DNA of 51,779 nucleotides from Phaeospirillum sp. (GTDB lineage: Bacteria > Pseudomonadota > Alphaproteobacteria > Rhodospirillales > Magnetospirillaceae): NCBI GenBank assembly GCA_030824585.1, contig JAVBXM010000241.1, positions 1 through 51,779 of the forward strand. Reading direction: 5' to 3'. How positions within the stretch are numbered: position 1 is the stretch's first letter; every line of letters starts with the position of its first letter. The translations under genes were made by a program, and so were the position numbers. Shown piece after piece: positions 1 through 51,779 of this stretch. A model generated the notes under the pieces. That model was not told the DNA's origin. It ran no database searches and saw only the letters and a list, made by a program, of their open reading frames with translations.

Positions 1-426
1 GCGCGATTGCAGGGCGCGGGCGCGGATTTCGGCCTCGACCGCCTTGTAGGCCGCGGGCTCCCAGATCTGGAAGGTCTGGCCCTTGCCGACGAAGGCGACG
101 GCTTCGGTGATGCCGGCATGGGCCATGATGTCCTCGGGCAGGACGATGCGGCCCTCGGGGTCCCAGGGCAGTTGGCGGGCGTCGGCGAAGATCAGGGCCG
201 AGAGGTCTTCCTGCTCGGCGGAGAAGGCGTCGAAATTCTGGGCGCCGTCGGACAGGCGCTCCATGAAGTCCATGCCGCAGCCTTCGGCGCAGGCATTGGT
301 GAACGAACGGTAGCAGACGATCCCGGCGAAGCTCTGGGCAGCCAGGGCCGCACGGAAGGTCGCCGGCACCGAAGCCCGCCCCTTCTTGTCGACCCGATTG
401 ACGAATGTGGAGAGGAAGAGTGCCAC
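1..426 (-). CDS. mraZ: Transcriptional regulator MraZ (3' end beyond window)
   Basis: MraZ is the DNA-binding regulator that heads the dcw (division and cell wall) cluster and represses its own operon. The minus-strand frame from GTG at 426 gives 142 residues starting MALFLSTFVNRVDKKGRASV and contains the two AbrB-like halves: DKKGRASVPATFRA near residues 13-26 and DPEGRIVLPEDI near residues 88-99. The usual length is about 150 residues, so only the C-terminal tail is missing. The GTG start is chosen because the family begins with this MxLFLST block; a GAGG stretch sits directly upstream. The rest of the dcw cluster is expected to the left. Confidence 0.93.
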   Translation of the reverse strand, partial: MALFLSTFVNRVDKKGRASVPATFRAALAAQSFAGIVCYRSFTNACAEGCGMDFMERLSDGAQNFDAFSAEQEDLSALIFADARQLPWDPEGRIVLPEDIMAHAGITEAVAFVGKGQTFQIWEPAAYKAVEAEIRARALQSR

Positions 427-502
427 CCTCGTCCGCCTTCCGCTTGCTGTGCCCGAAAACCCCTGGTCCATCTCCGCGACACACTACTCCTGTGTGTCCC
501 GA

Positions 503-573
503 TGGGATGGTGTCTAATGGGATAACATGGGAAAACATGGGAGTCAATGGAATCGGATAGTAATCGCATGGGA
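503..573 (-). promoter_or_regulatory. mraZ promoter overlapped by MraZ operator boxes
   Basis: On the plus strand TGGGA occurs at 518, 528 and 538 and TGGAA at 548, exactly 10 bp apart; TGGTG at 508 is in phase, and out-of-phase TGGGA copies lie at 503 and 569. MraZ is known to bind TGGGN repeats separated by 5 nt. On the minus strand a candidate -35 TTGACT (542-547) and a -10-like TATCCC (519-524) are separated by 17 bp, so the boxes cover the promoter. This fits autorepression. The boxes read on the strand opposite to mraZ. From 574 to about 716 I see no gene. Confidence 0.7.
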
Positions 574-716
574 GAAACCCGATTAGGAACAATGCTGGGC
601 ATTTTTTACTAAAGTAGTCGAGGAAAGCCCTGCAGCGCTTTGATATTTACCAATTTTTCACATTTTGCCGCCGCAAGGGTGGAAAAACCCTGGCGGGACC
701 GCATCGTGAACAGATG

Positions 717-744
717 GCCGGAAGGCCCCCGATGGGCCTTCGGC
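717..744 (-). terminator. Hairpin after rnpB
   Basis: An 8-bp perfect stem (721-728 with 734-741) is extended by three pairs past one bulge. It lies about 25 nt beyond the 3' end of RNase P RNA on the minus strand. No U-run follows, so it may be a processing or stabilising hairpin instead of a strict intrinsic terminator. Confidence 0.45.
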
Positions 745-769
745 ATGGTTTGGGAATTCATGGGAAAAA

Positions 770-1177
<408 letters not shown>

Positions 1178-1182
1178 GCCCC

Positions 1183-1210
1183 ACTTTAGGGCCTGGAGAG
1201 TGCAGGTCAA
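1183..1210 (-). promoter_or_regulatory. Promoter of rnpB
   Basis: On the minus strand a -35 TTGACC (1205-1210), a 16-bp spacer and a -10 TAAAGT (1183-1188) precede the P1 5' strand by about 7 nt, which places the start at the predicted RNA 5' end near 1176. Confidence 0.7.
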
Positions 1211-1241
1211 GTGCCGCGAAGTGTGAACGTGGTTCAAAAGA

Positions 1242-1269
1242 AAAGGCCTCCGGATCACGGAGGCCTTTA
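1242..1269 (-). terminator. Rho-independent terminator after cheZ
   Basis: A perfect hairpin AAAGGCCTCCG-GATCA-CGGAGGCCTTT is followed on the minus strand by a T-rich stretch (CCTTTTCTTTT). It ends the hemerythrin-cheZ transcript before the rnpB promoter. The A/T flanks on both sides could let it work in both directions. Confidence 0.85.
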
Positions 1270-1392
1270 TTGGGTCTATACTTAGGTTTGGTCGGGTGGA
1301 TGCCGTATTTTGTCGTCGGGGCGGCAAGTTGATTCGTCGGGAGTCCCTTGGATGTCGGAGGCTTCGCTTGGCTTTTCCGGCAAGGTCCCGGG

Positions 1393-2127
1393 CTAACCGA
1401 ACAGTTTGTCGATCTCGTCCTGGGAGATTCCCTGGTTTTCCAGGGCGGGGCCGTTGAGCAGCTTGGAATCGTCGTCCTTGTGCTCCTCGAAAATCTTGGG
1501 CGACACGTCCGAGATGTTCTCGGGGCCCCAGATCTCGATCATGGCGTTGATGCGGGCCTCGACGTATTTCAGGGTCTTGACCACCTTGGTGATGCGCTGG
1601 CCGGTGATGTCTTGGAAATTACAGGCCTCGAAGATGGTGCTGACCGTGTCGTTGATGTCCTCGACCAGGCGGCCCACATAGGAATCGGCGGCATGGGCGC
1701 GGATTTCCTTGCCGATGCTCTCGATCTTCTCGGCGGCTTCCAGAATGTCCTCGGTGGCCCGTTCGGTGGACGACACGATGGCGTCCAGTTCGAAGGTGAC
1801 GGCCATCAGGCGGTCGTCGTCGGCGTCCTTGGGACGCAGCGCGGCGATTTCCGCCTTGGTGTGCTCGATGCAGACCGCCAGGGCGCGCAACTCGGTCTTC
1901 AGCATGGAGACTTCGGCGGCCTTCTGGGGCAGCACGTCGTCGGCCGGGGTCGCCGCCGCCACCGGCGGCGGGGCGTCGCCGCGGATCAGGAATTCCAGGC
2001 CCCTGATGTCGGCACGCAGGTCGGTGATGGCCTTCAGGACCTCGGAATTGGAGGTGCTGGGAGCGGCTTCGCCGCGCGCCTGAAGCTGCTTGATCTCGGC
2101 CGTGAACAACTTGCGTTCGGTCGTCAT
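1393..2127 (-). CDS. cheZ: Chemotaxis protein phosphatase CheZ
   Basis: CheZ dephosphorylates CheY-P to end the chemotactic signal. The 244-residue protein carries the family active-site helix ACNFQDITGQRITKV at residues 168-182; D173 and Q177 match the E. coli catalytic pair D143/Q147. Residues 90-165 are a long helical, acidic region as expected for the four-helix dimer. The C-terminus GISQDEIDKLFG resembles the CheY-binding peptide of CheZ and also the FliM N-terminal peptide. The gene starts 17 bp after the hemerythrin stop, so the two probably form an operon. No other che gene is present in the window. Start ATG at 2127 has AAGGGA upstream. Confidence 0.85.
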   Translation of the reverse strand: MTTERKLFTAEIKQLQARGEAAPSTSNSEVLKAITDLRADIRGLEFLIRGDAPPPVAAATPADDVLPQKAAEVSMLKTELRALAVCIEHTKAEIAALRPKDADDDRLMAVTFELDAIVSSTERATEDILEAAEKIESIGKEIRAHAADSYVGRLVEDINDTVSTIFEACNFQDITGQRITKVVKTLKYVEARINAMIEIWGPENISDVSPKIFEEHKDDDSKLLNGPALENQGISQDEIDKLFG

Positions 2128-2144
2128 GACTGCCTGCCGTTCCC

Positions 2145-2582
2145 TTATACTGTCACCGATGGCGGTCTTGCCCCGCCATCAACCACCCGCTCCACCCACG
2201 GCTTATACGAGTTATCCGTAACCTGGATGTGCTGGGTCAACCACTTCTTGAGCAATTCCACAACTTGCTCGTCCAAGGCACCGCGCTCCGCCGCCCGATA
2301 GCGGCCGCAGATGTCGCGGACATGGGCCTCCAACTGGCGGTGCTCCGCCTTGTGGGCCTCGAGGTCGGGATAGCCGCAGGCGGCCATCATACCTTCCTCG
2401 CGGCGGAAATGATGCTCTGCATATTCGGAAAGGGCGGACAGGACGCTGCCGACCACATCGCGGCTCTGGCCGGTGTCGACGGCGTCGTGGAGCTGGACCA
2501 GCAGGTCGATCAGGATGCGATGGTCGGAATCCAGCAGCGGGTTGCCCACGCTGAATGCTTCGCTCCACGCGATCAGTGCCAT
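2145..2582 (-). CDS. Bacteriohemerythrin
   Basis: This is a diiron oxygen-binding protein of the bacteriohemerythrin family, possibly an oxygen carrier or sensor. From ATG at 2582 it has 145 residues, the family's usual size. The ligand pattern is present: DSDHR near residue 20, HHFRREE near residue 57, HxxxH in the HKAEHRQLEAH stretch, and QHIQVTD near residue 119. An open frame continues to ATG 2648, but a promoter-like pair (2617-2644) lies inside that extension and would put the transcript start after 2648, so the inner ATG is preferred. The next gene on the same strand is cheZ, so a link between oxygen sensing and motility is plausible but inferred. Confidence 0.88.
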   Translation of the reverse strand: MALIAWSEAFSVGNPLLDSDHRILIDLLVQLHDAVDTGQSRDVVGSVLSALSEYAEHHFRREEGMMAACGYPDLEAHKAEHRQLEAHVRDICGRYRAAERGALDEQVVELLKKWLTQHIQVTDNSYKPWVERVVDGGARPPSVTV

Positions 2583-2616
2583 CGGGTCCCCCGCCCCTGC
2601 GTTCCCGTCGGTAGTT

Positions 2617-2644
2617 ACTATACCGTACATCCGAGGCGGCACAA
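2617..2644 (-). promoter_or_regulatory. Promoter of hemerythrin-cheZ operon
   Basis: Minus strand TTGTGC (2639-2644), 16-bp spacer, TATAGT (2617-2622). It lies about 35 bp upstream of the ATG at 2582 and decides between the two possible starts of the hemerythrin gene. Confidence 0.5.
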
Positions 2645-2716
2645 GCATCCCGGATGATCTGCGCGCCTCTCGCCGGGCGGCGAGGCTTGATGTAGAGTCC
2701 GGGGGCGGAGGAAGAT

Positions 2717-3724
2717 GTGACCCGGCTGAGACTCGCCACCTTCAATCTGGAAAACCTGGACGACCATCCGGCGGGCGGAATCGATTTCGATGACCGGGTG
2801 GCGGTGATGCGGCCGCAATTCCTGCGGCTGCGCGCCGACGTGCTGTGCCTGCAGGAGGTCAACACCCATCCGGCCACCAAGAGCGGGCCGCGCCTGTTCT
2901 CGGCCCTCGACCGCCTGTTGGCCGGCACCGAGTACGAACACTGGCACCGGGCGGTCAGTCTCAATCGCGGCGGCCTCCATCCCGCCGACAAGCACAATCT
3001 GGTCATCGTCTCGCGCCTGCCGATCCGCTCGCACCGCCAGGTCTGGCACGATCTGGTGCCGCCCTGCGCCTATCGCCCGGTGCGCGCCGACCCCGTCCCG
3101 GCCGAGGCCCAGAAGGTGGAATGGGACCGCCCCATCCTGCATGCCGTGCTGGACCTACCGGGCGGCCGGGCGCTGCACGTGGTCAACGTTCACCTGCGGG
3201 CGCCGCGCGCCGTCTGGCTGCAGGGCCAGAAGGAGCGCTTCGGCCGCTGGCTGTCGGTGGGCGGCTGGGCCGAGGGCTTTTTCCTGGCCGGGGTGAAGCA
3301 GGCGGGGCAGGCCCTGGAGGTCCGATTGCTGGTCGAGTCGATCTTCGACGCGGAGCCCGACGCCCTGGTGGTGGTGTGCGGCGACTTCAACGCCGCCGAG
3401 CGCGAGACCGGCTTGCGCATCATCCGGGGCGACGAGGAGGACACCTGCAACGGCCATCTGGCCATGCGCATGCTGGTGCCGCTCGAGCGCAGCCTGCCGG
3501 AGAACCAGCGCTATTCGGTGATCCACCATGGGCGGCCGGTGATGCTGGACCATATCCTGGTGTCGCGGCCGCTGCTGGGCTGGTACCTGGGGGCCGAGAT
3601 CCACAACGAGACCCTGGGCGACGAACTGGTTTCGCCCGCCACCATCCATGCCACGCCGGAAAGCTATCACGCCCCGGTTGTCGCCGAGTTCGCGCTGCCC
3701 GAATTCCAAAGCGCGTCCCAATAA
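2717..3724 (+). CDS. Endonuclease/exonuclease/phosphatase family protein
   Basis: A member of the Mg2+-dependent EEP superfamily (DNase I/exonuclease III fold); the substrate cannot be told from sequence. Motifs in order: LATFNLENLDD at the N-terminus, CLQEVN near residue 50 (metal-binding Glu), VVNVHLRAP near 155, VVVCGDFNAAE near 220, MLDHILVSR near 275 and a terminal YHAPVVAEF where the catalytic His is normally found. Length is 335 residues and no signal peptide is visible. The start is GTG at 2717, supported by GGAGGA at 2707-2712. It is transcribed divergently from the hemerythrin. Confidence 0.85.
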   Translation: MTRLRLATFNLENLDDHPAGGIDFDDRVAVMRPQFLRLRADVLCLQEVNTHPATKSGPRLFSALDRLLAGTEYEHWHRAVSLNRGGLHPADKHNLVIVSRLPIRSHRQVWHDLVPPCAYRPVRADPVPAEAQKVEWDRPILHAVLDLPGGRALHVVNVHLRAPRAVWLQGQKERFGRWLSVGGWAEGFFLAGVKQAGQALEVRLLVESIFDAEPDALVVVCGDFNAAERETGLRIIRGDEEDTCNGHLAMRMLVPLERSLPENQRYSVIHHGRPVMLDHILVSRPLLGWYLGAEIHNETLGDELVSPATIHATPESYHAPVVAEFALPEFQSASQ

Positions 3725-3808
3725 TCATTTCAATATAACCGCTTCAATTCCGACGATGCGCCTCCCGGGCTCCGCCGCTATAGTATGGGCGGAGTCAGGG
3801 GAGGGGCC

Positions 3809-4984
3809 ATGATCGAGTGGCTTTGCGGATTGGTAGGCGAGGGGCCGTTCCCCTCCCGGCGCGTCGTGACCTACCGGGCGATCCTGGTGGTGTGCATCGT
3901 GCTGTCGACCACCATCGCCATCGTCGACACGGTCCCCGATGCCTGGATCGGCGTCGAAGGCGCCGTGACCGTGGTCAGCGCCTTGTTCCTGGCGGTGCTG
4001 TCGGCCGATTACGCCCTCCGGCTGCTGGCGGCGAGCACCCAGCGGGCCGAGGGGGAATCCGGCCTGGCGGCCACATTGCGCTATGCGCTGTCGCCCTACG
4101 GCATCTTCGACTTCCTGGCGGTGGTGCCGTTCCTGGTGGGCGAGGCCACCACCATGCTGCCCCACGACGGCGCGACGGTGTTCGGCATCCTGCGCTTCCT
4201 CAAGCTGGCGCGCTATTCCCCCGCCCTGGAAACCCTGGGCGTGGTGGTGCTGCACGAATTGCGGCCGCTGCTGGCCTCGCTGTTCATCATGCTGATCCTG
4301 GCCATCTCCGCCTCGACGTTGCTCTATTTCACCGAGCGCGCCGCCAATCCGGCCCTGGCCAGCGTACCGGCCGCCATGTGGTGGGCCATCGTCACCCTGT
4401 CGACGGTAGGATTCGGCGACGTGGTTCCCATCACGCCGCTGGGCAAGCTGTTCGGCAGCGTGGTGGCGGTGCTGGGCCTGTGCATGTTCGCGCTGCCGGC
4501 CTCGATCCTGGCCTCGGGCTTTTCCGAGGAGATGAAGCGCCAGAACTTCGTCTCCACCTGGCATCTGGTGGCCAAGGTCCCGTTCTTCCAGCGCCTGCAG
4601 GCCAGCCAGATCGCCGAGATCGCCGGCCTCTTGAAGCTGGCCCGCGCCATCAAGGGCGAGGTGCTGATGCGCGAGGGCGACACCGGCGAATGCATGTATT
4701 TCATCGTCAGCGGCCAGGTGGAGGTCAAGGGCAAGGCCGGGACCTTCATCTTGAAGAACGGTGACTTCTTCGGCGAGATCGCCCTGATCGAGCGCTGTCC
4801 CCGCACCGCCACGGTCAAGGCGGTCAGCCGCTGCCAACTGCTGATTCTCGACGCCCGCGACTTCCATAAGTTCGTGGCCCACGATCATGCCCTGCTGGAA
4901 GTGATCTGGGAGACCGCCCGCGCCCGCATGGCCCAGGCCGAGCATGCCGGCGAGAAGGCAAGCAAGGAAAAGGAACCGGCGTGA
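3809..4984 (+). CDS. Cyclic-nucleotide-gated potassium channel
   Basis: A six-transmembrane K+ channel with a C-terminal cyclic-nucleotide-binding domain, in the MlotiK1-like group. From ATG 3809 it has 391 residues. Hydrophobic segments S1-S4 lie at about residues 22-150, S5-pore-S6 at about 152-237, and the selectivity filter is TVGFGD at 199-204 (Phe in place of the more usual Tyr). The binding domain follows, with the phosphate-binding cassette FFGEIALIERCPRTATV at 320-336 and R332 for the cyclic phosphate. The start is chosen for the strong GGGGAGGGG at 3797-3806; an ATG at 3785 lacks one. A -10-like TATAGT lies at 3779. A DUF1491 gene overlaps its stop. Confidence 0.92.
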   Translation: MIEWLCGLVGEGPFPSRRVVTYRAILVVCIVLSTTIAIVDTVPDAWIGVEGAVTVVSALFLAVLSADYALRLLAASTQRAEGESGLAATLRYALSPYGIFDFLAVVPFLVGEATTMLPHDGATVFGILRFLKLARYSPALETLGVVVLHELRPLLASLFIMLILAISASTLLYFTERAANPALASVPAAMWWAIVTLSTVGFGDVVPITPLGKLFGSVVAVLGLCMFALPASILASGFSEEMKRQNFVSTWHLVAKVPFFQRLQASQIAEIAGLLKLARAIKGEVLMREGDTGECMYFIVSGQVEVKGKAGTFILKNGDFFGEIALIERCPRTATVKAVSRCQLLILDARDFHKFVAHDHALLEVIWETARARMAQAEHAGEKASKEKEPA

Positions 4985-5325
4985 GCGAGCCGAGATTGAA
5001 GGCGAAGCTGTGGGTCCATGCCGCAATTCGCCGCTGTTCGATTCTGGCCATACCGGTATTCGTGGTGGCCAAGGGCGACGAGGATGCCGGCGCGGTGCTG
5101 ATCAAGCTCAACCGCGGCTCCGCCGGCTGCGAGGTCTTCACACAGGTGCGCGACGGGGCGGGCGAGGCGGCCTGGATGCGGGCCACCGGCTCCGATCCGG
5201 TGGCCGAGGACAAGGCCGACGCCTATATCCGCCGGAGCCGCGACATCGATTCCGACCTTTGGGTGCTGGAAGTGGAGGACCAAGAGGGGCGCGTGCCGTT
5301 TCTCGAGCGCATCTTGGCGGGCTGA
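4981..5325 (+). CDS. DUF1491 family protein
   Basis: A 114-residue alphaproteobacterial protein of unknown function matching the DUF1491 family by recall: KLWVHAAIRRC near the start, VLIKLNRG in the middle, and a DLWVLEVED...FLERIL ending. No signal peptide, membrane segment or catalytic motif is evident. The GTG start overlaps the channel stop (GTGA), so the two are translationally coupled. This is the only hint about its role. Confidence 0.75.
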   Translation: MSEPRLKAKLWVHAAIRRCSILAIPVFVVAKGDEDAGAVLIKLNRGSAGCEVFTQVRDGAGEAAWMRATGSDPVAEDKADAYIRRSRDIDSDLWVLEVEDQEGRVPFLERILAG

Positions 5326-5379
5326 CCTTAAATACGCTATGAAGTTCCCTTCTGAAATTTACAGCCCAAGGACCGTTCC

Positions 5380-5754
5380 ATGACCCGTCAGCTGATCTCT
5401 TCCGGTTCCTCGTTCGAGGAAGTGGCCGGCTATTCCCGCGCCGTGCGCCAGGACCCCTGGGTGTTCGTCTCCGGCACCTCGGGCTTCAAGGACGGCAAGA
5501 TCGCCGAAGACGTGGTCGCCCAGGCCGAGCAGTGCATCGCCACCATCGCCGCCGCGCTGGAGCAGGCCGGCTCGTCGCTGAAGGACGTGGTCCGGGTCAA
5601 GGCCTACATCACCGAAGCCGCCTTCTTCGAAAAGATCGCCCCGGTGTTGGGCGCGGCCTTCAAGGGCATCCGCCCCGCCAACACCACCATCGTCTGCGGC
5701 CTGGTCGACCCGCAGATGAAGGTGGAGATCGAGGTTACCGCCCTGAAGGCGTAA
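5380..5754 (+). CDS. RidA family protein (reactive imine deaminase-like)
   Basis: RidA/YjgF-family proteins form trimers and the archetype hydrolyses reactive enamine/imine intermediates. The 124-residue protein shows the expected fold order: an N-terminal GYSRAVRQDPWVFVSG strand, the QAEQCIATIAAALEQAGSS helix, VVRVKAYIT, and the RPANTTIV...KVEIEVTAL terminus. The Arg of the canonical active site is not in the usual RxxxEV arrangement, so this may be a non-RidA subfamily (Rid4-7-like). ATG 5380 is preceded by AAGGA. Confidence 0.85.
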   Translation: MTRQLISSGSSFEEVAGYSRAVRQDPWVFVSGTSGFKDGKIAEDVVAQAEQCIATIAAALEQAGSSLKDVVRVKAYITEAAFFEKIAPVLGAAFKGIRPANTTIVCGLVDPQMKVEIEVTALKA

Positions 5755-5762
5755 CTCCGCCC

Positions 5763-5798
5763 ACGGATTGCCCGGACCTGATCCGGGCATCCATCCGT
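5763..5798. repeat. Palindromic REP-like element
   Basis: Nested inverted repeat: ACGGAT (5763-5768) with ATCCGT (5793-5798), and GCCCGGA (5770-5776) with TCCGGGC (5782-5788). It resembles the intergenic palindromes common in Rhodospirillales and lies between the RidA and SDR genes. It may act as a transcript-stabilising or attenuating hairpin. Confidence 0.6.
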
Positions 5799-5826
5799 TT
5801 CCGGCAGACATGAGGGAGTTCGTCCG

Positions 5827-6495
5827 ATGCCCACCATCCTGATCACCGGCGCCAATCGCGGCATGGGGTTGGAATTCGCCCGGCAATACGCCGCCGAGGG
5901 CTGGCGGGTGCTGGGCACGGTGCGCGACCCCATGGCCGGCCGCGCCTTGTCCGAGGCGGGCGGCGAGGTCTATGTCTGCGACGTGGCCGATCCGGCCCAA
6001 GTGGCGCGGCTCAAGGCGTCCCTGGCCGGGGTGGGGCTCGACGTCGTGCTGCTCAACGCCGGCATCTACGGCGAGAAGCAGGATTTCGGCGACGTCGATG
6101 CCGCCGCCTTCATGAGGGTGATGGCGGTCAATGCCCTGGCGCCGCTCAAGCTGGCCGAGGCCTTCGCCGACCAACTGGCCGGTCCCAAGGTCATCGCGGC
6201 GGTGTCGTCCATGATGGGCGCCATGTCAGACAACACCTCGGGCGGCTCCTACGCCTACCGCGCCGCCAAGGCGGCCCTCAACATGGTGATGAAGAATCTG
6301 GCCGTCGACCTGGCGCCGCGCGGCATCCTGACCGTGGCGCTGTCGCCCGGCTGGGTGCGCACCGACATGGGCGGGCCCAACGCGCCGCTGGACGCCGCCA
6401 CCGCCGTGGCCGGCATGCGCAAGGTCGTGGCCGGTCTGAGGGTGGAGGACAGCGGCGCCCTGATCCATTACGATGGCTCGCGCCTCGCCTGGTAG
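5827..6495 (+). CDS. SDR family oxidoreductase (C-factor-like)
   Basis: A short-chain dehydrogenase with an NAD(P)-binding Rossmann fold. The 222-residue protein has the TGANRGMG cofactor motif at 7-14, LLNAG at 73-77, a Ser in AAVSSMMG, and the catalytic YRAAK at about 139-143, followed by SPGWVRTDMGG. The sequence resembles C-factor/CsgA-type SDRs. The substrate is unknown. The isomerase-like gene follows after 9 bp, so they are probably co-transcribed. Confidence 0.88.
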   Translation: MPTILITGANRGMGLEFARQYAAEGWRVLGTVRDPMAGRALSEAGGEVYVCDVADPAQVARLKASLAGVGLDVVLLNAGIYGEKQDFGDVDAAAFMRVMAVNALAPLKLAEAFADQLAGPKVIAAVSSMMGAMSDNTSGGSYAYRAAKAALNMVMKNLAVDLAPRGILTVALSPGWVRTDMGGPNAPLDAATAVAGMRKVVAGLRVEDSGALIHYDGSRLAW

Positions 6496-6504
6496 GAGTG
6501 GGTC

Positions 6505-7107
6505 ATGGCCGCACCGGTGGAGTTCTATTTCGATTTTGCCTCGCCCTACGGCTATTTCGCCTCGCTGGAGGTGGATGGCGTGGTGGCCGGCTTCGGGCGG
6601 GAGGTGGAGTGGAAGCCGATCATGATCGGCTCGGCCTTCAAGGCGTCCGGCAACCTGCCGCTGGTCAGCCAGCCGCTGAAGGGTGACTATGCCCGCCACG
6701 ACTGGGAGCGTCTGGCCCGGCTGATGGAGGCGCCCTACCGGCTGCCCGATCCCTTCCCGGTTCCCGCGCTTCCGCCGTCGCGGGCCTATTGGTGGCTGGA
6801 ATCCCGGGACAAGGACCTGGCCAAGAGCTATGCCCGGGCGGTCTATCTGGCCTATTTCGCCGAGAACATGGACATTTCCAGCCTGGAGGTGGCCTGCGCG
6901 CTCGGCGTGCCGCTGGGCATCGACCCCGACGAGATGGCCGCCGCCGCCCAATCGGCCCAGTGGAAGGGCCGGCTGAGGGACGAGACCGAGGCCGCCATCG
7001 CCAGGGGCGTGTTCGGTTCACCGTTCTTTCTGGTGGACGGCGAGGGATTCTGGGGGGCCGATCGCTTGTGGATGGTACGGAGCTGGCTGGAAAAGGGCGG
7101 CTGGTAA
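6505..7107 (+). CDS. 2-hydroxychromene-2-carboxylate isomerase / DsbA-kappa family protein
   Basis: A thioredoxin-fold protein of the DsbA/GST-kappa group. The N-terminal FYFDFASPYGYFAS carries the SPY motif in place of a CxxC redox site, and the C-terminal GVFGSPFFLVDGEGFWGADR holds the cis-proline loop. At 200 residues it matches hydroxychromene-carboxylate isomerases (NahD-like), which are glutathione dependent. No naphthalene pathway genes are present, so the true substrate is unclear. Start ATG at 6505. Confidence 0.85.
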   Translation: MAAPVEFYFDFASPYGYFASLEVDGVVAGFGREVEWKPIMIGSAFKASGNLPLVSQPLKGDYARHDWERLARLMEAPYRLPDPFPVPALPPSRAYWWLESRDKDLAKSYARAVYLAYFAENMDISSLEVACALGVPLGIDPDEMAAAAQSAQWKGRLRDETEAAIARGVFGSPFFLVDGEGFWGADRLWMVRSWLEKGGW

Positions 7108-7218
7108 CCCAAATTAGCAGTAGGGCCTCGACCTGAGGTCAGGCCATACTTGCCGCCGGTTGCCTGGGATGGCGCTTGATGCCATTGTCCCGGCCCTGAA
7201 AGAACGGAGTGCGTTGCG

Positions 7219-7644
7219 TTGCCGCTTATCATCGATCTGAAGCCGGGCGAGAAGCTCATCATCAACGGCGCGGTGCTGGAAAATGCTAGCTCCAACACCA
7301 AGGTGCGGGTGCTGAACGATTGCTCGATCCTGCGTCAGAAGGAGATCCTGTCGGATTCCGACAGCGTGACGCCGGCGTCGCGGGTCTATTTCGCCCTGCA
7401 ATGCGCCTATATCTTCCCGGGCAAGCGCGGCGAGTACCTGCGCATGTTCAGCCATTATCTCGACAGCTATGTGGAGGCCTGCCCCAGCGCCGCTCCCATC
7501 AAGGACGAGATCAGCGAGGCGGTGGCCGAGGGGCATTACTACAAGGCGCTGAAGTCCACCCGGCACCTGCTCGAGCACGAAACCAAGGTGCTGGGCTCGC
7601 TGCAATCCGCCGCCGCGGCCGAGGAGGCCGCCGCGCAGGAGTGA
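7219..7644 (+). CDS. flbT: Flagellar biosynthesis repressor FlbT
   Basis: FlbT is an alphaproteobacterial post-transcriptional regulator; in Caulobacter it destabilises flagellin mRNA. The 141-residue protein starts MPLIIDLKPGEKLIINGAVLEN and includes SILRQKEIL and YFALQCAYI, all typical of the family. The start is TTG at 7219; it is accepted because MPL followed by LKPGEK is the conserved N-terminus, with AACGGAG upstream. The C-terminus is an Ala/Glu-rich tail. The usual partner flaF is about 20 kb away here instead of adjacent. Confidence 0.92.
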   Translation: MPLIIDLKPGEKLIINGAVLENASSNTKVRVLNDCSILRQKEILSDSDSVTPASRVYFALQCAYIFPGKRGEYLRMFSHYLDSYVEACPSAAPIKDEISEAVAEGHYYKALKSTRHLLEHETKVLGSLQSAAAAEEAAAQE

Positions 7645-7682
7645 TCCCGCCGCCGTCCTGAGGCCTTGCCCGGCCCGACCCG

Positions 7683-7708
7683 GCCGGCCGGTGTATCCGC
7701 CGGCCGGC
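7683..7708. terminator. Bidirectional hairpin between flbT and flgL
   Basis: A 9-bp GC stem (7683-7691 with 7700-7708) around an 8-nt loop lies between convergent flbT and flgL. There is no U-run, so it would be a weak intrinsic terminator. Confidence 0.5.
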
Positions 7709-7727
7709 ATCAGGTCGAAAGGGCCCG

Positions 7728-9866
7728 CTACTTCAGATAGGTCAGCAGCGACAGGTTGCGGGTCTGGGCCAGCGCCTGATAGCTGGCTTCCAGCGCCGTC
7801 TGGTCGGACAGCAGCTTGGTCACCGCCTCGGTCTGGTCGATCTGGGCGATGTCGGCCACCCGCTTGCCGAGGAAGCCGATGAACTGGTTGTGCTTTTCGT
7901 TCTTCAGCGAAATGGTCTTGCGGGTGCCGTCGATCAGGCTGGCCACCGTCTTGACATCGCCGACCTTTTCCGAGCCGAACGGCGGAGTGCCGGCGGCGGG
8001 GGATTCCAGGGCGTCGTTGATCAGGAACAGGGCCTGGCTGACCCGCTCCTGGTGGGCTTCCAACCCGCCGGCGGTGCCGAACTTGCCCTGGGCGATCAGG
8101 CCCAGCGCCCGCATGGCCTTCTCGAAGGCCGGGTCCGAGGCGTAGATTCCCACATCCACGGTGCGGTCGGTATCGACGCGGTGCTGCAATTGCAGGCTAT
8201 CGCCCTTGTACCAACTGTTCGTCTCGATCTTGGTGTTGGTCGAGAGGTTTTCGGTGGCCAGGCTGACGCCGGCGATCTCGATATAGCTTCCGGTGTTGGC
8301 CACCACCTTGTAGACGCCGTCGTTGACCCCGGTGGTCCCCTTCATGGTGATGATGGTGTCGTTGGGCGGATAGGGGTTGCCGCCCTCGTCGTAAAAGCCG
8401 GTGGCGTTGGACGAGGTGATGCGCTCGCCCAGCGAGCCGGACGAGGCGAAGTCCAGCGAGCCGAAATTCTTGGAATCCCGCGTCACGCTCGTTCCGGTGT
8501 TGGGGTCCTTGAACGACATGGTGAAATCGCTGCGGCCCGTCTGGGGCAGAAGCTGGGACATCCGCGCGCCCTCGGGATTGAGCACGAAGGACACCGAAGT
8601 GGCGGTGGCGTCGGTCACCGTGAAGGTGCCGTTGTGGCCGGCGGTGCCGCCCAGCGAGATCTGGTCGCCGATATTGACGCCGACGAAATCGATGGTGGCG
8701 CCCTTGGCCGCGCTCAGGGTGACGGTGGTCAGGCCGGTGACCGCCGAACTGGTGGTGGTGAAGTTCAGCGTGCCGGCGGTGGCCGGGCTGGCCATGGCGC
8801 CGCCGTTGGTGCCGAAGGTGATGTCGGTGGAGGCCACCGATTCGTCCTTGGCCGGCTCGAAATTGGTCTTGAAGTTGACCACGCCGTTCTTGTTGCTGAC
8901 CACTTCGTAGCTGCCCTCGTAGCCGGTGGTGGCGGCGCTGTTGGACAGGTCGGGGGCAATGGTGAACTTGGTGCCCACCGTCAGGTTGGACAGCGACCCG
9001 GCCGTGTTGGCGGTCATGTTCATGGAGCCGTCGGGGGCGAAGGCGAAGTTCAACTGGGTGCTGGCGGCGGCCAGGATGTTGGTGGGTGTCGCGCCGTAGC
9101 TGATGACGTTGGTGGTGCTGTTGCCCTCGACCAGCGGGGTGCCGGCGACATCGCACATGGCCTTGGACTTGACGGTGAAGTCGCCGTTGTTGGGGGGCGA
9201 GGCGTTGCTGTCCGAGATGGTGATGCGCGACCCGGCATGGACGTTCTTGAACGCATCGGACCGGCCGGGGACGATCACCCCGGTGGTGCCGCTGAAGCTC
9301 ATGGACGTGGCTTCCAGGTTGGTGATGGCCAGGTCCTGAAGGTCGGCGTTGCGGGTGGTCGAGAAGGTGTTGATGGACCCGTCGTAGAGGGCCTGGAACT
9401 GGGAGAGGCTGCCGGCCGGCAACTGGACCGGCACGTCGGACACCCGGCCGCCGGAGAACAGGTACTGGCCGTTGACGTTGGTGGACAGGTCGGCCTGCAG
9501 GCTCTGCATGACCTCGAAGGCGGTCTTCTGGATGCCCTTGATGTTCTGTTCGTTCTTGGGATTGCTCTGCCGGAACGATTCGAGCGAGTCGCGGAAGATG
9601 GTCAGCGACTTCTTGACGCCGCTGATGGCGGTGGTGGCCGCCTGCAGCTTGGTGTCCCAAACGTTGTTGTTGTCGATGAAGCGCTTGGCCGTGGTCTGTT
9701 CGTTCTCGAAATTGATGACCGTATTGGCGCCCGTGGCGATGCCGTCGTACGACTGCGACTTCATCTTGGTGGTAACCTGGATCTGCTCGGTCTGAATCCG
9801 TGTCTGGATGTCGAGGATCCGGTTGACGTAGGCGGTATTGGCGCCGAGCGTGCCGATGCGACTCAT
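7728..9866 (-). CDS. flgL: Flagellar hook-filament junction protein FlgL (HAP3), enlarged
   Basis: FlgL joins the hook-associated FlgK ring to the flagellin filament. The N-terminal helices (about residues 1-160, with RIGTLGANTAYVNRILDIQTRI) and the C-terminal helices (ending YQALAQTRNLSLLTYLK) match flagellin/FlgL. Enterobacterial FlgL has about 317 residues; this one has 712. The extra roughly 380 residues in the middle are Thr/Ser/Gly-rich and beta-like, consistent with an exposed domain. Last gene of the flgI operon, 12 bp after flgK, with GGGAGG ahead of its ATG. Confidence 0.92.
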   Translation of the reverse strand: MSRIGTLGANTAYVNRILDIQTRIQTEQIQVTTKMKSQSYDGIATGANTVINFENEQTTAKRFIDNNNVWDTKLQAATTAISGVKKSLTIFRDSLESFRQSNPKNEQNIKGIQKTAFEVMQSLQADLSTNVNGQYLFSGGRVSDVPVQLPAGSLSQFQALYDGSINTFSTTRNADLQDLAITNLEATSMSFSGTTGVIVPGRSDAFKNVHAGSRITISDSNASPPNNGDFTVKSKAMCDVAGTPLVEGNSTTNVISYGATPTNILAAASTQLNFAFAPDGSMNMTANTAGSLSNLTVGTKFTIAPDLSNSAATTGYEGSYEVVSNKNGVVNFKTNFEPAKDESVASTDITFGTNGGAMASPATAGTLNFTTTSSAVTGLTTVTLSAAKGATIDFVGVNIGDQISLGGTAGHNGTFTVTDATATSVSFVLNPEGARMSQLLPQTGRSDFTMSFKDPNTGTSVTRDSKNFGSLDFASSGSLGERITSSNATGFYDEGGNPYPPNDTIITMKGTTGVNDGVYKVVANTGSYIEIAGVSLATENLSTNTKIETNSWYKGDSLQLQHRVDTDRTVDVGIYASDPAFEKAMRALGLIAQGKFGTAGGLEAHQERVSQALFLINDALESPAAGTPPFGSEKVGDVKTVASLIDGTRKTISLKNEKHNQFIGFLGKRVADIAQIDQTEAVTKLLSDQTALEASYQALAQTRNLSLLTYLK

Positions 9867-9878
9867 GATCGGCCTCCC

Positions 9879-12455
9879 TTACTTCACGATATTGACGAGG
9901 ATATCCAGCATTTCCTGTAGCGTCGAAATCACCTTGGCCGACGCCGAATAGGCCTGCTGGAAGTTGATCATATTGGCCACCTCTTCGTCCAGGTTCACGC
10001 CGCTGGTCGAGGTGTACTGGGAATTGAGCGCCTGCCCCAGGGTGGTCTGGTAGTCCAGGCGGTCCTTGGTATGGGCCGCGTCGGTGGAGACCTGGGCGAT
10101 GGAGGCGGCGGCGTGTTCGGCGAAGTTGTAGCTGCCGGCGTAAAGGCTGCCGGCCGTCGCCATCTGGGTCTTGCTCGACATGGCGTCGCCCAGCGCCAGG
10201 GCGGTGGTGTTGTCGCCCTCGGACAGGAAGTACTTGCCGAGATCGGTGTTGTACTGCATGGCGCCGCGGCTGACCTTGGCCGGCGAACCCTGGATGTCGG
10301 TGCGCACCTCGATGGTTCCCGACTTGCGGGTCGAGGCCGTGTGCATGTTCAGCTCGGTGATGAAGCTGCCGGCCGGGGTCAGGGTGTCGGGGGTGGCGCC
10401 CAGGAACAGTTCCCGGTCGGATGTCTGGCGGATGCGCAGACGATAGCCCGCCCCTTCGGGGATCACCGAGGCCTGGATCTGCGGCGCCTGCTGCAGGCCC
10501 AGATAGGACTTCATGTCCGAGGTGCCGAGGGTGCCGCCGCTCACGGTGATATCCAGCGGCACGCCGCGGTTGTCCCAGACCCGCAGGCGGTAGGCATTGG
10601 GGGCTTCCTGCACCGCCGCCGCCTGGGCCGAGCTGCCCAGGGCGTTGATGGCGTCGGCGATATCCTTCAGCGTCATGGCTCCGGCGCCGACGCTGACCTG
10701 GGCCACCGTGCCGTTGGCATCGGTGATGCTGATGCTGGTCGGCGACGTGGTGGTCAGCGACGAACTGTTCAGCGTGGCGGATTCGTTGCACTGGGTCTGG
10801 GCGTTGATCTTGGCGGCGATGTCGTAGAGCGACGATCCCGCCGCCATGTTGATGGTGTTGCCGATCTTGCCGGTGGGGTCCGAGAGCGTGAAGCTGCGCG
10901 GTGCGCTCAGGGTGAAGTCCCTGGAGACCACGTCCGAATCCACGATGGAATCGGGCACCTTGGCGGTGAAGAAGTCGTTCAGGCCGAAGAAGTTGGCGAA
11001 CCCGGCCACCTGCTTGTCGGCCTTGTTGTCGCCGTCCACGTCGAAATTGATGCGGGCGTCGGTGGCGTCCGACCCGGCGGTGGTGGCCTTCTGGTCGCGA
11101 AAGGCCAGGGTCACCGACGGCACGCCGGTATCGAGGACCAGGGTGCCGGTGGTGATCGAGGCGCTGGCCGAGCTCATGACGTTGCCCTGATAGCTCTGCT
11201 GGCGCATCCAGCTTTGGACCTTGGCCGCCACGTCGGTCATCTTGACGCCAAGCGTGGTCGCCGTGTCCGACATGTCCAGCGCGGTGCCGGCACCGGCGGC
11301 ATCGGTATAGCTGGTGCTGCTCATGATGGTGCGCAGGGTGGTGGAGGCCACCTGGTTGCCTTCGGTGTCGAACAGGGCAATGGTGGTGTCGTCATTACCC
11401 GAAAACCAGATGTGCTGCGGGTTCGAGCCGTTGAGGGCCGGGTTGTTGGGGTCGACCAGTTGGCGGGTGCCCACCATCTTGGAGTTCTGGGTGGGGAAGA
11501 TGGTGCCGCGGTTGTGGACCTGGTTGACGGCTTCCTTGAGCTTGGCGGCCACCTCGTCCATCTGGGCCTGGAGATTGGTGATGACGGTGTCGCGGATGTC
11601 CAGCAGGGCGCGCAGCTGACCGTCGTTGATATCCTCGCCGATATCGGGGGAATCGGTGGAGCTCAGGGTCAGCTTGTTGAAATTGCCGCCCGCCGCCGTC
11701 ATCCAGGAATCGGTGATGGTGGTCGCCACGTGGCTCATGGTGGAGGGACCCTTGTCGACCAGGGTCTTGCCGGTCTTGGTGAAGACGCCCACCGAACCGT
11801 CGCCGCGCTCGAAATACTGGATATCCATGAACTTGGACAGCGTGGTCAGCGCGGTGTCGCGCTTGTCCTGCAGGTCGCCGATATCGCCGCCGATGGCGTT
11901 GTTGCGGACGATCTTCTGGTTGAGGTCGAAGATGTCCTCGAGTTGCTTGTTGACCTGTTCGGCGGTGTCGTGGATGGCGCGGTCGGCCTCCAGCCGCAGG
12001 TTCTGCATGTGGTAGGTCATCTCGTTGAACTGGCTGGTCATGTCCTTGGCGGTCTGGACGGTCGCCTGCTGGAAGGCCGGCGTGTTGACCTGGGTGGCCA
12101 GGGTCTCGAACGATGTCTGCAACTGCTCGATCTGGTGCGAGATGGAGGTGGACTTGCCCACCGTGCCGAACAGATCCTCGAGGCGGGGGTAGTAGGTCTG
12201 GGTGACGTCCAGGGCGCCCTGGGTCGAGGTCTGGCGGCGGATGTCGCGCATCAGTCCCTCGTCCACGGTGCGGGTCAGCGCACCCTGCTGCACACCGGCG
12301 CCGATACCGTTGACCACCCGGGATTCCGGGCTCATCTGCTTGCGGACGTAGCCCTTGGTGTTGACGTTGACCACGTTCTGGGAAATGACGTCCAGACCCT
12401 TCTGGTTGGTCATCAGTCCCGACAGCGCCGTATTGAGTCCGAGGGTAATGGACAT
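9879..12455 (-). CDS. flgK: Flagellar hook-associated protein FlgK (HAP1)
   Basis: FlgK is the first hook-filament junction protein. The N-terminus GLNTALSGLMTNQKGLDVISQNVVN and the C-terminus LDEEVANMINFQQAYSASAK are the conserved helical regions that form the junction core. GDIGDLQDKRDTAL near residue 190 is also typical. At 858 residues it is about 300 longer than the enterobacterial protein; the extra sequence is in the central, surface-exposed part (about 330-700). A GGGGAAGAG Shine-Dalgarno precedes ATG 12455. It lies between the chaperone gene flgN and flgL. Confidence 0.95.
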   Translation of the reverse strand: MSITLGLNTALSGLMTNQKGLDVISQNVVNVNTKGYVRKQMSPESRVVNGIGAGVQQGALTRTVDEGLMRDIRRQTSTQGALDVTQTYYPRLEDLFGTVGKSTSISHQIEQLQTSFETLATQVNTPAFQQATVQTAKDMTSQFNEMTYHMQNLRLEADRAIHDTAEQVNKQLEDIFDLNQKIVRNNAIGGDIGDLQDKRDTALTTLSKFMDIQYFERGDGSVGVFTKTGKTLVDKGPSTMSHVATTITDSWMTAAGGNFNKLTLSSTDSPDIGEDINDGQLRALLDIRDTVITNLQAQMDEVAAKLKEAVNQVHNRGTIFPTQNSKMVGTRQLVDPNNPALNGSNPQHIWFSGNDDTTIALFDTEGNQVASTTLRTIMSSTSYTDAAGAGTALDMSDTATTLGVKMTDVAAKVQSWMRQQSYQGNVMSSASASITTGTLVLDTGVPSVTLAFRDQKATTAGSDATDARINFDVDGDNKADKQVAGFANFFGLNDFFTAKVPDSIVDSDVVSRDFTLSAPRSFTLSDPTGKIGNTINMAAGSSLYDIAAKINAQTQCNESATLNSSSLTTTSPTSISITDANGTVAQVSVGAGAMTLKDIADAINALGSSAQAAAVQEAPNAYRLRVWDNRGVPLDITVSGGTLGTSDMKSYLGLQQAPQIQASVIPEGAGYRLRIRQTSDRELFLGATPDTLTPAGSFITELNMHTASTRKSGTIEVRTDIQGSPAKVSRGAMQYNTDLGKYFLSEGDNTTALALGDAMSSKTQMATAGSLYAGSYNFAEHAAASIAQVSTDAAHTKDRLDYQTTLGQALNSQYTSTSGVNLDEEVANMINFQQAYSASAKVISTLQEMLDILVNIVK

Positions 12456-12482
12456 GATTTCTCTTCCCCGCCTTTCTAGGCG

Positions 12483-12998
12483 TTACAGAGCCTTGTTGAA
12501 GGACAGCGAGCCGCCCATGCCGGCGCTGGCGTCGAAGACGCCGGCCTTGCCGTAGGCGGTGGTGCTGGTGACGTTCTTCTTGGCGGCGTCGACCATGATG
12601 TCCATCACCCGTTGATAGGCCTCCATCTCGGCCTTGAGGCGCCGTGCGTTGGTCTCGACCAGGTCGTTGAGGCGGGTGCCGACGGCGGCCAGCATCTCGC
12701 GCCGGTCCTCGTCCAGCAGGCGGGCCAGGTCGGGCTCCTCCACCAGGGGCTGGACCGACTGCTCGTAGAGGCGCGCCAGGGCGGCCTTGTTGTCGGCCAG
12801 CAGGCGCACCGTCTCGGGGTCGTGGGAAAGCAGCGCCTCGTTCTCCACGTCCAGCAGGTCGCACAGGTTGGTGCAGGCGAACAGCAGGTCGTCGTACCAG
12901 AACAGCTCGGCCTCGGCCTGGGCGCGGGCGAGTTCGTCGTCGTCGAGGAGGTCGTGGTCGTGGACGTCGGCGTGGGGGATGTCGCGATCGTCGGTCAT
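12483..12998 (-). CDS. flgN: FlgN-like flagellar export chaperone
   Basis: FlgN-family proteins are cytosolic chaperones that deliver FlgK and FlgL to the export gate. The 171-residue protein is mostly helical with an acidic His/Asp-rich N-terminus (residues 1-25) and a coiled central part containing LLDVENEALLSHD and LADNKAALARLYE, the FlgN signature region. The C-terminus YGKAGVFDASAG...SLSFNKAL recurs in alphaproteobacterial FlgN. Its place directly before flgK and flgL supports the call. Confidence 0.8.
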   Translation of the reverse strand: MTDDRDIPHADVHDHDLLDDDELARAQAEAELFWYDDLLFACTNLCDLLDVENEALLSHDPETVRLLADNKAALARLYEQSVQPLVEEPDLARLLDEDRREMLAAVGTRLNDLVETNARRLKAEMEAYQRVMDIMVDAAKKNVTSTTAYGKAGVFDASAGMGGSLSFNKAL

Positions 12999-12999
12999 G

Positions 13000-13326
13000 T
13001 CACTGCACCTCCTGGTGGCTCAGCAGCATTTTCTGGACGGCGGCGCCGATCCCGATGCCATTGCCTTTGTTGGCGACCATTTTACCGTATTCGTCGATCA
13101 GCAGGGACCGGAACATCTGCTCGCCGCTGCCGCCGCCGAAGACGCCGTCGGTCTTGATGCCCTCGAACATGTGGGTGAGCATCTGGCTCATGTACATGGC
13201 CTCGAACTGCCGGCCGGTCTTGGCGGCGCGGGCGGTGTCGGTGGCGTTGGCCGCGGGCATCCTCACCCCCGGCATGCCGGTGTCGGTGTAGGGCTTGGCG
13301 GCCATGGAGGGAAGCGTGCTCATCAC
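13000..13326 (-). CDS. flgJ: Rod-binding protein FlgJ (N-terminal domain only)
   Basis: This is the rod-scaffold domain of FlgJ without the C-terminal muramidase domain found in gammaproteobacteria, as usual in alphaproteobacteria. Its 108 residues include FEAMYMSQMLTHMFEGI and FRSLLIDEYGKMVANKGNGIGI, the conserved rod-binding motifs. The ATG at 13326 overlaps the flgI stop (ATGA); a second ATG follows immediately at 13323. It is translationally coupled to flgI. Confidence 0.9.
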   Translation of the reverse strand: MMSTLPSMAAKPYTDTGMPGVRMPAANATDTARAAKTGRQFEAMYMSQMLTHMFEGIKTDGVFGGGSGEQMFRSLLIDEYGKMVANKGNGIGIGAAVQKMLLSHQEVQ

Positions 13327-14501
13327 AGAACCTCCAGATCGGCCTGCAGCGCGCCCGCCGCCTTGATGGCCTGAAGGATGGTGATCAGGTCGCGCGGGCC
13401 GATGCCCAGGCTGTTCAGTCCCTCGACCAGTTCCTGCAGGGTGACGCGGTGGGCGACCACGGCCAGCTTGTTGCCGGCGCCTTCATCCACCTGGATGTCG
13501 GTGCGCTGCACGGTGGTGGTGGTGCCGGTGTCGGAGAACGGCGAGGGCTGGGACACCTGCGGCGTCTCGGTGATGCGGATGGTCAACTGGCCCTGGGCGA
13601 TGGCCACCGTGCTGATGCGCACGTTCTCGCCCATGACGATGGTGCCGGAGACCTCGTCGATCACCACGCGGGCCATCTGGTCGGGCTCGACGCGCAGTTG
13701 CTCGACATCGGTCAGCAGGCCGACCACGTTGCCGCGATAGCCGGCCGGAACGGTGATCTGCACCGTGCCGGGGTCGACGGGACGCGCCATGTCGCCGCCC
13801 AGGAAGGAATTGATCGCCTGGGCGATGCGGCGCGAGGTGGTGAAGTCGGGATTGCGCAAGGACACCTTGACCGATTCCAGATGGGACATCTCGAAGGGCA
13901 GTTCGCGCTCGACGATGGCCCCGTTGGCGATGCGGCCGGCGGTGGGCACGCCCTTGGTCACCGACGAGCCCGAGGCGCCCGTGGCGGTGAAGCCGCCGGT
14001 CGCCACCTGGCCCTGGCCGACGGCGTAGACCTCGCCGTCGGCGCCGATCAAGGGCGTGACCAGCAAGGTGCCGCCGCGCAGGTCCTTGGCGTCGCCCATG
14101 GCCGAGACGTTGATGTCGATGCGGGTGCCCTGGCGGCCGAAGGGCGGCAGGACGGCGGTGATCATCACGGCGGCGACGTTCTTGGGAGTAAGCTGGGCGC
14201 TGATGGCGCCGGTCTTGTCGCGGATGTTGACGCCCAGGCGTTCCAGCATGCCGGTCAGGCTTTCCTTGGTGAACGGCGCGTTGGTCAGCGAGTCGCCGGT
14301 CCCGTTGAGGCCGACCACCAGGCCGTAGCCCACCAGCATGTTGTCGCGGACGCCCTCGAAATCGGCGATATCCTTGATGCGCGAGGCGCCGAAGGCCTCG
14401 GCGGGCATCATGCCCAGCGTCGCGGCCAACAGCGAGGCGGCCAGCAACAGGGCGCGGATCGGTTGGGCGGTGAACAGGGCGCGGTGGACATTGCGGTTCA
14501 T
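13323..14501 (-). CDS. flgI: Flagellar P-ring protein FlgI
   Basis: FlgI forms the periplasmic P ring around the flagellar rod. The 392-residue protein has a Sec signal peptide (about residues 1-39: positive MNRNVHR, a hydrophobic LLLAASLLAATLG core and a likely AFG-A cleavage region), then RIKDIADFEGVRDNMLVGYGLVVGL, GTGDS, and the terminal LNSLGIGPRDLITILQAIKAAGAL. It is the first gene of the minus-strand operon and sits behind a sigma54-type promoter. The length is normal. Confidence 0.97.
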   Translation of the reverse strand: MNRNVHRALFTAQPIRALLLAASLLAATLGMMPAEAFGASRIKDIADFEGVRDNMLVGYGLVVGLNGTGDSLTNAPFTKESLTGMLERLGVNIRDKTGAISAQLTPKNVAAVMITAVLPPFGRQGTRIDINVSAMGDAKDLRGGTLLVTPLIGADGEVYAVGQGQVATGGFTATGASGSSVTKGVPTAGRIANGAIVERELPFEMSHLESVKVSLRNPDFTTSRRIAQAINSFLGGDMARPVDPGTVQITVPAGYRGNVVGLLTDVEQLRVEPDQMARVVIDEVSGTIVMGENVRISTVAIAQGQLTIRITETPQVSQPSPFSDTGTTTTVQRTDIQVDEGAGNKLAVVAHRVTLQELVEGLNSLGIGPRDLITILQAIKAAGALQADLEVL

Positions 14502-14550
14502 GGCGGTCTCATCCCAACGAACGGAACATGGGTCTGGCAGCCATGCTCTT

Positions 14551-14566
14551 GCGAAACCCGTGCCAA
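14551..14566 (-). promoter_or_regulatory. Sigma54-type promoter of the flgI operon
   Basis: On the minus strand TGGCACG (-24) and TCGCA (-12) are spaced so that GG and GC are exactly 10 bp apart. The only deviation from TGGCACG-N4-TTGCA is one base in the -12 box. The predicted start is about 40 nt before the flgI ATG. Alphaproteobacterial late flagellar operons are often sigma54 dependent. Confidence 0.65.
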
Positions 14567-14739
14567 AGGTAATATCGTTGTATTTCAGGGTGATAGCCCT
14601 TTGTGCCGAGGGCGTGTGGCGGTTTTGGCCGGGCAGTTAAGGCCCTTCAGCCCGGCAAAACCTGCCCAGTTGACCCGGGGCGCCGGCTCTGGCGAAATAA
14701 CGCCTGTCGTACTCTGGCCCAACCGAGTAGAATCAGGGC

Positions 14740-15171
14740 ATGAAGATTTCAGGCGTGGGCTCCAAGGGTGCCGTCTCCGGTACCAAGAAGTCCGAAGGTT
14801 CAGGCGCCAAGGGCGAGTTCAGGAAGGCTCTCATCGAATCCATGGATTCGATGGAGGAGGCGCATGCCGTCGAGGCCCCGGTGGGGATGACCGGCATCGA
14901 TGCCCTTCTGATGGTGCAGCAGGTGGACAATTCCGTCGAGCGCGAGGCCCGGCGCCGCCTGGTCCGTCGCGGCGAGGAATTGCTGGACGGCCTGGAAGAA
15001 CTGCGCCACGGCCTGCTGATGGGCGAGATTCCCGCCGGCCGGATGATGGCCCTGGCCCAGAACGTGCGGGCCCGGCGCGAGAATTGCGGCGACCCGCGTC
15101 TTGCGGCGATCCTTGACGAGATCGAACTCCGCGTCGAGGTTGAGCTGGCCAAACTGTCGCCGCGCGGCTGA
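14740..15171 (+). CDS. fliX: Flagellar assembly regulator FliX
   Basis: FliX links flagellar basal-body assembly to activity of the sigma54 activator FlbD in Caulobacter. The 143-residue protein starts MKISGVGSKGAVSGTKK and includes GIDALLMVQQVDNS and a basic-acidic helical part, RRRLVRRGEELLDGLEELRHGLLMGEIP, before IELRVEVELAKL; all are FliX features. It is divergent from flgI, the usual alphaproteobacterial arrangement. A weak -10 TAGAAT lies at 14728-14733. No FlbD gene is in the window. Confidence 0.9.
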   Translation: MKISGVGSKGAVSGTKKSEGSGAKGEFRKALIESMDSMEEAHAVEAPVGMTGIDALLMVQQVDNSVEREARRRLVRRGEELLDGLEELRHGLLMGEIPAGRMMALAQNVRARRENCGDPRLAAILDEIELRVEVELAKLSPRG

Positions 15172-15229
15172 TTTTCCTGTCACGAACCGATTTTACCCTT
15201 CGACCGGGCGCCCGAATGCAAGACGGCGC

Positions 15230-15258
15230 TTGCGAGGGTGCGCCCCTATCCATATATT
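15230..15258 (+). promoter_or_regulatory. Promoter of dksA
   Basis: TTGCGA (15230-15235), a 17-bp spacer and TATATT (15253-15258), placed 42 bp before the dksA ATG. This is a good sigma70-type match. Confidence 0.65.
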
Positions 15259-15299
15259 GCGCAGCGACTTGAACCCCGAGCAGGAATTCGAGGGATCGT

Positions 15300-15716
15300 A
15301 TGAACGTCACGTTGCCGCCGGACTATGTTCCGTCCGAGGACGAGCCCTTCATGAACGACACCATGAAGGAGTATTTCCGCCAGAAGCTGCTGCGGTGGCG
15401 CGCTGAGCTCCTGCGGGAATCCGACGAGACCCTTCAGCACCTTCAGGAAGGTGGCATGCAGGAGCCCGACATCGCCGACCGCGCCTCCGCCGAGGCCGAC
15501 CGCGCCCTGGAGCTCCGCACCCGTGACCGCGAGCGCAAGCTGATCTCCAAGATCGACGCCGCCATCGGCCGGGTCGCCGACGGTTCCTACGGCTATTGCG
15601 AGGATACGGGCGAGCCCATCAGCATCCGCCGGCTGGAGGCGCGCCCCATCGCCACCCTGTCCATTGAGGCGCAGGAGCGTCACGAGCGGCTGGAGCGCAC
15701 CCACCGCGAGGACTGA
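15300..15716 (+). CDS. dksA: RNA polymerase-binding transcription factor DksA
   Basis: DksA binds the RNA polymerase secondary channel and works with ppGpp in the stringent response. The coiled-coil tip EPDIADRASAE (D57, D60, A62) and the helix ELRTRDRERKL are conserved. The C-terminal zinc-finger region reads GYCEDTGEPI...LSIEAQ, with one cysteine (C100) in place of four, the form usual in alphaproteobacteria. The 138 residues are slightly shorter than E. coli DksA. It has its own promoter and an intrinsic terminator, so it is monocistronic. Confidence 0.93.
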   Translation: MNVTLPPDYVPSEDEPFMNDTMKEYFRQKLLRWRAELLRESDETLQHLQEGGMQEPDIADRASAEADRALELRTRDRERKLISKIDAAIGRVADGSYGYCEDTGEPISIRRLEARPIATLSIEAQERHERLERTHRED

Positions 15717-15744
15717 TTTTCCCGGACATAAGTATAGTTGCCAA

Positions 15745-15772
15745 TGCCCCGCCCTCCGGCGGGGCATTTTTC
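15745..15772 (+). terminator. Rho-independent terminator of dksA
   Basis: A GC-rich stem TGCCCCGCC-CTCC-GGCGGGGCA is followed by TTTTTC, 28 bp after the dksA stop. Confidence 0.9.
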
Positions 15773-15852
15773 ATTGAAAATTACCCAATTCAATGCCTAA
15801 AAAAGAAGCGAAGATATAAATGTGAACCAAAAATAGGCATTGGGGGGTGGGG

Positions 15853-16902
15853 ATGGCCGAACCGGAACGAATCCTGGAACTGACCCGGGCGGTGCATGCG
15901 GTTGCCAACGACAAGATCAGCGAAATCAAGAAGGTGACGGGTACCACCCGTATCCTGTCGCTCAACGCCCTGATCGAGGCGGCCCGCGCCGGCGAACTGG
16001 GGCGCGGCTTCGCCGTCGTCGCCAACGAGGTCAAGAACGTCTCGGACAACATCAACACCATCACCCAGTCGCTGGAGGGCGAACTGTCGTCGACCATCAA
16101 CGACCTGATGAGCCTGGGGCAGGTGATGGTCAAGCAGTTGCGGGGCTCGCGGCTGGCCGACCTGGCGCTCAACATGATCGAGATCATCGACCGCAATCTC
16201 TACGAACGGTCCTGCGACGTGCGCTGGTGGGCCACCGATTCCGCCGTGGTGGACTGTCTGGCCCAGGAGAGCGCCGAGGCGGCCAATTTCGCCTGCAAGC
16301 GCCTGGGAGTGATCTTGGATTCCTACACGGTCTATCTTGACCTGTGGATCGCCGATGCCGAGGGCCGGGTGGTGGCCTGCGGGCGTCCCGATCGCTATCC
16401 CCGCGCCATCGGCTCGGACGTGTCGGGCGAGTCGTGGTTCCGGGACGCCATGGCGACCCGCGACGGCGGCGACTACGCGGTGGCCGATATTTCCACCAAC
16501 CCGCAGATGGGCGGCGCCCAGGTGGCCACCTACAGCGCCGCCATCCGCGAGGGCGGCGACAATGGCGGCCGGGTGATCGGCGCGCTGGGCATCTTCTTCG
16601 ACTGGCAGGCCCAGGCGGAGACCGTGGTCAAGGGCGTGCGCCTGCGCGAGGAGGAAAGGGCCGCCACGCGCTGTCTGCTGCTGGACCAGGACTTCCGGGT
16701 GATCGCCGCCTCGGACGGCCTGGGCGTGCTGAGCGAGCGGGTGCCGCTGGACATCGGGTCGGGGCCGGCCGGCTCGTACGTGGACGATCACGGCATGGTG
16801 ATCGGCTATTCCCTGACCCCGGGCTACGAGACCTACGAGGGGCTGGGCTGGTACGGGGTGATCATCCAGCAGCCGCAGGGGATTGCGACGACCCGGCACT
16901 GA
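15853..16902 (+). CDS. Soluble methyl-accepting chemotaxis-like protein with reversed domain order
   Basis: The 349-residue protein begins with the chemoreceptor signalling hairpin tip: TGTTRILSLNALIEAARAGE and GRGFAVVANEVKNVSD at about residues 30-65. After that comes a Cache-like sensor region (about 105-335) with DLWIADAEGRVV, GESWFRDAM, DYAVADIST, YSAAIRE and ALGIFFDWQ. In standard receptors the sensor precedes the signalling domain and transmembrane helices flank it; here none is visible. The signalling part is too short for a full four-helix bundle. ATG 15853 is preferred over GTG 15847 because of the G-rich stretch before it. Its last 41 bp overlap the convergent mipZ. Confidence 0.8.
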   Translation: MAEPERILELTRAVHAVANDKISEIKKVTGTTRILSLNALIEAARAGELGRGFAVVANEVKNVSDNINTITQSLEGELSSTINDLMSLGQVMVKQLRGSRLADLALNMIEIIDRNLYERSCDVRWWATDSAVVDCLAQESAEAANFACKRLGVILDSYTVYLDLWIADAEGRVVACGRPDRYPRAIGSDVSGESWFRDAMATRDGGDYAVADISTNPQMGGAQVATYSAAIREGGDNGGRVIGALGIFFDWQAQAETVVKGVRLREEERAATRCLLLDQDFRVIAASDGLGVLSERVPLDIGSGPAGSYVDDHGMVIGYSLTPGYETYEGLGWYGVIIQQPQGIATTRH

Positions 16903-17680
16903 CGCCGATGGCCTCCACCAGGGTGCGCAACTCCTGGCGGGCCGCCACGTGGCTCATGTTGAAGTCGAAGCCCAGCGGCTTCTTCTTCAGGTCGATCAGG
17001 GTCAGGCCCTCGAGGAACATGGAGCGGTAGATCACCCGCTCGCCCAGGCCGGGGATGACGCGGAAGCCGACCCGCTTGGATAGTTCGGCCAGCAGCTTCT
17101 CCATGTCGCGCTTGTTGCGGGCGTCCAGGGTGGACAGGCGGTTGCGCAGCACGATCCAGTCGACCACCGCCTTCTCGCCCCGCATGGCGCGGGCCTTCTT
17201 GGTTTCCCACACCATCTCGGCGTAGTGGCTGGGGCGGCGGATTTTCATGGCTCCCGGCTCGACCAGGGCCAGCACGTCCAGGTCCACCAGGGAATCGTTG
17301 AGGGGCGTCACCAAGGTGTCGGCGAAGGAGTGGCCCAGGCGCGACATGGGGTGGTCGCTGCCCGGCGTGTCGATCACCACCACGTCATGACGGGCGGCGA
17401 AGTCCTTGAACACCTCTTCCAGCCGGGCGCAATCGGCCGCCCCGTCGCCGGTGGGCGGAATGGCCATGTGCTCGGGCAGGGGCAGGCCCAGCTCGGTGCG
17501 GTCCCGGCGGGCCGCCCGGTTGCCGATATAGCGGGTGAGCGTCGCCTGGCGGGCGTCGATGTCGATGCTGCCCACCGACAGCCCCCGGTCCAGCAGGCTG
17601 ACGATCAGGTGCATGGAGATGGTGGACTTGCCGGTGCCGCCCTTCTCGTTGCCGACGACGATGACGTGGGCTTTTTTCAT
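16862..17680 (-). CDS. mipZ: MipZ-type ParA family ATPase
   Basis: MipZ is a ParA-like ATPase that, in Caulobacter, forms a gradient from the pole and inhibits FtsZ to position the division site. The 272-residue protein has the deviant Walker A GNEKGGTGKST at 10-20, VGSIDIDARQATLTRYIGNR (Walker A' region) and VVVIDTPGSDHPMSRLGHSFADTLVTPLN. These match alphaproteobacterial MipZ. Its start overlaps the stop of the upstream molybdopterin oxidoreductase (ATGA), an unexpected coupling. The 3' end overlaps the convergent chemoreceptor-like gene. Confidence 0.88.
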   Translation of the reverse strand: MKKAHVIVVGNEKGGTGKSTISMHLIVSLLDRGLSVGSIDIDARQATLTRYIGNRAARRDRTELGLPLPEHMAIPPTGDGAADCARLEEVFKDFAARHDVVVIDTPGSDHPMSRLGHSFADTLVTPLNDSLVDLDVLALVEPGAMKIRRPSHYAEMVWETKKARAMRGEKAVVDWIVLRNRLSTLDARNKRDMEKLLAELSKRVGFRVIPGLGERVIYRSMFLEGLTLIDLKKKPLGFDFNMSHVAARQELRTLVEAIGVSAGSSQSPAAAG

Positions 17681-19740
17681 GACGGCTCCGCCTGTTTCAG
17701 CCAGACCTTGGTGTCGTGGAAGACGGCGCCGCCGCCGGGCAGGGCCGGGTCGGCGCTGGTGAGGTGATTGACGCCCCGGCCGCCCTCGAAGAATTCATCG
17801 GGCCAGATGCCTTCCACCGCCACCACGCCGCGGGCGATGCCGTGGGTGGGTTTGACGTGGACGACGATCTCCGCCTTGGCATTGCCCATGGCCACCGTCG
17901 CGCCCTCGGCGAGGCCCAGGGCGGCGCAGTCGTCGGCGTGGACCAGGGCGGTGGGGCGCCCGGCCTGGGCCCGCGAGGTGGGCATCTCGGTGAAGCTGGT
18001 GTTGAGGAAGTGCCGCGACGGCGGGGTGATCAGGCGGAAGGGATGGGCCGCATCGGCGTCGTCGATGACCGGCAGGTGGTCGGGCAGTTCGGGCAGGCCC
18101 TCGCCCTTCCATTCGGGGGCGAAGCGGAAGCGCCCGTCCTCGTGGCCGAAGCCGGAGAGGAAATGGGCGTCCTCGAACACCTTGGCGCAATCCAGCCTGC
18201 CCAGGACGTGCAGTTCGTCGGCGCCCGGCAGGTCCGAGGCCACCAGCACCTGGTCGATCATCTCCCACTCGTCCATCTCGAAGCCGGGATGGACGGCGCC
18301 CAGGCGGGCCGCCAGGTCGGCGATCACCCGGTGGTTCGGGCGGCTCTCGCCCACCGGCGGGATCACCGGCTTGGCCACCTGCAGGAAGGTATGGCCGTAG
18401 CTGGTGTAGAGGTCGGCGTGTTCCATGCTGGTGGTGGCGGGCAGCACGATGTCGGCGAAACGGGCGGTCGCGGTCAGGAACTGCTCGTGCACCGCCAGGA
18501 ACAGGTCGTCGCGGGCCAGTCCCCGGCGCACCAGACCGCTGTCGGGGGCGACGGTGGCGGGGTTGGAGTTCTGCACCAGCATGGCGGTGACCGGCGGGCC
18601 GCCGGCCAGATCCTTGGGATCACCGGCGAGCACCGGGCCGATGCGGCTCATGTCCAGGACACGCACCTTGGGGGGCGGCACGTCCAGGCCGTCCAGCAGG
18701 GTGCGCCTGAGGTCGAAGACGCCTCCCATGCTCTGGGTGGCGCCGCCGCCCCTGTGCCGCCACGCCCCCGAAACGGCGGGCAGGCACGAAACGGCGTGCA
18801 GGTTGACCGAGCCGTTGCGCGATCGCGAATAGCCGTAGCCCGAGCGCAGATACGAGCGCCCGGTGGTGCCGTAGAGGCGGGCGAAGGCCTCGATCTCGTC
18901 CACGGACAGGCCGGTGATGGCCGCCGCCCATTGCGGCGTGCGGCTTTCCAGGTGGCGCTCCAGCCGTTCCGGGCAATCGGTGTAGCGGGCCATGTAGGCG
19001 CGGTCGGCCAGATCATCCCTGAACATCACGTGCATCACCGCGCAGGCCAGGGCGCCGTCGGTGCCGGGGCGCAGCATCAGGTGCTGGTCGGCCTTCTCGG
19101 CGGTGGGAGTGCGGTAGGGATCGACCACCACCAGCTTGGCGCCGCGCTGCTTGCGGGCCTGGCTGATCAGCCCCATCAGATGCACCTGGGTGGCGGCCGG
19201 GTTGGCGCCCCAGATGACAATCAGGTCGCTTTCGGGAATCTCGCGCGGGTCGACGCCCCATTTGGCGCCGGTGCCCGCCACCCAGCCGGTGCTGGCGGCG
19301 GCCGAGCAGATGGTCTTGGCCTGCTCGGAATAGCCCATGACGCGGCGCAGCCGGTTGATGGCCGATTGCTGCACGTGGCCCATGGTGCCGGCGTAGAAAT
19401 AGGGCCACACGGTTTGCGGTCCCAGCCGGTCGGCCGCCTCCTTGAAGCGCGCCGCGATCTCGTCCAGCGCCTCGTCCCACGGGATGGCGGCGAAACGGCC
19501 TTCACTCTTGGCGCCCACGCGCCTGAGCGGTGTGGTCAGCCGGCCTTCGTGATGGACCCGCTCGGCATAGCGCGCCACCTTGGCGCAGACCACGCCGTCG
19601 GTATAGGCCATGTCGCCGCCATGCACCCGGCCGATGCGGCCCGGTTCGGGAAGTTCCACCACCAGCGGGCAGGCGCTGGGACAATCGTGGGGGCAGACGG
19701 AAAGGGCGGTGTCGACGGTCACGGGCGGGAATCCGGTCAT
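17677..19740 (-). CDS. Molybdopterin-dependent oxidoreductase (DMSO reductase superfamily, FeS-containing)
   Basis: A 687-residue catalytic subunit of the DMSO-reductase/formate-dehydrogenase type. The N-terminal 4Fe-4S ligands are C16, C20, C24 and C52 (CPHDCPSAC...VVCAKV). The molybdopterin-binding body follows, with LIVIWGANPAATQ, KLVVVDPYRTPTA, LRPGTDGALA and LPATTSMEHADLYTSYGH, and the C-terminal aspartate-decarboxylase-like barrel (VHADDCAALGLAEGATV). No Tat signal is visible, so it is probably cytoplasmic. No partner subunit is adjacent and the substrate is unknown. Cofactor-synthesis genes lie about 22 kb away in this window. Confidence 0.88.
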   Translation of the reverse strand: MTGFPPVTVDTALSVCPHDCPSACPLVVELPEPGRIGRVHGGDMAYTDGVVCAKVARYAERVHHEGRLTTPLRRVGAKSEGRFAAIPWDEALDEIAARFKEAADRLGPQTVWPYFYAGTMGHVQQSAINRLRRVMGYSEQAKTICSAAASTGWVAGTGAKWGVDPREIPESDLIVIWGANPAATQVHLMGLISQARKQRGAKLVVVDPYRTPTAEKADQHLMLRPGTDGALACAVMHVMFRDDLADRAYMARYTDCPERLERHLESRTPQWAAAITGLSVDEIEAFARLYGTTGRSYLRSGYGYSRSRNGSVNLHAVSCLPAVSGAWRHRGGGATQSMGGVFDLRRTLLDGLDVPPPKVRVLDMSRIGPVLAGDPKDLAGGPPVTAMLVQNSNPATVAPDSGLVRRGLARDDLFLAVHEQFLTATARFADIVLPATTSMEHADLYTSYGHTFLQVAKPVIPPVGESRPNHRVIADLAARLGAVHPGFEMDEWEMIDQVLVASDLPGADELHVLGRLDCAKVFEDAHFLSGFGHEDGRFRFAPEWKGEGLPELPDHLPVIDDADAAHPFRLITPPSRHFLNTSFTEMPTSRAQAGRPTALVHADDCAALGLAEGATVAMGNAKAEIVVHVKPTHGIARGVVAVEGIWPDEFFEGGRGVNHLTSADPALPGGGAVFHDTKVWLKQAEPS

Positions 19741-19864
19741 GGTGCGTTGCAGCGGAGTCTAGCGGCGGCGGGGGGCGGGCGCAACGGCGATGCGCCTTTA
19801 ACCCTTGATCCACCGATGCTATTCTCCGCGACATCTAGATGGTTCTGGTTTGGGGAAGAACAAG

Positions 19865-20974
19865 GTGTTGACGGAAAGCTCCGCCGAGCGGGTGGATTGC
19901 GTGGTGATCGGAGCCGGGGTGGTGGGGCTGGCGGTGGCCCGCGCCCTGGCCCATGCCGGCCGCGAGGTGATCATTCTCGAGGCCGAAGGCGCCATCGGTA
20001 CCGGCATCTCGTCGCGCAATTCCGAAGTGATCCACGCCGGCATGTACTATCCGGCGGGCAGCCTGAAGGCGCGCCTGTGCGTGGCCGGCAACCGCATGCT
20101 GCGCGACTATGCCGCCAGCCGGGGCGTGCCCCACAAGATGGTCGGCAAGCTGATTGTCGCCACCGACGAGGCCGAGGCGGCCCAGCTCGACGGCATTCTC
20201 GCCAAGGGCAAGGCCAACGGCGTCGAGGGGCTGGCCCCCATTTCCGCCGCCCATGCCAGGGAGATGGAGCCCGACCTCGCCTGCGTCGCGGCGCTGTGGT
20301 CGCCCGCCACTGGCATCGTCGACACCCATGGGCTGATGCTGTCGCTGCTGGGCGAGGCCGAGGAGCGGGGCGCCGCCCTGGCCGTCAAATCCCCGGTGGT
20401 CGCCGGGCGTCCCACCGGCCGCGGCATGCTGGTCTCGGTGGGTGGGGCCGAGCCCACGACCCTGCTGGCCCGCCAAGTGGTGCTGGCCGCCGGCCTTGCC
20501 GCGCCGCGCCTTGGGGCCGCCCTGGGGCTGGCCAACGTGCCGCCGGCCTATCTGTGCAAGGGCAACTACTTCACGCTTGCCGGGCGCACGCCATTTTCGC
20601 GGCTGGTCTATCCGGTGCCGGTGGCCGCCGGGCTGGGAGTGCACTTCACCCTGGATCTGGGCGGGCGGGGGCGGTTCGGCCCCGACGTGGAGTGGCTGGC
20701 GGACGAGGATTACCGGGTCGATCCCCGGCGGGGCGATTCATTCTATGCCGCCATCCGCCGCTACTGGCCCGGCCTTGCCGACGGCGCGCTGGAACCCGCC
20801 TATGCCGGCATCCGCCCGAAGATTTCGGCGGAAGGGCAGCCGGCCGCCGATTTCCTGATTCACGGGCCGGCCGAGACCGGGCAGCCCGGCGTGGCGGCGC
20901 TCTACGGCATCGAGAGTCCGGGACTGACGTCCAGTCTTGCCATCGCCAAGCTTGTGGGGGAGTTGCTGGCATGA
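19865..20974 (+). CDS. lhgO: FAD-dependent L-2-hydroxyglutarate dehydrogenase-like oxidoreductase
   Basis: An FAD-dependent oxidoreductase of the DAO family that resembles LhgO/L2HGDH, which oxidises L-2-hydroxyglutarate to 2-oxoglutarate. Residues 11-35 carry the dinucleotide motif [17 protein letters not shown] and the following [26 protein letters not shown] is the family's flavin/substrate region; [11 protein letters not shown] and [15 protein letters not shown] follow. The start is GTG at 19865 with GGGGAAG about 6 nt upstream; TTG at 19868 is an alternative. About 370 residues, a normal length. The stop overlaps the next ATG. Confidence 0.87.
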
Positions 20975-22188
20975 TCAAACGCCTGATCGCCATGATGGTG
21001 CTGCTGGGCGCCGCGCCGTCCGCCCTGGCGCTGGACCGGCCCCGCGATTTCGTGCCGCCGCCGCCCAGCATGATCCCCAATTTCCGCGAGCAGACCCGCG
21101 ACGTGGTCATCGAGCTGGGCACCTATGCCAAGAAGCGCAATCCCGCCTTCCAGGTCCTGATGCGCGGCGGTTCGGAGCTGCTGGTCAAGGGCGAGCTGGA
21201 GATGGAATGGGACGACCTGCACGATCCCACCGGCGCCAATTTCATCAAGCGTCCGCCGCTGCGCTCGGTGTTCCGGCCGCTGGTCAAGGTGCTGGACGGC
21301 ATCGTCACGGACGGCCTTTATTGCGGCCCCTATGCCTTCGACACGCCGCTGGCCGAGGTGATCAAGGCGCGGCGCGACCTGGATATGGAACTGGACGCCG
21401 AGAAGAAGCGTGGCATCCACCGCCCGCCGGTCGCCGTGGAGATGGGGCCGTTCAGCAACGACCCGGCCGAGGAACTGCGCAAGTACAACGACCTGAAGCA
21501 GAAGCAGGCCCGCGCCGAGATCCAGCGGCGCGAGACCTATGCCCTGGACGCCGTCCGCGCCGAGGGGCGCAACGTGCTGACCATCGAGATGTGCGACAAG
21601 CCCGCCGAGCGCGAGGCCGCCTACAAGGCCGCCATCCGCGATCACGTCACCCCCTACGCCAAGATCGGCAGCGGGCCGCTGGACGAAACGCCGCGCGCCC
21701 ATCCCGCCTTCGAGAACGCCAAGGAAATCCTCACCGTCGCCCATGCCCGCAACTGGCTGCCGGTGCTGCGGTCCGACCGCTTCGGCACCAAGGGCAAGTT
21801 CGTCGAGGCCATCGCCGAGACCAATTACGACATCGTCCTGGTGGACGTGGCCCACCGTTCCAGCGAGCTGCTGGTCAAGAACGACATCCAGCGCCTGAAG
21901 TTCAAGAAGCTGGGGCCGCGCCGGCTGGTCATCGCGGTGATGCCGCTGGGCCGTGCCTATGACTGGCGCTGGTACTGGCAGAAGGGCTGGGAGGTGGGCA
22001 ATCCCGCCTTCCTGTTCGCCCTGGACGAGACCCCGGGCACCTTCATCACCGATCTGGGCAGCGGCGAATGGCGGGGCATGCTGGGCAAGTACCTGGCGGG
22101 AATCATGGATTTGGGCTTCGACGGGGTGATGTTCGACGATGCCGGAACCTATCTGTGGTTCGAGGAACTGATGCCGTTGGGTGGTTGA
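20971..22188 (+). CDS. Secreted TM1410/GH114-like TIM-barrel protein
   Basis: The 405-residue protein has a signal peptide ([20 protein letters not shown]) and a body resembling the extracellular TM1410 / endo-alpha-1,4-polygalactosaminidase-like family: [38 protein letters not shown] and a terminal [18 protein letters not shown], where barrel-end acidic residues would sit. A long Lys/Glu-rich helical insertion lies at about 125-190. The substrate is unknown, perhaps a galactosamine-containing polysaccharide. ATG 20971 overlaps the lhgO stop (ATGA). Confidence 0.65.
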
Positions 22189-22300
22189 CATGGGCGTCGA
22201 AGAGAGCATTTACTTGCTTGTGGCCGGGAGGTCTGCCCCGAGCGGACCGTTGAGACATGGTTCTCACCCGACCACCTTTCCTTTTCCGGCGGAGGGCTGA

Positions 22301-23035
22301 ATGCACCTCCTGTATCTCGACGATTCCGGCAATGCCAATGATGCGGGCCAGACATTTTTTGTGCTGGCCGGGGTTTCCGTGTTCGAACGTCAGGGACATT
22401 GGCTGTCCGAGCGTCTGGATGCCATTGCCGCCCGCTTCAATCCCGCCGATCCGGGAAGCATAGAATTCCATGGCTCGCCGATGCTGACCGGAGCGAGGTT
22501 CTGGCGCTCGGTTCCCAAGGCCGAGCGTATCCAGGCGATGAAGGACGCCCTCGGGGTGCTGGCCTCGTCCCATGTCAGCAACCGGGCTTTCGGCGTCGTG
22601 GTCCGCAAGGCGGCGATTTCCCCCCGGGATTCCGTGGATTATGCCTTCGAGCAGCTAAGCAGCCGGTTCGACCAGTACCTCATGCGCCTGTTCAAGGCCG
22701 GTGATACCCAGCGGGGATTGATCATTTTCGATAAGAGTGCCCGGGAGGCATCCATCCAAAATCTCGCCATAGGGTTCAAGAAGAACGGCCACAGTTGGGG
22801 TGTGCTGCGAAACATGGCCGAGGTGCCGGTATTTCTCGATTCCAGGAATTCCAGGCTGGTGCAGTTGGCTGATCTGATCGCCTATTCCCTCTTCCAAAAT
22901 TATGAGCGCTTCGACCCGACGTTCCTCGATGTCATCCGGTCCCGCTTCGATTCTTCCGGCGGGATCGTCCACGGCCTGCATGTGGTCGATCAGGCTGGGG
23001 GCATGGCTCCGAGTCCGATGAGCGCCCCATGCTGA
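22301..23035 (+). CDS. DUF3800 domain-containing protein
   Basis: DUF3800 proteins are putative RNase H-fold nucleases often found in accessory or defence regions. The hallmark YLDDSGN is at residues 5-11, and the C-terminal DSRNSRLVQLADLIAYSLFQ holds the conserved acidic pair. Length is 244 residues. A good Shine-Dalgarno (CGGAGGG) precedes ATG 22301. Its last 7 bp overlap the start of the acyl-CoA synthetase-like gene. Function is unproven. Confidence 0.8.
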   Translation: MHLLYLDDSGNANDAGQTFFVLAGVSVFERQGHWLSERLDAIAARFNPADPGSIEFHGSPMLTGARFWRSVPKAERIQAMKDALGVLASSHVSNRAFGVVVRKAAISPRDSVDYAFEQLSSRFDQYLMRLFKAGDTQRGLIIFDKSAREASIQNLAIGFKKNGHSWGVLRNMAEVPVFLDSRNSRLVQLADLIAYSLFQNYERFDPTFLDVIRSRFDSSGGIVHGLHVVDQAGGMAPSPMSAPC

Positions 23036-24681
23036 CCGCTTGCCGTTCCTACGAGGAAGCCTGCCGGACCTTTCGCTGGAAGATTCCGGAACGCTACAAT
23101 CTGGCCTTCGACGTCTGCGACCGCCAGACCATGGCCGGGGCCGACGGCCATCGCACCGCCCTGATCGTCGAGGCCTCGGACGGCAGCGTCGAGCGTCACA
23201 CCTTCCACATGCTGCGCCTGCTGTCCAACCGGCTGGCCAACGGCCTGGCCGCCCTGGGCGTCGCGCCCGGCGACCGGGTGGCCATGGTGTTGCCCGCCGG
23301 GCTGGAGGCGGCGGTGACGTTGCTGGCCGTCACCAAGATGGGGGCCGTGCTGGTGCCGGTGCCGCTCTGCCTGGGCGCCGAGCCCCTGGGCTGGCGGCTG
23401 GCCGACAGCGGTGCCAGGGTCGCGGTGATCGATCCGGCGGCGGTACCGGCCCTGGACCGCGCCCGCCACCGCCTGCCCGACCTGGAGCGGGTGCTGGCGG
23501 CGGGCGAGGGCGGTGCCGGGGCGCTGGACCTGTGGTCGGTGCTGGAGAAATCCTCCGATGCCTTCACACCCCTGGTGACGCCCGCCGACCATCCGGCCTT
23601 CATCGTCTATCCCGAGGGCGCCTGCGGTACCCCGGCCGGGGTGATCCATGCCCATCGCGCCATGGCCGGCGGTCTGCCGGCGGTGGAGATGTCGCTGACC
23701 TTCTTCCCCCAGTTCGGCGACATCGTCTGGACCTCGGCCGACTGGATGGGGGCCGAGGCGCTGTTTCGCGCCGTGCTGCCCGCCTGGCATCACGGGGTGC
23801 CGGTGGTGGCCCGCGCCGGGGCCTTCGACCCGGAGGCGGCGTTGGACCTGATGTCGCGTCACGGGGTGCGGACCGCCTATGTGCCGTCCCGCCATCTCGG
23901 TCCCCTGGCCGAGGCGGCGGCCACCCGGCCCCACGCCATGCCGCGCGCCATCGCCACCGGGCCGGAGCCCGTGGACGAGGACCTGCACGAACGGGTGATC
24001 CGGGTGTTCGGCGTCCATGCCAACGAGGCCTGGGGCGTGCTGGAAAGCGGCGCGGTGGCGGCCAACCTGGCCGGCCTGATGGAATTGCGTCCGCCATCGC
24101 CCGGCCGGGCGGCACCGGGGCTGTCCGTCGAGGCGGTGGACGAGCGTGGCCGCCCCATGCGGGCCGGCGACCGCGGCATGCTGGCGGTGTCGCCCAACGC
24201 GCCGGGCAGCTTCCTCGGCTATTGGGGCGACGGCAGTGGCGCGGCCAAGCGGGTCAACGGCTGGCTGCTCACCGGACGGAGCGGTTTTCGCGACCTGGAT
24301 CATTACCTGTGGCCCGACCCGCCGGCGGTGGTGGATGGCGCCATCTCGGTGAAGGACCAGATCGTACTGCCCGAAGAGTTGGAGGCGGCCCTGGCCGCCC
24401 ATCCCGATGTCATGGCGGCCGGGGTGGTGGAATGGCCGGCGGGCGAGTTGAAGGCCTTCGTGGTTTCCAAGGGACGGACCGGCGATGCCGCTTTCGCCCG
24501 CGAGCTGCAGGGCTGGGCCAGCCTGATGCGCTCGCCCGTCGAGGTGCCGGCCCGCATCGATTTCGTCGCGGAATTGCCGCTGTCCATGGATGGCAGCGTG
24601 CGGCGCGGCGACCTGCTGGACCGTCCCATCCGGCTGGACGCTCCGTCGCCCGATGATCGTTGGCCGGGCAAGACACGCTGA
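23029..24681 (+). CDS. Degenerate AMP-dependent acyl-CoA synthetase-like protein (MACS type)
   Basis: A 550-residue member of the ANL superfamily resembling medium-chain acyl-CoA synthetases in overall layout. Key motifs are altered. The A3 phosphate-binding loop reads YPEGACGTPAGV (193-205) with Ala where TxPKG has Lys. The A8 hinge reads TGRSGFRD in place of TGDxGxxD. The A10 region reads MDGSVRRGDL near 520-529 and lacks the catalytic Lys of the GKxxR motif. Adenylation activity is therefore doubtful. It overlaps the DUF3800 gene by 7 bp. Confidence 0.75.
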   Translation: MLTACRSYEEACRTFRWKIPERYNLAFDVCDRQTMAGADGHRTALIVEASDGSVERHTFHMLRLLSNRLANGLAALGVAPGDRVAMVLPAGLEAAVTLLAVTKMGAVLVPVPLCLGAEPLGWRLADSGARVAVIDPAAVPALDRARHRLPDLERVLAAGEGGAGALDLWSVLEKSSDAFTPLVTPADHPAFIVYPEGACGTPAGVIHAHRAMAGGLPAVEMSLTFFPQFGDIVWTSADWMGAEALFRAVLPAWHHGVPVVARAGAFDPEAALDLMSRHGVRTAYVPSRHLGPLAEAAATRPHAMPRAIATGPEPVDEDLHERVIRVFGVHANEAWGVLESGAVAANLAGLMELRPPSPGRAAPGLSVEAVDERGRPMRAGDRGMLAVSPNAPGSFLGYWGDGSGAAKRVNGWLLTGRSGFRDLDHYLWPDPPAVVDGAISVKDQIVLPEELEAALAAHPDVMAAGVVEWPAGELKAFVVSKGRTGDAAFARELQGWASLMRSPVEVPARIDFVAELPLSMDGSVRRGDLLDRPIRLDAPSPDDRWPGKTR

Positions 24682-24733
24682 TTGCTGGCGTTTGCCCGGA
24701 TACGATGCCATGATTATCCCGAAAGAAGGGGGT

Positions 24734-25114
24734 ATGGTGCATACGACCGACGATACGGAACTGTCCGACGAACAGCAGATGCTGTTCGACAAGATGTGCG
24801 CCCTGATCGACGCCCAGACCGACGGGCTGGTGCTGATGGCCGCCGCCCAGGACATGGTGGGCGAGTTGCTGCGGCGCGGCTGCGACACTCAATTGCGCGA
24901 GCAGGCACTGGGCGAGATTTCCCGCTTCTTCCTCGGCATCCTCAAGGCGCCCAACCTGTCCGAGCAGTACAAGATGGGGCGCCTCAAGGTGTTCGCCCGC
25001 GCGACGATCAAGCTCCTGCTCGAGCGTCGCGCCAAGCAGACCGCCCAGGCTTTGCCGGCTCCTCCCCCCGGGCTCGCCCGGCGGGCCGGCGACCGGATTT
25101 CTTCACCGGACTGA
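24734..25114 (+). CDS. Hypothetical protein, small helical
   Basis: A 126-residue protein that I do not recognise. It appears wholly helical: an acidic N-terminus (TTDDTELSDEQQMLFDKMCALIDA), a central helix with DMVGELLRRGCDTQLREQAL, and a Pro-rich basic tail. No signal peptide or membrane segment. ATG 24734 follows GAAGGGGG and is preferred over ATG 24710, which has no Shine-Dalgarno. It lies 52 bp after the acyl-CoA synthetase-like gene. From 25115 to 25279 there is an AT-rich leader without a gene. Confidence 0.55.
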   Translation: MVHTTDDTELSDEQQMLFDKMCALIDAQTDGLVLMAAAQDMVGELLRRGCDTQLREQALGEISRFFLGILKAPNLSEQYKMGRLKVFARATIKLLLERRAKQTAQALPAPPPGLARRAGDRISSPD

Positions 25115-25279
25115 GCGGCCGCCGTGATTTAGATGGTCAGTATTTGTCAAGAATCCGATTGATTAATAATGGCTAAAACCTGTAGTCTATGGCTTGTGCC
25201 AGAAGGCGCTGCCGGATGGAGTCCCTCCGTGGCCTCCCGGTCCGGCAGTTGTCGAGTTCAATGATAATAGGAGGGCAGA

Positions 25280-25690
25280 ATGTCCACCTCGATCGCATCA
25301 GACGCACCGCTACGGTCTCCGGTCGCCGAGGCGGCCCACCCGGCGGCGCACGCGGCCCAGCCCGCGACTGCCGAGGCCACGGAAACCGCATCCCTTTCCG
25401 AACCCCCGCGCTACACCTCTCCGGTGGTCAAGGTCGATAGTGGAACCGGTCTGGCTCTGCTGGTCGTCCGCGACGGCGATACGGGCAAGGAAGTCGAGCA
25501 GTATCCTTCGCGCCATGTCGTCGAAGAGTACAAGCGCAACATTCCGACGGCGATCGAGCCGCCGCAATCCTCGTCCGCCAAGGCATCGGCCGAGGATATC
25601 AAGGCTCCGCCCGCTCCGGTGGCTGCCGCCCCCAGCGCCCCGGCCCCTGCGGCCGCACCCGCGCCGTCCGGCGGTTCGGTCAAGATCTGA
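25280..25690 (+). CDS. FlaG-like small protein
   Basis: A 136-residue protein with a strong Shine-Dalgarno (TAGGAGGG). The N-terminal 45 residues and the last 40 are Ala/Pro/Thr-rich and likely disordered. The central part VKVDSGTGLALLVVRDGDTGKEVEQYPSR resembles the FlaG pattern (valine-rich strands, a D-x-x-TG-E turn and Q-x-P-S). FlaG proteins influence filament length. Nearby flaF and GT41 genes fit a flagellar role, but the match is by eye only. The 198 bp that follow (25691-25888) hold only a 14-bp palindrome at 25830-25843. Confidence 0.5.
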   Translation: MSTSIASDAPLRSPVAEAAHPAAHAAQPATAEATETASLSEPPRYTSPVVKVDSGTGLALLVVRDGDTGKEVEQYPSRHVVEEYKRNIPTAIEPPQSSSAKASAEDIKAPPAPVAAAPSAPAPAAAPAPSGGSVKI

Positions 25691-25888
25691 GCGGCGATTC
25701 CGGTCGCCGCCCGATCCGAGGCAAACGGCTGGCGTAATGCGCCGGAGCCGGTATGGTGATTTCGTGCTTCGTTCAGGTCCGCCCATAAGGCCGGGCCTGT
25801 TTCCGTCTGTCTGAAGCATGCCGCCCGTTCGCCCCATGGGGCGTCGCCCGATCCCTGGGAGCTTTTCACCGGTTTCGCCATACAGGCC

Positions 25889-26878
25889 TCAGCCGCGCAG
25901 GGCCCTGTCCAGGCGCTGTTCCTCGGCGGGGCCGCCCGGCAGGCCGAAGCGCAGGATGTCGCCGCGGTGGGCGAAGGCGCGGACCAGAATTCCGGCCCGT
26001 CCCAGCCGTTCGTACAGCATCGGGGCGTCGGCGTGGCGGGCCAGGCGGAACAGGAAGGTGCCGCCCGGCACGTCCAGCCCCGCTCCGCTAAGGATGGCAT
26101 CCAGGCGGGCGGCGGCTTCCGTCAGGCGGGCGATGGTGGCGGCGCTCCACTCCCGGTCGGCCAGGGCGGTGGTGCCGATTTCCAGGGCCGGGCCGGCGAC
26201 CGGCCAGGGGCCGAGATGCCCGGCGAGGCGGGCCGCCATGTCCGTTGCCGCCACGGCGAAGCCCAACCGCAACCCGGCCAGGCCGAAGAACTTGCCGAAC
26301 GAGCGCAGCACCACCAGACCGGACCGTACCCGATGGGTCAGCGACAAATCGGGGCGCTCGTCGCAGAAGGCCTCGTCCACCACCAGCAGCCCGCCGCGCG
26401 CCGCCAGCCGGCCGGCAAGGTCGAGCAGCCGTTCGGGGGTGATGGTCCGCCCGTCGGGATTGTTGGGATTGACCGCCACCACCACGTTGGTATCGCCGAT
26501 GTCCTCCAGCCCGGCGATCTCGCGCACCCGGTGGCCGGCGGCCTTCCAGGCGCGGGCGTGTTCGCCATAGGTGGGGCCGAGGATGGCCGCCTCGGTCGGG
26601 GACGTGATGCGGGGCAGGGCCTGGATCAGGGCCTGACTGCCGTTTCCCGCCACCACCCGCGCTTCCGCCGGAACGCTCCAGCGTCGGGCGGCGGCAAGCA
26701 GCAGCGCCTGCTGGGCGCCGGAATCCGGCAGCCGCTGCCAGCAGGCGGGCGGCAGGTCGGGCAGGGGATAAGGCCAGGGATTGATGCCGGTGGACAGGTC
26801 CAGCCAGCCTTGGGCGGGACGGCCCCACCGGGCCTGGGCGGCGGCGATATCGCCGCCGTGGAGGGGAAGATGGGTCAG
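25889..26878 (-). CDS. cobC: Threonine-phosphate decarboxylase-like PLP enzyme (cobalamin synthesis)
   Basis: A class I PLP aminotransferase-fold protein matching L-threonine-O-3-phosphate decarboxylase, which makes the aminopropanol arm of cobalamin. The N-terminus has HGGDIAAAQARWG and LDLSTGINPWPYPLP; then VVAGNGSQALIQALPR, VVVAVNPNNPDGR, GLLVVDEAFCDE and SFGKFFGLAGLRLGF, where the Lys of SFGK is the PLP lysine. About 329 residues. No ATG, GTG or TTG fits in frame near the conserved N-terminus; a CTG at 26878 overlaps the flaF stop (CTGA) and is the best candidate. No other cobalamin gene is nearby. Confidence 0.8.
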   Translation of the reverse strand: MTHLPLHGGDIAAAQARWGRPAQGWLDLSTGINPWPYPLPDLPPACWQRLPDSGAQQALLLAAARRWSVPAEARVVAGNGSQALIQALPRITSPTEAAILGPTYGEHARAWKAAGHRVREIAGLEDIGDTNVVVAVNPNNPDGRTITPERLLDLAGRLAARGGLLVVDEAFCDERPDLSLTHRVRSGLVVLRSFGKFFGLAGLRLGFAVAATDMAARLAGHLGPWPVAGPALEIGTTALADREWSAATIARLTEAAARLDAILSGAGLDVPGGTFLFRLARHADAPMLYERLGRAGILVRAFAHRGDILRFGLPGGPAEEQRLDRALRG

Positions 26879-27219
26879 GTTCGGTTGGCGCTTTCCAGCA
26901 GCCCCTCGGAAATCTGCAGATTGACGTTCACCAAGGTGGTGATGGTGTTGTCGCTGATCTCGACGCCCTTCTTCAAGGTGGTGTCGGCGACGAAGTCGGA
27001 CAGGCGCTGCAGGTTGGCCTTGACCGCATCGGGCAGGGCGCTGCTGGCGTCGGAAACCAGGGTGCGGATGGCGACCCACAGTTGGAGGTTCTGTTCCAGC
27101 GCCGCCGCCAGACGGGCCTTGTCGCCGCGCGACTGGTCCAAGGTGATGGCCGCTTCAACCAAGCCGAAGGCGTCCTGTTCGCCGATCTTGAGGGATTCGA
27201 TCTGGATAGCTTGGGACAT
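26875..27219 (-). CDS. flaF: FlaF-like flagellar regulator
   Basis: FlaF is needed for flagellin synthesis and secretion in Caulobacter, counteracting FlbT. The 114-residue helical protein contains NLQLWVAIRTLVSD, ALPDAVKANLQRLSDFV and TTLVNVNLQISEGLL, typical of the FlaF family in this group. The ATG at 27219 follows a G-rich stretch. The stop overlaps the likely CTG start of the cobC-like gene. It is divergent from the GT41 gene. Confidence 0.7.
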   Translation of the reverse strand: MSQAIQIESLKIGEQDAFGLVEAAITLDQSRGDKARLAAALEQNLQLWVAIRTLVSDASSALPDAVKANLQRLSDFVADTTLKKGVEISDNTITTLVNVNLQISEGLLESANRT

Positions 27220-27274
27220 TAGGTTTTCCCCCCGGCATCGAGTGAGGGCGGCCCATCGCCGCCTCGGAACTTTC

Positions 27275-27316
27275 CCAAATCATACGTCAGGTGGTGGAAT
27301 CATGCCAAATCGTATG
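27275..27316. repeat. Direct repeat, candidate regulatory site
   Basis: CCAAATCATACG (27275-27286) and CCAAATCGTATG (27305-27316) lie exactly 30 bp apart, three helical turns, between divergent flaF and the GT41 gene. This looks like a pair of binding sites for a regulator that I cannot name. Confidence 0.5.
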
Positions 27317-27347
27317 TTTAGAAACCTTTAACCCGTAGTCACACGCG

Positions 27348-27376
27348 TTGACGCCCCGCCGCCCGCCCCCTATCCT
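27348..27376 (+). promoter_or_regulatory. Promoter of the GT41 gene
   Basis: TTGACG (27348-27353), a 17-bp spacer and TATCCT (27371-27376), 33 bp before the GTG start. Confidence 0.6.
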
Positions 27377-27408
27377 CGACGAATGATCTATCATGGACGG
27401 AGCGGCCC

Positions 27409-29205
27409 GTGAGCGGTGGTAAGCACAAGACGGCGGAGCAGCTCCTGCAGGATGCGGTGAAGCTTCACCTTTCCGGCGATCTGGATGGGGCGGGCCGTCA
27501 GTACAAAAGCCTGCTCAAGCTGGCGCCGCTTCATCCCGACGGCCTGCATCTGTCCGGTCTGGTGGCCATGCAGAAGGGCCGGTTGGCCGAGGCCGAGCGC
27601 CTGATCCGCGGCGCCATCGCGGCCAGCCCCAAGGCCGCCGCCTTTCACGGCAATCTCGGCACGGTGCTGCTGTCCTCCGGTCGGCCGCAGGAGGCCATGG
27701 CCTGCTACCGCCGCGCCGTGGAGCTGGACGAGTCCTATGTGGACGGCTGGCGCAATATAGCCAGCGTGGCGGCGCAGTTGGATAACCACGAGGGCTCGGC
27801 CCTGGCCTACAGCAACGTGGTGCGCCTGACCGGCGGCGGCGATGGCGGGGCACTGGGCTATCTCGGCCTGGAACTGGCGGTGCTGTGCGACTGGGACAAC
27901 ATCCCCATGGTCAGGGAAGCCATTTCGGCGCTTCCCTCGTGGCGCACCGGCAAGAGCCTGCCGGTGGCCCCCTTCACCCTGCTGATCCATGATTTCAGCC
28001 CGGCCGAGCTGCGCCGCCATGCCGACGAGGCCGCCTCGTTCATCGAGAACCGGACGGCGCCCATGTCCCATGCGCCCGTGCCGCGCCGCCCCCGCCTCCG
28101 GCTGGGCTACCTGTCCGAGGATTTCCACGACCACGCCACGGCCTATCTGCTGGCCGAGGCGCTGGAAGGCCACGACAGGTCCCGCTTCGAAATCTTCGCC
28201 TATTCCTACGGCCCCGAGACCCAGGGGGCGGTCCGCGCCCGGCTCAGGGACGCCTGCGATCATTGGGTGGAGCTGAGGGCGCTGTCCGAGCCCGATTGCG
28301 CCAAACGCATCCAGGCCGACGGCATCGACATCCTGGTGGACCTCAAAGGCCACACCGGACGTGCCCGCACCGGCATCCTGGCCGCCCGGCCGGCTCCGCT
28401 CCAGGTGGCGTGGCTGGGTTTTCCCGGCACTTTCGGCGGTACCTGCATGGACTATATCGTCGCCGATTCCTTCGTGATTCCGCCGGGGGCCGAGGGCGAT
28501 TACGCCGAGCAGGTGGTGCGCCTGCCGCTGTGCTACCAGCCCAACGATTCCCGCCGGCCGCGCGCCGCCATCCGGGAGTCCAAGGCCAGGTGGGGCCTGC
28601 CCGGGGAAGCCTTCGTCATCGCGGTGTTCAACAACACCTTCAAGATCAACGCCGAGGCCTTCGCGGTCTGGGTGAGCGTGCTGCAGGCCCAGCCGGACGC
28701 GGTGCTGTGGTTCGTGGAGTTTCATCCGACGGCCAGCGCCAGCCTGCGCAACATGGCCCAGGCGGTGGGGATCGACCCGGCCCGGCTGATCTTCGCGCCG
28801 CGCCTGCCCCAGGCCGAGCATCTGGCCCGCCTGTCGGCCGCCGACCTGTTCCTCGACACCTGGCCGTGCGGCGGCCACACCACGGCCAGCGACGCCCTGT
28901 GGGCCGGCGTGCCGCTGGTGGCTTGGGCGGGCCGCACCTTCGCCTCGCGAGTGGCCGGTTCGCTGCTGCACGCCCTGGGCTTCGACGAATTGATCGCCGA
29001 GTCGCAAGGTGCCTATCATGCCCTGGCCCAGCATCTGGCCAAGGACCGTGCCGCCCTGGCCCAGTTGCGCGAACGCCTGTGGGCCACCACCCAATCCTCG
29101 CCCCTGTTCGACGGCAAGGCTTTTGTCGGCCCGCTCGAGACGGCCTTCGACACCATGTGGGCCAGGTGGGAAAAGGGCGAGAAGCCGAAGGGCTTCGACG
29201 TCTGA
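27409..29205 (+). CDS. TPR-containing GT41 glycosyltransferase (OGT/SPINDLY-like)
   Basis: Cytosolic transferases of family GT41 add a sugar (GlcNAc, or fucose in plant SPINDLY) to Ser/Thr of proteins. The 598-residue protein has tetratricopeptide repeats at about residues 5-135 and the catalytic region from about 228: LRLGYLSEDFHDHA (His matching the active-site His of OGT), LGFPGTFGG, LPLCYQPND, VFNNTFK (Lys aligned with the UDP-binding Lys of OGT), and LDTWPCGGHTTASDALWAGVP. GTG 27409 is the start. Being divergent from flaF suggests flagellar proteins as targets; that is inference. Confidence 0.85.
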   Translation: MSGGKHKTAEQLLQDAVKLHLSGDLDGAGRQYKSLLKLAPLHPDGLHLSGLVAMQKGRLAEAERLIRGAIAASPKAAAFHGNLGTVLLSSGRPQEAMACYRRAVELDESYVDGWRNIASVAAQLDNHEGSALAYSNVVRLTGGGDGGALGYLGLELAVLCDWDNIPMVREAISALPSWRTGKSLPVAPFTLLIHDFSPAELRRHADEAASFIENRTAPMSHAPVPRRPRLRLGYLSEDFHDHATAYLLAEALEGHDRSRFEIFAYSYGPETQGAVRARLRDACDHWVELRALSEPDCAKRIQADGIDILVDLKGHTGRARTGILAARPAPLQVAWLGFPGTFGGTCMDYIVADSFVIPPGAEGDYAEQVVRLPLCYQPNDSRRPRAAIRESKARWGLPGEAFVIAVFNNTFKINAEAFAVWVSVLQAQPDAVLWFVEFHPTASASLRNMAQAVGIDPARLIFAPRLPQAEHLARLSAADLFLDTWPCGGHTTASDALWAGVPLVAWAGRTFASRVAGSLLHALGFDELIAESQGAYHALAQHLAKDRAALAQLRERLWATTQSSPLFDGKAFVGPLETAFDTMWARWEKGEKPKGFDV

Positions 29206-29213
29206 CAGGGATT

Positions 29214-29269
29214 GTCATTCCGCGGGACAGCCGGGGAATCTCCGCCTGATCCGGCGGTGCCGGGATGAC
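29214..29269. repeat. Intergenic palindromic repeat
   Basis: An imperfect inverted repeat with arms GTCATTCCGC and GCCGGGATGAC lies between convergent genes (stops at 29205 and 29280). It resembles the dispersed palindromes common in alphaproteobacteria and could end transcription from both sides. Confidence 0.55.
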
Positions 29270-29279
29270 TCGTCTTTTG

Positions 29280-30239
29280 CTACACCCCAAGAACCCACTT
29301 CACCCGCAGGCTCCGTCCCGAGGTGAAGCCGCGCTTGAAGAAGGCGATGGAGATTTCCTTGTCGTCGGCATGGCCGCGCGGCGGAATCTCGCCCAGGTCG
29401 AAGGCTGCCAGCCCGGCGTCCCGGGCGCGCAGGATGGTGTTCCACAAGGGCCAGTGGCCCAGGGGCTTGTCGAACTTGTCGCGGTCATAGACCCCCGAGG
29501 CGTAATAGGCGGTGCCGCCCGCCCACACCACCACGGAGCCGGCGGCCAGGGTGCCGTCCTCGAGGAAGCCCAGGGACAGTTCCGACCGGCCGCCGACGAT
29601 CTCGTTCCAGTAGACCTGCCAGTACCCGTCGCCCCGCCGCTTTCCGCCGGCGATGCGGGCATGGAAGTCGGGAAACCGGTCGAAGGCGGCGCGGTCGGGG
29701 TTGGCGGCGTTGACGAAGGACAGCGTCAGGTTGCGGCTGCCCCAATTGGTCAGCGAGCGGTAGCTGTCGCGGATCTCGGCCCGCAGGATCTCGGCCGGGC
29801 GGCCGAGGTCGACCACGGCCGAGGCCTGGACGGTCCCTTCGGCGCCGCGATCCACCAGCAAGGTGTTGAGCGGATCGCACGCGGTGTCTGCCGCGCCGCC
29901 GATCACCAGACGGGAGGCGCCGCCCGCCCTGGCGAGTTCGCTCAGGTGGTCGAGGGCGGTGGCAAGGCTGTCCTTGATATGCCGGGGCTCGGCGCCATCC
30001 TTCCAGGCCAGCACCGCCGGCAGGCCCCAGAACGACACCTGGTCGGGACCGAGCGTGGCGCGGACCCGCGCCATCGGCCCAGCCGGACCGGCCACCTGGA
30101 ACGAGCAATCCTCATGGCCCGGCGCCACGGTGGGGTAAAGCCGGGCGGCGAAGCCGCCGCGCAGCGGATGGGCGTCCCATTCGGCAAAACCCTCGGCCGC
30201 CGCGTCGGGATCGATGGGCTCCACCCGGTACCTGGACAT
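29280..30239 (-). CDS. GNAT/FemAB-like acyltransferase
   Basis: A 319-residue protein with a FemAB/GNAT-type C-terminal half: RDSYRSLTNWGSRN at about 157-170 (typical of FemAB-like sugar-modifying acyltransferases), LSLGFLEDGTLAAGSVVVWAGGTAYYASGVYD (220-251) and GHWPLWNTILRARDAGLAAFDLGE (261-283). It would transfer an acyl or aminoacyl group, probably to an amino sugar made by the adjacent aminotransferase. The ATG at 30239 overlaps the aminotransferase stop (TAATG). It is the last gene of a four-gene operon. Confidence 0.75.
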   Translation of the reverse strand: MSRYRVEPIDPDAAAEGFAEWDAHPLRGGFAARLYPTVAPGHEDCSFQVAGPAGPMARVRATLGPDQVSFWGLPAVLAWKDGAEPRHIKDSLATALDHLSELARAGGASRLVIGGAADTACDPLNTLLVDRGAEGTVQASAVVDLGRPAEILRAEIRDSYRSLTNWGSRNLTLSFVNAANPDRAAFDRFPDFHARIAGGKRRGDGYWQVYWNEIVGGRSELSLGFLEDGTLAAGSVVVWAGGTAYYASGVYDRDKFDKPLGHWPLWNTILRARDAGLAAFDLGEIPPRGHADDKEISIAFFKRGFTSGRSLRVKWVLGV

Positions 30240-31558
30240 TATGTCCGCTCCAGCCCGCGCAAGCCGGCCATGTTCTCCGCCACCTTGGTAAAGGCGTTGG
30301 CCACGTCGTCCAGGTCGGCCCGGCTGGCCGGCGGACGCATCAGTTCGTGGGTGATCACCCGGTTGAAATGGGCATCCTCGGTATCGGGGCAAGAGCCGGC
30401 GGCGTAATCGGGGGTGCCGCCGTAATGGGGACATTTGAACGGGCAGCCCACCTCGCCGTAGCCCACCTGCTTTTGGTAAAGCGGCTGGAGATAGAGCGGA
30501 CGGACATAGCCCTCGCCCATCAGCACGCCTTCGCCTTCGCGCAATTCGGTGGCGGCCAGTTCGGCCTTCAGCGCCCGTACGAAGGTGGCCCGCGACACGC
30601 CGGCCGCCTCGGCGTCGTAGGACAGGCCGTGGACGTAGTAGACGTGCTCGACCCCGTCCTGGACCTTGGGCATGGACAGGAAGGGGATGCCCTTGATGCG
30701 GTCTTCCAGATACTTGACGTTGGCCTGGCGGCGCTTGACCAGGTCGGGGCCCTTCAGCAGTTGGCGCCGGCCGATGGCGGCTTCGATTTCGCCCAGGCGG
30801 AAGTTGAAGCCGATCATGTTGATCAGGTCGGCGACTCCCTTCTTCTCGACCACCGCCTCGGCGTGGTTGCGGATCAACTGCACCTTCTCGGCCAGCCGGG
30901 AATCGTTGGTGGTGACCACGCCGCCTTCGCCGGTATGGATATGCTTGTGGTAGTTGAGGCTGAACACGCCCATATGGCCCAGGGTGCCCACCGGGCGGCC
31001 CTTGTAGGTGGCGAACGGCGCTTGGGCGCAATCCTCGATCACCACCAGCCCATGTTGGTCGGCCAACGCCATGATGGGGTCCATGTCGGCCACGTTGCCG
31101 AAGATGTGGACCACGATGATCGCCTTGGTGCGCGGCGTGATCTTCGCGGCGATGGTCTTGGCCGAGATGCAGTAGCTGTCGGGGTCGATGTCGGCGAACA
31201 CCGGCACGGCGTTGAACACCAGGGCGGCCACCGCCGAGGCGCTCATGGTATAGGGCGAGACGATGACCTCGTCCCCCGGCCCGATGCCCGCCGCGCCCGC
31301 CGCCGCGTAGAGGCCGCTGGTCGCCGAGTTGACGCTGACCGCGTGGGCGGCCCGGAAGGCGGTGGCCCATTCGTGCTCGAAGGCCTTGACCTCGGGCCCA
31401 CCGAAGAAATCGTTGTGCCAGGTGCCGAGGAAGCGCGACAGGATGCCGCTTTCCATCACCTTGGCCACGGCGGCGCGGTCGTCCTCGCCGATGACCGAAT
31501 AGGCGGGGAACAGCTTGGTGCGGACGGGATCACCGCCCAGAAGGGCCAGGGTGCTCAT
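30239..31558 (-). CDS. DegT/DnrJ/EryC1 family sugar aminotransferase
   Basis: A PLP enzyme that aminates keto-sugar nucleotides. The 439-residue protein has SVNSATSGLYAAAGAAGIGPGDEVIVSP (76-102), VVIEDCAQAP (172-181, with the PLP-ring Asp) and FSLNYHKHIHTGEGG, with K205 as the likely Schiff-base lysine. A Cys-containing insert CPFKCPHYGGTPDYAAGSC near 380 is unusual for the family. ATG 31558 is used because it overlaps the preceding stop by one base (TGATG); TTG at 31561 is the alternative. Confidence 0.88.
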   Translation of the reverse strand: MSTLALLGGDPVRTKLFPAYSVIGEDDRAAVAKVMESGILSRFLGTWHNDFFGGPEVKAFEHEWATAFRAAHAVSVNSATSGLYAAAGAAGIGPGDEVIVSPYTMSASAVAALVFNAVPVFADIDPDSYCISAKTIAAKITPRTKAIIVVHIFGNVADMDPIMALADQHGLVVIEDCAQAPFATYKGRPVGTLGHMGVFSLNYHKHIHTGEGGVVTTNDSRLAEKVQLIRNHAEAVVEKKGVADLINMIGFNFRLGEIEAAIGRRQLLKGPDLVKRRQANVKYLEDRIKGIPFLSMPKVQDGVEHVYYVHGLSYDAEAAGVSRATFVRALKAELAATELREGEGVLMGEGYVRPLYLQPLYQKQVGYGEVGCPFKCPHYGGTPDYAAGSCPDTEDAHFNRVITHELMRPPASRADLDDVANAFTKVAENMAGLRGLERT

Positions 31559-32547
31559 CAATGGGTCTCCGGCAGACAGGCGAGGGTGGCGCAGAGCTCC
31601 TGGACCGCCAGGGCGGTGCGTCCGGTGCTGCGCAAGGGGGCGCCGCCGTTCAGGTGGCGGGCGATGTTGTCGACGGCGTCCAGCATGGCGTAGCCCAGGC
31701 CGCTATCCTTGGTCGCGCCCTCGGCCAGGGCGCGATAGCCGGCAAAGCGCGGGCTGTCGGTCACCGGGCGCCGGGTGATCTTGAAGGCCGAATCGGTCAG
31801 GCCGATCCGGCCGCCGGCAAACATCAGGTCGGCCTCGAAGACCGAGAAGGCGTTCATGTCGGCTCCCAGCAGATGGATGGGGGCACCGGCGGCGGTCTTC
31901 ACCACCACGTCGCGGGTGGGATCGCCGGCGCGGCCGTCCGCCACCATGCCCAGGGCGCAGACCGGCGACAACCCGCCCAGCAGGAACGACAGCAGGTCGA
32001 GAAAATGGCTGCCGTTGTTCAGCAGGCCCTTGGTGTACCAGGCGCTGGCCTTCTGGAAGGCTCCCCACTGGCCCCGGGCGATCTCGCCCTGCAGATGGAC
32101 GAGGCCGCCGGCCCAGCGGCGGAGATAGTTCACCGCCAGCGGCTTGCCCGCCCGCTCATAGGCCTCGACGATGGCGCGCGAGCGGGCCACGTCGTCGGTC
32201 AGCGGCTTTTCCGCGAAGACCAGCCGGGCGGGACCGGGCAGCAGGGCCTCCAGCGCTTCCGCGTGATGGCCGGTCGGCACGCAGACGCTGGCCACGTCAT
32301 AGGCGATGTCCACCTCGGCCAGACTGGCGAAGCCGGCGGGAATGCCCCAGGCCCGCATGAAGGCGGCGCGGCGCTCGGGCTCGGGCTCGACGCAGCCGAG
32401 GATCTCGAAGCCCGGATGGCGCCGGTAGGCCTTGGCGTGGGTCAGGATCTGATCGGATTTAGGCTCAGCCTCGTCATAGCCGCCGGCGATGGCGCCGCAG
32501 CCGATGATCAGGGCGCGCAGCCTTTCAGACCCAGCGGTGGGTGACAT
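31558..32547 (-). CDS. Gfo/Idh/MocA family oxidoreductase
   Basis: An NAD(P)-dependent sugar oxidoreductase of 329 residues. The Rossmann motif is LIIGCGAIAGG (13-23), with VCVPTGHHAEALEALL (88-103) and the family signature AEKPL (112-116). NYLRRWAGG and LNNGSHFLDLLSFLLGG mark the substrate domain. It overlaps the upstream cytidylyltransferase by 23 bp and the downstream aminotransferase by 1 bp, so the cassette is tightly coupled. It likely makes the keto sugar that the aminotransferase uses. Confidence 0.87.
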   Translation of the reverse strand: MSPTAGSERLRALIIGCGAIAGGYDEAEPKSDQILTHAKAYRRHPGFEILGCVEPEPERRAAFMRAWGIPAGFASLAEVDIAYDVASVCVPTGHHAEALEALLPGPARLVFAEKPLTDDVARSRAIVEAYERAGKPLAVNYLRRWAGGLVHLQGEIARGQWGAFQKASAWYTKGLLNNGSHFLDLLSFLLGGLSPVCALGMVADGRAGDPTRDVVVKTAAGAPIHLLGADMNAFSVFEADLMFAGGRIGLTDSAFKITRRPVTDSPRFAGYRALAEGATKDSGLGYAMLDAVDNIARHLNGGAPLRSTGRTALAVQELCATLACLPETH

Positions 32548-33256
32548 GATCGTTGATCTTGCGCAGTTCGGGCCGCGCCTTGAGCAGGGCCAGGATATCG
32601 CCGAGGGAGAAGCCGGTTCCCCGGGGCAGCAGCGCGGCGAACACCTGATCGATCATCTGGTAGTCCTGGGGGGTATCGAGCGTCAGGCGCAGTTCGGGAT
32701 CGAACAGCTCGGCCGGCGCCGCCACGTTCTTCAGGGAATAGAGCTCGGGGTGGCGGTAGATGTAGAGGCTGACATGCTCGTGGTCGGCGGGATCACCGGT
32801 GCGGCGCGCCACGTCGTCGAGGATGGACGTGGCGAACACCTGGGTGTCCATGCCGATGGGGAAGGTGCGTTCCAGCACGTTGGAAAGGTAATCCACCCCG
32901 GCGGCGCCATAGGCCTGGATGCATTGCTCGACGATGGCCGGGTCGATCAGCGGGCAGTCGCCGGTGGTTTCGACGATAACATCCGCGTCGAAGGCATGGG
33001 CGGCGTCCAGCACGCGGGCCAGAACGTCGTCCTCCGAGCCGCGCCAGCAGCCGATGCCCAACTCCGCTGCCAGGGCCTCGATGGGGTCGTCGGTGGCGTT
33101 GACGGTGGTGGCGACCACGATGCCGTCCAGGGATGGCACCATCCGCAGCCGCTCGACCATGCGGGCCAGCATGGGCTGGCCCTGGGCCGGCAACAGCACC
33201 TTGCCCGGCAGGCGCGACGAGGTCATGCGCGCCTCGATGGTGGCGATGATCTTCAT
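32525..33256 (-). CDS. CMP-sugar cytidylyltransferase-like (SpsF/NeuA/KdsB type)
   Basis: A 243-residue nucleotidyltransferase that would activate a sugar with CTP. The N-terminal IATIEARMTSSRLPGKVL (4-21) is the CTP-binding loop of this family; ETTGDCPLIDP (95-105) carries the metal-binding Asp, followed by DYLSNVLERTFPIGMDTQVF. It is closest in look to SpsF of spore-coat polysaccharide clusters. It is the first gene of the cassette oxidoreductase-aminotransferase-acyltransferase. The final sugar and its acceptor are unknown. Confidence 0.85.
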   Translation of the reverse strand: MKIIATIEARMTSSRLPGKVLLPAQGQPMLARMVERLRMVPSLDGIVVATTVNATDDPIEALAAELGIGCWRGSEDDVLARVLDAAHAFDADVIVETTGDCPLIDPAIVEQCIQAYGAAGVDYLSNVLERTFPIGMDTQVFATSILDDVARRTGDPADHEHVSLYIYRHPELYSLKNVAAPAELFDPELRLTLDTPQDYQMIDQVFAALLPRGTGFSLGDILALLKARPELRKINDHVTHRWV

Positions 33257-33351
33257 GTGTGGTCGAACTCTTCCATGGCGGTGGCAAAAGGGTAGGACCG
33301 CGCCGTTAAGATCGGCTTAAGCCCAGAGCCCGCCCCGTGGTAGAAGCGTGC

Positions 33352-34038
33352 ATGACTCCCGATGAAATCCTTTCCCGCGTGCTCTACAAGGACCAGGACG
33401 TCATCGTCTTGGACAAGCCGGCCGGGCTGGCCGTGCATGCCGGCCCCAACTCGCCCGACCACCTGGAACTCTACCTGCCGGCTCTTTCCTTCGGCTGGGC
33501 CGAGGTGCCGCGCCTCGCCCATCGTCTGGACCGCGACACGTCGGGCTGCCTGATCCTCGGGCGCCACGCCAAGGCCATCAAGCGCCTGGGCAAGATGTTC
33601 GAGCATCGCCGGGTGGACAAGGTCTACTGGTCGGTCTGCCATGGATCGCCGCCCGCCGACGGCGGCACGGTGGACGCGCCGCTGCTCAAGGTCTCGGCCC
33701 GCGGCCAGGGCTGGCGCATCAAGGTCGATCCGGCGGGCCAGTCTTCTGTTACCGACTGGTCGGTATTGGGGCGCGGAGAGGGGGTGACCTGGATCGAATG
33801 GCGGCCGCGGACCGGCCGCACCCACCAGATTCGTATCCACGCCCAGCATCTGGGCTGCCCGCTGCTGGGCGATGCCTATTACGGCCCCGATCCGGAAACG
33901 AAAGTCCGGCTGCATCTGCTGGCCCGCGAGGTATCATTTCCTGCTTTGGCACCGTCCAAGGAGCCGGTACGGGTCACCGCGCCGCCGCCCGTCCACATGG
34001 CCGAGGCCTTGCGCAGATGTGGGTGGCGGGAGAATTGA
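33352..34038 (+). CDS. RluA family pseudouridine synthase
   Basis: Isomerises uridine to pseudouridine in rRNA or tRNA. The 228-residue protein has VIVLDKPAGLAVHAG, the catalytic motif AHRLDRDTSGCLILG (Asp of HRLD) and RPRTGRTHQIRIHAQHLGCPLLGDAYYG. It lacks an S4 domain, so it is of the short RluA/RluC-catalytic type; the target position is unknown. ATG 33352 is preferred over GTG 33337. Its stop lies inside an inverted repeat that leads into the toxin gene. Confidence 0.9.
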   Translation: MTPDEILSRVLYKDQDVIVLDKPAGLAVHAGPNSPDHLELYLPALSFGWAEVPRLAHRLDRDTSGCLILGRHAKAIKRLGKMFEHRRVDKVYWSVCHGSPPADGGTVDAPLLKVSARGQGWRIKVDPAGQSSVTDWSVLGRGEGVTWIEWRPRTGRTHQIRIHAQHLGCPLLGDAYYGPDPETKVRLHLLAREVSFPALAPSKEPVRVTAPPPVHMAEALRRCGWREN

Positions 34039-34063
34039 TGCCAAGCTTGCCTTTATGGCATCA
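34036..34063. promoter_or_regulatory. Inverted repeat at the TA operon start
   Basis: TGATGCCA (34036-34043) and TGGCATCA (34056-34063) form a perfect 8-bp inverted repeat with a 12-bp spacer, from the rluA-type stop to the toxin start codon. It could be the antitoxin's autoregulatory operator or an RNA hairpin over the toxin start. Confidence 0.5.
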
Positions 34064-34359
34064 TGCACCATATGAAAGCCGTGCGGATATTCTACGACCG
34101 AATGGATTTCCCCGATGGCGCCATCGTCGAGATGGTCATCTGGGCGGTCCCCGTGCCGGTCGAAGGCAGTTCGCATTGGCTGAAGTACAGCCTGTTCTAC
34201 GGCTATCCCGGCCGGCGGCTGGTGGGTTACGACAACGAGCGCCGCAAGGGTGATCACCGGCATGTCGGAGGGCGGGAGGAGGCTTATTCCTTCACCACCC
34301 CCGAAGCGCTGGTCGCGGATTTCCTTGCCGATATTCGACGGATGAGAGGTGAGCCATGA
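34063..34359 (+). CDS. TumE-like (DUF6516) putative toxin
   Basis: A 98-residue protein matching the TumE/DUF6516 toxin family: IFYDRMDFPDGAIVEMVIW at the N-terminus, YSLFYGYPGRRLVGYDNERRKGDHRHVGG in the middle (the conserved YDNxxxxxxHxH pattern) and ALVADFLADIRRM at the end. Start is ATG 34063 or, three codons later, 34072. It overlaps the HTH gene by ATGA. By family it would be the toxic part of a type II pair; the mode of action is not clear from sequence. Confidence 0.72.
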   Translation: MHHMKAVRIFYDRMDFPDGAIVEMVIWAVPVPVEGSSHWLKYSLFYGYPGRRLVGYDNERRKGDHRHVGGREEAYSFTTPEALVADFLADIRRMRGEP

Positions 34360-34702
34360 ATGGCGGCAGCGTCAATGTCCGCATCGGAACGCTTGACGAC
34401 ATGGGGCGGCGCTTCAGCGATGCCTGGCACCGGGCCGAAGCCGGCGAGGTGGTGGACGAGAGCAACCTGACCTTCCCCGATCTGGAGGCTCTGCTGGCGG
34501 CCCTGACGCCCAAGCGGCTGCACCTGTTGCGTCACGTGCGTCACCATCCCGCTCCCAGCATCAAGGCGCTGGCCGCCGAACTGCACCGCGATTACAAGAA
34601 CGTCCACCGCGACGTGGAGACCTTGTCGCGCCTGGGTTTACTGGCTCGCACGTCCCAGGGGGTGGTTGCTCCCTATGGTGCGGTCGAGGCCCGGTTGGTT
34701 CT

Positions 34703-34706
<4 letters not shown>
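34356..34706 (+). CDS. HTH DNA-binding protein, putative TumA-like antitoxin
   Basis: A 116-residue protein with a winged-helix domain in the C-terminal half (about 50-110): [42 protein letters not shown], a MarR/HVO_A0114-like arrangement. The N-terminus ([18 protein letters not shown]) is the region usually contacting the toxin in such pairs. It overlaps the toxin gene (ATGA) and the uvrB start (ATGA), so toxin, antitoxin and uvrB form one translational chain. Confidence 0.75.
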
Positions 34707-36814
<2,108 letters not shown>

Positions 36815-36980
36815 AGCCGGATGCTTTTCTATTGTCATCGCGCTTTAGCCGGGGCCGGCGGTGCGGTTGTTTCGGTATCTACCCATCGGCCAGGGGGACG
36901 ACGGCTTTCCACTCTGTTAGAGTAGGTCCAGAGGATGGGGCCGGTGGCGACGCCGGCAGGGAAGGAGCGCGAGTAAGCTC

Positions 36981-37907
36981 ATGGAGCGGATCGGAAAATA
37001 CGTCATTCACACGGCGGTGGTGACCTCCGGGTACGCCCGGATATTGCTGTGCCACGATCCGGACCTGCAGGTTCCGGTGGCCGTCAAGCTGTTCGACCCC
37101 AAGCCGGGCGACGACGGGCCGCTGAGCCCGGCGCAGCAATTGACCCGCTTCCTGACCGAGGTCCGCACCCTGGCCTCCTTCGACCATCCCTATATCGTCG
37201 GAGTGAAGACCCTGGAGCATCTGGCCGACGGACGGCCCTATTTCGTCATGCCCTACATGGCGGCGCATCTGCCCTATGAGATCGGCAAGGATTTCGCGGC
37301 GCCCGAGGATGCCGCCGCCGCGTCCGAGCGCGACCGGCCCCGCCGCATGAGCGGTCAGCGGGCCATGCTGGTGATGAAGCAGTTGTCCTCGGCGGTGCTG
37401 GCGCTGCACAAGCGCAATCTGGTCCACCGGGCGCTGAAGCCGTCCAACGTCCTGCTGTCCACCACCCAGAACGGCACGGTCAAGCTGTGCGACCTGTCGC
37501 TGATCAAGCTGGCGGAGAAGAACCTGCCGTTGCCTGATTTCTGGATGGGCGATGCCGCCTATACCGCGCCCGAACAGCGCGAGAACGCCACCGCCGTCAA
37601 TGCCACCGCCGACGTCTATTCCATGGGCGTGCTGGCCTATCGCCTGCTGGTCGGCGCGTTGCCCGACCTGTCGGCCGGTCCGGCGGTCCTGGGCGGCGGT
37701 TTCCCCTCCCAATTGGTGGAACTGATCGCCGCCTGTACCGATCCCGAGCCCTCGCGTCGTCCGCCCCATGCGGGCGAGGTGCTGGGCGGCCTGGACCGCG
37801 TGCCGCCGCCGTCGCGCCCCGCCCAGGTCAAGCCGGTGGTCCAGGTGGTGAGCAAGCCGCGTGCGGCGGCCGCCTCGGCCGCCCAGCCGGTCGCCGCCGA
37901 GTCCTGA
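36981..37907 (+). CDS. Hanks-type Ser/Thr protein kinase homologue, probable pseudokinase
   Basis: A 308-residue cytoplasmic kinase-fold protein. VAVK (K36) and the alphaC Glu (E60 in FLTEVRTL) are present, and the catalytic-loop frame reads HRALKPSN at 149-156: the catalytic Asp of HRD is Ala151. The DFG motif reads DLS (171-173). APEQ (196-199) and DVYSMGVLAYRLL (211-223) are intact. The Gly-rich loop (VVTSGYAR) is also incomplete. The tail after 265 is Pro/Ala-rich with no membrane segment. The following SDR start overlaps its stop by one base. Confidence 0.85.
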   Translation: MERIGKYVIHTAVVTSGYARILLCHDPDLQVPVAVKLFDPKPGDDGPLSPAQQLTRFLTEVRTLASFDHPYIVGVKTLEHLADGRPYFVMPYMAAHLPYEIGKDFAAPEDAAAASERDRPRRMSGQRAMLVMKQLSSAVLALHKRNLVHRALKPSNVLLSTTQNGTVKLCDLSLIKLAEKNLPLPDFWMGDAAYTAPEQRENATAVNATADVYSMGVLAYRLLVGALPDLSAGPAVLGGGFPSQLVELIAACTDPEPSRRPPHAGEVLGGLDRVPPPSRPAQVKPVVQVVSKPRAAAASAAQPVAAES

Positions 37908-38686
37908 TGGCTCCCGATTTCGTGCCGCCTGATCTGCCGCGCGCCGCCCTGGTCACCGGGGGCGGGCGGCGGATCGGCCGCGCCATCGCCCTTGATCTGG
38001 CCCGCCAGGGCTTCGCCGTGGCCGTCCATTACCACCATTCGGCCGACGAGGCCGACGAGGTGGCGTCCGAGATCGCCGAAATGGGGGGGCGCGCCGTCGC
38101 CGTGGCCGCCGACCTGGGCCGCGAGGACCAGGTGGCCGCCCTGGTCGGGCAGGCCGTCGCCGCCCTGGGGCCGTTGGGCCTGCTGGTCAACAACGCCTCG
38201 GTGTTCGAGCGGGATGACGCCCTGGGCGCCACGCGGCAAAGCTGGGACCTCCACATGGAGGTCAATCTGCGCGCCCCCTTCGTGCTGACGCAGGGATTTG
38301 CCCGCCAATTGCCCGAGACCGCCGAGGGGCTGGTGGTCAACCTGCTGGATCAGCGGGTGTGGAGCCTTACCCCCCATTTCACCAGCTATACCCTGTCCAA
38401 GGCCGCCCTGTGGGCTGCCACCCAGACCCTGGCCCTGGCCCTGGCGCCGCGCGTCCGCGTGGTGGGTATCGGTCCCGGCCCCGCCCTGCCCAGCGCGCGG
38501 CAGAGCGACGCCCAGTTCGCCGCCCAGGTGGCGGACCTGCCCCTGGTCCGTGGCACCTCGCCCGACGAAGTCTGCCGGACGCTGCGCTTTTTGCTGGCCA
38601 CCCCTTCCATCACCGGCCAAATGATCGCATTGGATGGTGGGCAGCACCTGGGGTGGGCAACCTCCGGGAATACTCCCGAGGAATAA
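37907..38686 (+). CDS. SDR family oxidoreductase, pteridine reductase/FolM-like
   Basis: A 259-residue short-chain dehydrogenase. TGGGRRIGRAIALDLA at 17-32 has the Arg-rich cofactor loop typical of NADPH-dependent pteridine reductases; NNASVFERDDAL is the NNAG-equivalent; DQRVWSLTPHFTSYTLSKAALW holds the catalytic Tyr/Lys. This combination is typical of FolM/PTR1-type enzymes that reduce dihydropterins. The ATG shares one base with the pseudokinase stop, so the two are co-translated. The substrate is inferred. Confidence 0.82.
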   Translation: MAPDFVPPDLPRAALVTGGGRRIGRAIALDLARQGFAVAVHYHHSADEADEVASEIAEMGGRAVAVAADLGREDQVAALVGQAVAALGPLGLLVNNASVFERDDALGATRQSWDLHMEVNLRAPFVLTQGFARQLPETAEGLVVNLLDQRVWSLTPHFTSYTLSKAALWAATQTLALALAPRVRVVGIGPGPALPSARQSDAQFAAQVADLPLVRGTSPDEVCRTLRFLLATPSITGQMIALDGGQHLGWATSGNTPEE

Positions 38687-39102
38687 GCGGGACCGGTTGC
38701 TGCGTTGCGGCAGCCGCTTCTTTCGAACCGCTTCCGCAACGGTCCAGGCAGCGCCTGGGACTCTGCCCGAATGAGGAAAAGTGTCGAGTTGTTCACAGGC
38801 GTTAACGCGCCGACGCGGTTGTCAGGAACCCCGGTTTCTGTCTAGGGAAAAAAGCCGATATTTGCCGATTGTTTACACTTGACTTGACTAAGCCATTGAA
38901 AAATAACGAGACGCCTATCGTGCTTACAAAATGGGCAAAGTGCTCGGACCCAAGGAGACTCAAGGGGGCGCCCCACACCGCATGAACTTGCCAACAGACT
39001 TATCCACAAGTTTCGTGGATATCCCATGATGCAAGGGAAATTCTGCTGCCCCTGCGAAATAGATAGGTTCATTCTCTGCCGCTGGTCTGCGGGAGACGTG
39101 TC
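38687..39102. other. 416-bp intergenic region before uvrC with DnaA-box-like sites
   Basis: No convincing gene. It contains a perfect E. coli-type DnaA box TTATCCACA at 39000-39008, the related TTGTTCACA near 38789 and TTGTTTACA near 38869, and a 7-bp inverted repeat TATCCAC-GTGGATA (39001-39007, 39015-39021). It is more AT-rich than its neighbours. A 32-codon open frame (38931-39029) lacks a Shine-Dalgarno. Confidence 0.55.
38879..38907 (+). promoter_or_regulatory. Candidate promoter for uvrC operon
   Basis: TTGACT (38879-38884), a 17-bp spacer and AATAAC (38902-38907). It would give a leader of about 190 nt before uvrC that includes the DnaA-box hairpin. Confidence 0.45.
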
Positions 39103-40977
39103 TTGACCGAATCGGAAGCCCCCGCCACGCCCCTGGCCACCGGCGTGGGCGTTATCACCCAAGTGGTGGCGACCCTGCCGGGGACGCCCGGCGTCTATCG
39201 CATGCTCAACGGCAAGGGCGACGTCCTTTACGTGGGCAAGGCCAAGAGCCTGAAGAAGCGGGTGGTGGCCTATACCAAGCCCGACCGCATGCCGTTGCGC
39301 ATCCAGCGCATGATCGCCGAGACCGCGGCCATGGAGGTGGTGACCACGCGCACCGAGGTCGAGGCGCTGCTGCTGGAAAGCGACCTGATCAAGACCCTGG
39401 GGCCGCGCTACAACATCCTTCTGAAGGATGACAAGAGCTTCCCCCACATCCTGGTCACCGCCGACCACGACTGGCCGCAGGTGCTGAAGCACAGGGGCGC
39501 GCGCAACCGCAAGGGCGAGTATTTCGGCCCCTTCGCCTCGGCCGGCGCCGTCAACCAGACCCTGGCGGCGCTGCAGCGGGCCTTCCTGTTGCGCTCGTGC
39601 TCGGATTCGGTGTTCGCGTCCCGCACCCGGCCCTGCCTGCTGTTCCAGATCAAGCGCTGCAGCGCGCCGTGCGTCGACCGCATCCCCCGCGAGGAATATC
39701 TGGGGCTGGTGGAGGAGGCCAGGGCCTTCCTGTCCGGCCAGTCCCGCCGCATCCAGCACGAGCTGACCGCCCGCATGGAAGGCGCGGCCGAGGCCATGGA
39801 ATACGAGAAGGCGGCGGTGTTTCGCGACCGTATCCGGGCCCTGGCCCGCATCCAGGCCCACCAGGACATCAACCCCGCTGAGGTGGAGGAGGCCGACGTG
39901 GTCGCCCTGTATCAGGCCGGCGACGGGGTCTGCATCCAGGTCTTCTTTTTCCGCTCGGGCTGCAATTACGGCAACCGCGCCTATTTCCCCGTCCATGCCC
40001 AGGGCGAGGAGGCGCCGCAGATCATGGCCGCCTTCCTGGGGCAGTTCTATGCCGACAAGACGCCGCCCCGGGAAATCCTGCTGTCCATCGAGCCCGACGA
40101 GGCCGGCATCGTCGCCCAGGCCCTGTCGGAGAAGGCGGGGCGCAAGGTGACCCTCTCCGTGCCCAAGCGCGGCGACCGCAAGCGGCTGATGGAACACGCC
40201 TGGGACAATGCCCGCGACGCCCTGGGCCGCCGCATGGCGGAAAGCGGGGCGCAGCGCAAGCTGCTGGAGGGCGTGGCCGAGGTGTTCGGCCTGGACTCGG
40301 TCCCCGAGCGCATTGAGGTCTACGACAATTCCCACATCCAGGGCTCGGACGCGGTGGGGGCGATGATCGTCGCCGGTCCCGACGGGCTGATGAAGTCGGC
40401 CTATCGCAAGTTCAACATCCGCTCCACCGAGCTTACCCCCGGCGACGATTTCGGCATGATGCGCGAGGTGCTGACGAGGCGCTTCGCCCGGGCCCAGAAG
40501 GAGGACCCCGACCGCGACCGGGGATTATGGCCCGACCTGGCCCTGATCGACGGCGGCCTGGGCCAGCTCAACGCGGCGCTGGGCGTGCTCGAGGAGTTGG
40601 GGATCGACGACGTCATGCTGGTGGGTATCGCCAAGGGGCCCGACCGCAACGCCGGACGCGAACGCTTCTTCCTGCCGGGGCGCGAGCCCATCAGCCTGGA
40701 GATGCGCCATCCGGTGCTCTATTTCCTGCAGCGCCTGCGCGACGAGGCCCACCGTTTTGCCATCGGCACCCACCGGGCCAAGCGCTCCAAGGGGCTGGTG
40801 CAATCCACCCTGGACGCCTTGCCCGGCATCGGGCCGAAGCGCAAGAAGGCGCTGCTGCACCATTTCGGCTCGGCCCGCGCGGTGGCCGAGGCCGGGCTGC
40901 CCGACCTGGAAAGCGTCGAGGGAATCAGCCGCGCCATGGCCAAAAAGATTCATGACTACTTCCATCCCGAGGGTTAG
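39103..40977 (+). CDS. uvrC: UvrABC excision nuclease subunit C
   Basis: UvrC makes both incisions in nucleotide excision repair. The 624-residue protein has the GIY-YIG nuclease domain ([21 protein letters not shown], about 30-50), the UVR motif ([21 protein letters not shown], about 222-242), the RNase H-like endonuclease domain ([31 protein letters not shown], about 405-490) and C-terminal helix-hairpin-helix motifs ([18 protein letters not shown]). The start is TTG 39103, with GGGAG at 39091-39095; the upstream GTG runs into a stop. uvrC followed by pgsA is conserved in alphaproteobacteria. Confidence 0.98.
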
Positions 40978-40990
40978 TATTCCGCCCGCC

Positions 40991-41551
40991 ATGCTGACCA
41001 GTCTCCCCAACCTGCTGACTCTTTCGCGGATCGTCGTGATTCCGCTGATGGTCGGCCTGTTCTATGTGGAGGGCGACGCCGCCCGCTGGGCCGCCTGCGC
41101 CCTGTTCGTGGCCGCCGCGATCACCGACTGGTTCGACGGCTATCTGGCGCGGTCGTGGAACCAGGTGTCCAAGTTCGGCCGCTTCCTCGACCCCATCGCC
41201 GACAAGCTGCTGGTCGCCTCTGTTCTCTTCATGCTGTCGTCCTTCGACCGCCTCAGCGCCGTGTCGTTCCTGCCCGCCCTGATCATCGTGCTGCGCGAGA
41301 TTCTGGTCTCGGGCCTGCGCGAATTCCTGGCCGAGGTGCGGGTCGGCATGCCGGTGTCGCGTCTCGCCAAGTGGAAGACCGGCATCCAGATGACCGCCAT
41401 CCCGGTGCTGCTGGTGGGCGACGCCGCCACCTTCATGCCCACCCGGCAGGTGGGCGAGGTCGGCCTGTGGATCGCCGCCATCCTGACCATCATCACCGGC
41501 TGGGACTACCTGCGCTCGGGCATGCGCCACATGGGAGAGTCGGCGGAATGA
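40991..41551 (+). CDS. pgsA: CDP-diacylglycerol-glycerol-3-phosphate 3-phosphatidyltransferase
   Basis: PgsA makes phosphatidylglycerol phosphate at the inner membrane. The 186-residue protein shows several membrane segments and the CDP-alcohol phosphotransferase signature DWFDGYLAR...GRFLDPIADK with D46, D49, G50, A53, R54, G63, D67 and D71 in the required pattern. ATG 40991 lies 13 bp after uvrC. Its stop overlaps the mobB start (ATGA). Confidence 0.95.
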   Translation: MLTSLPNLLTLSRIVVIPLMVGLFYVEGDAARWAACALFVAAAITDWFDGYLARSWNQVSKFGRFLDPIADKLLVASVLFMLSSFDRLSAVSFLPALIIVLREILVSGLREFLAEVRVGMPVSRLAKWKTGIQMTAIPVLLVGDAATFMPTRQVGEVGLWIAAILTIITGWDYLRSGMRHMGESAE

Positions 41552-42042
41552 AGGTCTTCGGTATCGCCGGGCGCTCCGGGATGGGCAAGACCTCGCTGAT
41601 CATCCGGCTGGTTCCCTGGTTCCGGGCCAGGGGCATCACCATCTCCACCGTCAAGCAGGCGCACGAGGCCTTCGACGTGGACAAGAAGGGCAAGGATTCG
41701 TACGAGCACCGTGAGGCCGGCGCCTCCGAGGTGATGATCGCCTCGGCCCGGCGCTGGGCGCTGATGCACGAGTACCGCGACGAGCCGGATTACTCCATGG
41801 AGCAGTTGCTGGCCCGCATGAGCACGGTGGATCTGGTGCTGGTGGAAGGCTTTCGCCAGTGGCCGCATCCCCGCCTGGAAGTCTGGCGCGAGGAGGGCGG
41901 CAAGCCCCCCTTCTGGCCCGAGGACGACCGCATGATGGCCCTGGTCGGCGACAAGAGCGTCGCCGGCTGCCCGCTGCCCCAGTTGAATATCGACGACACC
42001 GAATCCATCGGCCGCCTGATTTGCGAAAGGGTGGGACTGTGA
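41548..42042 (+). CDS. mobB: Molybdopterin-guanine dinucleotide biosynthesis protein MobB
   Basis: MobB is a GTP-binding accessory to MobA in forming the guanine-dinucleotide molybdenum cofactor. The 164-residue protein has the P-loop GRSGMGKTS at 8-16, TVKQAHEAFDVDKKGKDSYEHREAGA (typical substrate region) and VDLVLVEGFRQWPHPRLEV. The ATG overlaps pgsA; the stop overlaps moeA. mobA itself is not in the window. Confidence 0.93.
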   Translation: MKVFGIAGRSGMGKTSLIIRLVPWFRARGITISTVKQAHEAFDVDKKGKDSYEHREAGASEVMIASARRWALMHEYRDEPDYSMEQLLARMSTVDLVLVEGFRQWPHPRLEVWREEGGKPPFWPEDDRMMALVGDKSVAGCPLPQLNIDDTESIGRLICERVGL

Positions 42043-43274
42043 CCGACCGCTTTGCCGTTGGCACGGAGATGATGAACGTCGCCGACGCGCTGGCCCGGCT
42101 GGAAGAAAGGCTGTCGCCCGCCGTGGCGGTCGAGGATGCCCGCCTGCACGACGCCCTGGGCCGCGTTCTGGCCGAGGATGTGGTCTCGGCGGTCAACGTG
42201 CCGCCCCACGACAATTCGGCGGTGGATGGCTGGGCCTTTTGCCGCGCCGATCTGCCCGCCGACGGCGTCCTGCCGGTGGTGGGGCGCGTCGCCGCCGGCC
42301 ATCCCCTGGGGCGGCCGCTGCCCGAGGGCGGCGCGGTGCGCATCTTTACCGGCGCCCCCATGCCCGAAGGCGCCGATACCGTGGCCATGCAGGAGGATTG
42401 CCAGGACCGGGGCGAGTCGGTGGCGCTGCCCATCCGGCTGGCCGAGGGCGACAATGCCCGCTCCGCCGGCGAGGATATCTCGCGCGGCACGGTGGTGCTG
42501 CATGCCGGCACCCGCCTGCGGCCGCAGGAGCTGGGCGTCGCGGCGGCCACCGGGCGTTCGTCGCTGCGGGTCTACAGGCCGCTGAAGGCCGCCGTGTTCT
42601 CCACCGGCGACGAAATCCGCGATCCCGGTACCGAGCTGCCGCCCGGCTGCATCTACGACACCAACCGCTTTACCGCCTCGGGCCTGCTGCGTGCCCTGGG
42701 CGCCGAAGTCACCGATCTCGGCATCCTTCCCGACCGTTTCGAGACCATCAAGGCGGCCCTGGCCGAGGCGGCGGAAACGCACCAGATGATCCTCACCTCG
42801 GGTGGCGTGTCGGTGGGCGACGAGGACCACGTCAAGCCCGCCGTCCTGGCCCAGGGTTCGCTGGATTTCTGGCGCCTGGCCATCAAGCCCGGTCGCCCGG
42901 TGGCGCTGGGGGAAGTGGCGGGAACCCCCTTCGTCGGCCTGCCCGGCAACCCGGTGGCGGTGATGGTCACCTTCATGCTGATCGCCCGGCCCATGGTGCT
43001 GCGCCTGATGGGCGCCGCCCGGACCGACCTGACCCGCTATCCGGTGGAAGCCGGCTTCGCCTTCAGGCACAAGCCGGGGCGCCGCGAATACCTGCGCGCC
43101 CGGCTGGCCCATATGGACGGGCGGCTGGTGGCGGCCAAGTTCCCCTCGGACGGTTCCGGCGTTCTGACCTCCATGACCTGGTCGGACGGGCTGGTGGATA
43201 TCCCCGAGGATCGCGGCGATATCGCGCCGGGCGAGATGGTGGATTTCCTCTCCTACGCGGACATGATGCGATGA
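42039..43274 (+). CDS. moeA: Molybdopterin molybdotransferase MoeA
   Basis: MoeA inserts molybdate into adenylylated molybdopterin. The 411-residue protein has VPPHDNSAVDGWAF near 54, FTGAPMPEGADTV near 103, STGDEI near 190, TSGGVSVGDEDHV near 252 and GLPGNPVAVMVTF near 305, all family motifs. The GTG at 42039 overlaps the mobB stop (GTGA) and fits the family N-terminus. moaD follows by a 4-bp overlap. Confidence 0.95.
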   Translation: MTDRFAVGTEMMNVADALARLEERLSPAVAVEDARLHDALGRVLAEDVVSAVNVPPHDNSAVDGWAFCRADLPADGVLPVVGRVAAGHPLGRPLPEGGAVRIFTGAPMPEGADTVAMQEDCQDRGESVALPIRLAEGDNARSAGEDISRGTVVLHAGTRLRPQELGVAAATGRSSLRVYRPLKAAVFSTGDEIRDPGTELPPGCIYDTNRFTASGLLRALGAEVTDLGILPDRFETIKAALAEAAETHQMILTSGGVSVGDEDHVKPAVLAQGSLDFWRLAIKPGRPVALGEVAGTPFVGLPGNPVAVMVTFMLIARPMVLRLMGAARTDLTRYPVEAGFAFRHKPGRREYLRARLAHMDGRLVAAKFPSDGSGVLTSMTWSDGLVDIPEDRGDIAPGEMVDFLSYADMMR

Positions 43275-43522
43275 AGGTGCTGTACTTCGCCTGGCTGAAG
43301 GCCAAGACCGGGATCGGGGAAGAGGACATCGCCCCGCCCGATGGAACCGCCACCGTCGGGCAGTTGGTGGAATTCCTGAAAGCCCGCTCGCCCGGCCACG
43401 CGGCGGCCTTCGAGACCATGAGCGCGGTGCGTGTCGCGGTGAACCAGGATTTCGGCAATCTGGATACGCCGGTCAAGGTCGGTGACGAAGTGGCGTTTTT
43501 CCCCCCCGTCACCGGAGGGTGA
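43271..43522 (+). CDS. moaD: Molybdopterin synthase small subunit MoaD
   Basis: MoaD is the ubiquitin-fold sulfur carrier of molybdopterin synthase; its C-terminal Gly-Gly is thiocarboxylated. The 83-residue protein starts MKVLYFAWLKAKTG and ends DEVAFFPPVTGG, the required di-glycine terminus. The ATG overlaps the moeA stop. The last codons and stop form the first unit of the 31-bp tandem repeat that follows. Confidence 0.95.
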   Translation: MKVLYFAWLKAKTGIGEEDIAPPDGTATVGQLVEFLKARSPGHAAAFETMSAVRVAVNQDFGNLDTPVKVGDEVAFFPPVTGG

Positions 43523-43622
43523 CATGACCGATTTCAAGGTCACCGGAGGGTGACATGACCGATTTCAAGGTCACCGGAGGGTGACATGACCGATTTCAGG
43601 TTCACAGGAGGGTGACGTGACC
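43508..43622 (+). repeat. 31-bp tandem repeat creating three mini-ORFs between moaD and moaE
   Basis: Three full 31-bp units (43508-43538, 43539-43569, 43570-43600) and a partial fourth (43601-43622). Units 1 and 2 are identical; unit 3 differs by one base near its end. Each unit contains GGAGGGTGACATG, that is a Shine-Dalgarno, a stop and a start. The result is three 9-codon frames, at 43524-43553, 43555-43584 and 43586-43615 (MTDFKVTGG twice, then MTDFRFTGG), each separated by one base and ending like MoaD in Gly-Gly. The last runs into the moaE GTG. Confidence 0.9.
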
Positions 43623-44093
43623 ATCCGCGTCCAGCGCGAGGATTTCGATCCCGGCGCCGAACTGGCCCGGTTCTCGTCGGGCAAGACCAATGTGGGCGGC
43701 ATCTGTCTGTTCGTCGGGCTGGTCCGCGACTATATGGGCCATGACCCGGCGTCGGGCGCCCAGGTCAACGGCATGACCCTGGAGCACTATCCCGGCATGA
43801 CCGAGCGCCAGCTGGAGGCCATCGAGGCCGAGGCCCGCAAGCGCTGGCCCCTGGACGACGCCCTGGTCATCCATCGCTATGGCCGGCTGGAGCCGGGCGA
43901 GCGCATCGTGCTGGTGGCGGCCTCGTCGGCCCATCGCGATGCCGCCTTCGAGGCCTGCCGCTTTCTCATCGACTGGCTGAAGACCAAGGCGCCGTTCTGG
44001 AAGGTGGAGCATACGCCGCAAGGCGATGCCTGGGTGGACGCCAAGGAGTCCGACGATGCGGCGGCGTCCCGCTGGGATCAGGCGAAGGCCTGA
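43617..44093 (+). CDS. moaE: Molybdopterin synthase catalytic subunit MoaE
   Basis: MoaE receives sulfur from MoaD to convert cPMP to molybdopterin. The 158-residue protein has GGICLFVGLVRDY near 28-40, MTLEHYPGM, and the catalytic region RYGRLEPGERIVLVAASSAHRDAAFEAC...LKTKAPFWKVE with the active-site Lys pair. The start is GTG 43617 with AGGAGGG inside the final repeat copy. It is the last gene of the uvrC-moaE run. Confidence 0.95.
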   Translation: MTIRVQREDFDPGAELARFSSGKTNVGGICLFVGLVRDYMGHDPASGAQVNGMTLEHYPGMTERQLEAIEAEARKRWPLDDALVIHRYGRLEPGERIVLVAASSAHRDAAFEACRFLIDWLKTKAPFWKVEHTPQGDAWVDAKESDDAAASRWDQAKA

Positions 44094-44156
44094 TTTCCCG
44101 GGGCAAAAGATTGAGGGCTGGCCCGCTTCGGGTCAAGGGCAATCCGCTTTTACCTT

Positions 44157-44184
44157 TTGTTAACTTCTTGCCCTGTGCTAGGAT
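44157..44184 (+). promoter_or_regulatory. Promoter of the small hypothetical gene
   Basis: TTGTTA (44157-44162), a 16-bp spacer and TAGGAT (44179-44184), 27 bp before ATG 44212. Confidence 0.55.
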
Positions 44185-44211
44185 ATTGGCCTGTCGTCCA
44201 CAGGTTCAGCC

Positions 44212-44433
44212 ATGTCCGACCTGATTCGCCAATCTGTATCCTGGCCTTCCATCCACGGGACCCGCAGCTATTCCCGCGTCACCCAGCTGGCGCGGTCGTC
44301 GTCCGCCGAGACGTCGGACAAGGCGGAAGAGACGGATCGCCCGCAGGCCAAGACCAAGTCCGAGAACGGCGAGAGCGAAGCCACCACCACCACCGCCGTC
44401 CGCCGCGGGGGCCTGCTGGACGTTTCCATCTGA
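44212..44433 (+). CDS. Small hypothetical protein
   Basis: A 73-residue hydrophilic protein, not recognised. It is rich in Ser/Thr/Glu/Lys and probably disordered, with RSYSRVTQLARSSSAE in the middle and RRGGLLDVSI at the end. It has its own promoter and a strong downstream terminator, which together support a real gene. No signal peptide or membrane segment. Confidence 0.5.
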   Translation: MSDLIRQSVSWPSIHGTRSYSRVTQLARSSSAETSDKAEETDRPQAKTKSENGESEATTTTAVRRGGLLDVSI

Positions 44434-44445
44434 TCCGATAAGCAA

Positions 44446-44481
44446 AAAGCCCCATCCCGGCCTTGGCCGGGATGGGGCTTT
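44446..44481. terminator. Strong bidirectional terminator
   Basis: A near-perfect 16-17 bp stem (44446-44462 with 44465-44481) lies between convergent genes. AAAAA on the left gives a U-run for minus-strand transcripts; CTTTCGCTT follows on the plus strand. It ends both the small gene and the GT41 operon. Confidence 0.9.
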
Positions 44482-44495
44482 CGCTTGAATGAGGC

Positions 44496-46574
44496 CTATT
44501 TGCCCTTCCTTGCCTTGCCCTTGGCCGGGGCGGCAGCCTTGGCCACCGGCTTGCTGGGGGGCATCTTTCCCGGCCATAGCCTTGCGTCGGGCGGGACGGG
44601 GCAATGGCGGTGGTAGTCGCGCAATTGGGCGCCATAGAGGTCCAGGTAATCGGTCCGGCCCAGCATCTCCACCGCGTCGCTGTCCAGGTCGGTGCCGATC
44701 TCGTCGTAGATCTCCAGGTTGCTCAGGTCGGGAACCGGAACTTGGTCGGCGACGAAGTCGTCCCACATCCGGACCAGCAGCGCGTCCAGGTGGCTCACCA
44801 GCTTGTCGGTATCGAACAGGTCGCAGGTCGCGCGGTTGGCGGCCAGCGTCTCGCGATAGGCATTGCGCCGGCGCTTGTCGTTGCCCAGTTCCACCGCCTT
44901 TTCCACGTAATCCTCGAAGGTGGTGCAGACCAGGTCGCCCAGGCCCGCCGCCACTGCCAGGCTGCCGCAGACCCGCGAGGCGAAGCCGCGTCCCGCCACG
45001 GTCAGCACCGGGACACCCATCCACAGGGCGTCCGAGGCGGTGGTATGGGCGCCGCAGGGCGAGGTGTCGAGGAACAGGTCGGCCAGGGGATAGCGCGACA
45101 GGTGCTCGGCGTTGATCAGCTTGGGGGCGAAGATGATGCGGTCGGGGGTGACGCCGTGCTTGATGGCTTCCTGGCGCAGGCGTTCGTTGATGCGCTCGCC
45201 GCCGTCCAGCAGCCACAATACGCCGTTGGGCACCCGGCTGAGGATATCCATGAAGCGCGCCCACATGGGTGCGGTGAACTTCTGCAGGCCGTTGAAGCCG
45301 CAGAACACCACGGCGTTGGCCGGCAGGCCCGCCGCCTCGCGCGTCCACTTGATGTCGGCCACCAGCCGCCGGCGGTCGTTGGGCTGGTAGCAGGGCAGCC
45401 GCACCACCTTCTCCGAGTAGTATTTCTCGAAAACGGCCGGGATGGTGAAGTCGTCGGCGATGACGTAGTCGTGGTAGGGCGTGCCCATGGATCCGGGATA
45501 GCCCAGCCAGTTGACGGCGACGGGGGCGGGACGCATGGCCATGATGGCCGGGCGCGCCTCGCCGGTATAGCCGTTGAAGTCGATCAGGATGTCGATGCCG
45601 TCGGCATGGATGCGCTTGGCCACGTCCTCGTCGGACATGTCCAGGATATCCACCCAGTGGTCCACGTCCTTCATCACCTGGGTCTGGATACGGTCGCCGC
45701 TGCGGCGCGAGCAGGAATAGGCATAGACCTCGAAGCGCGAGCGGTCGTGCAGCTTGTACATCTCGGCGGTCAGGTAGCCGTGGGCGTGCTCGCGGAAATA
45801 GGACGACAGATAGGCGATGCGGATGCGCCGCTTGGGCCGCCCCGCCAGAGCGGCGCGGTGGCTGTCGCGATCGAAGAACACCTTCGGCCGGCCGATCTTG
45901 GCCTTGTAGTACTTGTAGCCGCGCGCCAGATGCAGTAGCGGATCGTCGGTGTGGAACACCAGGCAATGGGGCGACATGGCGGCGAACAACTGGCGCCGGG
46001 TCGGACCGGTGACGCCGGAGAGGACCGGCCATTTGCACAGCTTCTGGCGGATGGCGATCCAGTGCTGCATGGCGTCGCTGGGCTGTACCAGTTCGATACA
46101 CTGGCGCAGCGCATCCTCGCCCGATTCCTCCAGCGAGGTATGTTCCAGCACACGGCCGATCTGCTTCAGGGCCGAAACCTTGTAGGTCACCGTTTCGCCG
46201 GTGATGCCGGGCAACTGGTTGACCATGCCCAGCCACTGGGTGACCGCGTCCGGGGTGCTGCCCAGCCGTTCATAGGTGCTGCCCAGGTTGATGTGGGCGG
46301 GGTAGAATTCGGGGCGCTGGGCGATGGCGGCCTTGAACGCCTCGACGGCGCCGGCATGGTCGTTGAACTTCCCCAGCAGGACGCCGAGATTGTACTGGAT
46401 GGCATAGGCCAGCGGATTGTCGGCGTTGTACTGCAGCCAGGTCCGGTAGAGGCCCAGCGCATCGGCATCGGCCCCCTGGGCCGTCAGGCTGTCGGCCGCG
46501 GCAATGACGCGGGTTGCCTCGATCTTGCCGGAAGCGATCTGACTCATGACCTCCGCGAGGGCATTGCTCATCAA
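44496..46574 (-). CDS. TPR-containing GT41 glycosyltransferase (OGT/SPINDLY-like), second of a pair
   Basis: A 692-residue cytosolic protein O-glycosyltransferase candidate. TPR-like repeats fill about residues 1-140 (NLGVLLGKFNDHAGAVEAFKAAI, INLGSTYERLG). The catalytic part has IAYLSSYFREHAHGYLTAEM near 267, NWLGYPGSMGTPYHDYVIAD, VRLPCYQPND, VVFCGFNGLQK (Lys aligned with the OGT UDP site) and FLDTSPCGAHTTASDALWMGVPV. The tail ends KGKARKGK, basic. ATG 46574 overlaps the stop of the upstream paralogue (ATGA). Confidence 0.87.
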   Translation of the reverse strand: MMSNALAEVMSQIASGKIEATRVIAAADSLTAQGADADALGLYRTWLQYNADNPLAYAIQYNLGVLLGKFNDHAGAVEAFKAAIAQRPEFYPAHINLGSTYERLGSTPDAVTQWLGMVNQLPGITGETVTYKVSALKQIGRVLEHTSLEESGEDALRQCIELVQPSDAMQHWIAIRQKLCKWPVLSGVTGPTRRQLFAAMSPHCLVFHTDDPLLHLARGYKYYKAKIGRPKVFFDRDSHRAALAGRPKRRIRIAYLSSYFREHAHGYLTAEMYKLHDRSRFEVYAYSCSRRSGDRIQTQVMKDVDHWVDILDMSDEDVAKRIHADGIDILIDFNGYTGEARPAIMAMRPAPVAVNWLGYPGSMGTPYHDYVIADDFTIPAVFEKYYSEKVVRLPCYQPNDRRRLVADIKWTREAAGLPANAVVFCGFNGLQKFTAPMWARFMDILSRVPNGVLWLLDGGERINERLRQEAIKHGVTPDRIIFAPKLINAEHLSRYPLADLFLDTSPCGAHTTASDALWMGVPVLTVAGRGFASRVCGSLAVAAGLGDLVCTTFEDYVEKAVELGNDKRRRNAYRETLAANRATCDLFDTDKLVSHLDALLVRMWDDFVADQVPVPDLSNLEIYDEIGTDLDSDAVEMLGRTDYLDLYGAQLRDYHRHCPVPPDARLWPGKMPPSKPVAKAAAPAKGKARKGK

Positions 46575-48592
46575 CCGTTCTCCGTATCAGGGGTGGTCCA
46601 CAGACGGCTGTCCGCCGGGATGGGATAAAGGTGGTCGCGTTCGGCCAGACCGCGCCGCCAGCGGGCGAGGTAGCTTTCCTCCGGCATGAAATCGACGGTC
46701 TCGGCCGGGTGCTCGATACCGATTTCCAGATAGACGTCGAGATTGCGCAGATCGGGGCGCGGCAGGCGGCCTTCCATGAAGTCGGCCCACATCTCGGCAT
46801 AAAGGTCTTCCAGCCGGCTGACCAGCAGGTTGGTATCGAACATCACCGCGTTGGGCTTGGCGGCGCGCAGTTGCTCGCGGTACGCCTGCAGCCGGGACCG
46901 GTCGTTGCCCAGGGCGATGGCGGTTTCCACATACTGCTCGGGCGTCGAGCAGACCAGTTCCGGCAACCCCGCCGAGCGCAGCAGCGACCCGCCCACCCGC
47001 GAGGCGAAGCTGTGGCCCGAGAGCGTCAGGATGGGCACGCTCATCCACAGGGCATCGGACGCGGTGGTGTGGGCGCCATAGGGGAAGGTGTCGAGGAACA
47101 GATCGGCCAGGGTCATGCGGGCCAGATGATCCGGGCTGGCCAGGCGGTGGCCGAAGATCACCCGGTCGCGGGGAATGCCGCAGGCCTCGGCGTGCTCCCA
47201 CAGGCGGTTGTGGACCTCCTCGTTGGCTTCGAGCAGCCACAGCACGCTGCCGGGCACCGACGCCAGGATGCGCATCCAGCGCTCGAACATCAGCCGCGAG
47301 ATTTTCTGCTGGCTGTTGAAGCAGCAGAAGACCGGCGCGTCCTCCGGCAGGCCCACGTCGGCCCGCGACGGCGGCTCGGACGCCACCGCCCGCTTGCGGT
47401 CGTTGGCCTGATAGCAGGGCAGGCGCATCACTTTTTCCGAACAGTACATCTCGCGCCCCGGCGGGATGATCCACTCGTCGGCGATGATGTAATGGTGGTA
47501 GGGCGTGCCCATGGTGCCGGGATAGCCCAGCCAGTTGACGTTCACGGGGGCCGGACGCATGCCGAACACGCGGGTGCGCGCGCTTTTGGTGTGGCCGTTG
47601 AGGTCCACCAGGATGTCGATGCCGTCCTCGCGGATGCGGTTGGCGGCAGCCTCGTCCCCCATGCCGCTGATGTCGGTCCAGTGGTCGAAATCGGCGCGGA
47701 TGCGCTGCTTCAGCGGGTCCTCGCCGGCCGGGCCGCAATAATAGGCGAAGATCTCCACCTTGGAACGGTCGTGCAGGCCGAATACCTCGGCGATCAGGTA
47801 GCCGACGGCGTGGGCCTTCAGGTCCGAGGAGACGTAGCCGATCTTCAGGCGCTTGCGGTCGGCCCGCTCGGCCGGCTTGACCTCGGGCAGGCGGGGCACG
47901 CGGCGGCCGATCAGCTTGCCGCAATGTTCCCAACTGGATGCCAGGTGGAACAGCGGGTCGTCGGTATAGGCGGCCAGGGAAAGCGGGCTGAAATTGCGCA
48001 TCTGGGCCGGTTGATCCATTCCCTCGAAGGGAGCCACCACCGGCCACCGGCATTGGACCATGCGCGACGCCAGCATGTGCTCGGCGTTCTCGCGCTGGGT
48101 GTTGTCCAATTCCAGGCTCTGGCGCAGCACGTCCTCGGCCAGGACCCCCTGTTGGCGCTCCTCCAGCACCCGGGCGATCTGCTTCAAGGCGGTGGACTTC
48201 ATGCGGACGCCGTGGCCGGTGATCGGTCCCAGGCGGTTGACCAGGCGGTTCCAGGCCTCCACCGCCGCATCCGGCATGCCCAGGGTTTCGATGACGCCGC
48301 CCAGATTGATGTAGGCCGGATAGAAATCGGGGTTCAACTCGACGCATCTCTCCAGCGAGGCCCTGGCCTGCTCGTGCCGGCCGGCGGCCGAAAGCGTCAC
48401 CGCCTGATTGAAATGGGCGGCATAAAGCAGGTGATGGTCGCGGTTGAGTCCGATCCACAACTGGTAGAGCTGCAGGGCCAGATCGAGGTTGCCGCTCCGG
48501 TGCAGCGATTCGGCGGTGCCGAACACATCCTGCAGCGTCAGACGCCCTTCGGTAAGGGCTTTCACCGCAGAGAGAAAGACATCCTGTGTCAT
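46571..48592 (-). CDS. TPR-containing GT41 glycosyltransferase (OGT/SPINDLY-like), first of a pair
   Basis: A 673-residue paralogue of the next gene. TPR-like repeats at about 1-140 (FNQAVTLSAAGRHEQARASLERCV, INLGGVIETLG), then IGYVSSDLKAHAVGYLIAEVF, NWLGYPGTMGTPYHHYIIADE, LPCYQANDRK, PVFCCFNSQQK and FLDTFPYGAHTTASDALWMSVPI. Both active-site residues of OGT (His in the first motif, Lys in the FNxxxK motif) are conserved. It is downstream of the octapeptide-repeat protein on the same strand, 227 bp after its stop, and translationally coupled to the second transferase. Confidence 0.87.
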   Translation of the reverse strand: MTQDVFLSAVKALTEGRLTLQDVFGTAESLHRSGNLDLALQLYQLWIGLNRDHHLLYAAHFNQAVTLSAAGRHEQARASLERCVELNPDFYPAYINLGGVIETLGMPDAAVEAWNRLVNRLGPITGHGVRMKSTALKQIARVLEERQQGVLAEDVLRQSLELDNTQRENAEHMLASRMVQCRWPVVAPFEGMDQPAQMRNFSPLSLAAYTDDPLFHLASSWEHCGKLIGRRVPRLPEVKPAERADRKRLKIGYVSSDLKAHAVGYLIAEVFGLHDRSKVEIFAYYCGPAGEDPLKQRIRADFDHWTDISGMGDEAAANRIREDGIDILVDLNGHTKSARTRVFGMRPAPVNVNWLGYPGTMGTPYHHYIIADEWIIPPGREMYCSEKVMRLPCYQANDRKRAVASEPPSRADVGLPEDAPVFCCFNSQQKISRLMFERWMRILASVPGSVLWLLEANEEVHNRLWEHAEACGIPRDRVIFGHRLASPDHLARMTLADLFLDTFPYGAHTTASDALWMSVPILTLSGHSFASRVGGSLLRSAGLPELVCSTPEQYVETAIALGNDRSRLQAYREQLRAAKPNAVMFDTNLLVSRLEDLYAEMWADFMEGRLPRPDLRNLDVYLEIGIEHPAETVDFMPEESYLARWRRGLAERDHLYPIPADSRLWTTPDTENG

Positions 48593-48631
48593 CGAGCGTC
48601 CCGATTTCAGTGGGGCTGGGACCCGCTCGAA

Positions 48632-48658
48632 GGATCATTCCGAGCGGGATGCCGCCCA
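48632..48658 (-). promoter_or_regulatory. Leader hairpin before the GT41 pair
   Basis: CCCGCTCG (48632-48639) and CGAGCGGG (48651-48658) form a perfect 8-bp stem with an 11-nt loop, 40 bp upstream of the first transferase ATG. It may be a structured leader or an operator. I see no strong promoter nearby. Confidence 0.4.
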
Positions 48659-48784
48659 TAATGACCGCTCAATGGTTAACGGATTGATGCTCGCCGCGGC
48701 CAGTCACAGGGGCGGTGTGCGATGGCACGCTACCATGGAAGTACCATCGCCCGAAGGCGTCAGGACAGGGGGAGGGGCCCTGAG

Positions 48785-48809
48785 CGGGCCGCCCTTGAGG
48801 GGCGGCCCG
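48785..48809 (-). terminator. Hairpin after the repeat-protein gene
   Basis: A 10-bp GC stem (48785-48794 with 48800-48809) and a 5-nt loop lie 11 bp after the stop at 48820. There is no U-run on the minus strand, so it may attenuate instead of fully terminating and allow read-through into the GT41 pair. Confidence 0.5.
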
Positions 48810-48819
48810 TCCGAGGAGG

Positions 48820-51779
48820 TTACGGGTAGGCGAACGCCGTGCTCCAGGCATTCTGCTGATCGGTTGTCATGTTGCCGACCAGCGGACCGAGCGCCTGGGC
48901 CTGGATCGAGGTCATGGCCAGGATATCGGTGGTTTCCAGACCGGAGATCTGTGTCGTGGTCAGGGCCCCCAGTTGCGTGGTGGTCAGGCCGCTCACCTGG
49001 GTGGTGGTCAGGGCCTCGATGGAGGTCGAGGTCAAGGCACCGAACTGGGTGAGGGTCAGGGCCGCGATGTCGGTGCTTTCGATGGCCGCGAAGACGGTGG
49101 TGGTCAGCCCGGCCAGTTGGGTTGCCGACAGACCGCCGATCTGGGCGGTGGTCAGGGCCGCCACGTTGGTGGTGGTCAGGGCATTGACCGCGGTGGTAGT
49201 CAGGCCGCCGATCTCGGTGGCGGTCAGCGCACCCAGCTTGGCGGCGGTCAGAGCTGCCGCCTGGGTATTGGTGATGGCGGCCATCTGGGTGGTGGTCAGA
49301 GCCGCGATGTCGGTGGTCTCCATGGCGTTCAGCTGGGTGGTGCTGAGGCCGCTGATCTGCGTGGCAGTCAGGTTGGAGGCCTGGGTGGTCGACAGCGCCG
49401 CCACCTGGGTGGTGGTCAGGGCATTGAGGTTGGTGGTGGACAGGGCCGCCACCTCGGTGGTGGTCAGCACCGCCAGGTTGGTGGTGGTGATGGCCGCCGC
49501 CTGGGTGGTGGTCAGGCCGCCGATCTGCGTGGCGGTAAGCGACGCAAGGTCGGTGGTTTCCAGAGCGTTCAACTGCGTAGTGCTGAGGCCGCCGACCTGG
49601 GTGACGGTCAGGCTCTGGACCTGGGTGACCGTGAGCGCCGCCAGATCGGTGGTCTCAAGGGCGTTCAGCTGGGTGGTGCTGAGGCCGCTCACCTGGGTGG
49701 TGGTCAGGCTGCTCACCTGCGTGGTGGACAGGGCCGCCACGTTGGTGGTGGTCAGCACATTCAGCGTGGCGGTCGAGAGGGCCACCAGATCGGTGGTCTC
49801 GATGGCGCCGAGTGCGGTGGCGTTGAGGCCGGCCGCCTGGGTGGTGGTGATCGCCCCTACCTGGCTGGTGGACAGCGCCGCGACGTTGGTGGTCGACAGA
49901 GCGTTCAGCGTGGTGGTGTTGAGGCCGGCCACCTGAGCGGTGGTCAGGCTACCGACCTGGGTAGTGGTCAGGGCCGCCACGTCGGTGGTTTCCAGGGCGT
50001 TCAGCGTGGTGGTGTGGAGGCCGCTCACCTGGGTGGCGGTCAGGCTGGACACCTGGGCGGTGGACAGCGCCGCCACGCCGGTGGTGGTCAGGGCGTTCAC
50101 CGCGGTGACGGTCAGCGCCGCCAGATCGGTGGTTTCGATAGCCGCCAACTGGGTGGTGGACAGGCCCGCCGTCTGGGTCGAGGTCAAGGCCGCCGCCTGG
50201 ATGGTGGACAGTGCCGCCACGTTGATGGTGGAGATCGCGTTCAGCGCAGTGGTGCTGAGGCCGGCCACCTGGGTGGTGGACAGAGCTCCCAACTGAGCGG
50301 TGGAGATCGCCGCTAGGTTGGTGGTGGTCAGCGAGTTGATCTGGGTGGTGGTCAGCGTCGCCACTTCAGTGGTGGTCAGGGCTCCCAGCGTGGTGGTGCT
50401 GAGCGCGCCGATCTGGGTGGTGGTGACGCCGCCGATCTGGGTGGCGGTCAGTGCCGCCACGTCGGTGGTTTCCAGGGCGTTGATCTGAGTGGTGCTCAGG
50501 CCGGCGACCTGGGTGGTGGTCAGCGACTGGACTTGGGCGGTGGTCAAGGCCGCCACGTCGGTGGTTTCCAGGGCGTTCAGCGTGGTGGTGCTGAGGCCGC
50601 TCACCTGGGTGGTGGTCAGGCTGGACACCTGGGCGGTGGACAGGGCCGCCACACCGGTGGTGGAGAGCGCGTTGACCTGGGTGGCGGACAGGGCCGCCAG
50701 ATCAGTGGTCTCGACGTAGCCGAGCTGGGTGGTGGAGACACCGGCCAGTTGGGTGGTGGTCAGTGCCGCAACCTGGGTCGAGCTTAGGCCGGCCACGCTG
50801 ACGGAGGACAGCGCGTTGAGGTTGGTGGTGGAGAGGTTGGCCACCTGGGTGGTGGTCAATCCGGTCACCTGGGTGGTGGTCAGCGCCGCCGCACCGGTGG
50901 TGGTCAGGGCGTTGAGGGCGGAGGTGGTCAGTGCGCCCACCTCAGTGGCCGTAAGGCTGGTCAGGTTGGCGGTGGTGATGCCGGCCGCCTGGGTGGTGGT
51001 CAGGGCGCCCACCTGGGTGGTGGTCAGGGCGGCGATGTCGGTGGTTTCCAGCGCGTTGACCTGGGTGGTGTTCAGGGCGCTGATCTGGGTCGCGGTCAGC
51101 GAGCGCACCTGGGTGGTGGTCAGGGCCGCCACGTCGGTGGTCTCCAGGGCGTTCAGCGTGGTGGCGCTGAGGCCGCTCACCTGGGTGGTGGTCAGGCTGG
51201 ACACCTGGGCGGTGGTCAGGGCCGCCACGCCGGTGGTGGTCAGGGCGTTGACCTGGGCGGCGGACAGGGCCGCCAGATCGGTGGTCTCGACGAAGCCCAA
51301 CTGAGTGGTGCTGAGGCCGTTGACCTGGGTGGTGGTCAGCGCCGCAACCTGGGTCGAGCTCAGCCCGGCGATGCCGGTGGTGGAGAGCGCGTTGAGGTTG
51401 GTGGTGCTGAGGTTGCTCACCTGGGTGACCGTCAGGCCGGACAACTGGGTGGTCGACAGGGTCGCCGCGTTGGTGGTGGAGAGCGCATTGATCTGGGTGG
51501 TGGTCAGTGCTGCCACTTCGGTCGAGGTGATGCCCGACAGGGCGGTGGTGTTCAGGGCGCCGATCTGGGTGGTGGTGATGCCGCCAACCTGGGTATTGGT
51601 CAGGGCGGCGATGTCGGTGGTCTCGAGCGCGTTGACCTGGGTGGTGTTCAGAGCCCCGATCTGGGCGGTGGTCAGCGAGCGCACCTGGGTGGTGGTCAGG
51701 GCCGCCACGTCGGTGGTCTCGAGGGCGTTCAGCGTGGTGGTGGCCAGGCCGCTCACCTGGGTGGTGGTCAGGCTGGACA
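48820..51779 (-). CDS. Giant Thr-rich octapeptide-repeat protein (5' end beyond window)
   Basis: The frame is open from the right edge to a stop at 48820, at least 985 codons. Nearly all of it is an 8-residue unit of form [VIL]-x-[AG]-L-x-T-T-[QxD], about 115-120 copies, for example VAALTTTQ, VNALETTD, INALSTTN. Leu/Ile at the fourth position and Val/Ile/Leu at the first are almost invariant, and about a third of residues are Thr. The C-terminal tail (about 30 residues) is unique: ILAMTSIQAQALGPLVGNMT then TDQQNAWSTAFAYP. No Cys. The pattern suggests a solenoid with a hydrophobic core, likely exported or surface exposed, but the N-terminus is not visible. Function unknown. Confidence 0.85.
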   Translation of the reverse strand, partial: SSLTTTQVSGLATTTLNALETTDVAALTTTQVRSLTTAQIGALNTTQVNALETTDIAALTNTQVGGITTTQIGALNTTALSGITSTEVAALTTTQINALSTTNAATLSTTQLSGLTVTQVSNLSTTNLNALSTTGIAGLSSTQVAALTTTQVNGLSTTQLGFVETTDLAALSAAQVNALTTTGVAALTTAQVSSLTTTQVSGLSATTLNALETTDVAALTTTQVRSLTATQISALNTTQVNALETTDIAALTTTQVGALTTTQAAGITTANLTSLTATEVGALTTSALNALTTTGAAALTTTQVTGLTTTQVANLSTTNLNALSSVSVAGLSSTQVAALTTTQLAGVSTTQLGYVETTDLAALSATQVNALSTTGVAALSTAQVSSLTTTQVSGLSTTTLNALETTDVAALTTAQVQSLTTTQVAGLSTTQINALETTDVAALTATQIGGVTTTQIGALSTTTLGALTTTEVATLTTTQINSLTTTNLAAISTAQLGALSTTQVAGLSTTALNAISTINVAALSTIQAAALTSTQTAGLSTTQLAAIETTDLAALTVTAVNALTTTGVAALSTAQVSSLTATQVSGLHTTTLNALETTDVAALTTTQVGSLTTAQVAGLNTTTLNALSTTNVAALSTSQVGAITTTQAAGLNATALGAIETTDLVALSTATLNVLTTTNVAALSTTQVSSLTTTQVSGLSTTQLNALETTDLAALTVTQVQSLTVTQVGGLSTTQLNALETTDLASLTATQIGGLTTTQAAAITTTNLAVLTTTEVAALSTTNLNALTTTQVAALSTTQASNLTATQISGLSTTQLNAMETTDIAALTTTQMAAITNTQAAALTAAKLGALTATEIGGLTTTAVNALTTTNVAALTTAQIGGLSATQLAGLTTTVFAAIESTDIAALTLTQFGALTSTSIEALTTTQVSGLTTTQLGALTTTQISGLETTDILAMTSIQAQALGPLVGNMTTDQQNAWSTAFAYP
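49423..51779 (-). repeat. 576-bp higher-order tandem repeat made of 24-bp units
   Basis: The sequence GTTCAGCGTGGTGG recurs at 49999, 50575, 51151 and 51727, spaced exactly 576 bp. A second marker (TCTCGACGAA and variants) recurs at 50133, 50709 and 51285, again 576 bp apart, with a related copy at 49557. 576 is 24 x 24 bp, so 24 octads (192 residues) form one super-unit. The order decays toward the 3' end of the gene. Confidence 0.9.

What the first reader, a model, noticed from the sequence alone, without database searches (positions are those of the whole stretch)
49423..51779. Nested 24 x 24 bp higher-order repeat
Octads of 24 bp are grouped in super-units of 24 octads (576 bp, 192 residues), with two independent markers each recurring at exactly 576 bp. 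The period holds with no visible indel over at least four copies and decays toward the 3' end, so growth was by whole super-unit duplication, perhaps still active in the part outside the window. Alternatively the 192-residue length is fixed by structure, such as a full super-helical turn.
Basis: seen in the sequence. Interest (0 to 1): 0.75.

Follow-up and report, generated by a model that had tools for sequence, protein, structure and literature searches.

The report
Giant screw-shaped protein with seven-turn super-repeat
The window ends inside a giant bacterial protein gene made of hundreds of 8-residue repeats, whose longer 192-residue pattern is probably the length at which a tightly wound helical rod completes seven turns, so that the same side chains line up along one face.

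Summary
The 576-bp (24 x 24 bp) super-period is real: the strongest of all lags under 2 kb and far above octad shuffles. It holds cleanly for three full units plus a fourth start; below about 50.0 kb the phase slips by 10 octads. The feature is the C-terminal 985 codons (minus strand, cut by the contig end) of a giant Paramagnetospirillum protein of the Pfam ALTTAQ repeat family (PF20080); complete relatives have 4,391-4,588 residues. AlphaFold2 gives about one short helix per octad (pLDDT 92.5); the one strong solved sequence relative is PDB 9zem, HeliScrew4.

Inside the 24-octad unit the signal concentrates at 7/24 (alias 5/24) and 1/2 cycles per octad. Other lineages show the same roughly 3.4-octad wave with other top lags (7, 10, 17, 31, 34). 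So 24 octads most likely means seven screw turns, not one. Orthologs differ in length by one super-unit and recent copies lie towards the C-terminal end; elsewhere synonymous sites are near background while the period persists, so selection seems to keep it. GT41 glycosyltransferase neighbours (HlyD-type genes in another genus) suggest a glycosylated, exported rod. Pitch and function are inferred.

The parts
48820..51777 (-). C-terminal 985 codons of a giant octad-repeat gene (PF20080, ALTTAQ repeat), open at the contig end
   Evidence: the contig is exactly the window
51202..51777 (-). super-unit 1, 24 octads (octads 0-23)
   Evidence: marker at 51709
50626..51201 (-). super-unit 2, 24 octads; 83% DNA identity to unit 1
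50050..50625 (-). super-unit 3, 24 octads; 77% DNA identity to unit 2
49714..50049 (-). short unit of 14 octads (336 bp); phase slip of -10 octads; exact borders uncertain by a few octads
49138..49713 (-). decayed unit, matched to unit 3 at lag 38 octads (75% DNA identity)
48922..49137 (-). degenerate last octads (110-118)
48820..48921 (-). non-repeat C-terminal tail, similar to that of the complete relative L021
46571..48592 (-). TPR + GT41 (SPINDLY/OGT-type) glycosyltransferase, about 230 bp downstream, probable partner
   Evidence: PF13844 E 7.7e-83; neighbour conserved
44496..46574 (-). second TPR + GT41 glycosyltransferase, overlapping the first by 4 bp
   Evidence: PF13844 E 4.9e-84

Best explanation
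The DNA repeat is the coding trace of a giant rod-shaped protein. Each 8-residue octad (xALTTTQV) forms one short helix, and successive octads wind into a tight helical screw with Leu-3 and Val/Ile/Leu-8 inside. One screw turn takes about 3.43 octads (27.4 residues), and even and odd octads differ. The smallest even number of octads that restores the same orientation is 24, that is 7 turns, with near-misses at 10, 14, 34 and 38. Duplications or deletions of 24 octads therefore keep special residues (NALETTD octads on one face, Arg/Lys octads roughly opposite) in straight stripes along the rod, and are the ones selection tolerates best. Shown: the period, the 7/24 and 1/2 frequencies, the family, the conservation of GT41 neighbours. 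Predicted: the fold. Inferred: that 3.43 octads is the physical turn, that the stripes serve side-by-side packing or binding, that the GT41 enzymes glycosylate exposed Ser/Thr, and that the rod is exported to the surface (function about 0.4).
For: Lag 576 is the best of lags 1-1999, z 13 against octad shuffles. Spectra peak at 7/24, its alias 5/24, and 12/24. In the 6.85-7.15 band, 32 of 35 sense-strand octad tracts exceed all 40 parity-keeping shuffles (33 of 38 with three antisense frames counted); in 24 of the 35 the highest peak of the whole spectrum below 11.4/24 lies in that band. Within the averaged 24-octad unit harmonic 7 is reached by 0 of 5000 column permutations in 7 of 8 tracts and by 10 of 5000 in the window, which has only 3 units. 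Outside the genus 17 of 20 tracts have a top lag (7, 10, 17, 24, 31, 34 or 48) within 0.1 turn of a whole number of 3.42-octad turns. Core positions 3 and 8 are weakly modulated in L021 and L081. AlphaFold2: pLDDT 92.5, pTM 0.83, 47 helices of 4 or more residues in 48 octads; a distant member from one sequence gives the same pattern, pLDDT 90.6. 9zem HeliScrew4 E 1.4e-13. Coarse backbone scan: of 2751 compact clash-free screws with positions 3 and 8 inside, 506 have 3.0-3.5 octads per turn and 2 have 4.5-5.0 (both hands).
Against: Coordinates of the models were not available, so octads per turn was never measured on a structure. Even lags alone cannot tell 7/24 from 5/24 (3.43 or 4.8 octads per turn); the choice rests on tracts without even/odd alternation (L040, L070, L077, L079) and on the coarse scan, whose commonest bin is 2.5-3.0, not 3.0-3.5. 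In 11 of 35 tracts the highest peak is elsewhere: at the alias near 5 in the window, L022, L023 and L085, at other values in L070, L072, L075, L076, L078, L079 and L087; L074, L075 and L087 have no significant 7/24 peak. L072, L086 and L087 have top lags (4, 4, 16) off whole turns. If any harmonic is allowed, permutations reach the observed harmonic-7 power in 149 of 5000 cases for the window and in 0-18 for the others. In L040 position 8 is strongly modulated. The tracts are homologous and not independent; 3.42 was fixed after seeing the spectra; the spread 3.37-3.48 is bounded by the band chosen. Phase slips of 10 and 14 octads show that the register is not absolute.
Confidence: 0.72

Rival explanations
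1. The 24-octad unit is a historical accident: an ancestral 24-octad block was duplicated repeatedly and has not yet diverged. Structure does not matter.
For: Ortholog lengths differ by one unit; recent copies in the C-terminal third of L021, DNA identity up to 0.97 over 8 octads and codon identity 0.82-0.88; in the window the first units are somewhat above background too (0.81 against 0.68).
Against: In octads 48-180 of L021 codon identity at lag 24 is at or below background while the period persists. An arbitrary block would spread power over all harmonics; it is concentrated at 7, 5 and 12. Other lineages show the same frequency with top lags of 7, 10, 17, 31 or 34 octads.
Confidence: 0.12
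2. 192 residues is one full super-helical turn of a gently coiled solenoid.
Against: It predicts power at harmonic 1 of 24. Observed share at harmonic 1 is 4-9%, at harmonic 7 14-21%, in the window, L021, L022 and L023.
Confidence: 0.05
3. The screw has 4.8 octads per turn (5 turns per 24), the alias allowed by the even-lag rule.
For: Power at 5/24 is about equal to that at 7/24 in the window, L021, L022 and L023.
Against: Tracts without strong parity (L040 6.92, L077 6.97, L070 7.06, L079 7.08) show the 7/24 band and no peak at 5/24 among those listed. Only 2 of 2751 modelled screws had 4.5-5.0 octads per turn.
Confidence: 0.08
4. The octads form a beta-solenoid, for instance an ice-binding or adhesin type, with two octads per coil.
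For: Strong two-octad alternation (12/24 peak); Thr-rich repeat.
Against: Both AlphaFold2 models are helical with no strand; the one strong solved sequence relative is called HeliScrew.
Confidence: 0.03

Closest known systems
Pfam PF20080 ALTTAQ repeat
   Same: P0001 matches at E 1.1e-174, 566 bits against a cut-off of 26.4, 32 stretches
   Different: The Pfam model is a 38-position tile; the octad, the 24-octad unit and a fold are not in what the call shows of it. No paper with 'ALTTAQ' was found; 'PF20080' gave seven papers with unrelated titles, not opened
HeliScrew4 (PDB 9zem)
   Same: Octad repeat of the AALTPEQI type; phmmer E 1.4e-13 over 111 residues. A preprint (PMC12822642; [quoted passage not shown] that 9zem is that protein is inferred from the name
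   Different: 120 residues, from repeated random sequence if that abstract is about it; no super-repeat known to me; ours is natural, with relatives up to about 4,600 residues in this group
Titin-type super-repeats
   Same: Repeats ordered in longer super-repeats that match a long filament (recalled; a listing with abstract start on titin seen)
   Different: Different fold and kingdom; here the super-repeat is explained by the pitch of the protein's own screw
FlmG-type glycosyltransferases (Caulobacter)
   Same: A cytoplasmic O-glycosyltransferase with an N-terminal flagellin-binding domain that can modify flagellins before export (passages of PMC7591256)
   Different: Here the GT41 genes sit beside an octad rod gene; no activity shown; whether FlmG belongs to GT41 was not found in that text ('GT41' 0 occurrences)
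Mesothelin/stereocilin superhelices, ARM repeats

Membership tests
PF20080 ALTTAQ repeat | score above Pfam's gathering cut-off | tested here: met
   566.3 bits against 26.4
alpha-helical screw (HeliScrew) | eight-residue repeat, sequence similar to the solved protein | tested here: met
   phmmer E 1.4e-13
alpha-helical screw (HeliScrew) | one short helix per octad | tested here: met
   AlphaFold2 DSSP, (predicted, not solved)
alpha-helical screw (HeliScrew) | same rotation and rise per octad, superposition on 9zem | not testable with these tools
   No model coordinates in the script box; 9zem is not among the 50 rows listed by the fold search
ARM/HEAT alpha-solenoid | fold match above the common background | tested here: inconclusive
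type I secreted giant protein | HlyB/HlyD-type genes next to the gene | tested here: inconclusive
   HlyD-type gene upstream in 3 of 3 loci scanned of one other genus (L081, L083, L084), with an ABC exporter seen in L083. In the window only the downstream side is held and it has GT41 genes
GT41 substrate | sugar on Ser/Thr | not testable with these tools
   Only gene neighbourhood: GT41 adjacent in 11 of 16 loci

The most novel reading that the evidence does not exclude
A natural, widespread family of giant helical-screw rods in which super-repeat lengths in the gene (7, 10, 17, 24, 31, 34 octads) are the rational approximants of one fixed screw pitch. The genome thereby records a structural constant, and duplication is filtered so that chemical stripes stay straight along a glycosylated surface rod. 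At about 10 angstrom per turn (assumed) a 550-octad protein would be about 160 nm long, adjustable in steps of seven turns.
Probability: 0.45. Interest if true: 0.78.

Novelty: new variant of a known kind. Interest (0 to 1): 0.62.

Why it matters
If right, a fold that a 2025 preprint abstract calls a new super-secondary structure found with random repeats already exists in nature as giant proteins. It also gives a clean example of why a super-repeat has the length it has: commensurability between repeat length and screw pitch. That makes a testable prediction (about 105 degrees per octad) from sequence alone, and offers a modular rod whose length and face chemistry can be read from the gene.

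Tried and rejected
Searching papers for HeliScrew, for ALTTAQ, and for 'Magnetospirillum' with 'octapeptide repeat' gave nothing. PF20080 gave seven listed papers with unrelated titles, none opened; 'super-repeat' with solenoid terms gave three listings, none opened; 'Magnetospirillum', 'giant protein', 'tandem repeat' gave 87 papers of which 15 were listed, one of these looked into. The alpha-solenoid review PMC11514114 (two passages) and the mesothelin paper PMC2628672 (term search without hits) show nothing on this family. Foldseek against viral models: best E 2.8e-6 with TM-score 0.20, not informative. NCBIfam gave no match over a cut-off for the repeat protein. The coarse backbone scan is compatible with 3.43 octads per turn but does not single it out. 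The search for related loci returned 3 loci only. 9zem was absent from the listed structure matches, so no superposition.

Rows dropped before counts: L028 and L034 (copies of L038 and L039); L026, L030, L033, L035 and L080 gave no tract under the script filters, although at least L026 and L030 hold repeat genes; three antisense frames were dropped for and for the count 32 of 35.

Full report
What is there. The window is one whole contig (G000:C179, 51,779 bases). On the minus strand an open frame runs from the contig end (51777) to a stop at 48820, 985 codons. It is built of 119 octads of 24 bp without a frame break and matches Pfam PF20080, the ALTTAQ repeat, at E 1.1e-174. The octad reads x-A-L-[ST]-T-T-Q-[VIL].

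The 576-bp period. DNA self-identity at lag 576 is 0.729, highest of lags 1-1999. Shuffling whole octads 2000 times never gave more than 0.673 at any lag of 1-59 octads, against 0.749 observed at lag 24. Markers recur at exactly 576 bp four and three times. The next copy of the second marker is 336 bp away, and local best lags become mostly 38 and 14 octads. 14 + 10 = 24, so this is a slip of -10 octads.

The full gene. Three congeneric genomes carry complete relatives with the same start (VAVVSSVTF) of 4391, 4588 and 4588 residues; L024 has the same start but a broken frame. Contig C258 of the window's own genome starts like them and is collinear at offset 0 with L021 in 12 of 16 and with L022 in 11 of 16 segments; its open frame of 1069 codons reaches the contig's end. 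It probably holds the other end of this gene, the middle being lost in assembly. All 16 genus rows (two of them duplicates) have lag 24 octads among their top six lags, 14 of them as the first; the exceptions are L036 and L037. Repeat genes in L026, L030, L033 and L035 were not measured, because the filter passed no tract there.

Duplication or selection. L021 and L022/L023 have 549 and 573 octads, one unit apart; L024 shifts against L021 by 24 and 48 octads. In L021, 24-octad blocks starting at octads 372-432 have codon identity for equal residues at lag 24 of 0.82-0.88 (background from odd lags 0.648): recent copies or conversion. For blocks starting at 48-180 it is 0.53-0.62, for those starting at 192-360 0.59-0.73. 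The stretch 84-276 nevertheless shows the periodic profile strongly. In the window it is 0.81 at the upstream end, falling to 0.69 (background 0.68). So super-units are still gained and lost towards the C-terminal end, but in much of the rest the period seems to be kept by selection on the protein. L022 and L023 have identical E-octad maps and 91.6% collinear DNA identity.

What fixes 24. The 25 strongest lags in the window are all even numbers of octads and include 4, 10, 14, 20, 24, 34, 38, 48 and 62. Fourier spectra of the octad string peak at 7/24, 5/24 and 12/24 cycles per octad. 12/24 is the even/odd alternation and 5/24 = 12/24 - 7/24. Within the averaged 24-octad unit, harmonics 5, 7 and 12 hold 48-63% of the power in the window, L021, L022 and L023; permuting octads within parity reached the observed harmonic 7 in 10 of 5000 cases for the window and in 0 of 5000 for each of the seven other tracts. 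If the largest of harmonics 1-11 is compared instead, 149 of 5000 permutations reach it for the window and 0-18 for the others. The 6.85-7.15 band is above all 40 shuffles in 32 of 35 sense tracts (33 of 38 with antisense frames), and the highest peak below 11.4/24 lies in this band in 24 of 35; L074, L075 and L087 are not significant. The tracts come from this genus and from other families and classes of the phylum, found by a search of 398 genomes of which 28 had matches. They are homologous, so this is not 35 independent tests. Band peaks of the significant tracts correspond to 3.37-3.48 octads per turn, a range bounded by the band itself. The window, L022, L023 and L085 peak highest at the alias near 5/24; L070 peaks at 9.90 and L079 at 2.82, which fit the second harmonic of 7.06 (24 - 14.1) and a 17-octad unit; L072, L075, L076, L078 and L087 peak elsewhere. 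Outside the genus the top lags are 24 or 48 (5 tracts), 10 (5), 7 (3), 34 (2), 31, 17, 4 (2) and 16; 17 of 20 are within 0.1 of a whole number of 3.42-octad turns, the exceptions being L072, L086 and L087. The value 3.42 was set after seeing the spectra. The simplest reading is a screw with about 3.43 octads per turn; 24 is the smallest even number that closes (7 turns), 10 and 14 miss by 30 degrees.

Fold. AlphaFold2 on octads 0-47, with 13 further rows from the window and L038-L040, gave pLDDT 92.5 and pTM 0.83, with 47 helices of 4-6 residues in 48 octads. A distant member (Rhodocyclaceae MAG, L040), from one sequence, gave pLDDT 90.6 and the same pattern; of its five models two were lower, 76.0 and 30.9. 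The one strong sequence relative of known structure is 9zem HeliScrew4. A preprint (PMC12822642; abstract and significance statement only) describes a new tightly wound alpha-helical screw; the link of that text to 9zem is by name. I could not read whether its authors mention natural relatives. Foldseek and VIA-align gave only weak superhelix matches. A coarse backbone scan is compatible: 506 of 2751 selected screws have 3.0-3.5 octads per turn, 2 have 4.5-5.0, the commonest bin is 2.5-3.0.

Faces. In L021 power at 7/24 is high at octad positions 1, 2, 4, 5 and 7 and low at 3, 6 and 8; in L081 3 and 8 are low but 6 is high; in L040 position 8 is among the highest, against a simple core reading. 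In L021, L023 and the window E4, D7 and N1 lie within about 50 degrees of each other; R1 is 193-195 degrees from E4 in L021 and L023, and is not among the window's 14 strongest features. In L079 acidic and basic residues at positions 4 and 6 are also roughly opposite; in L031 and L070 they are only about 65 and 105 degrees apart.

Neighbours. A TPR-GT41 glycosyltransferase lies directly downstream in the window, followed by a second. GT41 is adjacent in 11 of 16 repeat loci examined: the window, G009, G011, G016, G005, G010, G002, G006, G012, and, outside the genus, G390 and G411. None is adjacent in G003, on the paralog contigs C9 and C253 of G000 (the listing is cut at its weak end), in G084 (about 6 kb away) and in G431, where none was found in the genome. 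For G010, G012 and G411 adjacency rests on coordinates of domain matches. In another genus, HlyD-type genes lie upstream in 3 of 3 loci scanned, with an ABC exporter seen in one. I infer a cytoplasmically glycosylated and exported rod, by analogy with FlmG and flagellin (passages). Function confidence is about 0.4.

Verdict.

Noticed in passing
L024:1729-16060: In genome G005 the corresponding giant gene is read in two overlapping frames (1412 and 3475 codons, open), a frame break in the repeat, either real or a sequencing error. Described only.
   Followed up: partly
window 43508-43622: Tandem array of a 31-bp unit, 3.7 copies, 95% matches, containing GTCACC...GGTGAC, just at the start of a MoaE gene (43617-44093).
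   Followed up: no
window 27409-29205: A third TPR-GT41 glycosyltransferase gene on the plus strand, and flagellar genes on the same contig: FlgI at 13323-14501 and a FlgK-like protein at 9879-12455.
   Followed up: partly
L071-L076, L085 (genus g141): Giant ALTTAQ proteins with open frames up to 6,436 codons listed and an extremely strong two-octad (16-residue) alternation, several per genome.
   Followed up: partly
N-terminal part of the L021-L025 and L039 proteins: A conserved stretch (NTQIVFxAAQLGVL) breaks the octad register once near residue 85; paralogs show a similar break (QMxFSATQLAVL).
   Followed up: no
L079:4806-9050 (minus): Repeat protein with a 17-octad super-unit (408 bp), five turns by the same reading.
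   Followed up: partly
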